Below are positions 1-50,233 of a stretch of 50,233 nucleotides of DNA, in pieces; the stretch's first letter is position 1; each line of letters starts with the position of its first letter. Under the pieces are notes generated by a model. The model was not told the DNA's origin and did no database searches. It worked only from the letters and a program-made list of their open reading frames with translations. The stretch comes from Frankiales bacterium. GTDB taxonomy: Bacteria > Actinomycetota > Actinomycetes > JAFAQI01. Location: assembly GCA_025980465.1 (NCBI GenBank), contig JAICXJ010000022.1, positions 1 to 50,233 of the forward strand. Direction: 5' to 3'. The translations under genes were made by a program, and so were the position numbers.

Positions 1-2
1 AC

Positions 3-38
3 AACCTGCTCAAACTCTGGCGCTACCGAACCGCCTGA
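3..38 (+). pseudogene. C-terminal tail of a probable transposase (partial)
   Basis: The first bases read through in one frame as NLLKLWRYRTA and then a TGA stop. NLLKLWR-type endings are common at the C-terminus of DDE transposases of the IS1182/IS4-like groups, so this is probably the tail of a transposase lying mostly outside the window. Only 11 codons are visible, so the family is a guess and it cannot be told whether the upstream gene is intact. A long palindrome, a toxin-antitoxin pair and a tmRNA-like scar follow, which suits a mobile or island end. Confidence 0.4.
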
Positions 39-159
39 CACCGGCGGCCATCCCTCACGTCCTCAACCAAGCCGAGCAAGCCCGCTCAGGCAGGCCCGGA
101 GCCATTCATGCGACAGCCTCTGACCTGCGGAAATACCGTCCCCAAGATCATCGGCACTC

Positions 160-191
160 GCGCGCCGTACGGCCTAGGCCGTACGGCGCGC
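160..191. repeat. 32-bp perfect palindrome without a loop
   Basis: The two 16-base halves are exact reverse complements, centred between bases 175 and 176 on CCTAGG. No base separates the arms, so a cruciform or a dimer-binding site is as plausible as a hairpin terminator. No T-tract follows on either strand. It sits in a gene-free stretch between the transposase tail and the toxin gene. Confidence 0.8.
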
Positions 192-369
192 CGGTCGAAC
201 CCACCCCGGAATGGGCCAGAAGTCGTTGCATAGCAATGGATTCTTCGCAGTGAAGGAGTCAGCGCTAGCAACCGCCACCTCCAGTCCACACGTGAGCGCC
301 GTGCTTCGTTGTGCCCGTCAAGATCAACGGACACAGCCGAGGGGACGGTGCGGGCCCGATCACTGCACG

Positions 370-642
370 CTACCGTCGGCGATAGACATCCGCGCGATGG
401 TCGATGGCGACGATGACGATGCTGTGTTCATGGTCGTCGATCCGGTAGATGATGCGGAAGTCACCGCGGCGTGCGGCGTGCGATCCGGCCAGTTCGAGGT
501 GAAGAGCACGACCTACGCGTTGAGGGCTTTCTGCGAGTCCGCCGTAGATGAACTCGATCACCGCGGTGGCGACCTTCTCCGGCAGTCTGCTGAGGTCCCG
601 CTGCGCCGATGGTGCCCACTTGACGCGGTAGGCGGCGGGCAT
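370..642 (-). CDS. RelE/ParE-family toxin of a type II toxin-antitoxin pair
   Basis: This is a 90-residue basic protein of typical RelE/ParE length. It has the family pattern: an N-terminal YRVKWAPSAQRDL strand-helix, a hydrophobic middle helix, then GDFRIIYRIDD and a C-terminal DHRADVYRR. Family members are mostly ribosome-dependent mRNA endonucleases (RelE) or gyrase inhibitors (ParE); the retained R and H residues near the C-terminus favour RelE activity, by inference. The start codon overlaps the stop of the upstream antitoxin by one base (TGATG on the minus strand), so the two are translationally coupled. The target cannot be told from sequence alone. Confidence 0.85.
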   Translation of the reverse strand: MPAAYRVKWAPSAQRDLSRLPEKVATAVIEFIYGGLAESPQRVGRALHLELAGSHAARRGDFRIIYRIDDHEHSIVIVAIDHRADVYRRR

Positions 643-932
643 CAGCGTCGCCGGTTGATCAGCGCGAGCGCTTCGTCCTTGGTCAGCTCGTGGGCCTCGC
701 CGGCAGCGATCTCGGTGTCGGCTTTACGGATGCGTCGCATCAACGTGGGCTTGGACAGCATGTCGAGGGTTTCCTCGAGTCCTTCGAGGTCCTCGATGCT
801 CATGACGACGGCGGCGGGGCGGCCGTGCTTGGTGATCACGACCCGCCCGTGCTCGCGTTCGAGCCGGTCGACGACTTCGGACAGGCGGTTCTTCACGTCT
901 GCCAGGGGCAGGTGTTCGGCGGCAGACGTCAT
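642..932 (-). CDS. Phd/YefM-family antitoxin
   Basis: An N-terminal Phd/YefM DNA-binding fold is recognisable: LADVKNRLSEVVDRLE, then RVVITKHGRPAAVVMS and IEDLEGLEETLDM. A charged C-terminal tail would wrap the downstream RelE toxin. By family, it neutralises the toxin and autorepresses the operon. Two in-frame ATGs exist, at 938 and 932. I choose 932 because the -10-like TAGACT lies at 940-945, which would place the transcript start on or next to that ATG and make the mRNA leaderless. The ATG at 938 would lie too close to the -10. Neither has a Shine-Dalgarno sequence. Confidence 0.85.
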   Translation of the reverse strand: MTSAAEHLPLADVKNRLSEVVDRLEREHGRVVITKHGRPAAVVMSIEDLEGLEETLDMLSKPTLMRRIRKADTEIAAGEAHELTKDEALALINRRR

Positions 933-939
933 AGCCATA

Positions 940-967
940 AGTCTAGCCAGATAGCGGTGCCGGTCAA
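940..967 (-). promoter_or_regulatory. Promoter of the toxin-antitoxin operon
   Basis: Reading the minus strand, a -35-like TTGACC (962-967) is separated by 16 bp from a -10-like TAGACT (940-945), with the antitoxin ATG only 7 nt further on. This is close to the actinobacterial sigma-70 consensus and implies a leaderless transcript. Confidence 0.6.
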
Positions 968-1128
968 TCCGTCATGACGCGGGTTCGGTGCGCCTGGTGG
1001 AGTCGATCCTCGCCGTGCGGCCTGAGGCCGTACCGAGGTCGTGTGAATCGTTGTGAAACGGGCCGAAAGTCGGTCACGGTGAGCGTAGGGTGAGCATTGT
1101 TGCAGGTCGCAGGCCTGAGCTCGGTGGC

Positions 1129-1151
1129 TTCGATTCCCGCCACCTCCACGA
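1129..1151 (+). other. tmRNA (ssrA) 3'-end-like fragment, possible att scar
   Basis: The 23 bases starting TTCGATTCCCGCC and ending CCTCCACGA closely resemble the T-loop, T-stem and acceptor 3' end of bacterial tmRNA, which typically ends TTCGATTCCCGCC(A/G)CCTCCACCA. No other part of a tmRNA is present, and the 5' half of the T-stem does not pair correctly: GGTGGC before the loop pairs instead with GCCACC as a 6-bp hairpin. Elements that integrate in ssrA leave such 3' copies. I read this as a possible attachment-site remnant marking an island edge; chance similarity is not excluded. Confidence 0.35.
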
Positions 1152-1214
1152 GCGAGCGAGAATATGTGGGTCTTCGGATTCCACCCCGTCGAGACCCGGT
1201 GCCGCCGATCACCA

Positions 1215-1275
1215 AATGATCATGAGGACGGCAGCAGAAGTCGGGCCAATCCGCGCTGCCTTTCTCATGATCGTT
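1215..1275. repeat. Imperfect 20-bp inverted repeat
   Basis: The arms at 1215-1234 and 1256-1275 match as reverse complements at about 17 of 20 positions and share a TCATGAT core. The spacer is 21 bases. The element lies just past the stop of the minus-strand substrate-binding protein gene, so it may be that gene's terminator, although no T-run follows. Together with the tmRNA-like fragment it fills most of the 939-1310 gene-free gap. I see no small gene there. Confidence 0.5.
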
Positions 1276-1310
1276 TCGGGTTGTGGTGAACGTCGGGTGG
1301 GGCCGGCGCG

Positions 1311-2483
1311 CTAGCCGGTGAAGTGGGCGAAGGACGCCCACCGCGGGTCGATCTGGTACGCGCCGGCTGCCGTCACCCGCAGGAACACCACCGGCACGTT
1401 GGCCCGATTCCCGGTGGCTGGGTCGATCGTGATCGAGCCGGTTAGCCCGGAATAGTTGCGGATCGCCTTCAGCTGCTGCGTGACCGCTGCGTTGTTCCAC
1501 GAGCCAGCCACCTTTGCAGCATGAGCAAGCACTGTGACCGAGTCGTAGGTAAAGGTGCCCCAGGTGCCCGGTGCGGCGTGGTAGGCGGCGCGATACTCGC
1601 TGACGTAGCGGCTCGCTGCCGGGAATTGCTCCGGCGACGGTACGCCGCTGAAGGTGCACGCCCGCGCGGCGTCGAGGCCGGAAAGCGGCAGGAACCCTGG
1701 ATCCTGGTTGGCGAGCCCCATGACACACTTGCCGCTGTAATGCGATGCGTGGATCGCGTCGGCGATCCTGGCGCCCTCGGGGTAGTACGTGCTCGAGTAC
1801 ACGAGGTCGGGGTGCGCTGCCTCCGCAGTGTGAACCGGGCCGGAGTAGTTCTTTCGACCGGCGACGATCGGCTTGTATGACACGACCTCGACGTTCATGG
1901 ACCGCAGCGCCGCACGGACTTGCTTGGCGATCCCTGCGGTGTAGGCCTGCGGGTCATAGACGATTGCCACCCGGTGCGCGTGGAAAAGGCCGGAGATCGC
2001 ATGCGCCTCGATGGGTGCGACCTGAAAGTCCTTTGGCTGGACCGTGAAGCCTTCGCCATCAGTCGCGCTGTTGCTCGTCAGGTGAATCGGTATGACGCCG
2101 TGCTCGAGGTAGACCGGGAGATTCTCGATTCCGACCCCTGAGTTGTACGGACCGACAACCGCGACAATGTGCTTGGCGATGGCCGTTGCCGCAACCTGCT
2201 TCGCGATGCTCGGGTCGGCCTTGTCGTCGATAGGGACAATCTCGAGCTTCTTGCCGAGAACACCGCCGGCGGAGTTGATGTCCGACGCTGCTAGGCGGGC
2301 GGCGCGCAGCATGTCGACGCCGTTGGATGACTGGTCTCCGGTGATCGGACCTTCAAGCCCGATGAGGATGGTGCCTTCGGACCCGGATGGCTTCCCGCTA
2401 CTCCCGCCACAGGCCGCTGCGGTTGCCGTCAACGCCACCACGGCGATGGCACGAGTTACGGTCCTTCGGAGACGACTGGTCAC
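1311..2483 (-). CDS. Branched-chain amino acid-type ABC transporter substrate-binding lipoprotein
   Basis: This 390-residue protein has an N-terminal Arg-rich, hydrophobic signal peptide ending TAAAC, with the lipidated Cys at residue 25. It is therefore an exported lipoprotein anchored outside the membrane. The mature part is a type I periplasmic-binding-protein fold of the LivJ/Peripla_BP_6 kind: ILIGLEGPITG, ARLAASDINSAGGVLGKKLEIVPID, VVGPYNSG and AIVYDPQAY. The ligand is unknown; relatives bind branched-chain amino acids, amides or aromatic acids. No permease or ATPase genes are adjacent, so it is an orphan binding protein in this window. The GTG start is preceded by a good GGGAGGG ribosome site. 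It is divergent from the Acg-like gene. Confidence 0.85.
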   Translation of the reverse strand: MTSRLRRTVTRAIAVVALTATAAACGGSSGKPSGSEGTILIGLEGPITGDQSSNGVDMLRAARLAASDINSAGGVLGKKLEIVPIDDKADPSIAKQVAATAIAKHIVAVVGPYNSGVGIENLPVYLEHGVIPIHLTSNSATDGEGFTVQPKDFQVAPIEAHAISGLFHAHRVAIVYDPQAYTAGIAKQVRAALRSMNVEVVSYKPIVAGRKNYSGPVHTAEAAHPDLVYSSTYYPEGARIADAIHASHYSGKCVMGLANQDPGFLPLSGLDAARACTFSGVPSPEQFPAASRYVSEYRAAYHAAPGTWGTFTYDSVTVLAHAAKVAGSWNNAAVTQQLKAIRNYSGLTGSITIDPATGNRANVPVVFLRVTAAGAYQIDPRWASFAHFTG

Positions 2484-2616
2484 GGTAACCCTCCCTGGGC
2501 GCGGCTCCGTGGACCGTATCTCGATATGGATTCGGTGGGCGCTGCGTTCTCAGGACATCGACTGAGTGGCGAGCAGGGGTGACGGCGCTCAGGCGCTCCT
2601 CCTTCGGGTGTCTCTA

Positions 2617-2630
2617 GGGCCGTTGGACTC
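2617..2630. promoter_or_regulatory. DosR-box-like site upstream of the Acg-like gene
   Basis: GGGCCGTTGGACTC is an imperfect match to the mycobacterial DosR/DevR core GGGACTWWAGTCCC, and is flanked by a near-symmetric CTAG on each side. It lies about 57 bp before the Acg-like start. Support comes from the DevS- and DevR-like genes next door; the match alone is weak. Confidence 0.4.
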
Positions 2631-2687
2631 TAGCCGGAAGGGCTTGCTGCCCTGGTTTGGTGCCACCTGCGGTTGCACGATCGGGGT

Positions 2688-5388
<2,701 letters not shown>

Positions 5389-5392
5389 GTCA

Positions 5393-6049
5393 TTAGGACG
5401 AGCTGTCCGGTGGGTCGAGCCGGGCGACAAACGCTGCGGCCTGAGTGCGCCGCTCCATCCCGAGCTTGGCGAGAAGGTTCGACACATAGTTCTTGACGGT
5501 CTTCTCAGCAAGGAACATCCGCTCGCCGATCTGGCGGTTGGTCAACCCCTCGCCGATGAGCTCCAGCACTCGCCGTTCCTGATCGCTCAGGCTCGCAAGT
5601 GGATCCGGCTGCTCCGGGCTGGATCGCAGTCGAGCCATCACTCGGCTTGTGGTCTGCGGGTCGAGCAGCGACCCGCCGGCAGCCACAGTGCGGACGGCTC
5701 CGAGTATGTCCGCGCCACGGACCTCCTTCAGGAGGTAGCCAGACGCCCCCGCCATGATCGCGTCGAAGAGGGCTTCGTCGTCGGCATAGGACGTGAGCAT
5801 CAGGCAGGCAAGCGCCGGAAGGCGCGACTTCAGCTCGCGGCAGACCGACACGCCGTCACCATCGGGAAGCCGAACATCGAGTACCGCGACGTGTGGCTGA
5901 ACGGCGGGCACTCGAACGATCGCTTCAGCCGCCGTCGACGCCTCCCCGACCACAATGACGTCACCCTCTGACTCGAGGAGTTCCCGCACGCCGCGCCTCA
6001 CGACCTCGTGATCGTCGAGCAGGAATACCTGAATCGGTGCATCCGCCAC
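5393..6049 (-). CDS. DevR/DosR-like NarL-family response regulator
   Basis: The 218-residue protein has a receiver domain (acidic D12/D13, phospho-acceptor D58 in [12 protein letters not shown], and the conserved Lys in YLLKEV) and a LuxR-type HTH ([18 protein letters not shown], then [18 protein letters not shown]). The MERRTQAA ending of the recognition region is characteristic of DevR/DosR. It is the obvious partner of the convergent heme kinase. It starts with GTG at 6049, with GAGG a few bases upstream. A DosR-box-like palindrome 36 bp upstream suggests autoregulation, shared with the divergent membrane protein gene. Confidence 0.9.
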
Positions 6050-6084
6050 ATCTAGATCCTCGCAGCAGGGGGCCGGCGGCGACA

Positions 6085-6098
6085 GGGCCTAAAGACCC
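6085..6098. promoter_or_regulatory. DosR-box-like palindrome in the divergent regulator/membrane protein region
   Basis: GGGCCTAAAGACCC matches the mycobacterial DosR core GGGACTWWAGTCCC at 12 of 14 positions and keeps its symmetry (GGG-CT-AA-AG-CCC). It is 36 bp from the regulator start and 128 bp from the membrane protein start, so it could control both. Confidence 0.6.
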
Positions 6099-6225
6099 TC
6101 GACCGGCATGACCTTCAGCGGCTGGAGACGCTACCTCTGCCCCTAACGGCAGTGGGCTGCGCACGGCGAGCCTTGATCTCACAAGGGTTCACCTCGGGAC
6201 CCGCGGCGATTGAGAGGAGATCACC

Positions 6226-6831
6226 ATGCGCCGCAAGACATTTGACGCACTGTTGTCGACTGGCGGTCTGATCGTGGCGATTGTGCTCGCGATCGCCGGC
6301 GGCCTGCTCGCTTGGGGCCACAACTTTGCCGACAGCAACGTGCATACCCAGCTCGCTTCGCAACAGATCTTCTTCCCGGACAAGGCCGGGATCGTCGCGC
6401 AGCACAACGCGGACATCACGAAGTACGTCACGCCGTACGCGGGTAAGCAGGTTGTCACCGGCCATGAGGCCGAGGTCTTCGCAAACCACTACATCGCGAA
6501 CCACCTCAAGGATGTCGCGAACGGTCAGACCTACTCGCAGGTCAGCGGCAAGTTCATCAACATGAAGCCATCTGACCCGAACTACAACACCATCTCGCAG
6601 GAGCGGCAGACCCTGTTCCAGGGAGAGACGCTGCGCGGCCTGCTACTGAACGCCTACGCCTTCGACAAGGTCGGACAGATCGCGGGGATCGCCTCGATCG
6701 TGTCGTTCGTTGGTGCGGGCGTGATGCTCCTGTTGGCCGGACTCGGCCTGGTCCACACGAAGCGGACCACTCCGGACCGAGAGTTGCTCTCCTGGATGAA
6801 TGACCCCACCGGGGAGCGGGTCAACAGCTAG
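6226..6831 (+). CDS. Membrane protein with an external domain, in the DevR-like regulon neighbourhood
   Basis: The 201-residue product has two clear membrane segments, at about residues 9-31 (GGLIVAIVLAIAGGLLAWG) and 158-180 (IASIVSFVGAGVMLLLAGLGL). The roughly 120 residues between them are polar and probably outside. A GAGGAGATCACC ribosome site precedes the ATG. Similar two-pass proteins occur widely in actinobacteria, but I know no function. The gene is divergent from the DevR-like regulator across a DosR-box-like site, so induction under low oxygen is a reasonable inference. A strong hairpin terminator follows. Confidence 0.8.
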   Translation: MRRKTFDALLSTGGLIVAIVLAIAGGLLAWGHNFADSNVHTQLASQQIFFPDKAGIVAQHNADITKYVTPYAGKQVVTGHEAEVFANHYIANHLKDVANGQTYSQVSGKFINMKPSDPNYNTISQERQTLFQGETLRGLLLNAYAFDKVGQIAGIASIVSFVGAGVMLLLAGLGLVHTKRTTPDRELLSWMNDPTGERVNS

Positions 6832-6849
6832 CGGTGGCCTGACCGCTAG

Positions 6850-6883
6850 GAGGCGGCCCCGAGTCACGACTCGGGGCCGCCTC
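6850..6883. terminator. Bidirectional hairpin between convergent genes
   Basis: A perfect 15-bp GC-rich stem (6850-6864 with 6869-6883) closes a 4-base CACG loop. It sits between the ends of the plus-strand membrane protein gene and the minus-strand hydrolase gene. There is no real T-run, as is common for actinobacterial terminators. Confidence 0.85.
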
Positions 6884-6895
6884 GTCGTCTCAGTG

Positions 6896-7735
6896 CTAGC
6901 GCGGCGCCGTCGCTGTGATCTCGGCGGCGAGCTGCTCGGGGGCGTCGAGCATGACGTAGCAGCCGCTAGCCGCCACTTCGACGTAGCTTCCGTCCTTGGC
7001 AGCGGCCGCGATTCGTCGCCCGTCTCCCTTCGGAAAGACCTTGTCCGCCCCACCCCACACGACCCGTACCGGCTTGGCGAACTCTCGCAGCGACGGCACC
7101 GCCGCTTCGGTGATCGCTGGTCGCATGCTGCGGGTGATCGCGACAGCGTCGCGACGCGAGCGGGCTGAAGTGGCGAAGGCGCCGAGGATCGTGTCGATCC
7201 GCTCCTCGCTCGGCTTCGACGCACACACCTGGCGGAAGAACAGCTTCTTGCCGGGTCGCGTCGCGAAGAACCACATCAGTCCGCGACCGGCCGCCACACT
7301 CGCCCGGCACAGCGTGACCATCGGTGCGAAGCTCGGTGGCGGGAAGTGCTCGAAGCTGTCGCAGTTCGTCAGCACCAAGGCGCCGATCCTCGACAGGCCC
7401 GGGTGGCCGGTGCCAAGTGAGGCAAGAGTCAGGCCGCCCCCCGTGTCGTTGGCCACGATCGTGACGTCGCGCAGGTCAAGTGCCTCGAGCAGCTCGGGGA
7501 TGCGGCGAGCGGTCGCCTCGGCGGAGAGGTCGACGCCGGCCGGGATCTCCGCCTCGTGGGCGCCGAGCGGCCAGGTCGGTACGACGCACCTGTGGGTCGG
7601 GCTCAGCTTGTCGACGACGTCGTCCCACAGCCGGCCACCGACGTACACGCCGTGGACAAAGAGCACCACCGGGCCCGACCCAACGTCTCGGTAGCCAACG
7701 GTGGCGCCGGACAACTCGACTCTGCCGTCACTCAT
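6896..7735 (-). CDS. Alpha/beta hydrolase with an Asp nucleophile position
   Basis: The 279-residue protein has the alpha/beta hydrolase core: the oxyanion motif FVHGVYVGG near residue 27, the nucleophile elbow VANDTGGG, and a late VVWGGADKVFP acid strand. The elbow carries Asp97 where esterases have Ser, as in haloalkane dehalogenase-like enzymes. The usual catalytic His before the last helix is missing: the region reads ASGCYVMLDAPEQ. It could be a dehalogenase- or epoxide-hydrolase-like enzyme with altered chemistry, or inactive. A TACGAT hexamer ends 6 nt before the ATG, suggesting a leaderless transcript. Confidence 0.8.
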   Translation of the reverse strand: MSDGRVELSGATVGYRDVGSGPVVLFVHGVYVGGRLWDDVVDKLSPTHRCVVPTWPLGAHEAEIPAGVDLSAEATARRIPELLEALDLRDVTIVANDTGGGLTLASLGTGHPGLSRIGALVLTNCDSFEHFPPPSFAPMVTLCRASVAAGRGLMWFFATRPGKKLFFRQVCASKPSEERIDTILGAFATSARSRRDAVAITRSMRPAITEAAVPSLREFAKPVRVVWGGADKVFPKGDGRRIAAAAKDGSYVEVAASGCYVMLDAPEQLAAEITATAPR

Positions 7736-7741
7736 GTCCGG

Positions 7742-7747
7742 ATCGTA
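7742..7747 (-). promoter_or_regulatory. -10 element of the hydrolase gene (leaderless)
   Basis: On the minus strand TACGAT is followed after exactly 6 nt by the ATG, fitting the actinobacterial TANNNT leaderless layout. No clear -35 was identified. Confidence 0.5.
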
Positions 7748-7929
7748 AGCAGAGGGCCATCGCCAGTCTCGTCAGGCTGATGTCGTCCTGCTGACAGCTG
7801 CTCTGGACAGTTCCCGCTCCTTGAGGAGAATCCGCTCTGCGGCAGCGGACCGGGTAAACCGCTGTAACAGGCCGCCGGGCCGGAGCACCCGAGTCCGGCG
7901 AGGCTATCTACGCTAGGGGAGGGACTGCA

Positions 7930-8997
7930 ATGGCTCAAGCTGCAATCGACGAGGCCCGGATGGGCGAGTTCATGGGCCGGATGGCCGGTTACATGACCGG
8001 TGGAGCAATCTGCTTCGGTGTCTGGCTCGGCGACGAGCTCGGCCTCTATCGGGCGCTGGCCGAGGGCGCGAAGACTGCCGAAGAGCTGGCGAAGGCGACC
8101 GGCTGCCATGCCCGCTTGGTGCGGGAGTGGGCCGACGGTCAGGCGGCTGCAGGGCTGGTCGAGCCGGATCCGGCAGCCGCTACCTACCGCCTCTCGGCGG
8201 AAGGTGCAGCCGCGTTGGCTGACGACAACTCGCCGGTCTTCGTGGCACGGGGAATGAACGCGTTCCTCTCGGTCTCCATCGACCACGAGAAGATCGCTGC
8301 GGCGTTTCGCGGCAACGGCGCACTCAGCTGGGGTGACCACCATCCGTGCCTGTTCAACGGCACCGAATGGTTCTTCCGCACGGGGTACCGCGCGTTCCTT
8401 CCCAACGACTGGCTTCCCGCTCTCGACGGCGTGGATGCCAAATTGCGTGCCGGCGCCTCGGTCGCCGATGTTGGCTGTGGACACGGCGCTTCGGCTGTCG
8501 TCATTGCCACCGCGTACCCCAGCTCGACGGTCGTGGGCTTCGACTTCCACCCGGCCTCCATCGACACTGCTCGCAAGCGAGCCGCCGACGCCGGGGTCTC
8601 CGACCGGGTCAGCTTCGAGCTCGCCGACGCAAAGGGCTACCCAGGCAGCTACGACCTGATCTGCTTCTTCGACTGCCTCCACGACATGGGCGATCCGGTG
8701 GGCATCGCTGCGTACGCACGCGAACACCTCAACCCGGACGGCACGGTCCTCCTGGTCGAGCCGTTTGCCATTGACGACAAGTCCACGAACCTCGCGACCA
8801 ACCCGATGTCCGCCCTGTTCTACACGGTGTCGTCGGCGATCTGCACTCCCAACTCGCTGTCCCAGGAAGTCGGCCTTGGGCTTGGCGCCCAGGCCGGGGA
8901 AGGCCGGTTGCGCGAGGTGTTCGAGCAGGCCGGGTTCAGCCGGTTCCGTCGGGCGGCGGAGACGCCGATGAACCTGATCCTCGAGGCCCGCGCCTGA
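7930..8997 (+). CDS. SAM-dependent methyltransferase with an N-terminal winged helix
   Basis: The 355-residue product starts with a helical, winged-helix-like dimerisation region (KTAEELAKATGCHARLVREWADG) typical of small-molecule O/N-methyltransferases. The Rossmann methyltransferase domain has motif I VADVGCGHGASAV at about residues 178-190, the acidic VVGFDFHP, and an LICFFDCLHDMGD motif II/III region. The C-terminal part (STNLATNPMSALFYTVSS) matches an actinobacterial subgroup of unknown substrate. The gene stands alone: the hydrolase upstream is divergent and the next gene is convergent. A GGGGAGGGACTGCA ribosome site decides the ATG. I see nothing else in the 195-bp upstream gap beyond a possible promoter. 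Confidence 0.85.
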   Translation: MAQAAIDEARMGEFMGRMAGYMTGGAICFGVWLGDELGLYRALAEGAKTAEELAKATGCHARLVREWADGQAAAGLVEPDPAAATYRLSAEGAAALADDNSPVFVARGMNAFLSVSIDHEKIAAAFRGNGALSWGDHHPCLFNGTEWFFRTGYRAFLPNDWLPALDGVDAKLRAGASVADVGCGHGASAVVIATAYPSSTVVGFDFHPASIDTARKRAADAGVSDRVSFELADAKGYPGSYDLICFFDCLHDMGDPVGIAAYAREHLNPDGTVLLVEPFAIDDKSTNLATNPMSALFYTVSSAICTPNSLSQEVGLGLGAQAGEGRLREVFEQAGFSRFRRAAETPMNLILEARA

Positions 8998-9020
8998 GTC
9001 GACATCGAGCGGTCACCGCG

Positions 9021-10994
9021 TCACGCCGTCGGTGGCTGATTCCACTCGATCCAGCCGAGCCCGTGGCGGCCGTCCGGTGTGGTCAAGCGGGCGGCCGCAC
9101 GGGGGAACCGCCCGACCTTTCCGTCAGGCGCCACAAGTAGCAGCGGTCCGAACGCAATCGGATCGACGGTCAGCATCAGGTCGTCCATCGTGACCGTCGC
9201 CGTGCGCGCGAAGCCCTCGGCATCGAGATCCTCGGTCACCGAGCCCGAGCCGACCGGTACGACGTCGCCGTTGCGCTGCACGTAGCCGGGCGTGTAGACG
9301 ATGTTCGGAAGTCTCACCTCGGTCATGTGCACATGCGTGCCGTCATCGAGGTGGCCGGATGACCAGCACCAGCCGAAGCTCCACCAGTCGCGGACCCCCC
9401 AGGAGTGATCGCGTTGGCCCGGTCCGTCGATCCGGAGTTCCTCGCCGTCAACGGTCACCGAACCGGTGACCGTGCACGGAATCTCATATCTCGTCGTCGC
9501 GCCGTAGTGGTAGGGGACACCGTCGGTCTGCCAGGTCAGGTCGATCGACACCGAGACCGGGTCGCCGGGCTTTCCGTCGTAGATCTCTTGCGCACTGGCA
9601 TGCCGCGCCGCCGCCATCGAGCCCCGTACCGTGAATGATCGCAGCGCTTCCGTCGTCACGACGTCGATGTCGACGCCCTCGGTGGCGACGGTGAGAGAGC
9701 CGGTTGGCACAGCAAGATCAGCGCGGGAGCACAGCACCAGCGGCCGATCCGGCCCGACGATCGCCAGGTGCCACCAGGCGGTACCGAGGTTCGGGTAGAG
9801 CCCGAGACGGACATACGCTCCGACCGATGCGTCCGCAGCGACGACGTCGGCGTACCACGACTCATTCCACAACTGCTCATTGTCCGGCTCATGCCGGCGT
9901 TCGTCGTGATCGGCGACGCAGTGATCGACAGGTTCCGGCGCGGGCAGCAGCGCTTCCGCATCGAGGTCGAGAACGTGCTGTGCGTGGCGGCGGAACATCT
10001 CGGCGAACATGTCGTCGCCGCGTTCGGTCTGGACGACGAGAATCGCAGAGGCGAACGCCATCACGACGCCGCCGAACGACGTCAGCCGGACGTCGTGCTC
10101 CAGTTGCTCGCGTGAGTAGTCGGTGACGCCCTCAGCGACCAGTGCATGGTGGTAGACGTCGAGGAGCGATGAGGCGTGGGTACGGCGGTCGTCGGGCGCG
10201 AGACTGCCGCCGATGAAGTACGACACGTCCGCCGCGGGGGCGCCCCAGCTCGCGGTCTGCCAGTCGACGATCACCGGTGCGGCGGACCCGTCCCGAAACA
10301 GCATGTTGTCGAGGCGGTAGTCGCCATGGATGAGGGTTCGCGGGCCGTCGTACTGACTGATGATCGTCCCGACTTGCGGTACTAGCCGTTCGACGAGTGA
10401 CCGGTGTGCCGGCTCGAGTCGGCTCGCGAACCGCTCGAGGAACGACGGCGCGAGCATCGTGATGATGCCGGTCATGTTGGCCGTCGACTCCGGCGTTGAT
10501 CGGTTGAGCCACTCATGCGCGGCGTACGATTCGTCGCCCCACGCAACCGCATGGAGCGCGGCGAGGCGGCGTAATGCTTCCGCGGCCACACCAGGATCGC
10601 AGCCCGTGATGTCATCACCCTGCCGGCACGGCGCCATGTCCTCGAGCAGCAACGTGAAGGCGTCCGTCTCCGGGTTGCGCGCGGCGTAGTAGTACGCCGG
10701 GACGCCAGGCAGCGCCGGTAGCTCGGAATAGATCGAGACCTCGATCTCGTAGCAGCGAGCGATCGAGCCGGCTGCCCGACTATTGGGATCGGTCGAGGCG
10801 AACTTCGCGATGACAGTCGGCGGACCGGCTGCGGGCGGATCGTAGGTGAGGTCGATCCGGACGGTGTCGGCCATCTGGCCGGTGCCGACCGCAGTGGTAG
10901 TGAAGTCGGTGACCTCCGCTCCATCGCTCAACCTGAGGGCCTGAGTGAGCCAGCCGTTGGTGAGGTCAGTAGGGGTGTCGAGGACGGCAGGCAT
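9021..10994 (-). CDS. Fusion of an aminoglycoside-phosphotransferase-like kinase and a DUF7064/7065-type beta domain
   Basis: This is a two-part protein of 657 residues. Residues about 1-340 are a phosphotransferase of the APH/EcKinase type: K64 in VIAKF, LLLEDM, the catalytic loop HGDYRLDN (223-230) and the metal Asp of VDWQTASW (D244). Residues about 360-657 form a beta-rich domain containing GQRDHSWGVRDWWSF and TEVRLPNIVYTPGY. That resembles the DUF7064/7065 domains distantly related to hydroxyneurosporene synthase, usually a separate gene. The substrate is unknown; a hydrophobic alcohol is a guess. The ATG at 10994 starts the typical MPAVLDTPTDLT; another ATG is at 11006. The nucleosidase gene lies upstream on the same strand. 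Confidence 0.8.
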   Translation of the reverse strand: MPAVLDTPTDLTNGWLTQALRLSDGAEVTDFTTTAVGTGQMADTVRIDLTYDPPAAGPPTVIAKFASTDPNSRAAGSIARCYEIEVSIYSELPALPGVPAYYYAARNPETDAFTLLLEDMAPCRQGDDITGCDPGVAAEALRRLAALHAVAWGDESYAAHEWLNRSTPESTANMTGIITMLAPSFLERFASRLEPAHRSLVERLVPQVGTIISQYDGPRTLIHGDYRLDNMLFRDGSAAPVIVDWQTASWGAPAADVSYFIGGSLAPDDRRTHASSLLDVYHHALVAEGVTDYSREQLEHDVRLTSFGGVVMAFASAILVVQTERGDDMFAEMFRRHAQHVLDLDAEALLPAPEPVDHCVADHDERRHEPDNEQLWNESWYADVVAADASVGAYVRLGLYPNLGTAWWHLAIVGPDRPLVLCSRADLAVPTGSLTVATEGVDIDVVTTEALRSFTVRGSMAAARHASAQEIYDGKPGDPVSVSIDLTWQTDGVPYHYGATTRYEIPCTVTGSVTVDGEELRIDGPGQRDHSWGVRDWWSFGWCWSSGHLDDGTHVHMTEVRLPNIVYTPGYVQRNGDVVPVGSGSVTEDLDAEGFARTATVTMDDLMLTVDPIAFGPLLLVAPDGKVGRFPRAAARLTTPDGRHGLGWIEWNQPPTA

Positions 10995-11068
10995 GAACCG
11001 AAACATAGCCGTTGCGGCGAACGAGGAGTGGCGCCGGCAACTGGGACACCACCTCGACGAGCAGTCGG

Positions 11069-11635
11069 TTAGCTCAGATAGTCCCTGAGCCACTCGCCGA
11101 GCACCCCGGCGCAGTGATCGACCACCTCCGGCCATGACACCGCGGCGGAGTCGGCGCTGTCACTGATGTGCTTGACGAGCCGAACTCGCGCGCCGGCCCG
11201 GGTGGCCGCCCAGGCGACGGCGAAGCCTTCCATGTCGACCAACGCGGCGCGAAGGGCCAGCGCCTGCCGTACGACAGGGTCGGCAACGAACGTGTCGCCT
11301 GTGGCGAGGACGACGTCGGCGTCTCCGTCGTTCAACGGGATCTCGTCGTGGACCTCGACGCCGAGTCCGCGCAGCACGTCGCTCGACAGGTCGTGATTGA
11401 TGACGAGGCCCGGTTGGTGGAGGCCAGATACCTCGTCACGAAGCGCGCCGGCCGTCCCGATGTTCACCACCTCGAAGTCCGGCGGGAGCTCGCCCATGCT
11501 CGCCAGTGACGCGGCCACGGCCGTCGCCGCCGCCACCTTGCCGATCCCCGTGATGAGCAGCGGCACGGTGGTCGGCACATAGCGGGCCTCCGCCTTGGTG
11601 GCTGACACGACCAACAATGGCGTTCCCCGCGTCAC
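11069..11635 (-). CDS. Nucleoside phosphorylase/MTAN-like nucleosidase
   Basis: The 188-residue protein has the PNP/UDP-phosphorylase fold of methylthioadenosine/S-adenosylhomocysteine nucleosidases: LLITGIGKVAAATAVAASLA, VVNIGTAGAL, the substrate-binding VDMEGFAVAWA and the catalytic Asp in HISDSADSAA. It probably cleaves the N-glycosidic bond of MTA, SAH or a related nucleoside in the cytosol, feeding methionine and adenine salvage. It is a little shorter than E. coli MTAN (about 230). A TAGGCT hexamer ends 6 nt before the GTG start, suggesting a leaderless transcript. It is divergent from the VOC gene. Confidence 0.8.
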   Translation of the reverse strand: MTRGTPLLVVSATKAEARYVPTTVPLLITGIGKVAAATAVAASLASMGELPPDFEVVNIGTAGALRDEVSGLHQPGLVINHDLSSDVLRGLGVEVHDEIPLNDGDADVVLATGDTFVADPVVRQALALRAALVDMEGFAVAWAATRAGARVRLVKHISDSADSAAVSWPEVVDHCAGVLGEWLRDYLS

Positions 11636-11641
11636 GAGCCG

Positions 11642-11647
11642 AGCCTA
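11642..11647 (-). promoter_or_regulatory. -10 element of the nucleosidase gene (leaderless)
   Basis: TAGGCT on the minus strand ends exactly 6 nt before the GTG start of the nucleosidase. It lies within the short space shared with the divergent VOC gene. Confidence 0.5.
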
Positions 11648-11664
11648 TGGGGCACGATGATGAG

Positions 11665-12012
11665 GTGAAGCCGAAAGCCGTCCACCATGTCTCGATCAAC
11701 GTCCGCGATGTCGCCGAGGCAGAGCTGTTCTACACCGGGCAGCTCGGCCTGGTACGTCGTGACGATCGCCCCGACTTCGGCTTCCCAGGTGCGTGGCTCG
11801 ACGCCGGCGGCCAGCAGGTCCACCTCATCCAGGGTGAGCTGCCGGCGCCGGTCGGGCAGCACTTCGCGCTTCAGGTGGACGACATCGATGCCGCGATCGC
11901 TGAGCTGCGTGAGCAGGGCATCACGATCTCCGACGCGATGCCTGTCGGGACCGGCCGACAGGCGTTCCTCAATGATCCGTCCGGCAACGGGATCGAGCTG
12001 CACCAAACCTAG
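11665..12012 (+). CDS. VOC (glyoxalase/bleomycin-resistance fold) protein
   Basis: This 115-residue single-domain VOC protein has two beta-alpha-beta-beta-beta modules. They begin VHHVSINVRDVAEAELFY and HFALQVDDIDAAIAELRE and end NDPSGNGIELHQ. The conserved metal-ligand pattern is His near the start, His in QHFALQV and Glu in GIELHQ, suggesting a metal site. Such proteins include lyases, dioxygenases and drug-binding proteins, so the substrate is open. I prefer the GTG at 11665, since CACGAT ends 6 nt before it; an ATG at 11647 would add six residues. Its stop overlaps the stop of the convergent thiolase-like gene through a shared CTAG. Confidence 0.8.
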   Translation: MKPKAVHHVSINVRDVAEAELFYTGQLGLVRRDDRPDFGFPGAWLDAGGQQVHLIQGELPAPVGQHFALQVDDIDAAIAELREQGITISDAMPVGTGRQAFLNDPSGNGIELHQT

Positions 12013-13496
12013 CCGAGGACGAACTCGGTCAGCCCGTCGCCGCCTTCGCTCGCAATGCCTGATAGGCCGACGCACTGAAGTGCGGGATCGACGAGCTGAT
12101 GCAACGTGGTCGGATCGAACGACAGCGCCGGGAAGCGGGCGCCTTCTGGCGACCGTCCGATGATGAAGCCTTTGGCGGGGGTCCCGGACCGGTCGTACTC
12201 CACGGTGTAGGTCTCGATTGTCGCGGAACCTCGGACGTCGTCACGCACCGGCGGATGAGGCGCGTCGACGTAGCTGAGCTCGGGGTCGCCGACGTAACCG
12301 TCGGGGTGAGCGTGACGAGACAAGGCGATCGCGCTGTGCTTGGTGAGGAGTTCGCCGTTTCCGTACACGAAGGCGTGATGTGCGCCCTCGCGGAGACGTC
12401 GTACCGCCGCGACGATGGCATGACCGCAGTAGTTGTTGGCCGGACCGCCGAATGCGGTGAGTCCGCCGGTGACGCTGGTCGGCGTCTCCGGGGGCAGGCC
12501 CATCGCCAGAAGCGCCAGCTTCGGCACTACCGGAAAGCATGAATAGAGATCGAGTACGTCGAAGTCGCCGGCACTCAGGCCGGTGCGCTTCAGAGTCTCG
12601 TCGAAGGCTTCCTGAATTGCCGGCGAGTGGTGGTATCCCGGCCGGTGGTATATGTCGAGGGAATCGCTTCGTCCAGCGCCGCCCCAGACATGGATCAGGT
12701 TGTCCTCGTCGACGCCGGCTGCACGCGCAGTTGCCAGGCTCGTGACGATGACCGCCGACGCCTGGTCGACGGTCAGCAAGGCATTCATCAGCAGTGGATA
12801 CGGGTGGCAGATCCAACGGTTCTTCGCGCCGGGAGTTGCGATGTCCGCGGCGGTCCGCTCGACCGGATCCCAGGCCGCATCATTGCGCGCGGCCGCCCGG
12901 GTCATCTCGGCGTACATGGTCGCCGACCAGTGCTGCGCGGTGGTGAAGTCCTGGTCGAGCGCTGCTCGCAATCCGTTCTCGTAAAACGGATACACCGTCA
13001 CCGGCATGATCATGTTGTAACGACGCATCAGTGGGCTCATGAAGCCTTCGATGTCTGGTCGGGCCGGTCCCCCCGGATCCTGCGACCACTGCGGCATCAC
13101 GCCCTGTCGCATCAGCATCGCCAGCGATGCCAGTGACTCCGCGCCGGCGATGACCGCGACCTTGCTGTCACCGTTCGCAATCCGCTGCGCCGCCCGATCG
13201 AGCAACTCCACCGGACGATTGCCGCCGGGCGTGCTGTGCGCCGTGTGCGCCGGCGATGCGCCGATCCGCGCCGCGAGTGTCGCGCCAGGATCGTCGTAGG
13301 ACCAGCTGATGATGTTCACGATGTCAATCGTGTCGACCGCCGCGAGCAGGCCCGGCACTCCGCTGTCGACACCAGCTCGCTCAGCAGCGTCGACCATCAG
13401 GTCGAGCGGCTCCCGGGCGCCCTCGGCTGTTCGCTCGCGATTGGAACGGAGCTGGCCGACACCGACGATGACGGGAAGGGCGGCAGGATCTGCCAT
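12009..13496 (-). CDS. Thiolase-like protein (TLP1 type) with a C-terminal extra domain
   Basis: The 495-residue protein has the thiolase fold (VIVGVGQLRSN, AVIAGAESLAS, VLDLYSCFPVVPK, GGLTAFGGPANNYCGHAI). The region where thiolases carry the nucleophilic Cys reads HSTPGGNRPVEL, with Ser/Thr instead. After residue about 410 there is an extra beta domain beginning near ATIETYTVEYDRSG. This layout fits the TLP1 thiolase-like group described in mycobacteria rather than a standard acetyl-CoA acetyltransferase. It probably handles CoA thioesters, but cleavage activity is doubtful. It starts 2 bp after the nitronate monooxygenase gene ends, so the two are one operon. Confidence 0.85.
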   Translation of the reverse strand: MADPAALPVIVGVGQLRSNRERTAEGAREPLDLMVDAAERAGVDSGVPGLLAAVDTIDIVNIISWSYDDPGATLAARIGASPAHTAHSTPGGNRPVELLDRAAQRIANGDSKVAVIAGAESLASLAMLMRQGVMPQWSQDPGGPARPDIEGFMSPLMRRYNMIMPVTVYPFYENGLRAALDQDFTTAQHWSATMYAEMTRAAARNDAAWDPVERTAADIATPGAKNRWICHPYPLLMNALLTVDQASAVIVTSLATARAAGVDEDNLIHVWGGAGRSDSLDIYHRPGYHHSPAIQEAFDETLKRTGLSAGDFDVLDLYSCFPVVPKLALLAMGLPPETPTSVTGGLTAFGGPANNYCGHAIVAAVRRLREGAHHAFVYGNGELLTKHSAIALSRHAHPDGYVGDPELSYVDAPHPPVRDDVRGSATIETYTVEYDRSGTPAKGFIIGRSPEGARFPALSFDPTTLHQLVDPALQCVGLSGIASEGGDGLTEFVLG

Positions 13497-13498
13497 CG

Positions 13499-14635
13499 CT
13501 ACTGCGTGAACTCCTGCAACCGCTCGATCGCCTCAGTCATCTCCTCGGCCATCGACGCGACGACGTCCTTCGTGTGTCGCACCGAGTCGAGCAGGCCGAC
13601 ACCCTGTCCCACGAAGTACGTCGCGAGGTCCTTCGCTCCCTCGTGGCCCTTGGCTGCCAGCGCATCCACCCGCCGAAGCGTCGGCTCGGAGATCATCATC
13701 TGCAGCGGCATCGGAAGTGGGTCGGGCCGGTCCGGGCGTTCCCACATCTCGGTCCAGCTCGACCGCAGCTGGCGGGCCGGCTTGCCGGTACGGCCTCGGC
13801 TGCGGACGGCGTCACGTGACGACGCGGCGATCATCTTCTGCTGGGTGAGTGGCTCGGTCTCCGACTCGTGGGTGGTGAGCCACACCGAACCGGTCCAGAC
13901 CCCGTCGGCACCCAATGCCAGGGCCGCCGCCATCTGCGCCCCGGTGATGATCCCGCCAGCACCTAGCACGATCGGGTTACCACGATCCTTCACCGCGCGC
14001 ACGACCTCCGGAACCAGGACCATGGTCGACACCTCGCCGCAGTGCCCGCCGGCTTCGGTTCCTTGCGCGACGATGATGTCGACGCCGACGTCGGCTTGCT
14101 TGATCGCGTGTTCCTTCGCGCCGACGAGCGCAGCCACGGGGATGTCGGCAGAGTGCGCGCGCTCGACCATCTCCGGCGTCGGCACCCCCAGCGCATTCGC
14201 GATCAACGAGATGGGGTGCTCGAATGCCACATCGAGCAGTCGTTCGCCCGCCACCTTGCCGACGCTGACCGCCGCGCTGCCCCAGCTGGCGTTCGACGCA
14301 TCCGGCATGGACGCCTCGATGTCATGTTCTGCAAGAAGTTCGAAGACCGCCTGTCGATGCTCGTCCGGAATCAGTTTGATGACGTCGGCGCGGGTCAGGT
14401 CGGGGGAGTCCACCGCGAGCTTGCCCGGAATGAGGATGTCGACGCCGTACGGCCGGCCGCCGATATTGCGATCGATCCAGGCGAGTTCTTGCTCGAGACC
14501 CTCTGGGGAATGGGTCGCCGCGCCGAGCACCCCGAACCCGCCGGCTTTCGACACCTCGACGACGACGTCGCGGCAGTGACTGAACGCGAACAGCGGAATA
14601 TCGATACCCAGCAGCTCGCAGGCCCGGTTCGGCAC
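13499..14635 (-). CDS. Nitronate monooxygenase-family FMN enzyme
   Basis: The 378-residue TIM-barrel flavoprotein has the class signatures ELLGIDIPLFAFSHCRD, KAGGFGVLGA, VAQGTEAGGHCG, VLGAGGIITGAQMAAALALGADGV and GSVWLTT, which bind FMN and the substrate. Bacterial relatives oxidise alkyl nitronates; others are enoyl-type reductases, so the true substrate is open. GTG 14635 is preceded by GGAGACATC, which decides the start. The thiolase-like gene follows directly, hinting at a shared catabolic pathway for an acyl-CoA or ketone substrate. The 123 bp upstream separate it from the divergent phosphatase gene. Confidence 0.85.
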   Translation of the reverse strand: MPNRACELLGIDIPLFAFSHCRDVVVEVSKAGGFGVLGAATHSPEGLEQELAWIDRNIGGRPYGVDILIPGKLAVDSPDLTRADVIKLIPDEHRQAVFELLAEHDIEASMPDASNASWGSAAVSVGKVAGERLLDVAFEHPISLIANALGVPTPEMVERAHSADIPVAALVGAKEHAIKQADVGVDIIVAQGTEAGGHCGEVSTMVLVPEVVRAVKDRGNPIVLGAGGIITGAQMAAALALGADGVWTGSVWLTTHESETEPLTQQKMIAASSRDAVRSRGRTGKPARQLRSSWTEMWERPDRPDPLPMPLQMMISEPTLRRVDALAAKGHEGAKDLATYFVGQGVGLLDSVRHTKDVVASMAEEMTEAIERLQEFTQ

Positions 14636-14758
14636 GATGTCTCCTATCAGGCAGGCGCTCGGAGTCGATGCGGTCGCCGTGATCCTCTCGCGTCGAGGTC
14701 GACTCCCCTGACGGGCCCCTCGATCGAGCGCGACGCGGGCTCTGGTCTACTCGGCGTG

Positions 14759-15451
14759 ATGAGTGACCCCGCTGAGGTAACGATCACCGGACTGTGCAAC
14801 TTGCGACCGGTGTCAGGCGTGCGCGACGGGTTGGTGCTGCGGGGTGATGTGCCGTGTTGGCTGACCGCGGAAGAGTTTGCGCAGGTGTGTCCCGTCGCCA
14901 CCCAGATCGATCTTCGTAGGGCGGAGGAGGCGGACGTCGATGGGTCCGGGCCGCTCGCCGAGCTCGGCGTGGCTCGCCACCATCTGCCGTACGGCGAAGG
15001 CGCCAAGCTGACTGCCGACGACGTCGTAGAAGACGACCTCGTCGGTCAGTACCGGATATTCGCGAGGATGGGGCTCGGTACGGTCATCGCCGGGTTCGAG
15101 TTGCTGACCCGGGTCGAGCTGCCCGCGCTGATCCACTGCACGGCCGGCAAGGACCGGACCGGCGTGTTCGCCTTCGCCCTGTCGCGGGCGCTGGAGGTGC
15201 CGGTCGAGGACGCCGTCGCCGACTTCATGGCGTCGGCCACGGCGATCGAGGAGGTCGAGCGACGGTTCTGGCAACTGCCGTCCACCGCGCTACGAAAGAA
15301 CCCAGTCCCGCCCGGCGCATACTCTCTCTCGCCATCGCTCGCCGCCGCGATCGTTGACGTGATCGAGTCGGCGGGCGGGGTCGAGGGCTGGCTGCAGGAG
15401 GGTGGCGCTGCCCCTGACCTGCTCGAGCGGCTGCGCTCCCGCCTGGGCTGA
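14759..15451 (+). CDS. PtpB-like tyrosine phosphatase (Y_phosphatase3 family)
   Basis: The 230-residue protein begins with the family pattern NLRPVSG and LRGDVP, has QIDLRRAEEADV, and carries the P-loop HCTAGKDRTG with nucleophile Cys127 and Arg133. The adjacent Lys and Asp in the loop are typical of the MptpB/lipid-phosphatase group that removes phosphate from Tyr, Ser/Thr or phosphoinositides. There is no signal peptide, though MptpB itself is exported without an obvious one. The first start candidates are GTG 14756 and ATG 14759. The gene meets the acyl-CoA oxidase gene tail to tail with a 5-bp gap. Confidence 0.85.
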   Translation: MSDPAEVTITGLCNLRPVSGVRDGLVLRGDVPCWLTAEEFAQVCPVATQIDLRRAEEADVDGSGPLAELGVARHHLPYGEGAKLTADDVVEDDLVGQYRIFARMGLGTVIAGFELLTRVELPALIHCTAGKDRTGVFAFALSRALEVPVEDAVADFMASATAIEEVERRFWQLPSTALRKNPVPPGAYSLSPSLAAAIVDVIESAGGVEGWLQEGGAAPDLLERLRSRLG

Positions 15452-15456
15452 CGGCC

Positions 15457-17385
15457 CTAGTTCGCGATCGGGGCGACCACGAGCTCCTCCGGAATCGCGA
15501 ACGCGTCGACCAGCAACCGGGCGTAGGGACGCAGCTGCTGGCACAGCTCGTTGACGGTTGAGGTGACGACCTTGCTCTGGGTCGCGGTCAACCGGTTGTG
15601 CTCCATGAACCAGGCGCGCTCCCGCTCGATCGTTGCGAGCGCGTGGAGATCGCACACGCGCTCCAGCACAGCCTGTACGCCGGGATCGGTGGTCGCGTCG
15701 ACTGCGTCGGTGAACGAATCGAGGATGCGGGCGTCGATGTGTGCGCGGGCAGCGAGCAGCAGATGGTCCTGGGCGTCGTTGAAGACCTCGAAGAGGTCGC
15801 AGTCCGCCTCGAAGCCCTTCTTCATCCGCCGGGCGACCCCTTCGATGATGTGCTTCTCACGCCAGGCGAACAGCGCGAGTTGGGTCTCGCGGTTCAACAG
15901 GTTGGTCTCGTCGTCGCCTGTCCCCGGCAGTACGTCAAGGACGCGTCGGACGATTCCGCGCGCGCCGATCCGTTCGATCACGATGTCGGCGACCTGTTCG
16001 GCGACGAACCGAACCGTTGCGAGTGTGTCGAGCTCGCCGAACTCCGCGTGATAGCCGGTGAGCAGGGTCTTAGCCACGAGCTGGAGCAGGACGGTGTTGT
16101 CACCCTCGAACGTGGTGAACACGTCGGTGTCTGCCTTCAGCCCGGCGAGCTGGTTTTCGGCGAGATATCCGGCACCGCCGCAGGCTTCGCGGCAGGCCTG
16201 GATCGTCTGTGACGTGTGCCAGGTCGACGTCGCCTTCAATGCGGCCGCGAATGTCTCGAGCTTGCGTCGCGCTTCGTCGCCGGTGGCGGCGGACTGCGCC
16301 TCGTGCAGCTCGGCGACCAGCTCCGCTTGTGCGAACGTCAAGGCGTAGGTGGTGGCGAGCGCCGGCAGCAGCTTGCGCTGGTGGGCGAGGTAGTCCAGGA
16401 CCGGGATCTCGGTGTCGGACTCCGGTGGGCTGAACTGCCGCCGCCGATCGCCGTAACGCACGGCGATCGTCAACGCGCTCTTGGACGCGCTGATGGCGGC
16501 GCCGGAGATGCTGATCCGGCCCTGCACGAGAGTGCCGAGCATCGTGAAGAACCGCTTGTTGACCGAATCGATCGGGCTCGAGTACGACCCATCGGCGGCG
16601 ACGTCGCCGAACCGGTTGAGCAGTGCATCGCGGGGGACCCGCACCTGGTCGAAATGAAGTCGCCCGTTGTCCACGCCATTGAGGCCGGCTTTCAGGCCGT
16701 CGTCCTCGATCGAGACGCCGGGCACCGGCTCGCCCCCTTCGGTGCGGATCGGTACCAAAAATGCGTGCACCCCAGGCTCGTTGTCGCCGCTGATGAGCTG
16801 GGCGAAGACAACCGCAAGCCTCCCGTCGCACGCGGCGTTGCCGATGTAGTCCTTGCGAGCGGAACTGTCGGGCGTGTTGATGACGAACTCTTGGGTCTCG
16901 CGGTCGTACGTCGCCGTGGTGCGAATCGATTGCACGTCGGACCCGTGACCGGTCTCTGTCATCGCAAAGCAGCCGGGGAGCGCGACCGTCATGATGTCGG
17001 CGAGATAGCGATCGTGATGATGCTTGGTGCCCAGGTGGCGCACCGCCCCGCCGAACAGACCCCATTGAACGCCGCTCTTCACCAGCAGCGACAGGTCGGC
17101 GTGTGCCTGCGTTTCGAAGCTCGTGATCGCGGCGCCGACCTCGTCGAGACCGCCAGAGTCCTTCGGGAACAGCAGCTTCGGTCCGTCAGTCTGCGCTAGC
17201 GCGGCGAGCTGCTTGCTGACGATCGCCCGGTGGTCCGGCATCGACAGTCCCATGTCGGGCCGAAAGATCGGGTCCCGAAGCGTTTCGCGCACCTGCGACC
17301 GGATGTCTGCCCAACGGCCGTCGAGGACCTGCTGAAGGACGGCGGCGTCGATCTGATCCAGGGCAGGAAGCGGGTCGGCGCTCAC
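15457..17385 (-). CDS. Acyl-CoA oxidase/dehydrogenase-family flavoprotein
   Basis: The 642-residue product has the long acyl-CoA oxidase layout, not the 380-residue dehydrogenase one. It shows CFAMTETGHGSDVQ for flavin and substrate, GLKAGLNGVDNGRLHFDQV, ACREACGGAGYLAENQ, and the catalytic Glu in TTFEGDNTVLLQ, followed by a roughly 200-residue C-terminal alpha domain. It should catalyse the first step of beta-oxidation of a fatty acyl-CoA, FAD-bound and in the cytosol. GTG 17385 is preceded by GGAG at good spacing; an in-frame TTG at 17400 is the alternative. Together with the thiolase-like gene it gives the region a lipid-catabolic flavour. Confidence 0.9.
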   Translation of the reverse strand: MSADPLPALDQIDAAVLQQVLDGRWADIRSQVRETLRDPIFRPDMGLSMPDHRAIVSKQLAALAQTDGPKLLFPKDSGGLDEVGAAITSFETQAHADLSLLVKSGVQWGLFGGAVRHLGTKHHHDRYLADIMTVALPGCFAMTETGHGSDVQSIRTTATYDRETQEFVINTPDSSARKDYIGNAACDGRLAVVFAQLISGDNEPGVHAFLVPIRTEGGEPVPGVSIEDDGLKAGLNGVDNGRLHFDQVRVPRDALLNRFGDVAADGSYSSPIDSVNKRFFTMLGTLVQGRISISGAAISASKSALTIAVRYGDRRRQFSPPESDTEIPVLDYLAHQRKLLPALATTYALTFAQAELVAELHEAQSAATGDEARRKLETFAAALKATSTWHTSQTIQACREACGGAGYLAENQLAGLKADTDVFTTFEGDNTVLLQLVAKTLLTGYHAEFGELDTLATVRFVAEQVADIVIERIGARGIVRRVLDVLPGTGDDETNLLNRETQLALFAWREKHIIEGVARRMKKGFEADCDLFEVFNDAQDHLLLAARAHIDARILDSFTDAVDATTDPGVQAVLERVCDLHALATIERERAWFMEHNRLTATQSKVVTSTVNELCQQLRPYARLLVDAFAIPEELVVAPIAN

Positions 17386-17546
17386 GCGCGGGGTCTCCAA
17401 ACGGCTCGAAATGCGGCTGCTTCGGTGCCCGGCTCCTACCCGGAGCCGAGATCACGTACGCGTGGTCACCCTGTGGTTGTGCGGCTTTCAGCTCTGGGTG
17501 TTCGACCTGGCAGGCCGGGGTAGGGGTTGTTGTGGCTCATCCCAGG

Positions 17547-17566
17547 CGCGACCGCGAGCGGTCGCG
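17547..17566. repeat. 20-bp GC-rich inverted repeat
   Basis: A 9-bp perfect stem (CGCGACCGC with GCGGTCGCG) surrounds a 2-base centre. It lies in the 312-bp non-coding gap between the divergent acyl-CoA oxidase and mechanosensitive-channel-like genes, so an operator is possible. I see no gene in that gap. Confidence 0.5.
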
Positions 17567-17697
17567 TGTGTCGGCAGCGTTGGTTCCTGCGCGACGGGGG
17601 TGCGCAGGAGCAGCGCTGCCGCTGCGCCGAGTGTCGACATTCCGGTATTCGTTCGGTGAGCCGAATCCATGCATCCAATCGGGAGGACGGCTGTTTC

Positions 17698-18414
17698 ATG
17701 CGGGACAGGGGAGGCGAGCTTCATGGCACCAAGGCTGTCGCGGTCAACGCGGTCGAAGCGATCGAGGCCCGGCTGCATCCGAACTTTCGGCGCGCGATCG
17801 TCTGCGGCGTCCTCGCACTCGCGGCACTGATCGCCGGCGGGAGCCTCGGCGGGTTGCACACTCACCACCATCCCCACCGACGGATCGCGGCGTTCGTACT
17901 CGCCGGGGTCTTTCTGGTGCTCGGCGTGATGGCAGTGCGGAGTGCAGCCGGGGAGGCGGCACGGGTCACTGCGCTACGCGCTGGCCCGGCGACTGCGGCG
18001 GCGGTTCAGATCGGCACCTCGATCATCGGATTTCTCATCGTTGTCATCGCCACCCTCGACCTGCTTAACGTCCCGGTCCAGCGACTGCTGGTCGGTGGCG
18101 CCATCACGGGGGTCGTGCTCGGTATCTCGGCGCAGCAATCGCTCGGGAACATCTCGGCAGGCATCCTCATGCTGATCGCGAGGCCGTTTGCGGTCGGTGA
18201 ATACGTCACGATCCGGTCGGGCTCGCTCGGCGGACCGCTGCAAGGCACGATCACCTCGATCGGGTTGGTGTACACGACGCTTCAGACCGACGAGGGCCGC
18301 TTGGCCCTGCCAAATTCCGGATTGCTGACTGCCGCGGTTGGCGCCCGTCAGGACCCGGCCCAGCCGAACATCGATCTGTCCGCGGGCGAGTACCTGATCG
18401 GCCAGCGCCGCTAG
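17698..18414 (+). CDS. MscS-family mechanosensitive-channel-like protein
   Basis: The 238-residue membrane protein has hydrophobic segments at about residues 25-47, 58-80 and 97-120. These are followed by the MscS pore-helix and beta-domain signature VQRLLVGGAITGVVLGISAQ...LGNISAGILMLIARPF and VGEYVTIRSG, then VYTTLQTDEGRLALPNSGLL. MscS proteins open under membrane tension to release solutes. This one ends soon after the beta domain and lacks the long alpha-beta C-terminal domain of E. coli MscS, as in several short actinobacterial homologues. ATG 17698 follows a GGGAGGA ribosome site. Regions further upstream in frame are Arg/Cys-rich and not convincing. Confidence 0.85.
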   Translation: MRDRGGELHGTKAVAVNAVEAIEARLHPNFRRAIVCGVLALAALIAGGSLGGLHTHHHPHRRIAAFVLAGVFLVLGVMAVRSAAGEAARVTALRAGPATAAAVQIGTSIIGFLIVVIATLDLLNVPVQRLLVGGAITGVVLGISAQQSLGNISAGILMLIARPFAVGEYVTIRSGSLGGPLQGTITSIGLVYTTLQTDEGRLALPNSGLLTAAVGARQDPAQPNIDLSAGEYLIGQRR

Positions 18415-18526
18415 CCCCTCAGATGCGAAGGGCCATACTGTCGCGCAGCGGACAGGTCCGTAGCAAGGCGTGCCTGTGCAGTGCAAGGATCAATGGGGTG
18501 AAGGTCGCAACGGGGAGGGCGTGACC

Positions 18527-19024
18527 GTGGCTCGTTCTGGCTCGGTATCGCCGGATCGGGGGGACGCCGAGGTTGATGAGTTCGTCACGGCGATCCTCGG
18601 CGCCTCGTGGGTCCTGGTCGGCATGTCCACCCGCTCGGTCACGCAGGTCGAAAGCAACCTGACGCTGACTCAGTTCCGTACCCTCGCGGTCCTGGCCCGG
18701 TACGGCGAGCTGAACCTGCAGCGGCTCGCGGACGAGTTGCAGGTCAATGCCTCGACGGCGATGCGCATGGTCGACCGGTTGGTCAACGGTGGACTGGTCA
18801 GCCGGGAGGAGAACCCGGCGACCCGACGCGAGGTGATCCTGTGTCTGACGAGCGACGGTGTGCGCATCGTCGATCAGGTCATGGCGAAGCGTCGTGAGGA
18901 CCTGCGGCGGATCGTGCGAAAGATGCCGCCGAACGACCGGCAGGCATTGATCTCTGCATTGCAGTCCTTCACCGCACTAGGAGGCAGCCCGGCCGGGTCG
19001 AACCCCGGCACGCTTGGATGGTGA
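18527..19024 (+). CDS. MarR-family transcriptional regulator
   Basis: The 165-residue protein has a winged helix between helical dimer arms: LTLTQFRTLAVLARYGELNLQRLADELQVNASTAMRMVDRLVNGGLVSREEN, then the wing PATRREVILCLTSDG. MarR proteins usually repress a neighbouring operon until a small ligand binds. Its gene overlaps the next one (CMD family), which overlaps an SDR gene, so it probably controls this three-gene operon. GTG 18527 has a GGGGAGGG ribosome site 8 nt upstream; GTG 18521 is too close to it. The tail after residue 150 is Gly/Ser/Pro-rich. Confidence 0.9.
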   Translation: MARSGSVSPDRGDAEVDEFVTAILGASWVLVGMSTRSVTQVESNLTLTQFRTLAVLARYGELNLQRLADELQVNASTAMRMVDRLVNGGLVSREENPATRREVILCLTSDGVRIVDQVMAKRREDLRRIVRKMPPNDRQALISALQSFTALGGSPAGSNPGTLGW

Positions 19025-19584
19025 CCATGACTGGCACCTCATCGGGTCCTCGCATCGCGCCACGTCCGACCGAGACGCAGCCGCCACCGCTGAACATCTT
19101 CCGCACGCTGGCGCACAACCACGACCTCTACAAGGGTTTTCTGTCCCTCGGTGCGCATCTGCTCTCCGACGGCACGTTGCCGGCTCGGGAGCGCGAGATC
19201 GTCATCCTGCGCACCGGGTGGCAATGCGGGTCGGAGTACGAGTTCGGGCAGCACACCGTGATCGGCACGCAGGCCGGTCTGACAGCCGAGGAGATCGACC
19301 GGCTGGCCGACGCCGGGAGCGGCGCGTGGGATCCGGGCGACGCGGAGCTCGTCGACATGGCCGATGAGCTCTGCGCCACCAACGCCATCTCGGATGAGAC
19401 GTGGCAGCGTCTCGCCGCCAGATGGTCGGAGCCGGAACTGCTGGAGCTGCTGGTCTTGTGCGGCTACTACCGCCTGGTCTCGGGACTGCTCAATGGCGTC
19501 GGAGTTGAGCTCGAGCCCACTACGCCCGGTTGGCCGGCCGCTGCGTCGCCGGTCCGGCGGGCGCCCCGCCAGGCGCCGGCATGA
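19018..19584 (+). CDS. Carboxymuconolactone decarboxylase/AhpD-fold protein
   Basis: The 188-residue protein shows the CMD/AhpD pattern: a helix with LPAREREIVILRTGWQCGSEYEFGQH, then AGLTAEEIDRL and a C-terminal pairing helix ELLELLVLCGYYRLVSGLLNG. Only one Cys stands in the C-x-x-E-Y-E-x-x-x-H motif, so it is not a CxxC peroxiredoxin reductase like AhpD; decarboxylase- or lactonase-like activity is more likely. It overlaps the MarR gene by 7 bp and the SDR gene by 4 bp, which supports coordinated expression in a catabolic pathway. Confidence 0.85.
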   Translation: MVTMTGTSSGPRIAPRPTETQPPPLNIFRTLAHNHDLYKGFLSLGAHLLSDGTLPAREREIVILRTGWQCGSEYEFGQHTVIGTQAGLTAEEIDRLADAGSGAWDPGDAELVDMADELCATNAISDETWQRLAARWSEPELLELLVLCGYYRLVSGLLNGVGVELEPTTPGWPAAASPVRRAPRQAPA

Positions 19585-20357
19585 CCGCCAGCCTGGCCGG
19601 CCGCCGGGTGCTGGTCATCGGCGGCGGCACCCGACGTTGCGATGACCCCGATGCGCCTCCGGGCAACGGTCGGGCGATAGCCGTCGTCGCTGCCCGCGAG
19701 GGCGCGCATGTCGCCATCACCGACATCGATGCAGAGGCGGCCAGCACGACGGCCGACCTCGCCGCCGCTGAAGGCGGTTCGGCGTTGTTCAAGGTGGTTG
19801 ATTCAGCCGAGCCGGATTGTGGCGCGGCGGCGGTCACCTGGGCTGTTGACGTCCTCGGTGGTCTCGACGGGTTGGTGCTGAACGTCGGGATCGGGATGGG
19901 CCGTGGTCTGGAGGCGACCTCCGCGACGGATTGGGATCATGCGTTTGCCGTCAACGTGCGATCGCATTTCCTCACTCTGCAGGCGGCGATCCCGTTGATG
20001 CCGGAGGGATCCTCGACCGTGCTGATTTCCTCGATCGCCGGACTGCGTCCGGGAAGCGGGATCCCGTCGTACGACTCATCGAAGGCGGCTCAGATCGGAC
20101 TGATGCGTCACGCGGCGCGCGAGGCGGCACGAAACGGCGGCCGGGTGAACGTGGTCGCGCCGGGCTTGATCGACACGCCGCTCGGGCGACTCGCGACTGC
20201 CGGCCGACCGAGCCGAGCCCGGACTCCGGTGCCGCTCGGTCGGCAAGGTACGCCGTGGGAGGTGGCCGCGACCGTGGTGTTTCTGCTGAGCAATGCCGCG
20301 AGCTACATCACCGGACAGACCATCGCTGTCGACGGCGGGCTGTCGACCCTTCTGTAG
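19581..20357 (+). CDS. Short-chain dehydrogenase/reductase
   Basis: The 258-residue SDR has a cofactor motif with an unusual insert (VIGGGTRRCDDPDAPPGNG, then RAIAVVAAREGAHVAITDID). It also has NVGIG, the catalytic Ser in VLISSIAG, YDSSK, and the C-terminal GQTIAVDGGLS. The Asp after the second strand suggests NAD preference. The glycine-loop insert is seen in a distinct actinobacterial SDR subgroup. It starts by ATGA overlap with the CMD gene and closes the operon begun by the MarR regulator. The substrate is unknown. The 96 bp after it, before the convergent Ddn-like gene, hold nothing I can name. Confidence 0.85.
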   Translation: MTASLAGRRVLVIGGGTRRCDDPDAPPGNGRAIAVVAAREGAHVAITDIDAEAASTTADLAAAEGGSALFKVVDSAEPDCGAAAVTWAVDVLGGLDGLVLNVGIGMGRGLEATSATDWDHAFAVNVRSHFLTLQAAIPLMPEGSSTVLISSIAGLRPGSGIPSYDSSKAAQIGLMRHAAREAARNGGRVNVVAPGLIDTPLGRLATAGRPSRARTPVPLGRQGTPWEVAATVVFLLSNAASYITGQTIAVDGGLSTLL

Positions 20358-20453
20358 GGAGTGACGGACCCGCTGGGATCGACCTACTGGAGATACCCCT
20401 CGACCTGGTCCAGGCTCTCATGGGCTCATCCTGCTCGCCGCTCCAGCCGCCGG

Positions 20454-20882
20454 TCAGGCGGGTTCGAGGATGACCACCGGGATCTCGCGGTCGGTGCGCT
20501 TCTGGTATCCGGCGTAGTTGCGGTGAGCCGAGGTGATCTTGGGCCAGAGTTCGGCCCGCTCGGCCGCATCCGCGATGTGGGCGCGCATCGTGCGGGTGCT
20601 GCCCTTCAGGGTGAGCCGGACGTCGGGGTTCGCGCGAATGTTCCTGCACCACGCCGGTTCTCGGCTGTCACCGCCGTTGGACGCCACCAGCGCGATCTTG
20701 TCGTCCCACTGATAAGGGGTGGTGAGCATGGTCTGACGCGGTTCCCCGCTGCTGCGACCGATCGTGGTGAGCACGACGACGGGCATCCCGAGCCCAGTAC
20801 CGGCGATCCGGCCGTTGCTCGCCGTGTAGATGATGCGGTGCAGGCCGGTCCACAGCCGTGACGTCGTGTCTTTCGCGTTCAT
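20454..20882 (-). CDS. Ddn-family (deazaflavin F420-type) nitroreductase-like protein
   Basis: The 142-residue split-beta-barrel protein has the Ddn/DUF385 pattern: GLGMPVVVLTTIGRSSGEPRQTML, then KIALVASNGGDSREPAWCRNIRANPDVRL and YQKRTDREIPVVILEP. Members bind F420 and reduce quinones or nitro compounds, or protect against oxidants; in actinobacteria they are membrane-associated or cytosolic. F420 use is inferred from family. A TAAGAT hexamer ends exactly 6 nt before the ATG, so the transcript is likely leaderless. The gene is divergent from a small membrane protein gene. Confidence 0.85.
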   Translation of the reverse strand: MNAKDTTSRLWTGLHRIIYTASNGRIAGTGLGMPVVVLTTIGRSSGEPRQTMLTTPYQWDDKIALVASNGGDSREPAWCRNIRANPDVRLTLKGSTRTMRAHIADAAERAELWPKITSAHRNYAGYQKRTDREIPVVILEPA

Positions 20883-20888
20883 CCGACG

Positions 20889-20894
20889 ATCTTA
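20889..20894 (-). promoter_or_regulatory. -10 element of the Ddn-like gene (leaderless)
   Basis: TAAGAT on the minus strand ends 6 nt before the ATG. This is one of the best matches in the window to the actinobacterial leaderless pattern. Confidence 0.5.
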
Positions 20895-20953
20895 GGTACC
20901 TGGCCTGGGCGACCCCTATTGCCAGTCGCCGCGGGCGCCGTCATCGTTGGCCG

Positions 20954-21673
20954 GTGACCGAGGCGCCGGGCGGCTGGGAGCCGGGCGTGCCGTCACTGCG
21001 GGTGATCGCGCCGAGCGCGCTCGGGGGAGCCCTGGTGCCGATCGGGGTGTACTACGCGGTTCGCCACCCGGTCGGGAGCACGGCGACCGCCCTGATTATC
21101 GCGGGCATCCCGGCGGCGGCCTGGGTCATCACGCAACTGATCCGTACCCGTCACATCGACCTGATCGGGGCGATCACGCTCTACGGGTTCGCTGTCGGGG
21201 TGGTTGCCTCCGTGACTCTGCACGGCAATGCCTTCGTCCTGAAGGTGAGGGAGATCGCATTCGAGGTCCCGTTCGCGATCGCCTGCCTGCTGTCGATCTG
21301 GCTGACGTCGCGTCCCGTGTTGTTCCGAATCGGAAAGTCGCTTTCCGCAGGGAACGACGACGAACGGCGGGCGGCGTACGACGAGTTGTACGAACTTCCG
21401 ACCGTGCCCGGCGTATTCGCCCGGCTGTCGGTCGTATGGGGCGTCGTGATGCTGCTCCATTCCGGCATCCTGATCCTGCTGGCAATCGCACTGCCTACGG
21501 GAGGATTCCTGGCGGTGGCGCCGGTCGTGGCGGGACTGGTGTTCGGGGGACTGTTCGTGTTCACCTCGCGGTACAGCAAGCGTGCCCGCGTTCAGGGTGA
21601 GGCGATCCTGCTCGAGCAGGGGCTCACGTACCCGTCGGTGCCAGCCGTCGTCGGTGACGCGATCAGCGGCTGA
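20954..21673 (+). CDS. VC0807-like integral membrane protein
   Basis: The 239-residue protein has about five to six membrane segments, e.g. GGALVPIGVYYAVRH, ALIIAGIPAAAWVITQLI, AITLYGFAVGVVASVTLHG, ARLSVVWGVVMLLHSGILILLAIALP and VVAGLVFGGLFVFTSR. The layout resembles the VC0807/DUF3159-type family found in many actinobacteria, whose function is unknown. GTG 20954 is chosen because a CATCGT hexamer ends 6 nt upstream and the sequence before it is Arg/Ser-rich and overlaps the divergent Ddn-like gene. The 3' end overlaps the convergent cupin gene by 11 bp. Confidence 0.75.
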   Translation: MTEAPGGWEPGVPSLRVIAPSALGGALVPIGVYYAVRHPVGSTATALIIAGIPAAAWVITQLIRTRHIDLIGAITLYGFAVGVVASVTLHGNAFVLKVREIAFEVPFAIACLLSIWLTSRPVLFRIGKSLSAGNDDERRAAYDELYELPTVPGVFARLSVVWGVVMLLHSGILILLAIALPTGGFLAVAPVVAGLVFGGLFVFTSRYSKRARVQGEAILLEQGLTYPSVPAVVGDAISG

Positions 21674-22091
21674 TCAGAGCCCACGATCGCTCGCCTGCCG
21701 GGGGCCGCGTCGTCCCGGTGACCGGCGCCGCAGCATGGATGCTGATCGCCGGCGCGAACGACACGTTGCGCAGGTCGTGACGGGTTCCCGCCGCCACCGG
21801 CCGGATCACCCCGCCGGACAGCGTGGTGAGCGCTGACTGTCCGTCCTGGCCGACGCGCTCCTCTTCCAACCTGCCTTCCACAACGGTGAACGCGGCGATG
21901 GACTCGTGATGCTCGTGCATGTCCGGCCCGGTCGTCGGTTGCCACGTGGTCAGCCACAGGTCAAGCCCGTGGTCGCGATGCAGATGGATGGCCCACCGCT
22001 GCTGAGTTCCGAAGCGCACCCGAGGTCGCCAGAGCTCCGGCCGGGCGGCGACTCCCTGCACCAGCGTGATCAAACGATCAAGGGTGAGCAC
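21663..22091 (-). CDS. Cysteine dioxygenase-like cupin protein
   Basis: The 142-residue protein follows the bacterial cysteine dioxygenase pattern: RWAIHLHRDHGLDLWLTTWQ, the first metal motif HEHHES followed by AAFTVVEGRLEEERV, and a later His in AGTRHDLRN. These three His would hold Fe(II). Such enzymes oxidise cysteine to cysteine sulfinate in the cytosol; related cupins use other thiols. GTG 22091 is preceded by GATCTT at 6 nt and begins at the expected family N-terminus; longer reading leads into the lipase gene. A cysteine-catabolic gene is notable because the CysO/CysM cysteine synthesis genes lie 20 kb away. Confidence 0.75.
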   Translation of the reverse strand: MLTLDRLITLVQGVAARPELWRPRVRFGTQQRWAIHLHRDHGLDLWLTTWQPTTGPDMHEHHESIAAFTVVEGRLEEERVGQDGQSALTTLSGGVIRPVAAGTRHDLRNVSFAPAISIHAAAPVTGTTRPPAGERSWALISR

Positions 22092-22147
22092 ATGGTCAAG
22101 ATCGGACTTCTCGGTAGATACCTGAAGTCGCCAGCTGCCGCGACGCG

Positions 22148-23149
22148 CTAGCGGGCGTACCGAGGGAGGGTCGGCTCGGAGCTGGTCTGCTTCGCCGTCG
22201 CCAGCACCAGCGTCACGTGGGCGAGGTATTTGGCGTAGTCGGCTGCAAACTTTGCCGCGACGACCCCAGGCATGAAGGCCTGTCGGCACACCGATCGCGG
22301 CACCCGCCCCGGCTTGGCCGGTCCGCGGTGGGTGAAGGCGTCGATTGCAAGGTCGTAGGCAACCGGGTCGTAGGTGCCCATCGCGAGATGGTCGGACAGA
22401 TCAAGCCGGCAGATGCTTTGGACCGCGATGTTGCGAATCCTGCCCCTTCCGGTGTGCAACGACGAGCTGCCGTTCGCCGACAGGTTCGGTACCACGACCT
22501 CGTCGGCATGGCTGTAGATGACCGTGTAGCTGATGCCGGGCCAGGTCTCCGGCCCGCGGTTGAGGGCGTTGAGGAAGGCTGAGTGGTCGCGCTGCTGCCA
22601 GATCGCCGGCGCACATCGCAACAGGCAGACCGTTATGGCGTCGACCGTGCCGTGGTTCGACGGATCGATTGCGACGTAGTCGTTGACGTCGCGCCGAAGG
22701 GACGGCCAGTACTTCAGCGACCAGCGCGGCAGCATGCCGCCCTGGCTGTAGCCGAGCAGATCCACTCGGCGGTGGCTCTCTGCGTGCATCGTCCTGATGG
22801 CGTAGACGACGTACTGGGCCGCGACGATTGCGTTGCCCATCGCTTCGTCGGGGAGGGTGAGGGCGCACCACGGCCAACCGAGGTGGTCAAACGCGCGCTC
22901 GTAGTTCCAGCCGAAGTTGATGCTGGGGTCGAGGGTGGTGCCCGGTACCAGGAGGATCGGATCACGTCGCGCATGGCGCGGCTGGGCGGTGCAACTCAGG
23001 GCTCGGGAGAGCCGGCCAGCTGACACCGTGATCCTCGGGTCGCGGCGCAGGCTCCTTGCCTCTGCAGCCCTCGGCAGGGCCGAGGCGGCGATGGTCGCGG
23101 TGAGAAGCAGCGCGGCCGTCAGGCGGCGCGCGGTGGTAGAGCCGGACAT
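22148..23149 (-). CDS. Secreted lipase/esterase (CalB-like alpha/beta hydrolase)
   Basis: The 333-residue product has a signal peptide (ARRLTAALLLTATIAASALP, likely cleaved near residue 31) and a lipase domain. It shows DPILLVPGT at the oxyanion site and the nucleophile elbow GYSQGG (Ser135). Probable acid Asp216 lies in YSHADEVV and His254 in LSDHLAMG. The arrangement resembles Candida antarctica lipase B-type bacterial lipases. It should hydrolyse acylglycerols or other esters outside the cell. It ends 56 bp before the cupin gene start. The 110-bp divergent gap to the P450 gene probably holds both promoters. Confidence 0.9.
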   Translation of the reverse strand: MSGSTTARRLTAALLLTATIAASALPRAAEARSLRRDPRITVSAGRLSRALSCTAQPRHARRDPILLVPGTTLDPSINFGWNYERAFDHLGWPWCALTLPDEAMGNAIVAAQYVVYAIRTMHAESHRRVDLLGYSQGGMLPRWSLKYWPSLRRDVNDYVAIDPSNHGTVDAITVCLLRCAPAIWQQRDHSAFLNALNRGPETWPGISYTVIYSHADEVVVPNLSANGSSSLHTGRGRIRNIAVQSICRLDLSDHLAMGTYDPVAYDLAIDAFTHRGPAKPGRVPRSVCRQAFMPGVVAAKFAADYAKYLAHVTLVLATAKQTSSEPTLPRYAR

Positions 23150-23246
23150 CGCCTCGAGTGTGCATCCTGGCGGCGCCCGGGTGGAGCGCGGGTGGACCTT
23201 GGGTGGAGGTTGGTCCTCGCCTGGTGTGTCGGCGGCCCGACGGCGG

Positions 23247-23252
23247 TACGGT
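23247..23252 (+). promoter_or_regulatory. -10 element of the P450 gene (leaderless)
   Basis: TACGGT is followed after 7 nt by the ATG, fitting the recurrent TANNNT leaderless layout in this window. Confidence 0.4.
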
Positions 23253-23259
23253 CCGGGCC

Positions 23260-24486
23260 ATGACCGAAACCGCCGTTTCGTTCCAGCCGTTCGAGACCTC
23301 GTTCACGGATGATCCTTATCCGCACTACGCCGAGCTTCGGGCTGCCGTCCCGGTCGAGCAGCATGAGTTCGGCTTCTGGGCGCTGTGGCGTCACGCCGAC
23401 GTCAGCGAGATGTTGAAGGGCCGGCTCTCCGTCGATGACGCCAACGTCACGAACGTCGGCGTGATGCGTGAGGCGTACGACGAGATCTACAACGAGGCCG
23501 GCCGCGGACGACGCGCGGACGGCCTGTCGATGCTCGATCGTGACCCGCCTGATCACACCCGGTTGCGCCGCCTGGTGTCGCAGGCATTCACGCCGAAGAC
23601 GATCGAAGGTCTGCTGCCGGTCATCGAGAAGCTGGTCGAGTCCGCACTCGACCGGATCGAGGACGAAGGTGCGGTGGACTTGATCGACGCGCTCGCCTTT
23701 CCGCTGCCGTTTGCCGTCATCACGGAGATGCTCGGCATGCCGGACGGCGAAGATGTCGCCCGGCTTCGTGAGCTCTCGGGAATGCTGGTCCGCTCCCTCG
23801 AGCCGGTGCCGGAACAGGACACGGTGCGCGCGATCCTCGCGGCGAGCATCGAGATGGAGGAGCGGACCTCGGCTGCCATCGCCTGGAAGCGCGAGCATCC
23901 CGCCGATGACCTGCTCACCGCGATGATCAACGCGCGTGAGGGAAGCGACGCGCTCTCCGACGAGGAACTGGTCGCCCAAGTAGCCCTGCTCTACATCGCG
24001 GGTCACGAGACGACGGTCAACCTGATCGGCAACGGCAGCTACGCGCTGCTCCAGGACCCGGAGCAGGCCGCGCTCTGGCGGCAGCGCCCCGACCTCGATG
24101 AGAACGCTGTCGAGGAGCTGCTGCGGTTCGACAGCCCGGTGCAGTTCACCCGCCGGATCACCCTGGAAAACTATGCCGTCAACGGCAAGGTGATCCCGAA
24201 AGGCTGCTTCGTCATGGCGAGCCTCGGATCGGCGAACCGGGACGAGGCGGTGTTCGGCGCCGATGCGGATCGCCTCAAGCTCGATCGTCCGAACGCCAAG
24301 CAGCACATGTCGTTCGGCGGCGGCGTCCATCACTGCCTCGGCCAGGCGCTCGCCCGGCGAGAGGGTCGGGTGGCGATATCGCGGCTGTTTCGGCGGTTCC
24401 CCAACATCGGTCTGGGCGGAGCCGTTCACCACAACGGCCGGATCAACCTGCGCGGGCTGGCCGCGCTTCCGATCAGCGTCAGGTGA
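23260..24486 (+). CDS. Cytochrome P450
   Basis: The 408-residue bacterial P450 has the substrate-side LDRDPPDHTRLRRLVSQAFTP and the I-helix AGHETT at residues 247-252 for O2 activation. An ExxR region lies near EELLRFDSPVQ, and the heme loop FGGGVHHCLGQALAR has its Cys ligand at residue 359. It is soluble and will need ferredoxin and a reductase, neither of which is adjacent. The substrate is unknown; the neighbourhood suggests lipids or terpenoids. The TACGGT hexamer ends 7 nt before the ATG, so leaderless transcription is likely. Confidence 0.95.
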   Translation: MTETAVSFQPFETSFTDDPYPHYAELRAAVPVEQHEFGFWALWRHADVSEMLKGRLSVDDANVTNVGVMREAYDEIYNEAGRGRRADGLSMLDRDPPDHTRLRRLVSQAFTPKTIEGLLPVIEKLVESALDRIEDEGAVDLIDALAFPLPFAVITEMLGMPDGEDVARLRELSGMLVRSLEPVPEQDTVRAILAASIEMEERTSAAIAWKREHPADDLLTAMINAREGSDALSDEELVAQVALLYIAGHETTVNLIGNGSYALLQDPEQAALWRQRPDLDENAVEELLRFDSPVQFTRRITLENYAVNGKVIPKGCFVMASLGSANRDEAVFGADADRLKLDRPNAKQHMSFGGGVHHCLGQALARREGRVAISRLFRRFPNIGLGGAVHHNGRINLRGLAALPISVR

Positions 24487-24501
24487 TGGACACTGGGGGC
24501 G

Positions 24502-25059
24502 ATGACCGAGACGGTCCTGACCGGAAGGCTCCTGGTGGCGAGCCCGAGGCTGCGTGCCCCGGAGTTCTCTCGCTCGGTCGTGAAACTGCTCGACCACGGA
24601 ACCGAAGGGGCGCTCGGCGTGATCATCAACCGGCCCGGCGACGCGCCGTTGGTCGAGATCGTTCCGCCGGTTGCCGACATCGCGAGCTCGCCCGCAGTGC
24701 TGTTCGCCGGCGGTCCGGTCGAGCCCATGGCGGCGATCGCGCTGGGGGTCACCGTCGGCGACGTCGCCGGTGAGGGCTGGCGGCCGCTCACGCCGCCCCT
24801 CGTCACGGTTGACCTCGACAGCGACCCGACGATCCTCGCCTCGTCACTTCGTGAGCTCAGGGTCTTCGCCGGGTACGCCGGCTGGTCTGGTGGCCAGCTG
24901 GAGGGTGAGATCGCGCAAGGCGCCTGGTACGTCGTCGACGCACTTCCAGAGGACACCTTCAACGACGCGCCGGACCGGCTGTGGTTCGACGTGCTTCGCC
25001 GTCAGCCCTGGCCGCTGTCCGCCGTCGCCACGTGCCCCGTCGACCCCACAATGAACTGA
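24502..25059 (+). CDS. YqgE/AlgH-family protein (DUF179)
   Basis: The 185-residue protein follows the YqgE/AlgH pattern from the start: LTGRLLVASPRLRAPEFSRSVVKLLDHGTEGALGVIINRP, then FAGGPVEPMAAIAL and LRVFAGYAGWSGGQLEGEI, ending WFDVLRRQ. The family is very widespread; no biochemical role is firmly established. It starts 15 bp after the P450 gene. Its stop shares one base with the ATG of the next gene, giving a TGATG junction and probable coupling. Confidence 0.9.
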   Translation: MTETVLTGRLLVASPRLRAPEFSRSVVKLLDHGTEGALGVIINRPGDAPLVEIVPPVADIASSPAVLFAGGPVEPMAAIALGVTVGDVAGEGWRPLTPPLVTVDLDSDPTILASSLRELRVFAGYAGWSGGQLEGEIAQGAWYVVDALPEDTFNDAPDRLWFDVLRRQPWPLSAVATCPVDPTMN

Positions 25060-25970
25060 TGACAATCCCCAGCGGCGAGCAGTTCGTCATCCGCCACGGC
25101 GACCAGGAAGCGATCGCGGTCGAAGTCGGCGGCGGCTTGCGCCGGTATGCGGTGGCCGGCCGCGACGTGGTCGACGGGTACGCCGAGGACGCGATGTGCG
25201 ACGGCGCGCGGGGTCAGACACTGATCCCCTGGCCCAATCGGGTCAAGGACGGCAGCTGGACCTGGCGTGGTGAGCGCCGGCAGCTCGCGCTGACCGAGCC
25301 CGAGCAACACAACGCGATCCATGGCCTGCTCCGCTGGCAGCCGTGGCGGGTCCGCGAGCAGACCGCCAACGTGGTGGAGCTGGCCGCGACGTGCTTCCCG
25401 CAGCCGGGCTACCCGTGGCGGCTGGAGGCGAGCAATCGTTGGACCCTCGACGATGACGGACTTGCCGTGCTGACGATCGTGACCAACCGAAGCGACACCG
25501 AGGTCCCAGTGGCCGCAGGCTTCCACCCGTACCTGACGGCCGGAACACCGCGGATCGACGCCGCCGAGCTGCAGATCCCGGCCGAGACCAGGTTGCTGAC
25601 CGGCGAGCAGCAGATCCCGACCGGACCGGAGCCGGTCGCCGGTACCGACTACGACTTTCGGCACCCGCGACTGGTCGGCGGGATCGAGATCGATCACACC
25701 TACACCGACCTCAAGCGTGACCCCGACGGCCGGGCGCGGCTACGTCTGGCCGACCCGGCTGGCGCGTCGGTGACGCTGTGGGTTGACCAGGCGTATCCCT
25801 TCCTCGAAATCTTCACCGGTGACGCACTTCCTGACCCGGTCCGGCGCCGGCAAGGACTCGGGGTCGAGCCGATGACGGCGCCACCCAACGCGATGGCGAG
25901 CGGCGAGTCGCTCGTGGTGCTGGCACCGGGTGAGACCTGGCAAGGCAGATGGGGGATCGAGAGCAGCTGA
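25059..25970 (+). CDS. Aldose 1-epimerase-family protein
   Basis: The 303-residue beta-sandwich protein has the galactose mutarotase pattern: GQTLIPWPNRVKDGSWTWRGE, HNAIHGLLRWQPW (catalytic His), GFHPYL, and EIFTGDALPDPVRRRQGLGVEPMTAPPNAM, with the catalytic Glu in GVEPMT. It interconverts alpha and beta anomers of an aldose or phosphosugar in the cytosol. It is coupled to the YqgE gene by a one-base overlap and followed closely by the anti-sigma-like ATPase gene. The sugar it acts on cannot be told. Confidence 0.9.
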   Translation: MTIPSGEQFVIRHGDQEAIAVEVGGGLRRYAVAGRDVVDGYAEDAMCDGARGQTLIPWPNRVKDGSWTWRGERRQLALTEPEQHNAIHGLLRWQPWRVREQTANVVELAATCFPQPGYPWRLEASNRWTLDDDGLAVLTIVTNRSDTEVPVAAGFHPYLTAGTPRIDAAELQIPAETRLLTGEQQIPTGPEPVAGTDYDFRHPRLVGGIEIDHTYTDLKRDPDGRARLRLADPAGASVTLWVDQAYPFLEIFTGDALPDPVRRRQGLGVEPMTAPPNAMASGESLVVLAPGETWQGRWGIESS

Positions 25971-25981
25971 CCGGCGGGCCG

Positions 25982-25987
25982 TACGAT
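25982..25987 (+). promoter_or_regulatory. -10 element of the ATPase gene (leaderless)
   Basis: TACGAT ends exactly 6 nt before the GTG at 25994. This supports that start over an upstream ATG inside the epimerase gene. Confidence 0.5.
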
Positions 25988-25993
25988 CGGCGC

Positions 25994-26365
25994 GTGCGCG
26001 ACGAGGTCGTCCTGCCTCCGCTGCCGGCGAGTGTGAAGCGGGCGCGGCAGTTCGTGAGCGGCGCACTGGCTGAGCTCGGGATCGCGAGCGCGACCGACGA
26101 CGCGGTTCTGGTGGTCAGCGAACTCGTCACGAACGCCGTCGTCCATGCCGGCACCGACATCACCGTCCGGGTGGTCGGCGGGGCCGACACGGCGCGGATC
26201 GAGATCGCCGACAGCAGCCCGGAAATGCCGGGTTTCCGGATCCCGAACGCCGGGGCACGCTCTGGGCGTGGTCTGCTGCTCGTCGAACACTTCACGCAGC
26301 GATGGGGCGTCGAACGGACTTCGTCCGGCAAGGTCGTGTGGTTCGACGTCCGCCAGGAGGGCTGA
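25994..26365 (+). CDS. RsbW/SpoIIAB-type serine kinase-like ATP-binding protein
   Basis: The 123-residue HATPase_c_2 protein has the N-box VVSELVTNAVVHAGTD, the G1 region IEIADSSPEMPG and the G2/G3 segment GARSGRGLLLVEHFTQRWGVE. Small stand-alone proteins of this kind act as anti-sigma factors or anti-anti-sigma kinases, or bind two-component partners in actinobacteria. No sigma factor or anti-anti-sigma gene is next to it, so the partner is unknown. It starts 23 bp after the epimerase stop and ends 3 bp before the ligase gene. Confidence 0.85.
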   Translation: MRDEVVLPPLPASVKRARQFVSGALAELGIASATDDAVLVVSELVTNAVVHAGTDITVRVVGGADTARIEIADSSPEMPGFRIPNAGARSGRGLLLVEHFTQRWGVERTSSGKVVWFDVRQEG

Positions 26366-26368
26366 TCG

Positions 26369-28063
26369 ATGGTGACAGACCGGTTGACCTCGATGGCCAA
26401 CACCGCGGCTTCTTCGGCTGCGGAGGTGGCGAGCGGGGCATGGGCGACTGTCAACGTCCTGCACCGGCTTGGTCTGACCACTCCGGTCCGCCCGGACCGG
26501 CTGGTCCGGATGGCGGCCGGGATCCGGCATTGGGGGATGGGCGCGGCGGCGGCCTACGCCATGGGCGCTGCACGTGAGCCGGACCGGGTCGCGGTGATTG
26601 ACGAGCGTGAGGCGCTGACGTTCGCCGATGTTGACCGTCGGAGCAGCATCGTCGCGGCCGGGCTTGCCGAGCGCGGCATCGGCACCGGCGACTCGGTCGC
26701 GCTCCTGGCGCGCAACTCCTCCGCATTCATCGTCGCGATGGTCGCGCTGTCGAAGCTCGGCGCCGATGTGCTCTACGCCAACACCGGGTTTGCCGGACCG
26801 CAGCTCGGTGACGTGGTGCAGAGCGAGAAGGCGACCGCGATCATCGCCGACGATGAGTTCGCCGACCTCATCGCCGAGCACGCGAGCGCCCTTCCCTATG
26901 TCAAGGCCTGGGTCGACGATGCCAGCGCGCCGCCGGACAGCATCGCCGGAATGGTTGCTGCCGCCGATGGTCAGCCGACGCCGCAGCTGCCGTCCCCAGG
27001 TCGTGACAGTCGGCACGTGATCCTCACCAGCGGGACCACCGGCCGACCGAAGGGGGCTGCCCGCGGTTCCAGCGGCGGTGGCGGCCTGTCCGGAGCGATC
27101 AGCGGGCTCGCCTTCCTCGACGCGATCCCCTACAAGGCGCGAGGCGTCACCGTGCTCGCGGCGCCGGCTTTCCATGCTTGGGGGCTGGGCAACGTGACGA
27201 TCGGCATGCTGATGCAGTCCACCTTCGTCATGGCCCGCAAGTTCGATCCCGCCAACACGTTGCGGCTGGTCGAGAAGCACCGGGCGGACACGGTGGCCGC
27301 CGTGCCCGTCATGTGTCAGCGGATGCTCGATATCGAGGAGTCGCCTGACACGTCGTCGCTCCGGATCGTCGCACTGTCCGGATCGGCGCTCGCACCGACC
27401 CTGGCGACCCGATTCATGGACCGCTTCGGGGACGTCCTGTACAGCTTGTACGGATCCACTGAGGTTGCCTATGTCTCGGTGGCCGGCCCGAAGGACCTGC
27501 GGGAGGCACCGAATACCGCCGGGCAAGTGCTTCGCGGGGTGACGGTACGCATCGTCGACGAGAACGACCAGGACGTCGAACCGGGCACGATCGGTCGAAT
27601 CTTCGCCGGCAGCGGGATGTCCTTCGAGGGCTACACCAACGGTGACGACAAGGCACGCCTCGGAAACCTCGCCTCGATCGGTGACGTCGGCCGGATCGGC
27701 GACGACGGTCGGTTGTATGTCGAGGGCCGCGACGACGACATGATCGTCTCCGGAGGCGAGAACGTCTTCCCCGCTGAAGTCGAGGAGACGCTTCACCAGC
27801 ATCCGGACGTTGCTGACGTGGCCGTTGTCGGCGTATCGGATGATCGGTTCGGCCAGGCGCTCGTCGCCCACGTCGTGCTCAAGGAAGGCGGTGCAGCGAC
27901 TGACGAGGAGCTGCGGGCGCATGTGAAGAAGCAGCTCGCGAACTACAAGGTGCCTCGCGAGATCGTCCGGCACGACGCGCTTCCGCGCAACGAGACCGGC
28001 AAAGTCCTCAAGCGCGAGTTGCGCGAGACGGGCGAGAAAGAGCCAACACCGGAAAACGCTTAG
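26369..28063 (+). CDS. FadD-type acyl-CoA synthetase
   Basis: This 564-residue ANL-superfamily enzyme carries the P-loop LTSGTTGRPKGAARG, the aromatic SLYGSTEVAYVSVAGP, the hinge EGRDDDMIVSGGENVFPAEVEE and the C-terminal acceptor Lys in RNETGKVLKREL. It should activate a fatty or aromatic acid to acyl-CoA through an adenylate. The N-terminal 60 residues form an Ala-rich helical extension typical of mycobacterial FadD2/FadD12-like proteins. It begins right after the anti-sigma-like gene. Its stop overlaps that of the convergent pncA gene by 4 bp. Confidence 0.9.
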   Translation: MVTDRLTSMANTAASSAAEVASGAWATVNVLHRLGLTTPVRPDRLVRMAAGIRHWGMGAAAAYAMGAAREPDRVAVIDEREALTFADVDRRSSIVAAGLAERGIGTGDSVALLARNSSAFIVAMVALSKLGADVLYANTGFAGPQLGDVVQSEKATAIIADDEFADLIAEHASALPYVKAWVDDASAPPDSIAGMVAAADGQPTPQLPSPGRDSRHVILTSGTTGRPKGAARGSSGGGGLSGAISGLAFLDAIPYKARGVTVLAAPAFHAWGLGNVTIGMLMQSTFVMARKFDPANTLRLVEKHRADTVAAVPVMCQRMLDIEESPDTSSLRIVALSGSALAPTLATRFMDRFGDVLYSLYGSTEVAYVSVAGPKDLREAPNTAGQVLRGVTVRIVDENDQDVEPGTIGRIFAGSGMSFEGYTNGDDKARLGNLASIGDVGRIGDDGRLYVEGRDDDMIVSGGENVFPAEVEETLHQHPDVADVAVVGVSDDRFGQALVAHVVLKEGGAATDEELRAHVKKQLANYKVPREIVRHDALPRNETGKVLKRELRETGEKEPTPENA

Positions 28064-28629
28064 ACAGCGACGTGAACCTCACCGACCAACGCCACCCCAG
28101 CGGCTCGCATCTGCTCAAGCGCAGAAGCGACGGTCTCGGGTGCCACCCCGGCGGTGAGCTCGAGTAGCACCGTGGTGTCGAAGCCGGCGGCGGCTGCGTC
28201 GAGCGCGGTTGCCCGCACGCAGTGGTCGGTCGCGATGCCCACGATGTCGAGTGAATCGACATGATGCGTGCGGAGCCAGTCGGCAAGTTCGTCACCATCG
28301 GCGGTGACGCCTTCGAAGCCGCTGTACGCCGCTTGAAACGCGCCCTTGTCGAATACGGCATCGACCCGTTGGGTGTCGAGGTTGGGGTGAAATGCCGCGC
28401 CCTCGGTGCCGACCACGCAGTGCGGCGGCCAGCGGCTGACGAAGTCGGGAGTCGAGGAGAAGTGGTCACCGGGGTCGCGATGGGCGTCACGGGTCGCGAC
28501 GATGAGTGGGTAGTCGGCGGTCGCGAGCAGCACGCTGATCGCCGCTGCCACCGACGCCCCGCCTGCGACCGCGAGCGAGCCGCCCTCGCAGAAGTCGTTC
28601 TGTACGTCGACGATCGCCAGCGCTTTCAT
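28060..28629 (-). CDS. pncA: Nicotinamidase
   Basis: The 189-residue isochorismatase-fold protein has the nicotinamidase catalytic triad (Asp8 in IVDVQNDF, Lys in VFDKGAF, Cys in ATDHCVRA) and the metal-binding region TRDAHRDPGDHF. It hydrolyses nicotinamide to nicotinate in NAD salvage and would also activate pyrazinamide. Its ATG overlaps the stop of pncB by 4 bp, so the operon pairs the two successive salvage enzymes: nicotinamide to nicotinate to nicotinate mononucleotide. In M. tuberculosis the two genes are apart. Confidence 0.95.
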   Translation of the reverse strand: MKALAIVDVQNDFCEGGSLAVAGGASVAAAISVLLATADYPLIVATRDAHRDPGDHFSSTPDFVSRWPPHCVVGTEGAAFHPNLDTQRVDAVFDKGAFQAAYSGFEGVTADGDELADWLRTHHVDSLDIVGIATDHCVRATALDAAAAGFDTTVLLELTAGVAPETVASALEQMRAAGVALVGEVHVAV

Positions 28630-29927
28630 GACGACTCCCTCTCCTCCAGAACGGTCGGAATCACCGGATCACCCGACGACAGCTTGCTCGCCTCCGGTGG
28701 CAGCTCAGCGACGGCGTTCTCGCAGCGACGTCGTGCCGCGGCGACGTCTTCGCGACCGACGATCTCACCCTCGCGTACGACAGGGATCTGTAGCTCGCGG
28801 TCGTTGTCAGCCCGCTCGGGAAGGCCGTGGACGCCGACGCGTTCCTCCGTCGCGATCCCCTGACTGTCGCGTCGCCGCACCGAGTACTTCCGGCCGCCGG
28901 TCGAGGTCTTACCGAGCGACTGCTTCTCGGCGACGTGGCATTGCCCGCGTTCGTCGTAGAACTCGACCAGCTTGTAGACGAACCCGGCAGTCGGGCAGCC
29001 GCTCCCGGTCGCTACCGAGGTGCCGACGCCGTACCCGTCGACCGGCGCCGAGCCCAGCGCGGCGATCGCGAACTCGTCCAGGTCGCTCGTCACCACGATG
29101 CGGGTCTTGTGCGCGCCGAGCTCGTCGAGCAGTCGTCGTGCCTCGTGGGCCTGCTGCACGAGATCACCGGAGTCGAGCCGGATCGCACCCAGGGACGTGC
29201 CGGCGACCTCGATCGCATTGCGGATCCCCTGCTTCACGTCGTAGGTGTCGACGAGCAGGGTCGTGTCGGTGCCGAGCGCGTCGACCTGGGCGGCGAAGGC
29301 GGCCCGCTCGTCGTCGTGCACCAAGGTGAACGAGTGCGCCGCGGTGCCCAGCGTGGGCACCCCCCACTTCATTCCCGCCGCCAGGTTGGACGACGCGGCG
29401 AACCCGGCGATGTATGCCGCGCGAGCACTGGCGACAGCGGCCTGCTCATGGGTGCGCCGCGACCCCATCTCGATGCACGGGCGGGAGCGGGCCGCGCCGA
29501 TCATCCGGGCCGCAGCGGTTGCAACCGCGCTGTCATAGTTCAGCACGGACAGCACCAAGGTCTCCAGGACCACGCCCTCGGCGAAGCCGCCCTCGATCGT
29601 CACGACCGGCGACGACGGAAAGTACAGCTCGCCCTCGCCATAAGCGTCGATGGACCCGGTGAAGCGGTACGCCGCGAGCCAGTCGCCGGTCGCGGCGTCG
29701 ATGACGTCGTGGCGTGTGAGGAAGTCCAGCGCGGCAGCATCGAAGCGGAAATTCGGCAGCTCCTCGAGGAACCGTCCGAGGCCCGCACAGACGCCATATC
29801 TGCGTCGGCCCGGAAGCGACCGGGCGAAGACCTCGAACACGCACCGTCGATGAGCCGCGCCGCTGCGAAGGGCGGCGTCCACCATCGTCAATTCGTAGTG
29901 GTCGGTGAGCAGCCCGATGCTGGTCAT
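28626..29927 (-). CDS. pncB: Nicotinate phosphoribosyltransferase
   Basis: The 433-residue product starts with the family signature GLLTDHYELTMVDAAL and keeps AYRFTGSIDAYGEGELYFPSSPVV, the catalytic region EMGSRRTHEQAAVASARAAYIAGFAASSN, and IRLDSGDLVQQAHEARRLLD, then DEFAIAALG. It joins nicotinate and PRPP (with ATP) to give nicotinate mononucleotide. It lies upstream of pncA in the same operon. It is the counterpart of M. tuberculosis Rv1330c, and like it lies divergent to clpS, which anchors this region to the conserved gene order. Confidence 0.95.
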   Translation of the reverse strand: MTSIGLLTDHYELTMVDAALRSGAAHRRCVFEVFARSLPGRRRYGVCAGLGRFLEELPNFRFDAAALDFLTRHDVIDAATGDWLAAYRFTGSIDAYGEGELYFPSSPVVTIEGGFAEGVVLETLVLSVLNYDSAVATAAARMIGAARSRPCIEMGSRRTHEQAAVASARAAYIAGFAASSNLAAGMKWGVPTLGTAAHSFTLVHDDERAAFAAQVDALGTDTTLLVDTYDVKQGIRNAIEVAGTSLGAIRLDSGDLVQQAHEARRLLDELGAHKTRIVVTSDLDEFAIAALGSAPVDGYGVGTSVATGSGCPTAGFVYKLVEFYDERGQCHVAEKQSLGKTSTGGRKYSVRRRDSQGIATEERVGVHGLPERADNDRELQIPVVREGEIVGREDVAAARRRCENAVAELPPEASKLSSGDPVIPTVLEERESS

Positions 29928-30006
29928 ACCGATACTTCAGCAGGTCGGCAGTTCGGGAGCGGCGGGGTGGGGGTGACCCCGGCAGGTTCGATGCGATCAT
30001 TTGGGT

Positions 30007-30297
30007 ATGTCGGCTCCCGCCGTCGAGCGGACACGGTCTCCGGAGATCGATGAAGATCTCGAGCCGGATCGGCCGTGGGTGACGATCGTCTGGAACGACC
30101 CGATCAACCTGATGAGCTACGTGACGTGGGTCTTCCAGAAGTTGTTCGGCTACAGCAAGGAGAAGGCGACCAAGTTGATGCTGGACGTCCACAACAAGGG
30201 TCGCGCCGCGGTGTCCACGGGATCGCGTGAGCAGATGGAGCACGATGTCTCGCGACTTCATGCCGCCGGTCTGTGGGCGACGCTTCAGCGGGACTGA
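30007..30297 (+). CDS. clpS: ClpS adaptor protein
   Basis: The 96-residue protein has the ClpS core [44 protein letters not shown] and the N-terminal acidic extension (EIDEDLEPD). It delivers N-degron proteins with destabilising N-termini to ClpC/ClpA for ClpP degradation. A GATCAT hexamer ends 6 nt before the ATG. It is followed by the DUF2017 gene, as in M. tuberculosis Rv1331-Rv1332. Confidence 0.95.
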
Positions 30298-30303
30298 CCG
30301 CGC

Positions 30304-30879
30304 ATGGGACCGGTACGCCGGCGAGGTGACCACGTCCGGGTGACGTTGGATCGAACCGAGGCCGACCTGCTCGCCAGCCTGGTCGGCCAGGTGCGAGCGC
30401 TCCTCGGGGAGGGCACGCCGGCCGACCCGCAACCGCGTGACGCCGATCCGATCGACCTGCTCGAGGCCTCACTGGGTAATCCTCCGTCGCGACCCGAGGG
30501 CCCGATCCTCGAGCGGCTGCTGCCGGACGGATATCGCGACGATCCTGAGGCAGCCGGCGAGTTCCGCCGGCTCACCGACGCCGACCTGCGCGCTACTAAG
30601 CGGGAGGCGCTCGACCAGGTCCGTCGGGACATCGAGGCGGCTGAGTCGAGCCCCCGCGGGCGACGCATCATCGTTGACCTCGACGAGCCTCGGACCACGC
30701 AGTGGCTGCATGCACTCGCCGATGTAAGGCTCGCGCTCGGGGTACGGCTCGGAGTGAGCGAGGACACCAGGTTCGCGCTGGATGACCTCACCGAGGATCC
30801 CGCGCTCGCGGCCGAGCTGGCGCTCTACGACTGGCTGACCTGGCTGCAGGATGCTGTCGTGCGGCAGGCGCCGGTCTAA
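30304..30879 (+). CDS. DUF2017 protein (Rv1332-like)
   Basis: This 191-residue acidic, helical protein begins VRRRGDHVRVTLDRTEADLLASLVGQV and continues LLPDGYRDDPEAAGEFRRLTDADLRATKREAL. It ends with AELALYDWLTWLQDAVV. This is the DUF2017 pattern, which sits next to clpS in most actinobacteria. No function is established; a role with the ClpS/Clp protease pathway is inferred from conserved linkage. It starts 7 bp after clpS. The gene that follows in M. tuberculosis order (Rv1333 and then mec) is replaced here by a large surface-polymer cluster. Confidence 0.9.
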   Translation: MGPVRRRGDHVRVTLDRTEADLLASLVGQVRALLGEGTPADPQPRDADPIDLLEASLGNPPSRPEGPILERLLPDGYRDDPEAAGEFRRLTDADLRATKREALDQVRRDIEAAESSPRGRRIIVDLDEPRTTQWLHALADVRLALGVRLGVSEDTRFALDDLTEDPALAAELALYDWLTWLQDAVVRQAPV

Positions 30880-30988
30880 GTGACCGGCCGGTAGAGTCGA
30901 CCGGCAGGAACAGCGGCAGCGGACCGGTCACGCCGGTTTCACGATGACCCGAGTCAGACCGAACGTCAGACAAGGAGCGGACCTCTCG

Positions 30989-33280
30989 GTGGCGCGCTTC
31001 TCCCTCGTGCTGCCGGTGTACAACGTGCGGGCATACCTGCGCGAGTGCCTCGATTCCGTCCTGGGCCAGACATTCACCGACTTCGAGCTCATCGCGGTCG
31101 ATGACTGCTCGCCGGACAACAGTGGCGAGATCCTCGATGAGTACGCCCGGCAGGACGAGCGGGTCCAGGTCATCCATCTCGAAGCGAACGCCGGGCTCGG
31201 CCCGGCCCGCAACGTAGGCATGAATCAGGCGACCGGGGACTACCTGCTGTTCGTGGACAGCGACGACGCGATGGCTCCGGGCGCTCTCGCTGCCATCGCC
31301 GCGCGCCTAATTGCCACCGACGATCCCGACGTTCTGATCTTCGACTATGCCCGGCTGTACTGGAACCGTCGTCTGGTTCGTAACCGGCTGGCCGATCTGC
31401 TGAAGCAATCCGAGCCGGCGGTCTTCACGATCGACGAGCGACCGGAGCTGCTCACGTTGCTCATGGTGGTGTGGAACAAAGCATTCAGGCGCGAGTTCAT
31501 CGCCGCCGGCGGTTTCCAGTTCCCGGCGGGGTTCTACGAGGACACGCCGTGGACCTATCCGACCCTTCTCGCCGCGCGCCGGATCGCCGTACTGAACCGG
31601 GTGTGCATCCACTATCGGATGCGCCGCGAGGCCGGCAACATCCTCAAGAGTCGTAGCCGCAAGCATTTCGACATCTATGACCAGTGGCGCCTGGTTTTCG
31701 CCTGGCTCGACGAGCATCCCGACCTCGTCGGGTGGCGGCCGTTATTGCTGCGCCGCCAACTCGAACACGTCATGACGATCCTCGACAACCCTGGTCGGCT
31801 CCCAGCGGAGGCGCGGGGTGAGTTCTTCGCCCAGGCACATGAGGCGTTCGAACGGGCTCACACCGGCGAACCGCTCTCGGTACCGGCGGGGGTCGCCGGG
31901 CGACGGCTCCGGCTGCTCGCCGAGGGCAAGTACCTCCGGTTCCGGACGCTCACCGCCCTCGTCGCGGTGCTGGTGAGCTGGCGTCGTCGGATGCGGCAGG
32001 TGCGGGGCGGTGCGCGACAGCAGTATCGGCGCGGCGTCCGCGTGGTCAAGCGGGCGTACTACCACCTTCAGCTGCGACTGCCGATTGATCCCAACCTGGC
32101 GCTGTTCAGTGCCTACTGGGATCGCGGCGTCACGTGTAATCCCGCGGCGATCTACTACAAAGCGCGGGAGCTTGCACCGCACGTTCGTGGCGTATTCGTC
32201 ATCCGGGATCCGAAGTCGACGACGATTCCGGAAGGGGTCGAGTGGGTCCTGGTCGAATCGATCGCCCATCGCCGGATCGCCGCGCGCGCCAAGTTCTTCG
32301 TGAACAACGCGAACTTTCCGGGCTGGGTCCGCAAGCGCCCGGGCACGGTCCACCTCCAGACCCAGCACGGCACCCCACTGAAGAAGATGGGGCTCGACCT
32401 GCAGGACTATCCGGTCGGAGCGAACCGGATGGACTTCGACCGGCTGCTCAAGCGGGTAGATCGATGGGACTTCAACATCTCCTCGAACCGGTTCTCGACC
32501 GAGATCTGGGAGCGTTGCTACCCGGCGTCGTTCGAGACGCTCGAGGTCGGCTACCCCCGCAACGATCAGCTCGTGTTGGCGACAGAAGCCGATCGGGTGC
32601 GGATCCGCAAGGAGCTGGGCCTCGCCGCGGACGCGACCGTCGTGCTGTTTGCGCCAACCTTCCGCGACTACCGCAACGACTTCGACCCTGAGGTCGGGTT
32701 GGATGAACTGGTCCAGGCGATCGGTGACAATGGCGTTCTGCTGGTCCGGGCTCATTACTTCCTCACCGACGACGGCTCCGAATCGCCGATCGCGTCCGAC
32801 CGGATCCGAGACGTCTCCGGCCATTCCTCGATCGAGGCACTTTTGATCGCCTCTGACGTACTGCTCACCGACTACTCCTCGATCATGTTCGATTACGCAG
32901 TGATGGATCGGCCGATCGTGATCTTCGCTCCCGACTGGGACACCTACGTGCGGACCCGAGGCGTCAACTTCGACCTGATGGCGGAGCCACCCGGGGTTGT
33001 GGCACGCACCGCCGACGAGCTCATCGAGAGCTTTCGGTCAGGAGCCGTGGTTGCGGAGGCGGCCGCGAAGGCGCGAGCCGACTTTCGCCGGCGATTCTGC
33101 GATTTCGATGACGGCCACGCCGCCGAGAAGGTGGTCCGGCGGGTATTCCTCGGCGAGCCGCTCGCACCGCAGTACGAGTCGGAATCGACGGCTGTCACCA
33201 GGGCCGGCGCGCAGGACTCCGAGCAAGCGGACGACCACGTTGACGCGGCACCGACCACACTCGAGATGGACGAAACGTGA
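30989..33280 (+). CDS. Bifunctional GT2 glycosyltransferase/CDP-glycerol glycerophosphotransferase
   Basis: The protein of about 763 residues is a fusion. Residues about 1-260 are a GT-A domain with FSLVLPVYNVRAYLREC, AVDDCSPDNS and the metal-site VDSDDAM; YEDTPWTYP marks its acceptor part. Residues about 350-720 are a TagF/TagB-like CDP-glycerol:poly(glycerophosphate) transferase, with TQHGTPLKKMGLDL, GYPRNDQL, VLFAPTFRDY and LLTDYSSIMFDYAVM. Such proteins polymerise glycerol- or ribitol-phosphate in wall teichoic acids. GTG 30989 gives the usual VARFSLVLP start; ATG 30944 is an alternative. It overlaps the sulfotransferase gene by GTGA. Confidence 0.9.
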   Translation: MARFSLVLPVYNVRAYLRECLDSVLGQTFTDFELIAVDDCSPDNSGEILDEYARQDERVQVIHLEANAGLGPARNVGMNQATGDYLLFVDSDDAMAPGALAAIAARLIATDDPDVLIFDYARLYWNRRLVRNRLADLLKQSEPAVFTIDERPELLTLLMVVWNKAFRREFIAAGGFQFPAGFYEDTPWTYPTLLAARRIAVLNRVCIHYRMRREAGNILKSRSRKHFDIYDQWRLVFAWLDEHPDLVGWRPLLLRRQLEHVMTILDNPGRLPAEARGEFFAQAHEAFERAHTGEPLSVPAGVAGRRLRLLAEGKYLRFRTLTALVAVLVSWRRRMRQVRGGARQQYRRGVRVVKRAYYHLQLRLPIDPNLALFSAYWDRGVTCNPAAIYYKARELAPHVRGVFVIRDPKSTTIPEGVEWVLVESIAHRRIAARAKFFVNNANFPGWVRKRPGTVHLQTQHGTPLKKMGLDLQDYPVGANRMDFDRLLKRVDRWDFNISSNRFSTEIWERCYPASFETLEVGYPRNDQLVLATEADRVRIRKELGLAADATVVLFAPTFRDYRNDFDPEVGLDELVQAIGDNGVLLVRAHYFLTDDGSESPIASDRIRDVSGHSSIEALLIASDVLLTDYSSIMFDYAVMDRPIVIFAPDWDTYVRTRGVNFDLMAEPPGVVARTADELIESFRSGAVVAEAAAKARADFRRRFCDFDDGHAAEKVVRRVFLGEPLAPQYESESTAVTRAGAQDSEQADDHVDAAPTTLEMDET

Positions 33281-34356
33281 CGGGCACTCCTTCGCCGTAC
33301 GACGGGCGAACCGACCGGCCGATCTTCATCGGAGCCTGCCCGAGGTCGGGCACGACGTTGCTCCGGACGATGCTCAACACCCATCCCGACATCGCGATCC
33401 CACGTGAGACCCGGTTCATGATCTTCGCCTGGGAGCGCCGATTGAACTGGCGCCATGTCAGACGACCGCGGGCTCGCGAGCGGTTCGGCAAGATCGTGTT
33501 CGAGACCAAGTGGACCCGAGGCGAGCGGCTTGGCACTCCACCCGAGATCGCTATTCCGCGACTGCGGGAGGCGCCGCCGACGCTCGGCTCGTTGGTCGGG
33601 ACCTGTTTCCAGCTGTACGCCGAGTCGACCGGGAAGACCCGCTGGGGCGACAAGCGCCCGATGTACGCGCGCTATCTGGACTCGGTGTTCACATTCTTTC
33701 CCGACGCGCAGTACATCAACTTGATCCGGGACCCTCGGGCCTCGGTCGCATCGATGCGCAAGCTCAACTGGTACGAGGGGAGCATTGCGCCGAGCATCGA
33801 CCTCTGGCTGCGGTCGGTCCGGGCTGTCGAGCCGTGGCGGAAGTGCCTTCACCCCGACCAGTTCCTCGACCTCCGCTACGAAGACCTGGTCGCTGATCCG
33901 GTCGCGGAACTCGAACGGATCTCGGACTATCTGACCCTCGACCGCGCGACGATCCCGACGATGCTGACCTACTACGAGCATGTCGACGAGAAGACCCCGA
34001 AGTATCACGCCCGGTTGTCGGAACCGGTCTCTGACGCGTCGCTTCGGAGTTGGGAGTCGGTGCTGAGCGAGGAGGAGGTCGCGCTCGTCGAGCAGGTGAC
34101 TCGGCCATGGATGACCCGCCATGGTTATGAGCCGGTCGGCGGTCAGCGCCCGCCGCGGGCGTTGCTAAACGCCTACCACGCGCGGCGACGCACGGTGGCT
34201 TGGCGACGGCGACGCACCACGCTCGAGGAGTACAAGCGGCTGGTCGCGTATCGCGGGATACCGATCGCGGCGCGGCTCACCAGTGGGCAGCGCGAGATCC
34301 ACCAGTGGCCACCGAAGCCCTCGGTGCGCAAGCGCAACATCGGTAAGCCGCGCTAG
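33277..34356 (+). CDS. Sulfotransferase family protein
   Basis: The 359-residue protein carries the PAPS-binding P-loop FIGACPRSGTTLLRTML near its N-terminus and the 3'-phosphate motif NLIRDPRASVASM. LRYEDLVADPVAELERIS follows. It should transfer sulfate from PAPS to an acceptor such as a sugar or lipid. It overlaps the glycosyl/glycerophosphotransferase gene by 4 bp, so it very probably modifies the same polymer. The C-terminus is basic (Arg-rich), which may help it to sit at the membrane. Its stop codon overlaps that of the convergent GT2 gene through a shared CTAG. Confidence 0.85.
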   Translation: MTGTPSPYDGRTDRPIFIGACPRSGTTLLRTMLNTHPDIAIPRETRFMIFAWERRLNWRHVRRPRARERFGKIVFETKWTRGERLGTPPEIAIPRLREAPPTLGSLVGTCFQLYAESTGKTRWGDKRPMYARYLDSVFTFFPDAQYINLIRDPRASVASMRKLNWYEGSIAPSIDLWLRSVRAVEPWRKCLHPDQFLDLRYEDLVADPVAELERISDYLTLDRATIPTMLTYYEHVDEKTPKYHARLSEPVSDASLRSWESVLSEEEVALVEQVTRPWMTRHGYEPVGGQRPPRALLNAYHARRRTVAWRRRRTTLEEYKRLVAYRGIPIAARLTSGQREIHQWPPKPSVRKRNIGKPR

Positions 34357-36200
34357 CCGCCAACGAAGAGAGCGAGGTAGCCGTCCTCGCCGGCCTCGAC
34401 CCGTACGGCGCGACCGGCTACCTCGCTGGTAAGCGCGGAGTCGATCATCAGTCCGTGGTGGCTGGCGCCGGCGGCGATCCGCACTCGCCAGATGCCGTCG
34501 CTGAGGTCGGACAGCGGTAACCGGCCGACGAAGCGCCGGGTGCCGAAGTGTGGGTCAGTGTGCAGTGGTTGCAGCGTCTCCCGGCCGGCGGTCCCCACCG
34601 CCACGAGGTGAGTCGGCTTGGAGTCCACGTCCCCGACCGAGCCGACGAGCTCGAGTACCCCGGCCGGTGAGATCCGGATCTGCTCGGCGCGCGACGGTGT
34701 GATGCCCGACGTGAGGGTCAGCCGTCCGCGTCCGGTCAGATCCACCCGGATCTCGGTTGCCGACCCGCGTCGCGCCCGGACGACTCGGCTGACACTCGCC
34801 ACCGCGCCGGCCGACTCATGCCAGCTGGCGATGCGGCGCAGGTGGTGGTCGCGGCTGAGGAGCACCAACCGCCAGCGCCGCTGCCGGCCGGCGATGGCGG
34901 TGACGTCCAGCCGGGCGGCGAACCGACCCTCGGCGGAGACGGTCGTCGTCAACCGCAATGGTCGGCCCAGCTGTTCGGGGATGGCCAGCATGGTCAGTCT
35001 CCTGGTGACCGGACCGACGAGGTCGATTGCTGCGCTTCCGTCCACCCGCACCTCGTCGGCGTCGACTCTTAGCTGGTCCAGCGTTGAGAGCAGCCGGAGA
35101 TCACGGTTGATGCGGAGGGGGTCGGCTGGTCGGTCCGGCTCGGGATCGGGAGGCCAGGGGAACTCGGCGTACCAGGACCGACCTTGCCGGCGGGCGACGC
35201 CGGTGTGAGGTCCGGCTCGTTCGAACTGGAGAGTTTCGTCGAGCCCCGCCGAGTCGTTACGGCGTACCAGCTCCCATTGCAGCCGCCGGAGCGCCGGAAG
35301 GCGCGCGAAGGCGCTTTCGTCGACGGTCGCCAGGTAGCTGTTGACCGAGCTGAGGAACTCGAGACGGTAGTCGTCGTCGGCGGCATCGAAGGTCGCGAGA
35401 AAGTAGCGGAGGTCATGGGTGACGGCCGACTCGTCGTACCGACGCCGTTCCTGATCGAGTCCACGGGCTGCCAGGAACCCACTGACGTAGCGCACGGCGT
35501 GGACCCGATCTCGCATCGAGGCGACGTCTAAGCGCTGCTGCGTGATCGACGCCTCGGTTCCGGTCTCGCGGACTCGCCAGAGATAGACCGGCTCCCGCCG
35601 TACGTCGACCGATCGGGCGAGGTAGTGGGCCGGCAGCGTGACGTACTGGTCCTCGTAATGGACACCGACCGGAAACCGAAACTCGTGCTGATCCCAGAAC
35701 GTCCGGCGAAAGACCTTGTTCCACGCGACGCGGTCGGCGATCAGCGGCGAGAACCGGCGGATGTGGGTCCGCAGCCTGGTACGGGCGAAGGTCTCGGCCA
35801 AGAACCGGGCGGGATAGGTGCGCTCCGAGGCAACCCGCCGAACGTTTCCGGTCGCGAGATCCGAACCCGTGGCCTCGATCGTGGACAGCAGGAGGTTGAT
35901 CGCTCCAGGCGTCAGCAGGTCGTCGCTGTCGACGAACCACAGGAACTCCCCGGTGGCGTGGTCGACGCCGGTGTTGCGCGCGGCACCGAGGCCCTGGTTG
36001 GCCTGCGTGACCACCTTCAGTCGACGATCCACCGCGGCCAGGTCGGCCAACCGGGACGCGCTGTCGTCGGTCGAACCATCGTCGACAGCAACGATCTCGA
36101 GGTCGGGCCCGGCCTGGGATCGGATCGAGGCCAAGCAGGCCGGAAGGTAGTCCGCGACGTTGTACACGGGGACGACCACCGATAGCCGCGGGCGGGCCAT
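34353..36200 (-). CDS. GT2 glycosyltransferase with a large C-terminal beta region
   Basis: The 615-residue protein has an N-terminal GT-A domain (LSVVVPVYNVADYLPACLAS, AVDDGSTDDS, WFVDSDDLL, then YEDQYVTLP). It is related to the GT2 half of the fusion encoded nearby. Residues about 350-615 are beta-rich, with repeats around RLTTTVSAEGRFAARLDV and RLTLTSGITPS, resembling the Ig-like or SH3-like region of TagF-type enzymes rather than a known catalytic domain. No TagF catalytic motif (HGTPLKK) is present. It probably adds sugars or polyol phosphates to the same polymer. The gene upstream on this strand ends 3 bp before its start. Confidence 0.85.
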   Translation of the reverse strand: MARPRLSVVVPVYNVADYLPACLASIRSQAGPDLEIVAVDDGSTDDSASRLADLAAVDRRLKVVTQANQGLGAARNTGVDHATGEFLWFVDSDDLLTPGAINLLLSTIEATGSDLATGNVRRVASERTYPARFLAETFARTRLRTHIRRFSPLIADRVAWNKVFRRTFWDQHEFRFPVGVHYEDQYVTLPAHYLARSVDVRREPVYLWRVRETGTEASITQQRLDVASMRDRVHAVRYVSGFLAARGLDQERRRYDESAVTHDLRYFLATFDAADDDYRLEFLSSVNSYLATVDESAFARLPALRRLQWELVRRNDSAGLDETLQFERAGPHTGVARRQGRSWYAEFPWPPDPEPDRPADPLRINRDLRLLSTLDQLRVDADEVRVDGSAAIDLVGPVTRRLTMLAIPEQLGRPLRLTTTVSAEGRFAARLDVTAIAGRQRRWRLVLLSRDHHLRRIASWHESAGAVASVSRVVRARRGSATEIRVDLTGRGRLTLTSGITPSRAEQIRISPAGVLELVGSVGDVDSKPTHLVAVGTAGRETLQPLHTDPHFGTRRFVGRLPLSDLSDGIWRVRIAAGASHHGLMIDSALTSEVAGRAVRVEAGEDGYLALFVGG

Positions 36201-36203
36201 CTC

Positions 36204-36668
36204 CTACCGCTGGATGGCTCGGATCGCGGCGCGCGCCAGCGCCTCGCCACGATCGGCGACCCACAGTTCCCATCGGGCTCGCCATCCGCCGGCGACGGGG
36301 ATCGGCCGGCGGAGATCGCTCGGCACCGATGTCGGCTCGGGGGGTGGTGGCAGCGATGTCGTCGAGCCGTCGGCGCGGAGCAGTCCTACTGGGGACAGTC
36401 CGGCGGCGGCAGCAGCGGCGTTCCATTCGTACTGGTAGGCGGACATCCGCGGCTCGACCACGCAGACCGTGTCGCGGCCGACCACCTGCACCCGCAGCCA
36501 GGAGGCGATTCGCGCGATGACGTCGGCGTCGTTGCGGGGTCGGTCGCCGTCGAGTGCGTCGTGCAGGTCGCAGGCCCAGGCGGCGGCGTGTGACTTCGTC
36601 TCGGGCCAGATCGGATCCTCGTCCCCGGCGCTGTCGGCGGGGCTTTCCGCGAGGAGCAGCGCAGGCAC
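36204..36668 (-). CDS. Small protein, possible sulfotransferase-like remnant
   Basis: The 154-residue product has a middle section (ARIASWLRVQVV, CVVEPRMSAYQYEW, AAAAAGLSPVGLLR) that resembles the VVKDPRxxWFxPLW...LR core of LPS-type sulfotransferases. The PAPS P-loop expected at the N-terminus is missing, and the end is short and Pro-rich. A TAG stop lies in frame just upstream, so a missing N-terminus is not hidden by start choice. A TAGGCT hexamer ends 6 nt before the GTG start, so it may still be expressed. I regard it as a reduced, perhaps non-catalytic, member; the family link is inference. Confidence 0.45.
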   Translation of the reverse strand: MPALLLAESPADSAGDEDPIWPETKSHAAAWACDLHDALDGDRPRNDADVIARIASWLRVQVVGRDTVCVVEPRMSAYQYEWNAAAAAAGLSPVGLLRADGSTTSLPPPPEPTSVPSDLRRPIPVAGGWRARWELWVADRGEALARAAIRAIQR

Positions 36669-36674
36669 GCGGCA

Positions 36675-36680
36675 AGCCTA
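36675..36680 (-). promoter_or_regulatory. -10 element before the small sulfotransferase-like gene (leaderless)
   Basis: TAGGCT on the minus strand ends 6 nt before GTG 36668. It is identical in hexamer and spacing to the nucleosidase promoter at 11642-11647. Confidence 0.45.
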
Positions 36681-36748
36681 GTGTCCGCACGTGGTTGCTA
36701 GATTCGCACCCGTCCGGGACTCGGTGCTCCGGTTGATGGATCGGCGGG

Positions 36749-37705
36749 ATGAAGCGAAATCAACTGCCTACTCGGCGTCGGCAGGCCAACTACGTCATTC
36801 CGAAGTGGAAGCTGGTTTACGTCTCCGGACCCAAGGCTGCCTGCACGACGATCAAGTGGATGCTGGCCGACGCCCTCGAAATCGACCCTCGGCTGTTCTA
36901 CCAGTCGCTAAGCGGCGAGACCTCCCGCGCGACGACGATCCACCAGGAGCGCAAGAAGTGGCTTGATGTGGCACCGCGGCTGCGCGACCTCACCGACGAG
37001 GAGCTCGAGGAGATCACACCCGAGTCGGGTTGGTTCGTCTTCACCATGACGCGGCATCCCAGCACCAGGCTGTGGTCGGGCTGGCAGTCCAAGCTGCTGT
37101 TACGCGAGCCGCGGTTCATGCGCCAGTTCGCCGCAGCGCAGTGGCTGCCGAGGGAGCCGGAGTCGACCGAGCAGGTGCTCGAAGATTGGACCAGGTTCGT
37201 CGCCGCCGTCGCGGCGCAGCCGCAGCTGCCGATCATGCAGGACATCCACTTCGCCCCGCAGACGCCGTTGCTCGGGATCGGCCGCACCCCCTACGACCGC
37301 ATCTACGACACCAGCGAGTTCGCCACGATGGTGGACGACGTCCAGGCTCACCTCGAGCGTCACGGCTTCGAGGGTCGCCTCACACCGCGACGCAGCAACG
37401 AGACGCCACTACCCGCGCTCGAGGCGGCGTTCCCGCCGCCGATCGTCGCGGCACTCGCCCAGACCTTCGCGGAAGACTTCGCGACCCTCGACTACGACGA
37501 TCCGCGGCCGTCCGACCTGCGCGCAGGTGGGTACGACGCAGATCTGCTCGCCGCCGCAGCAATCATCGCGGAGCGTGCCGACCGCCTCGGTTACCTGGCC
37601 CGTCGGGCTCGCACCCTCGACCGGAAGCTGACCGAGCTGTCCCAAGGCCTGGCGGCGGGCGGCGGGGACCGGCTCGACCGGATCCGCGGTGGGCACCGCA
37701 AGTAA
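36749..37705 (+). CDS. Sulfotransferase_2-type protein
   Basis: The 318-residue protein has the sulfotransferase_2 (carbohydrate sulfotransferase-like) pattern. The PAPS loop is degenerate, KLVYVSGPKAACTTIKWML, and a second motif WFVFTMTRHPSTRLWSGW binds the 3'-phosphate. Members sulfate carbohydrates such as chondroitin, heparan or bacterial surface sugars. It is convergent with the glycerol-1-phosphate dehydrogenase gene (8-bp gap) and divergent from the remnant gene, so it shares the surface-polymer neighbourhood. The C-terminal 60 residues are helical and Arg/Gly-rich. Confidence 0.85.
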   Translation: MKRNQLPTRRRQANYVIPKWKLVYVSGPKAACTTIKWMLADALEIDPRLFYQSLSGETSRATTIHQERKKWLDVAPRLRDLTDEELEEITPESGWFVFTMTRHPSTRLWSGWQSKLLLREPRFMRQFAAAQWLPREPESTEQVLEDWTRFVAAVAAQPQLPIMQDIHFAPQTPLLGIGRTPYDRIYDTSEFATMVDDVQAHLERHGFEGRLTPRRSNETPLPALEAAFPPPIVAALAQTFAEDFATLDYDDPRPSDLRAGGYDADLLAAAAIIAERADRLGYLARRARTLDRKLTELSQGLAAGGGDRLDRIRGGHRK

Positions 37706-37713
37706 CGGCTGGA

Positions 37714-38772
37714 TCAGCCCGAGACCAGGCGGGCGTACTCCTTCACCTGGCCGGCGATCTCTTCCTTGGACATCGCGAGGTGTTCCAGGATCGTGTACCG
37801 GTCCGGCCGGGTCGTCGGGGCGAGGTCGATCGCAGCAACGAACTGTTCGATGGTGAGCCCGATGTCCTCGGGCGCGCGCGGCAGGTGGTGGCGGCGCAGG
37901 CAGTTGTCGATCATCGCGAACTGCTCGGCGTCCTGCCGGAGGTGGGCGCACAACAGCGCGCCGACGCCGGCGAGGTCACCGTGGTTGCTCGTCCCGGGAT
38001 AGAGCTGGTCGATCGCGTGCAGGATCTCGTGGTCGCCGCCACTGCACGGCCGACTGCTCCCGGCGACCGCCATCGCCAGCCCGGAGAGCACCAACGCCTC
38101 GGCGAGCATCATCAGGAAGTCGGTGGACTCCACGGAGTCGCTGCGGCCCATGACGGCTTCAGCTGCAGCGCGGGCGAACGCCGAGGCGATGCCGTCGACC
38201 TGCTCGTTTCGATGCAGCGCGGCTAGTTGCCAGTCGGCGAGTGCGGACAGGTTGCTCACGACGTCGCCGACGCCGGCCGCGACCATCTGTCGCGGTGCCC
38301 GGCGCACGTAGTCGAGGTCGACGATGACGGCGACCGGGATGTGCACGCCGTAGGAGCCCTTGTGTCCGTTGTATTCCAGTGAGGCAACGGGTGAGGCGAT
38401 CCCGTCGTGGGCGAGGTTCGTCGCCACCGCGACCATGGGGAGCGCGACGAGTGAGGCGACGTACTTCGCCACATCGAGGGTGCGGCCGCCGCCGATCCCG
38501 ACGACCGCGTCGTACGACGACTGGCGCAGTGACACCGAGAGGTCCCGCGCGTGCTCGATCGACGCGGTTTCGACGCTCATGACATCGGCGCCGGACAGTG
38601 AGGTGCGAAGCACGCTGGCGATCTCCTCGCCCTGCACCCGACCGACGAGGACGGCAACCTTCCCGCCCCGCGAAATGCCGCTCTCGGCGAGTCGCGTGTC
38701 GAGGCTGTCGATCGCGCCGGGCCCGACGTCGAGCGACAACGGCGTCGCGATCATGCGCGCTAGTAGTGGCAT
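37714..38772 (-). CDS. sn-Glycerol-1-phosphate dehydrogenase-like (AraM/EgsA family)
   Basis: The 352-residue iron-ADH-fold protein has the NAD-binding GGGRTLDVAKYVAS and VATNLAHDGIASPVAS. The metal-binding PCSGGDHEILHAIDQLYPG and SNHGDLAGVGALL are the family signature of glycerol-1-phosphate dehydrogenase. It should reduce dihydroxyacetone phosphate to sn-glycerol-1-phosphate, the enantiomer used in archaeal lipids and in Bacillus heptaprenylglyceryl phosphate. Glycerol dehydrogenase or dehydroquinate synthase-like activity is less likely. I chose ATG 38772 because GGAG precedes it; ATG 38754 is possible. It overlaps the nucleotidyltransferase gene by 13 bp. Confidence 0.85.
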   Translation of the reverse strand: MPLLARMIATPLSLDVGPGAIDSLDTRLAESGISRGGKVAVLVGRVQGEEIASVLRTSLSGADVMSVETASIEHARDLSVSLRQSSYDAVVGIGGGRTLDVAKYVASLVALPMVAVATNLAHDGIASPVASLEYNGHKGSYGVHIPVAVIVDLDYVRRAPRQMVAAGVGDVVSNLSALADWQLAALHRNEQVDGIASAFARAAAEAVMGRSDSVESTDFLMMLAEALVLSGLAMAVAGSSRPCSGGDHEILHAIDQLYPGTSNHGDLAGVGALLCAHLRQDAEQFAMIDNCLRRHHLPRAPEDIGLTIEQFVAAIDLAPTTRPDRYTILEHLAMSKEEIAGQVKEYARLVSG

Positions 38773-39491
38773 GCAATGCTCCGCGCCTGTTCCAGGTCCT
38801 CGTGGTTGTCGACCTCGATCCACGACACCTGACCGATCGGCGCGACTTCGACAATGCCGCCGCGGTCGGCGTACTCCTGGAAGCCGTCCTCGTAGTAAAG
38901 GTCGGGATCGCGCCGCCAGGTCGCCTCGAGCGCCTCCGCCAGCCCGTCGGCGGCGGCCGGTTCGATGCGGGTCAGGCCGATGTACTCGCCCGCGACGCCG
39001 GCAGGATCGAGGGACTTGTTGATGCGGGTGAGGTGCCCCGTTTCGTTGACGACGACCTTCATCTCTTCCTCGGCGAGTGGCTTCTCATCGTCAAGGGCGA
39101 TCAGAAGCTCCGCCGGGTCGGCTGCCAGCAATGTCTTTTCGACGGAGACCGGATGAACGGTGTCGCCGTTGCACAGCAAGGCGCCGTCGACGAAGAACTC
39201 GCGAGCCAGCCACAACGAGTAGGCGTTGTTCCATTCCAGTGCCCTCTCGTTCCAGACCGTGCTGATGGTCACGCCGTGCCGACGGTGCAGGTCGGGCAGT
39301 CGGCGATCGATCTGGTGTGCAGCGAATCCACTGACGATCACGACCTGGTCAAGACCGACGCCGGCCAGGTTGGCGAGAGCGATGTCGAGAATCGTCGTGG
39401 GACCGTCGACCTCGAGCAGTGTCTTCGGCAGGTCATCGGTCAGCGGGGCAAGCCGCCGTCCGGCGCCAGCCGCCAGCACGATCCCGATCAC
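38760..39491 (-). CDS. Sugar/polyol nucleotidyltransferase (LicC-like)
   Basis: The 243-residue protein begins VIGIVLAAGAGRRLAPLTDDLPKTLLEV, the NTP-transferase signature, and has ERALEWNNAYSLWLA, CNGDTVHP and QVSWIEVDNHEDLEQARSI. It resembles the phosphocholine/polyol-phosphate cytidylyltransferases (LicC-like), which make CDP-alcohols from CTP. Given its partners, its substrate could be glycerol-1-phosphate or another polyol phosphate; the nucleotide cannot be read from sequence. Its GTG start overlaps the stop of the CDP-alcohol phosphotransferase gene by GTGA. Confidence 0.85.
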   Translation of the reverse strand: MIGIVLAAGAGRRLAPLTDDLPKTLLEVDGPTTILDIALANLAGVGLDQVVIVSGFAAHQIDRRLPDLHRRHGVTISTVWNERALEWNNAYSLWLAREFFVDGALLCNGDTVHPVSVEKTLLAADPAELLIALDDEKPLAEEEMKVVVNETGHLTRINKSLDPAGVAGEYIGLTRIEPAAADGLAEALEATWRRDPDLYYEDGFQEYADRGGIVEVAPIGQVSWIEVDNHEDLEQARSIACHY

Positions 39492-40801
39492 GATAGTTCC
39501 TCCGCACCAGCCCGATCCCGTGTCCCCCGGCGGCTCAGGGGATCCTTCCATGCAACTGTCCCAGCGGCGGCGAGCAACGCGGCGAGCATCCCAGCAAGTG
39601 CGTAGTCGCCAGGCATCACGGTGCTGGTCGCCGACAGGAGGTACACCGCCACCAGCCGCACCTCCCACCCGGCGGTCAACAGGTCGACGAGGTCTCGCGG
39701 AGGTGCGCTTGCCGGTCGGTAGACCAGGTCATACCGCCGCATTGCCACGACCGCGACAATCGCGAACCCGGCGGCGATGTCGTGGTCGCCGGCGATCGCG
39801 GCCAGCCGCAGGATGCCGACCGTTTCAGCTACCAGGAGCAGCGGCGGGAGAAGAAAGTCCAGCCGGGCGGACAGTCGGGCGCCGACGCTGAGCAGGCCCC
39901 ACCCGATCAGCCAGGCGAGGGCTGCGCCCACCGCCCAGCTCCGACCGTCGTGGCGGCCGATCAGCCCGATCGCCAGGAGCCAGGGCACGGTGGCGGCGGC
40001 GACCCGGATTAGCGGTGGTCCGAGCCACCACGCGGAGCGCGCCCCGAACTGACCCGCCATGAGCCGGCGGGCCAGGCCGTCATCGCGATAGGCCGCCAGC
40101 GTCGGCGACGCGCCGGGCGGTGGGCCCTCCGCCAGTGCCCGCCGGACCCGGCCGGCGAGGGTGTAGGCCGTCGCAAGCCCGCCCCACGCCAGCAGGGCGA
40201 CGAATGTGACCTCGGGCCGGAAGACGGCGGCTGTGATCGACATCACAAGCAATCGCTCGCCGATCGGAAGCACGATCACCCGACGTACCCAGTAGCCCGC
40301 GCCCCGGCGGTCGGTACGCCGGACGCCGGGCCGGCCGACGGCGTAGCTGAAGTCGATGTAGTGCCTCGAGGTCTGGATGATCAGGGCGGTGCCGGCGAGC
40401 GCCCAGACGTCGTGGTGAAAACCTCGACTCGAGCCGATCGCAAGCCCGGCGTATGCGGCGTACTCCTTGGCGCGGTCGACCATCCCGTCGAACCAGGCGC
40501 CGAACTCCGACATCGCGCCGGTGTACCGCGCCAGCTGGCCGTCGACGACGTCGAGGGTGAACGACGCTTGCAGCAGCAGCGCACCGGCGATCAGGCCGGC
40601 CCGTGAGCCCGCGGCGAACCCGGCGGCAGCGCCGAGCCCCACCACGAGGGACGCGCCGGTGATCTGGTTCGGCGTCAGGCCGATCCGCGCGGCGAGTCGC
40701 ACCAGCCGAGGTGAGTACGAGGCGACGAAGAACGTTGCGAAGAACCCGTCGTCGGTCTTCACGGCAGCGGCGAGCCTGGCATCGTCGGCAGTCGGCCTCA
40801 T
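39488..40801 (-). CDS. CDP-alcohol phosphatidyltransferase-family membrane enzyme
   Basis: The 437-residue protein carries the complete family motif D-x-x-D-G-x-x-A-R-x8-G-x3-D-x3-D (DVVDGQLARYTGAMSEFG, then AWFDGMVD) at about residues 84-109. It then has several hydrophobic membrane segments, with extra C-terminal segments making it longer than the usual 200 residues. It should transfer a phospho-alcohol from a CDP-alcohol, or to a lipid acceptor. It is the first gene of a three-gene minus-strand operon. The nearest candidate promoter is TAGCGT about 9 nt upstream. Confidence 0.85.
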   Translation of the reverse strand: MRPTADDARLAAAVKTDDGFFATFFVASYSPRLVRLAARIGLTPNQITGASLVVGLGAAAGFAAGSRAGLIAGALLLQASFTLDVVDGQLARYTGAMSEFGAWFDGMVDRAKEYAAYAGLAIGSSRGFHHDVWALAGTALIIQTSRHYIDFSYAVGRPGVRRTDRRGAGYWVRRVIVLPIGERLLVMSITAAVFRPEVTFVALLAWGGLATAYTLAGRVRRALAEGPPPGASPTLAAYRDDGLARRLMAGQFGARSAWWLGPPLIRVAAATVPWLLAIGLIGRHDGRSWAVGAALAWLIGWGLLSVGARLSARLDFLLPPLLLVAETVGILRLAAIAGDHDIAAGFAIVAVVAMRRYDLVYRPASAPPRDLVDLLTAGWEVRLVAVYLLSATSTVMPGDYALAGMLAALLAAAGTVAWKDPLSRRGTRDRAGAEELS

Positions 40802-40866
40802 CGGGCGCCAACGCTACTAGCGGCTGCTCAGCGCCTGCCGTCCGTCACGAGCGCACCGACCCGACG

Positions 40867-40872
40867 TACCCT
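40867..40872 (+). promoter_or_regulatory. -10 element of the mec gene (leaderless)
   Basis: TACCCT ends 6 nt before the GTG at 40879. This fixes the start and implies a leaderless mRNA for the cysteine operon. Confidence 0.5.
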
Positions 40873-40878
40873 CGCGCG

Positions 40879-41283
40879 GTGCTTCGAATCAGTCGCGAAC
40901 TTGCTGATCAGGTGATCGCGCACGCCCGCAGGGACCACCCGGACGAGGCCTGCGGAGTCATCGCAGGACCGGCCGGATCGGACCGCCCGGAGCGCTTCGT
41001 TCCGATGCTCAACGCCGCCCGCTCGCCGACGTTCTACGAGTTCGACTCGATGGAGCAGTTGCGGGTGTGGCGGGAGATGGACGATCGCGACGAGGAGCCG
41101 ATCGTCATCTACCACTCGCATACGGCGACCGAGGCCCGGCCGTCCCGCACCGACATCAGCCTGGCATCTGAACCCGGCGCTCACTACCTGCTGGTGTCGA
41201 CCCGATCGGAAGCGGACACCGAGTTCCGCAGCTTCCGGATCACTGACGGCACGGTGCACGAGGAAGAAGTCGACATCTTCTAG
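40879..41283 (+). CDS. mec: JAMM/MPN+ metalloprotease, CysO-cysteine peptidase (Mec)
   Basis: The 134-residue protein has the JAMM zinc motif: Glu23 in DEACGVIAG, then YHSHTATEARPSRTD with His79, His81 and Asp92. It is the M. tuberculosis Rv1334 (Mec) counterpart, which releases cysteine from the CysO-cysteine adduct made by CysM. The gene stands first in mec-cysO-cysM, as in M. tuberculosis. Upstream is a divergent gap of 77 bp to the CDP-alcohol phosphotransferase operon. Confidence 0.9.
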   Translation: MLRISRELADQVIAHARRDHPDEACGVIAGPAGSDRPERFVPMLNAARSPTFYEFDSMEQLRVWREMDDRDEEPIVIYHSHTATEARPSRTDISLASEPGAHYLLVSTRSEADTEFRSFRITDGTVHEEEVDIF

Positions 41284-41302
41284 CGTTTGGCAGACTGTGA
41301 CC

Positions 41303-42536
<1,234 letters not shown>

Positions 42537-42630
42537 TGGCCGCGTGAGCGCAATTCAGGCGAGGCAGGTTGGACGCCGGGCACCGGTAGTGACGCGGGTC
42601 ACAAGTCCAGCGTCAACCCGGCGTTGCGGT

Positions 42631-42636
42631 TAGATT
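42631..42636 (+). promoter_or_regulatory. -10 element of murI (leaderless)
   Basis: TAGATT ends 6 nt before the murI ATG, and no Shine-Dalgarno sequence precedes the start. Confidence 0.45.
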
Positions 42637-42642
42637 GCGGAA

Positions 42643-43476
42643 ATGGAGGCCGGCAACAGGGTCGCGCAGGCGGACGCCCCGCTTGGGATCTTCGACAGCG
42701 GCGTCGGCGGGCTGACCGTGGCGCGCGCCGTACTCGACCAGTTGCCCTCCGAATCAGTCGTCTACGTCGGGGACACCGCGAACGGGCCGTACGGGCCGCG
42801 GCGCATTGCAGATGTCCGCGCCCTTGCACTCGACGTGATGGATTCGCTTGTCGAGCATCACCAGGTGAAGCTGCTCGTCATCGCCTGCAACTCAGCGAGT
42901 GCCGCGTGTCTGCGCGACGCTCGCGAGCGTTACCCGATCCCCGTCATCGAGGTGATCCAGCCAGCGGTACGGCGCGCCGTCGCTGCCACCCGCAACAGCA
43001 AGATCGGGGTCATCGGCACCGCCGCAACGGTCGGGAGCAAGGCCTACGACGACGCGTTCGCGGCGGCGCCACACGTCGAGCTCACCTCGGCGGCCTGTCC
43101 ACGTTTCGTCGAGTTCGTCGAGCGCGGTGAGACCAACGGTCCGGACTTGCTCGCCGTCGCCGAGGAGTATCTCGAGCCGATCGTCGCGGCCGGCTGCGAC
43201 ACCCTCGTGCTCGGCTGCACGCACTATCCGCTGCTGACCGGAGTCATCTCCTATGTCGTCGGCGACCAGGTCACGCTGGTCTCGAGCGCCGAGGAGACGG
43301 CGAAAGACGTGTACCGGGAACTGGCACGCACCGGCGGCTTCCGCGACGATCACCTGACGCCTCCGGAACACCGCTTCCTGGCGACCGGCGACCCGGCACC
43401 CTTCGAGCTGCTGGGTCGGCGCTTCCTCGGACCCGAGGTCGGCGAGGTTTCCAGCGCTGAGGTGATTGAGGCATGA
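42643..43476 (+). CDS. murI: Glutamate racemase
   Basis: The 277-residue protein has the two catalytic Cys motifs (VIACNSAS and LGCTHYPLL), the [10 protein letters not shown] start and the [14 protein letters not shown] and GTAATV segments. It converts L- to D-glutamate for peptidoglycan stem peptides. Its stop overlaps the next ATG (ATGA), coupling it to the metallo-beta-lactamase-fold gene, as in Rv1338-Rv1339. A leaderless promoter is likely. Confidence 0.95.
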
Positions 43477-44222
43477 AGCTGACGATCGTGGGCGCGTCGG
43501 GCACCTTTCCCGGCCCTCGTTCCGGGTGCTCGTCGTACCTGCTCGAGCAGGACGGCTTCCGGCTGCTGCTCGACGTCGGCAACGGCTCCACCGGCGCGCT
43601 GCAGGAAGCATGCGGCCTGCTCGGGCCCGACGCCGTCATCGTCAGCCACCTTCACGGTGATCACTACCTCGACCTGATCACCTACACCTATGCCCGCCGG
43701 TATCACCCGGAGGGCCAGGCGGCAATGCTGCCGGTCTACGGCCCCTCGAACATTCGGGAGCAGATTGTCGGAGCGTTCGGTCGCAACGTCGACGACCTGC
43801 TCGCCGAGACCTACGAGTTCCACCCGATCGACCGTGACCAGAAGGTCGCAGTCGGGCCCTTCGAGGTGGATCTGCGCCGGGTCAACCACCCGGTGGAGAC
43901 CTATGGGATGCGGGTCAGCGCCGGCGGTCGGATCCTCGCCTACAGCGCCGACAGCGGAGAGTGCAGCACGCTGATCGACCTCGCCAAGGACGTCGACGTC
44001 TTCCTCTGCGAGGCGTCCTATCTCGACGGTGACGACAACCCGCCGGACGTTCACCTCACCGGCAAACAAGCCGCCCGGTTCGCAGCGTCGGCGGATGCGC
44101 GCCGGCTCATGCTCACCCATCTCGTCCCGTGGGGCGACGAGACCCGTACTCTCGCTGAGGCGAACGGGGGGTACGAGGGGGAGATCGTCGTCGCTCGCCC
44201 CCTCGACATGCACGACGTCTAA
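43473..44222 (+). CDS. Metallo-beta-lactamase-fold hydrolase (Rv1339-like)
   Basis: The 249-residue protein has the metal motif HLHGDHYLD, a further Asp in YSADSGECS, and the late His in [10 protein letters not shown], i.e. an RNase Z/phosphodiesterase-like MBL fold. It is the counterpart of M. tuberculosis Rv1339, reported to be an atypical class II cAMP phosphodiesterase, so it may lower cAMP. The role here is inferred from that gene. It sits between murI and rph, in conserved order. It ends 16 bp before the TTG start of rph. Confidence 0.85.
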
Positions 44223-44238
44223 GGAAAGGCTGCCTCAC

Positions 44239-44964
44239 TTGACCTCCTCCCGTCCTGACGGGCGAGCCGACGATGCGCTACGACCGGTCACCATCAGCCG
44301 TAGCTGGCTCGATCACGCCGAGGGCTCGGTGCTGATCGAGTTCGGCAAGACCCGGGTGCTGTGCGCGGCGTCGGTGACCGAGGGGGTTCCGCGGTGGCGC
44401 AAGGGCAGCGGGCTCGGCTGGGTGACTGCTGAATACGCGATGCTGCCGCGCTCGACGCACACGCGCAGCGATCGCGAGTCGGTTAAGGGCCGGATCGGCG
44501 GCCGGACCCACGAGATCTCCCGCCTCATCGGGCGCTCGTTACGGGCCGCGATCGACTACAAGGCGCTCGGTGAGAACACGATCGCGATTGACTGCGACGT
44601 GTTGCAGGCCGACGGCGGCACCCGCACTGCCGCAATCACCGGCGCGTACGTCGCGCTCGCGGACGCGGTTTCGTGGTTGCGCGAGCGAGGTGCGCTCGCC
44701 GGAGAGGCGCTGCACAACTCGGTCGCGGCAGTCAGCGTCGGAATCATCGACGGCGTCCCTCGGCTCGACCTCTGCTACGAGGAGGACGTCAACGCCGAGA
44801 CCGACATGAACGTCGTCTGCACCGGAGACGGCCGCTTCGTCGAAGTACAGGGCACCGCCGAGGGCGAACCCTTCAACCGGACCGAGCTCGACAGTCTCCT
44901 CGACCTCGCCGCCGCCGGCTGCGCCAGCCTCACCTCGATGCAGCGCGACGCGCTCGGGGCGTGA
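44239..44964 (+). CDS. rph: RNase PH
   Basis: The 241-residue phosphorolytic exoribonuclease starts with the usual [15 protein letters not shown] and has [16 protein letters not shown], the RNA-binding [19 protein letters not shown] and the catalytic [27 protein letters not shown]. It trims 3' ends of tRNA precursors with phosphate. It starts with TTG at 44239, preceded by AAGGAAAGG at 9 nt. It overlaps the next gene by GTGA, as in M. tuberculosis rphA-Rv1341. Confidence 0.95.
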
Positions 44965-45557
44965 CCGCCCGCGTCGTCCTCGCGACCCGCAACGTGGGGA
45001 AGATCGCCGAAGTGCGACGGATCCTCGCGTCGTACGACGTCGAGCTGGTCGGCCTCGATGCCTATCCCGAGTTGGCGGATGTGGTCGAGGACGGCGAGTC
45101 CTTCACCGACAACGCCCGGCTCAAGGCGCGGGTGGTCGCGCAGCAGACCGGTCTCGTGGCGGTTGCTGATGACAGTGGCCTCACCGTCGATTCGCTGAAC
45201 GGGATGCCCGGGATCCTTTCGGCGCGCTGGTCGGGTCGCCATGGCGATGACGCGGCGAACCTGGCCCTGGTCCTGGCTCAGATTGCGGACCTCCCGGACT
45301 CCCGCCGCGGCGCGGCGTTCGTGTGTGCAGCGGCGGCGGTCGCGCCCGATGACCGCGAAGTGGTTGTGGAGGAGGCCGTCGTCGGCACGTTGCTGCGGGA
45401 GCCGCGCGGAAGCAACGGTTTCGGTTACGACCCGATCTTCGTTCCCGCCGGCGAGACCCGGACGACGGCGGAGATGTCAGCGGCGGAGAAGGACGCGATC
45501 AGTCATCGCGGCAAGGCGTTCCGGGCGCTCGCTTCGCGTCTCGCCGAGCTGCTGTAA
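44961..45557 (+). CDS. rdgB: RdgB/HAM1-family dITP/XTP pyrophosphatase
   Basis: The 198-residue protein has the signature [55 protein letters not shown] and [12 protein letters not shown]. It hydrolyses inosine and xanthosine triphosphates to keep them out of DNA. It ends the operon that starts at mec or murI. Three palindromes follow in the convergent gap before the next gene. Confidence 0.95.
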
Positions 45558-45587
45558 CACCGAGCCGGCTGAGTGACATGCGGTCCA

Positions 45588-45692
45588 AGCAATGTGGCAT
45601 TGCTACGCCCTCCCGCCAGGCAATGCCACATTGCTAAGGCGAATCCGCCGCCCCGCGGTCACATCGCTCAAGCAATGTCACATTGCTTGAGC
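45588..45692. repeat. Three spaced copies of a GCAATG-N3-CATTGC palindrome
   Basis: Copies lie at 45588-45604 (arms AGCAATG/CATTGCT), 45620-45634 (GCAATG/CATTGC) and 45666-45692, where the arms extend to 12 bp each around TCA. Their centres are about 31 and 52 bp apart, near 3 and 5 helical turns. They sit between the ends of the convergent rdgB and UDP-xylose-synthase-like genes, so they could be terminators, an operator cluster or an intergenic repeat family. Confidence 0.75.
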
Positions 45693-45706
45693 CCAGCCGG
45701 ACTGGT

Positions 45707-46654
45707 TTAGGCGTCGAGTACCTCGGGGTGGCTGCGGAAGTAGTCGATGGTGTGACCGAGCCCCTCCTCCAGGACCACCTTCGGCTCCCAGCCGAGGACC
45801 TGCCGCGCAAGCGCGATGTCCGGCTGTCGGATAGTTGGATCGTCCTCGGGACGAGGGATGAATGCGGTCTCACTGGTCGACCCGCAGAGGTCACGGATCG
45901 TCTCAGCGAGCTCGAGCATGGAGACTTCGTGCGGGTTGCCGATGTTGACCGGGCCGGAGTGATCGCAACGAAGCAGCCTCACAACACCTTCGACGAGGTC
46001 GTCGACGTATTGGATCGAGCGGGTCTGCGTCCCGTCGCCCGCCACCGTGATCGGCTCGTTGCGCAGCGCCTGCCGGATGAAGTTGGGGATCGCCCGACCG
46101 TCATTCGGTCTCATGAACGGCCCGTGAGTGTTGAAGATCCGCACGATTGCGGTGTTGACGTCGTGGTAACGGCGGTAGGCCATCGTCATGGCCTCGGCGA
46201 ACCGCTTCGCCTCGTCGTACACGCCGCGCGGGCCGACCGGGTTGACGTGACCCCAGTACGTCTCCGGCTGCGGATGAACCTTGGGATCGCCGTAGGTCTC
46301 CGAGGTGGAGGCGATCAGGAACCGAGCGTTCTTCTCCTTCGCCAGGCCGATCGCGTGCAGCGTCCCGATCGAGCCGACCTTGAGCGTCTCGATCGGAAGT
46401 TGCAGGTAGTCGATCGGCGAGGCAGGCGAGGCGAAGTGAAGCACCGAGTCGACCGGACCGGGCACGTGAATGAACTCCGTGACGTCGACCTTGAGGAACT
46501 GGAATCCGTCGCGGCCGATCAGGCGCTCGATGTTGCGCGGCGTACCGGTCAAGAAGTTGTCGAGACAGATGACCTCGTCGCCGTCGTTGAGCAGTCGCTC
46601 GCACAGATGGGAACCGAGGAAACCCGCGCCACCAGTGACGACGGCACGACCCAT
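45707..46654 (-). CDS. UDP-glucuronate decarboxylase (UDP-xylose synthase)-like
   Basis: The 315-residue extended SDR has the Rossmann motif [12 protein letters not shown], the Ser-Thr region ASTSETYG, the YxxxK motif YDEAK, and the decarboxylase-type [24 protein letters not shown] and [21 protein letters not shown]. It probably converts UDP-glucuronate to UDP-xylose in the cytosol; related dTDP-sugar dehydratases are less likely. UDP-xylose could feed the surface-polymer glycosyltransferases 5-15 kb upstream, by inference. The ATG is preceded by GGAGAAACGTCC. Confidence 0.85.
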
Positions 46655-46721
46655 GGACGTTTCTCCTCGCTTGCGACTGTGATGACTGACACCATGGTCT
46701 CACTGCGTCATTTCGGCGCGG

Positions 46722-46794
46722 GGGGTCGTAGCCCAACGGCAGAGGCACGTGCCTTAGGAGCACGCCAGTGCGGGTTCGAATCCCGCCGACCCCA
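46722..46794 (+). tRNA. Class I tRNA with anticodon UAG (Leu codon CUA)
   Basis: A complete cloverleaf is visible: a 7-bp acceptor stem (GGGGTCG with CGACCCC), a D-arm with GG, a 5-bp anticodon stem CGTGC/GCACG around loop CTTAGGA with T33 and anticodon TAG at 46755-46757, a 5-base variable loop and T-arm GCGGG-TTCGAAT-CCCGC. It is 73 bases with no encoded CCA. Bacterial tRNA-Leu normally has a long variable arm, so the short one is odd. Confidence 0.85.
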
Positions 46795-46813
46795 CGACAC
46801 CGCCGACCCCACG
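46784..46813. repeat. Duplicated tRNA 3' end (13-bp direct repeat)
   Basis: CGCCGACCCCACG at 46784-46796 is the 3' end of the tRNA plus two bases, and an exact copy lies at 46801-46813. Such duplication is what integration in a tRNA 3' end leaves, though no integrase is near. Confidence 0.5.
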
Positions 46814-46825
46814 TGGTATCGACCG

Positions 46826-47284
46826 TCACCCGAGGCAACCGGTGGCGCCGACGCGAGTCGCGGCAACGTTGATCCTGCCGTTGAGAGCGGGAATCTTCTT
46901 CAGCTCGGTGAGGGCGGACGGATCGTTCGCGTCTGCCTTGTGCTGGATCCCGATGAACGCCGCATCCTCCTGCTGCTGCAAGCCGACGAAGGTGCCCCAA
47001 TCCGCTCGCACCTCTAGCGCCGGTTTCATCGCTGCGAGCTGGCTCGTCAGCCGCGTGACGATGGGTACGACGTGGTTGAGGTAGGTCGCCACCTGAGCGG
47101 GGTCTTTGACGTTGGTTGGTCGCGGCACTGCCTTGATGTCGGCGCCGGCCACGGTGCACAACGAGTTCGCCTTGGTGACGAGGGCGGACCTGGTCAAACC
47201 CTTGGATCCGCCGCTGCACCCGGCGACGAGCGGACTGAGGGCCGCAACGACAACGAGAGCGCAGGCGCGACCTCGAGCGTTCAT
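46826..47284 (-). CDS. Small exported lipoprotein of unknown function
   Basis: The 152-residue protein begins with a signal peptide, MNARGRACALVVVAALSPLV, and the lipobox ending AGC with Cys23, so it should be lipid-anchored outside. The remainder is helical and contains two Cys (LCTVAGADI and GATGCLG) that could form a disulfide. No catalytic motif is apparent. Similar small lipoproteins are common in actinobacteria. It stands alone between the tRNA and a divergent flavoprotein gene. Confidence 0.75.
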   Translation of the reverse strand: MNARGRACALVVVAALSPLVAGCSGGSKGLTRSALVTKANSLCTVAGADIKAVPRPTNVKDPAQVATYLNHVVPIVTRLTSQLAAMKPALEVRADWGTFVGLQQQEDAAFIGIQHKADANDPSALTELKKIPALNGRINVAATRVGATGCLG

Positions 47285-47359
47285 AGGGTGCCCCCATAGC
47301 CTGATACCCCGCTCCGCGCGGATCTTACGCGCCCGTCGTCGTGATGGGATGGAACCACA

Positions 47360-48565
47360 ATGGCGCCCCCGACTCGCTCCCAGGTCGACGTCGCCGTCGT
47401 CGGCGGCGGACCGGCTGGACTGTCGGCGGCTGCAGAGGCCGCGAAGGGCGGCCTGTCCGTCATGGTGCTCGAGCGGGGCCACGCGATCGGCGAGCCGGTG
47501 CGAACGAGCGGCGGCAGCTTCGTCAAGCCGCTGAAAGCTCTCGGCGTACCCAAGCGCTGCTATCACCCGATCCACCGAATCAAGGTGATCGGACCGACGA
47601 CCTCGGCGACCAAGTCGTATCGGCGGGCGGTCGGATGCGTGATCGACGTTCGTGGTACCTACCAGTGGCTCGCCCAGCAGGCGGTGGAGGCGGGGGCGGA
47701 AGTACGGCTGAAGGCGCATGTCGAAGGTCCGCGCCCGGCCGGCCGTGGAGTCTCAGTGCGGGACCCCTTCAACGGCCGGTACGAGCTCGCCGCGCGGGTC
47801 GTGGTGGATGCCAGCGGTCACACCGGGTTCCTGGCTCGCGATGCCGGCCTGCGGCCCGGCAACGAGCGCAGCGCGGTCGGCATGGAGATCGAGTTGCATG
47901 CTCCCGGCTACGACCAGGACGAGGTGATCTTCTGGCTCGGGAATGACGTCGCCCCAGGCGGCTACGGCTGGGCGTTTCCGTGTGGCGACGGGCGGGTCCG
48001 GCTCGGCGTCGGTCTGGTCCGGCCCAACAGCGATGCCGAGCCTCGGACGTTGCTGCAGCAGCTCAGCAAGGAGTTCGCGCCGCTCACCGGGACACAGCAG
48101 ACCTTCGGCGCGCTGGAGATGCACAGCGGCCTGATGCCGGTGTTGCCACCCGACGCCACGACGCTGGTGGGACGCGGGCTGGTCGTCACCGGTGACGCGG
48201 CCGGTCAAGGCTCGACCCTGCTCGGCGAGGGAATCCGCTACGCGATCACGGCCGGCCGCGCAGCCGGCCGGGCGATCGTCGCCGCGGGCGGCGACTACAG
48301 CCCGCACGGGCTGGCGTCGTACCCCAAGGAATGGCGCCGGATGTACGGCCGCAATCTCAAGATCTCCTACGCCGTCAACGAGCGGATCTGCAACTTCGCT
48401 GACGACGACTGGGACCGGGTGATCCGGCGCATGGATGCGCTGACGTCGCGTCAGGCGGCGGCGGTGTTTGCCAGTTCGTTCAGCCCGTGGTGGGCGGCGT
48501 CGGTCATCTTCACCGATCCTTCGCTGGTGCGATCGGTCGCCCGTGCGTTGCGGGCCCGCCGTTAG
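47360..48565 (+). CDS. Geranylgeranyl reductase-family FAD-dependent oxidoreductase
   Basis: The 401-residue flavoprotein has the FAD dinucleotide motif VAVVGGGPAGLSAAAEAA, then VLERGHAIGEPVRTSGGS, VVVDASGHTGFLAR, GGYGWAFPCGDGRVRLGVGL and VTGDAAGQGSTLLGEGIRYAITAGR. This is the geranylgeranyl reductase/menaquinone reductase group that saturates isoprenoid double bonds. In actinobacteria such enzymes reduce polyprenyl or menaquinone chains (MenJ-like). Other substrates, e.g. aromatic compounds, are possible. The ATG has a weak ribosome site. Its stop overlaps that of the convergent peroxiredoxin gene by 4 bp. Confidence 0.85.
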   Translation: MAPPTRSQVDVAVVGGGPAGLSAAAEAAKGGLSVMVLERGHAIGEPVRTSGGSFVKPLKALGVPKRCYHPIHRIKVIGPTTSATKSYRRAVGCVIDVRGTYQWLAQQAVEAGAEVRLKAHVEGPRPAGRGVSVRDPFNGRYELAARVVVDASGHTGFLARDAGLRPGNERSAVGMEIELHAPGYDQDEVIFWLGNDVAPGGYGWAFPCGDGRVRLGVGLVRPNSDAEPRTLLQQLSKEFAPLTGTQQTFGALEMHSGLMPVLPPDATTLVGRGLVVTGDAAGQGSTLLGEGIRYAITAGRAAGRAIVAAGGDYSPHGLASYPKEWRRMYGRNLKISYAVNERICNFADDDWDRVIRRMDALTSRQAAAVFASSFSPWWAASVIFTDPSLVRSVARALRARR

Positions 48566-49029
48566 CCCGCGAGGGCGAGGTCCTTCAGCAGTTTCGCGAC
48601 GTGCCCGGTCGCCTTCACGTTGTACTGGGCCACTGCGATCTTGCCCTTCGGGTCGACGACGAATGTCGACCGGATGACGCCGGTGACCTTCTTGCCGTAC
48701 ATCGTCTTCTCACCCCAGGCGCCGTATGCCTCGAGCACCTTCTTGTCCGGGTCGGAGAGCAACTGGAAGGTCAACGAATGGGTCTCGCGGAACTTCGCCA
48801 GCTTCGCCGGCTGGTCCGGTGAGATGCCGACGACGTCGTAGTCGGCGTCATCGAGAAGCGACAGATTGTCCCGGAAGTCGCACGCCTGCTTGGTGCAGCC
48901 CGGGGTGAGCGCCGCTGGATAGAAGTAGATGACGACGTTGCGGCCCTTGAAGTCCTTCAGGCTGTGCGGCTTCTCGTCGGCGTCGAGGAGGGTGAAGGCG
49001 GGAGCGGTGTCTTTGGGAGCGAGGCGCAT
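48562..49029 (-). CDS. bcp: Bcp-type peroxiredoxin
   Basis: The 155-residue thioredoxin-fold peroxiredoxin has APAFTLLDADEKPHSLKDFKG and the active site LTPGCTKQACDF. The peroxidatic Cys45 and resolving Cys50 stand exactly as in E. coli Bcp. It reduces hydrogen and organic peroxides using thioredoxin in the cytosol. A TACGGT hexamer ends 6 nt before the ATG, suggesting leaderless mRNA. Confidence 0.95.
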   Translation of the reverse strand: MRLAPKDTAPAFTLLDADEKPHSLKDFKGRNVVIYFYPAALTPGCTKQACDFRDNLSLLDDADYDVVGISPDQPAKLAKFRETHSLTFQLLSDPDKKVLEAYGAWGEKTMYGKKVTGVIRSTFVVDPKGKIAVAQYNVKATGHVAKLLKDLALAG

Positions 49030-49035
49030 GGCCCG

Positions 49036-49041
49036 ACCGTA
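49036..49041 (-). promoter_or_regulatory. -10 element of the bcp gene (leaderless)
   Basis: TACGGT on the minus strand ends exactly 6 nt before the ATG. Confidence 0.5.
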
Positions 49042-49115
49042 CCGGGGGCAGGGAGACGATGTCGCTGCCAAGGGGGCAGGATGGGCACCGGCAGCCCGAG
49101 CCGTGCGGAGGAATC

Positions 49116-49523
49116 ATGTCCAACGACACCGTCCCAACGAGCAAGGGGTCGACGAGCAGTGAGGCCCCGGCAGCGAGCCGCAAGCCCGATGCCATCGCTC
49201 GTGAAATCGAGCTGACCCGTGCCGAGCTCGCGGACACGATCGATGCGATCGCCGACCGGATCAGCCCGAAGCGCGCTGTGTCTCGAGGCAGGCAGGCGGT
49301 TCGGGCCCAGGTGTCGTCGGTGACCGGACGCTCGTCGGACGAGCCGACGCGGGTGATCTCGCTCGACGAGCCGCCGTCGACCTCCACCGGGTCGGTCGCG
49401 GGTAGTGCGTCGATGGCAACGATGCGGTCAGGCGCGGCAGCGATCGACCGGCGCCTGCTTGTGGCGGGTGCTGCCGCGGGCGCGGTGGTCGGGGTGATCG
49501 TGCTGCGCCGCAAGCGGTCTTAG
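49116..49523 (+). CDS. DUF3618-type small membrane protein
   Basis: The 135-residue protein has the DUF3618 pattern AIAREIELTRAELADTIDAIADRISPKR at about residues 26-53, an Ser/Thr-rich middle and a C-terminal hydrophobic helix AAGAAAGAVVGVIVLRR with basic end. It is likely anchored by that one helix. Relatives accompany DUF1490/phage-holin-like membrane genes in actinobacteria; no function is known. GGAGG precedes the ATG by 5 nt. The upstream gap of 86 bp separates it from the divergent bcp gene. Confidence 0.85.
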   Translation: MSNDTVPTSKGSTSSEAPAASRKPDAIAREIELTRAELADTIDAIADRISPKRAVSRGRQAVRAQVSSVTGRSSDEPTRVISLDEPPSTSTGSVAGSASMATMRSGAAAIDRRLLVAGAAAGAVVGVIVLRRKRS

Positions 49524-49588
49524 TCGCTCATCGTCAGTTATCGCGTTGTTGCGCGCGAATTACTTCACAATGCGCGACACTGAACACC

Positions 49589-50044
49589 GTGCGCATCTCG
49601 GCGAAGTCGGACTACGCGATTCGGGCCATGGCCGAACTCGCGGCGGGTGCGGACGCCGGAGCGGTGAAAGCTGAGCAGATCTCGGTGGCGCAGGACATCC
49701 CACTGAACTTCCTGCTCGGGATCCTGCGGGAGCTCCGAAACTCCCATCTGGTGCGAAGCCAACGCGGCCGGGAGGGCGGCTACGTGCTGTCACGGCCGGC
49801 CAGCCAGATTACGCTCGCCGATGTCATTCGTGCGGTTGACGGTCCGCTCGCGAACGTCCGGGACCTCAGCCTGACGGAGTTGAGCTATCCGGGCGCCGCC
49901 GAGTCGCTTCGCGACGTGTGGATGGCGGTGCGGGGCAGTCTGCGGGAGGTGCTGGAGAACGTCACGGTCGCCGACCTTGCGACCGGTCGGCTGCCGAAGC
50001 ACGTCCGCGCCCTCGCCGAACGCCATCAGACAGAGCGGGTCTAG
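49589..50044 (+). CDS. Rrf2-family transcriptional regulator without cluster cysteines
   Basis: The 151-residue protein has the Rrf2 winged helix (ISAKSDYAIRAMAELAAG, then ISVAQDIPLNFLLGILRELRNSHLVRSQRGREGGYVLSRP) and a dimer helix. The three Cys that hold an Fe-S cluster in IscR/NsrR/RsrR are absent; the region reads LANVRDLSLTELSYPG. It is therefore likely to sense something other than an Fe-S cluster, like CymR. It starts with GTG at 49589. Its last codons lie in the first of four 31-bp tandem repeats. The 65-bp upstream gap contains an imperfect TGCGCG repeat, possibly an operator. Confidence 0.85.
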   Translation: MRISAKSDYAIRAMAELAAGADAGAVKAEQISVAQDIPLNFLLGILRELRNSHLVRSQRGREGGYVLSRPASQITLADVIRAVDGPLANVRDLSLTELSYPGAAESLRDVWMAVRGSLREVLENVTVADLATGRLPKHVRALAERHQTERV

Positions 50045-50154
50045 CGGGACCCGTCAGTCAACAGAGCGGGTCTAGCGGGACCCGTCAGTCAACAGAGCGG
50101 GTCTAGCGGGACCCGTCAGTCAACACAGCGGGTCTAGCGGGACCCGTCAGTCAA
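50031..50154. repeat. Four tandem 31-bp repeats, each with a hairpin
   Basis: Copies begin at 50031, 50062, 50093 and 50124. The first three are identical and the fourth differs at one base near its start. Each contains CGGGTC-TAGCGG-GACCCG, a 6-bp stem with a 6-base loop. The first copy includes the stop codon of the Rrf2 gene. There are no unique spacers. Confidence 0.95.
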
Positions 50155-50162
50155 CACCCGCT

Positions 50163-50233
50163 TCAACCGGAGGTGGTTTCGAAGTCGACGTTGGCTCGGG
50201 CAGCGACCCGCGGTGCAAGCCAGTCGACCACCT
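50163..50233 (-). CDS. C-terminal end of an unidentified minus-strand gene (partial)
   Basis: Reading the minus strand, an open frame enters from the window edge and ends with a TGA: VVDWLAPRVAARANVDFETTSG. The codon use looks like the neighbouring genes, so it is probably real coding DNA. Only 22 residues are seen, which is too few for a family call. The tandem repeat block ends 8 bp beyond its stop, between it and the convergent Rrf2 gene. Confidence 0.5.
   Translation of the reverse strand, partial: VVDWLAPRVAARANVDFETTSG

Follow-up and report, generated by a model that had tools for sequence, protein, structure and literature searches.

A G1P dehydrogenase-like and nucleotidyltransferase gene pair as a candidate TagD-independent CDP-glycerol supply for actinobacterial wall polymers

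Genes of the locus and their families

The window, which is the whole analysed stretch of 50,233 nucleotides from a Frankiales bacterium, possesses the following genes in the region of interest.

30944-33280, plus strand: fusion of a GT2 glycosyltransferase (PF00535, 122 bits) with a CDP-glycerol glycerophosphotransferase (PF04464, 404 bits); an alternative GTG start at 30989 is possible
33277-34356, plus strand: accessory sulfotransferase, Sulfotransfer_3 (PF13469, 139 bits)
34353-36200, minus strand: accessory GT2 glycosyltransferase (PF00535, 126 bits)
36204-36668, minus strand: 154-aa ORF without family, directly upstream of the preceding GT2 gene
36749-37705, plus strand: accessory sulfotransferase, Sulfotransfer_2 (PF03567, 51 bits)
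37714-38772, minus strand: glycerol-1-phosphate dehydrogenase (G1PDH) of the EgsA/AraM family, ATG start (Fe-ADH_2; NF002022, 253 bits)
38760-39491, minus strand: LicC/IPCT-type (COG1213-like) nucleotidyltransferase, GTG start (PF00483, NTP_transferase)
39488-40801, minus strand: CDP-alcohol phosphotransferase (PF01066, 38.6 bits) with a C-terminal DUF5941 (PF19365, 54.3 bits)

All the genes named in the first-pass annotation were found in the window by Pfam and NCBIfam, mostly as described. The 154-aa ORF was absent from that annotation and gave no match in Pfam or NCBIfam. The annotation had also spoken of one operon, and this holds for the three overlapping minus-strand genes only, as the remaining genes lie on mixed strands. 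In the three-gene operon, the stop of the phosphotransferase gene and the GTG start of the nucleotidyltransferase gene share 4 bp (GTGA), and the nucleotidyltransferase stop and the dehydrogenase ATG share 13 bp. On the plus strand, the fusion polymerase and the first sulfotransferase genes also share 4 bp (GTGA).

The assignment of the dehydrogenase to the G1PDH family was upheld by sequence and predicted fold. The match to NF002022, the NCBIfam profile for archaeal G1PDH, covers residues 23-355 and is below the equivalog cut-off of 413 bits. In a profile search with the dehydrogenase, G1PDH-type chains scored 110-207 bits while glycerol dehydrogenases reached at most 66. The predicted model (pLDDT 92) superposed on M. 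jannaschii G1PDH (4rgq) with Z 41.4 and 2.1 A over 319 aligned residues and on B. subtilis AraM (9h4x) with Z 38.5 and 2.8 A over 333, compared with Z of 36.1 or less for glycerol dehydrogenases. Asp170, His248 and His264, which we take to be the metal ligands, are kept among relatives, and the HDGIASP-type motif and metal-site positions agree with those of solved G1PDHs. As a family member, the enzyme is predicted to reduce DHAP to sn-glycerol-1-phosphate (G1P).

The nucleotidyltransferase possesses the G-x-G-x-R-L..PK nucleotide loop, catalytic Asp and C-terminal D of the LicC/IPCT type, and its relatives keep GAGxRL..LPK, WNNAYS, NGDTVHP, YYEDG and W.EVD. Its best solved relative in the PDB is the IPCT of T. 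maritima (4jd0, 1.8e-15), followed by PntC (6pd1, 9.5e-12) and LicC (1jyk, 7.6e-11). Various phosphates serve COG1213-type enzymes as substrates. We propose it as a putative CTP:sn-glycerol-1-phosphate cytidylyltransferase; this phrase and its variants gave no paper in the literature searched.

The CDP-alcohol phosphotransferase carries the canonical D-x2-D-G-x2-A-R-x8-G-x3-D-x3-D motif as DVVDGQLARYTGAMSEFGAWFDGMVD, and residues 1-222 of its model superposed on AF2299 with Z 18.6 and 2.4-2.5 A over 209 aligned residues. DUF5941 was predicted weakly (pLDDT mostly 40-65) and by itself gave no interpretable fold match. In many relatives the protein is fused to further N-terminal sequence, which resembles a nucleotidyltransferase in the cases assigned by Pfam. 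A second kind of CDP-alcohol phosphotransferase has lost the last Asp of the motif. A phosphonate head-group route, in which the same enzyme families occur, was ruled out by the missing PEP mutase (TIGR02320), absent from the window's genome.

The PF04464 match of the fusion spans profile positions 2-366 of 367, placing it among TagF/TagB-type proteins. It does not receive the TarF label because its NCBIfam TarF score (202 bits) is below the cut-off of 550. From its domains, the protein is proposed as a putative poly(glycosyl-glycerol phosphate) polymerase.

Distribution of the pair and of TagD across the class

The first-pass annotation had suggested a survey of related genomes for co-occurrence, and the dehydrogenase and nucleotidyltransferase were indeed found together across the class, each in 71 of 297 genomes (which are not independent samples). 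Each set contains a single genome that the other lacks, and in these two genomes the lone gene of the pair abuts a contig edge. PF04464 was present in 68/71 dehydrogenase genomes compared with 43/226 others, and at genus level the proportions were 28/29 and 21/85. A strong PF04464 protein was missing in three dehydrogenase genomes, two of them from one genus.

TagD is the standard CDP-glycerol-making enzyme. It was observed in none of the 71 dehydrogenase genomes, compared with 23 of the 226 others. Among PF04464 carriers only, TagD was found in 0/68 genomes with the dehydrogenase and in 14/43 without it (p 3.7e-7, the genomes not being independent). Neither TagD nor the pair occurs in 29 PF04464 genomes, and therefore other donors exist. 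The window's genome itself encodes two strong PF04464 proteins and gave no match to TagD (TIGR01518) anywhere.

Gene neighbourhoods and sulfotransferases

For neighbourhood analysis, 100 dehydrogenase loci were compared with 20 random stretches; an alignment query of genome contigs gave 80 named loci and a single-protein query none. The nucleotidyltransferase was near the dehydrogenase at 98/100 loci against 0/20 random stretches, so the pairing exceeds chance. The second CDP-alcohol phosphotransferase homologue (92/100), the first (65/100) and GT2 (64/100) were likewise found at 0/20 random stretches. IspD-SDR was present at 53/100 loci against 1/20, as was a LytR-CpsA-Psr homologue at 55/100 against 1/20, the latter identified in Pfam through one truncated cluster member of 22.4 bits (cut-off 24.6). 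Neighbours of the pair include CDP-ribitol-type synthases, tagGH exporters and LytR-CpsA-Psr ligases. PF04464 near the pair is rare (4/100 loci by domain query, 9/120 by whole-fusion query). In one relative tagG-tagH directly precedes the pair. In the window's genome tagG-tagH is found on a different contig from the window, contig 14, in a group with the second CDP-alcohol phosphotransferase, GT2, IspD-SDR and a PF04464 protein of weak score. The module partners seen in relatives, namely tagGH, the second CDP-alcohol phosphotransferase homologue and another GT2, had been missed in the first-pass annotation.

Sulfotransferases follow the polymerase more than the pair. One family member contains a fusion orthologue (60% identity over 773 aa) with a Sulfotransfer_2 orthologue (56%) 4.3 kb away, and Sulfotransfer_3 homologues lie near fusion polymerases at four other loci. 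Among close fusion-polymerase relatives, sulfotransferase homologues were adjacent at 4/10 non-Streptomyces loci and 0/10 Streptomyces loci. Near dehydrogenase loci they were found at 4/120, compared with 0/20 random control stretches, and sulfation as a general feature of the G1P module was rejected on this basis. The window's genome encodes an APS kinase for PAPS supply. The sulfated polymer suggested earlier is a weaker proposal than the core pathway.

Candidate pathway, alternatives and known systems

Taken together, the dehydrogenase/nucleotidyltransferase pair probably represents a TagD-independent CDP-glycerol supply for teichoic-type wall polymers, as judged from gene families and gene context. 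The G1PDH would reduce DHAP to G1P, and the LicC/IPCT-type enzyme would couple G1P to CTP, forming CDP-glycerol that is the enantiomer of the TagD product. PF04464 glycerophosphotransferases (here the GT2 fusion) would use it to form a glycosyl-glycerol-phosphate chain, and TagF-like capsule polymerases are known to use both CDP-glycerol enantiomers in vitro (PMC5974469). The membrane CDP-alcohol phosphotransferases would also use CDP-glycerol, perhaps to start the chain on a carrier lipid or sugar. The polymer would be carried out by the TagGH exporter and attached to the wall by LytR-CpsA-Psr ligases, and in the window's lineage the sulfotransferases may decorate it. The route from DHAP through G1P and a CDP-alcohol to a sulfated polymer had been outlined in the first-pass annotation; the G1PDH family, the co-occurrence of the pair, the tie to CDP-glycerol glycerophosphotransferases, the wall-polymer loci and the fact that TagD is never alongside agree with it, while its sulfation step is weaker. 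Neither the TagD replacement nor a G1P-derived CDP-glycerol was found in the literature searched.

The likeliest alternative, though itself improbable, is a chance neighbourhood, with the three-gene operon working on a different polymer from the GT2/glycerophosphotransferase and the sulfotransferases. The fusion polymerase and sulfotransferases are indeed not kept beside the operon in relatives, and in one genome the polymerase orthologue and the dehydrogenase are on separate contigs. However, CDP-alcohol phosphotransferase genes lie near fusion polymerases at three loci, and the pair and PF04464 co-occur genome-wide as given above.

G1P might instead be an acceptor, the nucleotidyltransferase activating another alcohol phosphate (e.g. 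inositol-1-phosphate) which the CDP-alcohol phosphotransferase would join to G1P, giving a phosphodiester head group or solute. We consider this quite improbable. T. maritima inositol-1-phosphate cytidylyltransferase as best solved relative of the nucleotidyltransferase, AF2299 and IPCT-DIPPS as best matches of the phosphotransferase, and the resemblance of the N-terminal fusions in many family members to IPCT-DIPPS are all in its favour, but it leaves unexplained the PF04464 proteins of nearly all carriers and their lack of TagD. Moreover, some Streptomyces second copies consist of dehydrogenase and nucleotidyltransferase with no CDP-alcohol phosphotransferase, including the second homologue, recognised nearby.

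Distinctly unlikely is that the same polymers receive from the pair some other activated unit of three carbons (CDP-2-glycerol, CDP-glycerate or CDP-glycerol with the usual stereochemistry). The HDGIASP-type motif, the metal-site positions and the higher rank of AraM and M. jannaschii G1PDH over glycerol dehydrogenases in the fold comparison argue against it, although product stereochemistry is not fixed by family resemblance, and CpgD, a related nucleotidyltransferase, yields CDP-glycerate and rejects glycerol-1-phosphate (PMC12275187), which counts against a G1P cytidylyltransferase. No usable detail on the pneumococcal glycerol-2-phosphate genes (gtp1-3) as precedent was found in the literature searched.

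Production of G1P for archaeal-type ether lipids, as suggested for G1PDH-carrying actinobacteria (PMC6431249), is very improbable here: actinobacterial G1PDHs are truly related to archaeal ones in profile and fold (PMC5059525, PMC6431249) and a gene resembling geranylgeranyl reductase is found at a distance of 9 kb, but GGGP synthase (PF01884) is absent from the 95% complete genome, with B. subtilis and archaeal controls matching, and the dehydrogenase is constantly partnered by the nucleotidyltransferase and wall-polymer genes.

In the textbook scheme of Bacillus and Staphylococcus, wall polymers are built from sn-glycerol-3-phosphate via TagD and lipoteichoic acids from sn-glycerol-1-phosphate via phosphatidylglycerol (PMC7086022). 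GlpQ of B. subtilis acts specifically on sn-glycerol-3-phosphoryl ends (PMC7086022). LtaS is reported missing in actinobacteria, and S. hygroscopicus is reported to possess a polyglycerolphosphate wall teichoic acid (PMC3196553). If the preferred reading, a G1P-derived CDP-glycerol, is true, the pair fills the gap in actinobacterial glycerol-phosphate polymer synthesis where LtaS and TagD are missing, bacterial G1P dehydrogenase gains a principal function outside lipid synthesis, and a mirror-image wall polymer is predicted. More tentatively, in much of Actinomycetota this CDP-glycerol may be the donor for wall (perhaps lipo-) teichoic acid, giving mirror images of Bacillus wall teichoic acid; a relative of the enzyme of archaeal lipid chirality would then serve wall polymers, and chains primed by CDP-alcohol phosphotransferases could also explain lipoteichoic acid in bacteria from which LtaS is reported missing.

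Parts of this arrangement are found in known systems. The dehydrogenase has family, fold and metal-site positions in common with AraM of B. subtilis and EgsA of archaea, but its partner is a putative cytidylyltransferase and not GGGP synthase, and its context is wall polymer and not lipid. In IPCT-DIPPS and AF2299 the same two enzyme families are neighbours, and fusions of the two are common in relatives, whereas here G1PDH takes the place of an inositol-phosphate supply, DUF5941 is extra and polymer genes are nearby. The Gram-negative capsule polymerases Cps7D and Cps3D also combine a glycosyltransferase and a TagF-like polyol-phosphate transferase in one protein, but their loci have a predicted glycerol-3-phosphate cytidylyltransferase (PMC5974469), while TagD is absent here. 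A Streptomyces synteny block tagH-tagG-araM-CDP-alcohol phosphotransferase-GT2-nucleotidyltransferase, already published (PMC13118837), represents the same conserved module; where the block is described, no pathway, donor or TagD replacement is proposed. Like B. subtilis wall teichoic acid synthesis (TagD, TagB, TagF, TagGH), the module loci are associated with PF04464, a TagGH-type exporter and LytR-CpsA-Psr, and CDP-glycerol is the expected donor there as proposed here. Unlike in B. subtilis, TagD is absent, membrane CDP-alcohol phosphotransferases are added, and a different protein family is proposed to make the donor, starting from G1P, so that its stereochemistry would be inverted.

Gene content of the cluster and family of the dehydrogenase

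The window is contig 50 of a 3.45-Mb genome which is 95% complete. Gene and domain calls recovered all the genes named in the first-pass annotation. Three of them form an overlapping trio:

39488-40801, minus strand, CDP-alcohol phosphotransferase with C-terminal DUF5941
38760-39491, minus strand, LicC/IPCT-type nucleotidyltransferase (GTG start, 4-bp overlap)
37714-38772, minus strand, glycerol-1-phosphate (G1P) dehydrogenase-family protein (13-bp overlap)

The trio is adjoined by a plus-strand gene fusing GT2 to PF04464, the TagF/TagB-type glycerophosphotransferase domain (fusion polymerase), which overlaps a plus-strand Sulfotransfer_3 gene by 4 bp. Also adjoining are two minus-strand genes, one for a GT2 and one for a 154-aa protein without known family, together with a Sulfotransfer_2 gene. 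A UDP-sugar epimerase/decarboxylase-like gene (45707-46654) and a geranylgeranyl-reductase-like oxidoreductase gene (47360-48565) lie 5-8 kb from the cluster.

The dehydrogenase is a member of the G1P dehydrogenase (G1PDH) family. It scored 253 bits against the archaeal G1PDH model, and a profile of 24 relatives gave 110-207 bits on PDB G1PDHs and 3ce9 while true glycerol dehydrogenases reached at most 66 bits. Its AlphaFold model (pLDDT 92) was closest to 3ce9 (Z 43.6), followed by M. jannaschii G1PDH 4rgq (Z 41.4, 2.1 A, 319 aligned), 5fb3 (Z 39.6) and B. subtilis AraM 9h4x (Z 38.5), with glycerol dehydrogenases at 36.1 or less. D170, H248 and H264, the metal-binding positions of the family, are conserved across the aligned dehydrogenases with a single deviating sequence, at D170. 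The window protein is predicted to catalyse the G1PDH reaction. The C. acetobutylicum protein 3ce9, deposited as glycerol dehydrogenase, matches the G1PDH profile far above other glycerol dehydrogenases, and on sequence grounds its name may be wrong. Second dehydrogenase copies of Streptomyces are situated near rplU/obg (L081:8702-10503, L074:9427-10569, L072:9379-10506), in L072 and L074 with PF04464 genes within 10 kb. Published trees already contain actinobacterial G1PDHs, for which a possible role in ether-lipid synthesis was considered (PMC5059525, PMC6431249).

The nucleotidyltransferase grouped with IPCT (4jd0), PntC and LicC in comparison with sequences of solved structures, and alignment of relatives showed that the nucleotide-binding loop and acidic residues are retained. 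The substrates of this group are varied; CpgD, a relative with 4jd0 also as best structural match, forms CDP-glycerate and does not accept glycerol-1-phosphate (PMC12275187). The substrate is therefore not readable from the family, and the argument must rest on genome context.

Conserved neighbourhood and CDP-alcohol phosphotransferases

Neighbourhoods of 100 dehydrogenase loci of at least 15 kb were compared with 20 random stretches. The nucleotidyltransferase was found near the dehydrogenase in 98 loci, a second CDP-alcohol phosphotransferase homologue in 92, the first in 65 and GT2 in 64, all against 0/20 random stretches. LytR-CpsA-Psr was found in 55/100 versus 1/20, a label that depends on a single truncated member of the cluster whose Pfam score (22.4 bits) lies below the cut-off (24.6). 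IspD-SDR, a CDP-ribitol-synthase-like fusion of IspD and short-chain dehydrogenase, occurred in 53/100 versus 1/20 (e.g. L095:12256-13755, L052:13497-15176), and TagH-like proteins in 27/100 versus 3/20. Conservation of the IspD-SDR fusion suggests that a ribitol-phosphate polymer is made from the same loci. Relatives include Streptosporangiaceae, Micromonosporaceae and Nocardioidaceae, which places the host among uncultured actinomycetes. One relative (L011) shows the order tagG-tagH-nucleotidyltransferase-dehydrogenase.

The other half of the module is on contig 14 of the window's own genome: tagG-tagH-second CDP-alcohol phosphotransferase-GT2, followed by IspD-SDR and a protein with a weak PF04464 match. 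TagD (the standard CDP-glycerol maker), GGGP synthase and PEP mutase were all absent from this 95% complete genome, which possesses two strong PF04464 proteins despite the absence of TagD. Its contig 27 encodes a 1293-aa GT2/PF04464 protein (L097:5292-9173) with no polymer genes recognised in 20 kb around.

A motif check found the motif of the window CDP-alcohol phosphotransferase intact, and structure comparison matched the protein to the AF2299 fold. Genes for CDP-alcohol phosphotransferases also lie near fusion polymerases in L206, L207 and L210. The second homologue (contig 14, L095:9809-10582; relatives L059:8604-9374, L070:10494-11273) has the motif D..DG..AR.8G...D...H/A. Its last Asp, which usually serves as catalytic base, is replaced by His or Ala, so this protein may act by different chemistry. 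Some members (L059:11807-12742, L066:11911-12888) carry a first CDP-alcohol phosphotransferase without the motif (checked in L059) and DUF5941 as a separate gene; it is possibly a degenerate or regulatory subunit.

Co-occurrence across the class

One set of 297 class genomes was searched for dehydrogenase, nucleotidyltransferase, PF04464 and TagD. Dehydrogenase and nucleotidyltransferase are each present in 71 genomes, and the sets differ solely by G092 (dehydrogenase at a contig start) and G104 (nucleotidyltransferase at a contig start). PF04464 occurred in 111 genomes and TagD in 23. PF04464 was present in 68/71 dehydrogenase genomes versus 43/226 others (Fisher p 2.7e-33). Because the genomes are related, p-values at genome level are too optimistic, and counting by genus gives the fairer comparison (28/29 with dehydrogenase versus 21/85 without, p 2.5e-12). 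TagD was found in none of the 71 dehydrogenase genomes. Among PF04464 carriers, it occurred in 0/68 with the pair versus 14/43 without (p 3.7e-7), and in family f27 both kinds occur, in separate genera. The 29 PF04464 genomes that have neither TagD nor the pair must draw on further donors, for example CDP-ribitol. Two MAGs named Solirubrobacteraceae (L135) and Thermoleophilaceae (L155) carry the pair, which would extend it beyond the class, binning errors being possible.

Possible sulfation and the proposed route

Sulfotransferase homologues were found near the fusion polymerase in 4/10 non-Streptomyces loci (5/10 at a looser cut-off), 0/10 Streptomyces loci and 0/20 controls, and near the G1P module in only 4/120 dehydrogenase loci. 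Sulfation, if real, is thus tied to some fusion-polymerase products and not to the G1P route. APS kinase in the genome makes PAPS supply likely. The sulfated G1P polymer first suggested is supported in part: among the readings, a G1P route to a surface polymer with predicted substrates has the best support, its sulfation and stereochemistry are putative, and sulfation did not hold as a general feature of the module.

In the simplest reading, DHAP would be converted to G1P, then CDP-glycerol and then glycerol-phosphate polymer. TagD would be replaced by unrelated enzymes and the glycerol stereochemistry thereby inverted. The CDP-alcohol phosphotransferase would use CDP-glycerol to place phosphoglycerol on a membrane acceptor, possibly priming the chain.

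Within the open-access literature searched, no proposal of a G1P cytidylyltransferase or of TagD replacement by a dehydrogenase/nucleotidyltransferase pair was found. A 2026 Streptomyces synteny paper links a tagGH-araM-CDP-alcohol phosphotransferase-GT2-nucleotidyltransferase block to teichoic acid biosynthesis (PMC13118837). The TagF-like Cps7D and Cps3D take in both enantiomers in vitro (PMC5974469), a precedent for PF04464 polymerases that could tolerate inverted CDP-glycerol. For S. hygroscopicus, near-identical polyglycerolphosphate chains are reported in lipoteichoic acid and in wall teichoic acid, and LtaS is reported absent from actinobacteria (PMC3196553); G1P-derived CDP-glycerol as a shared donor would fit both.
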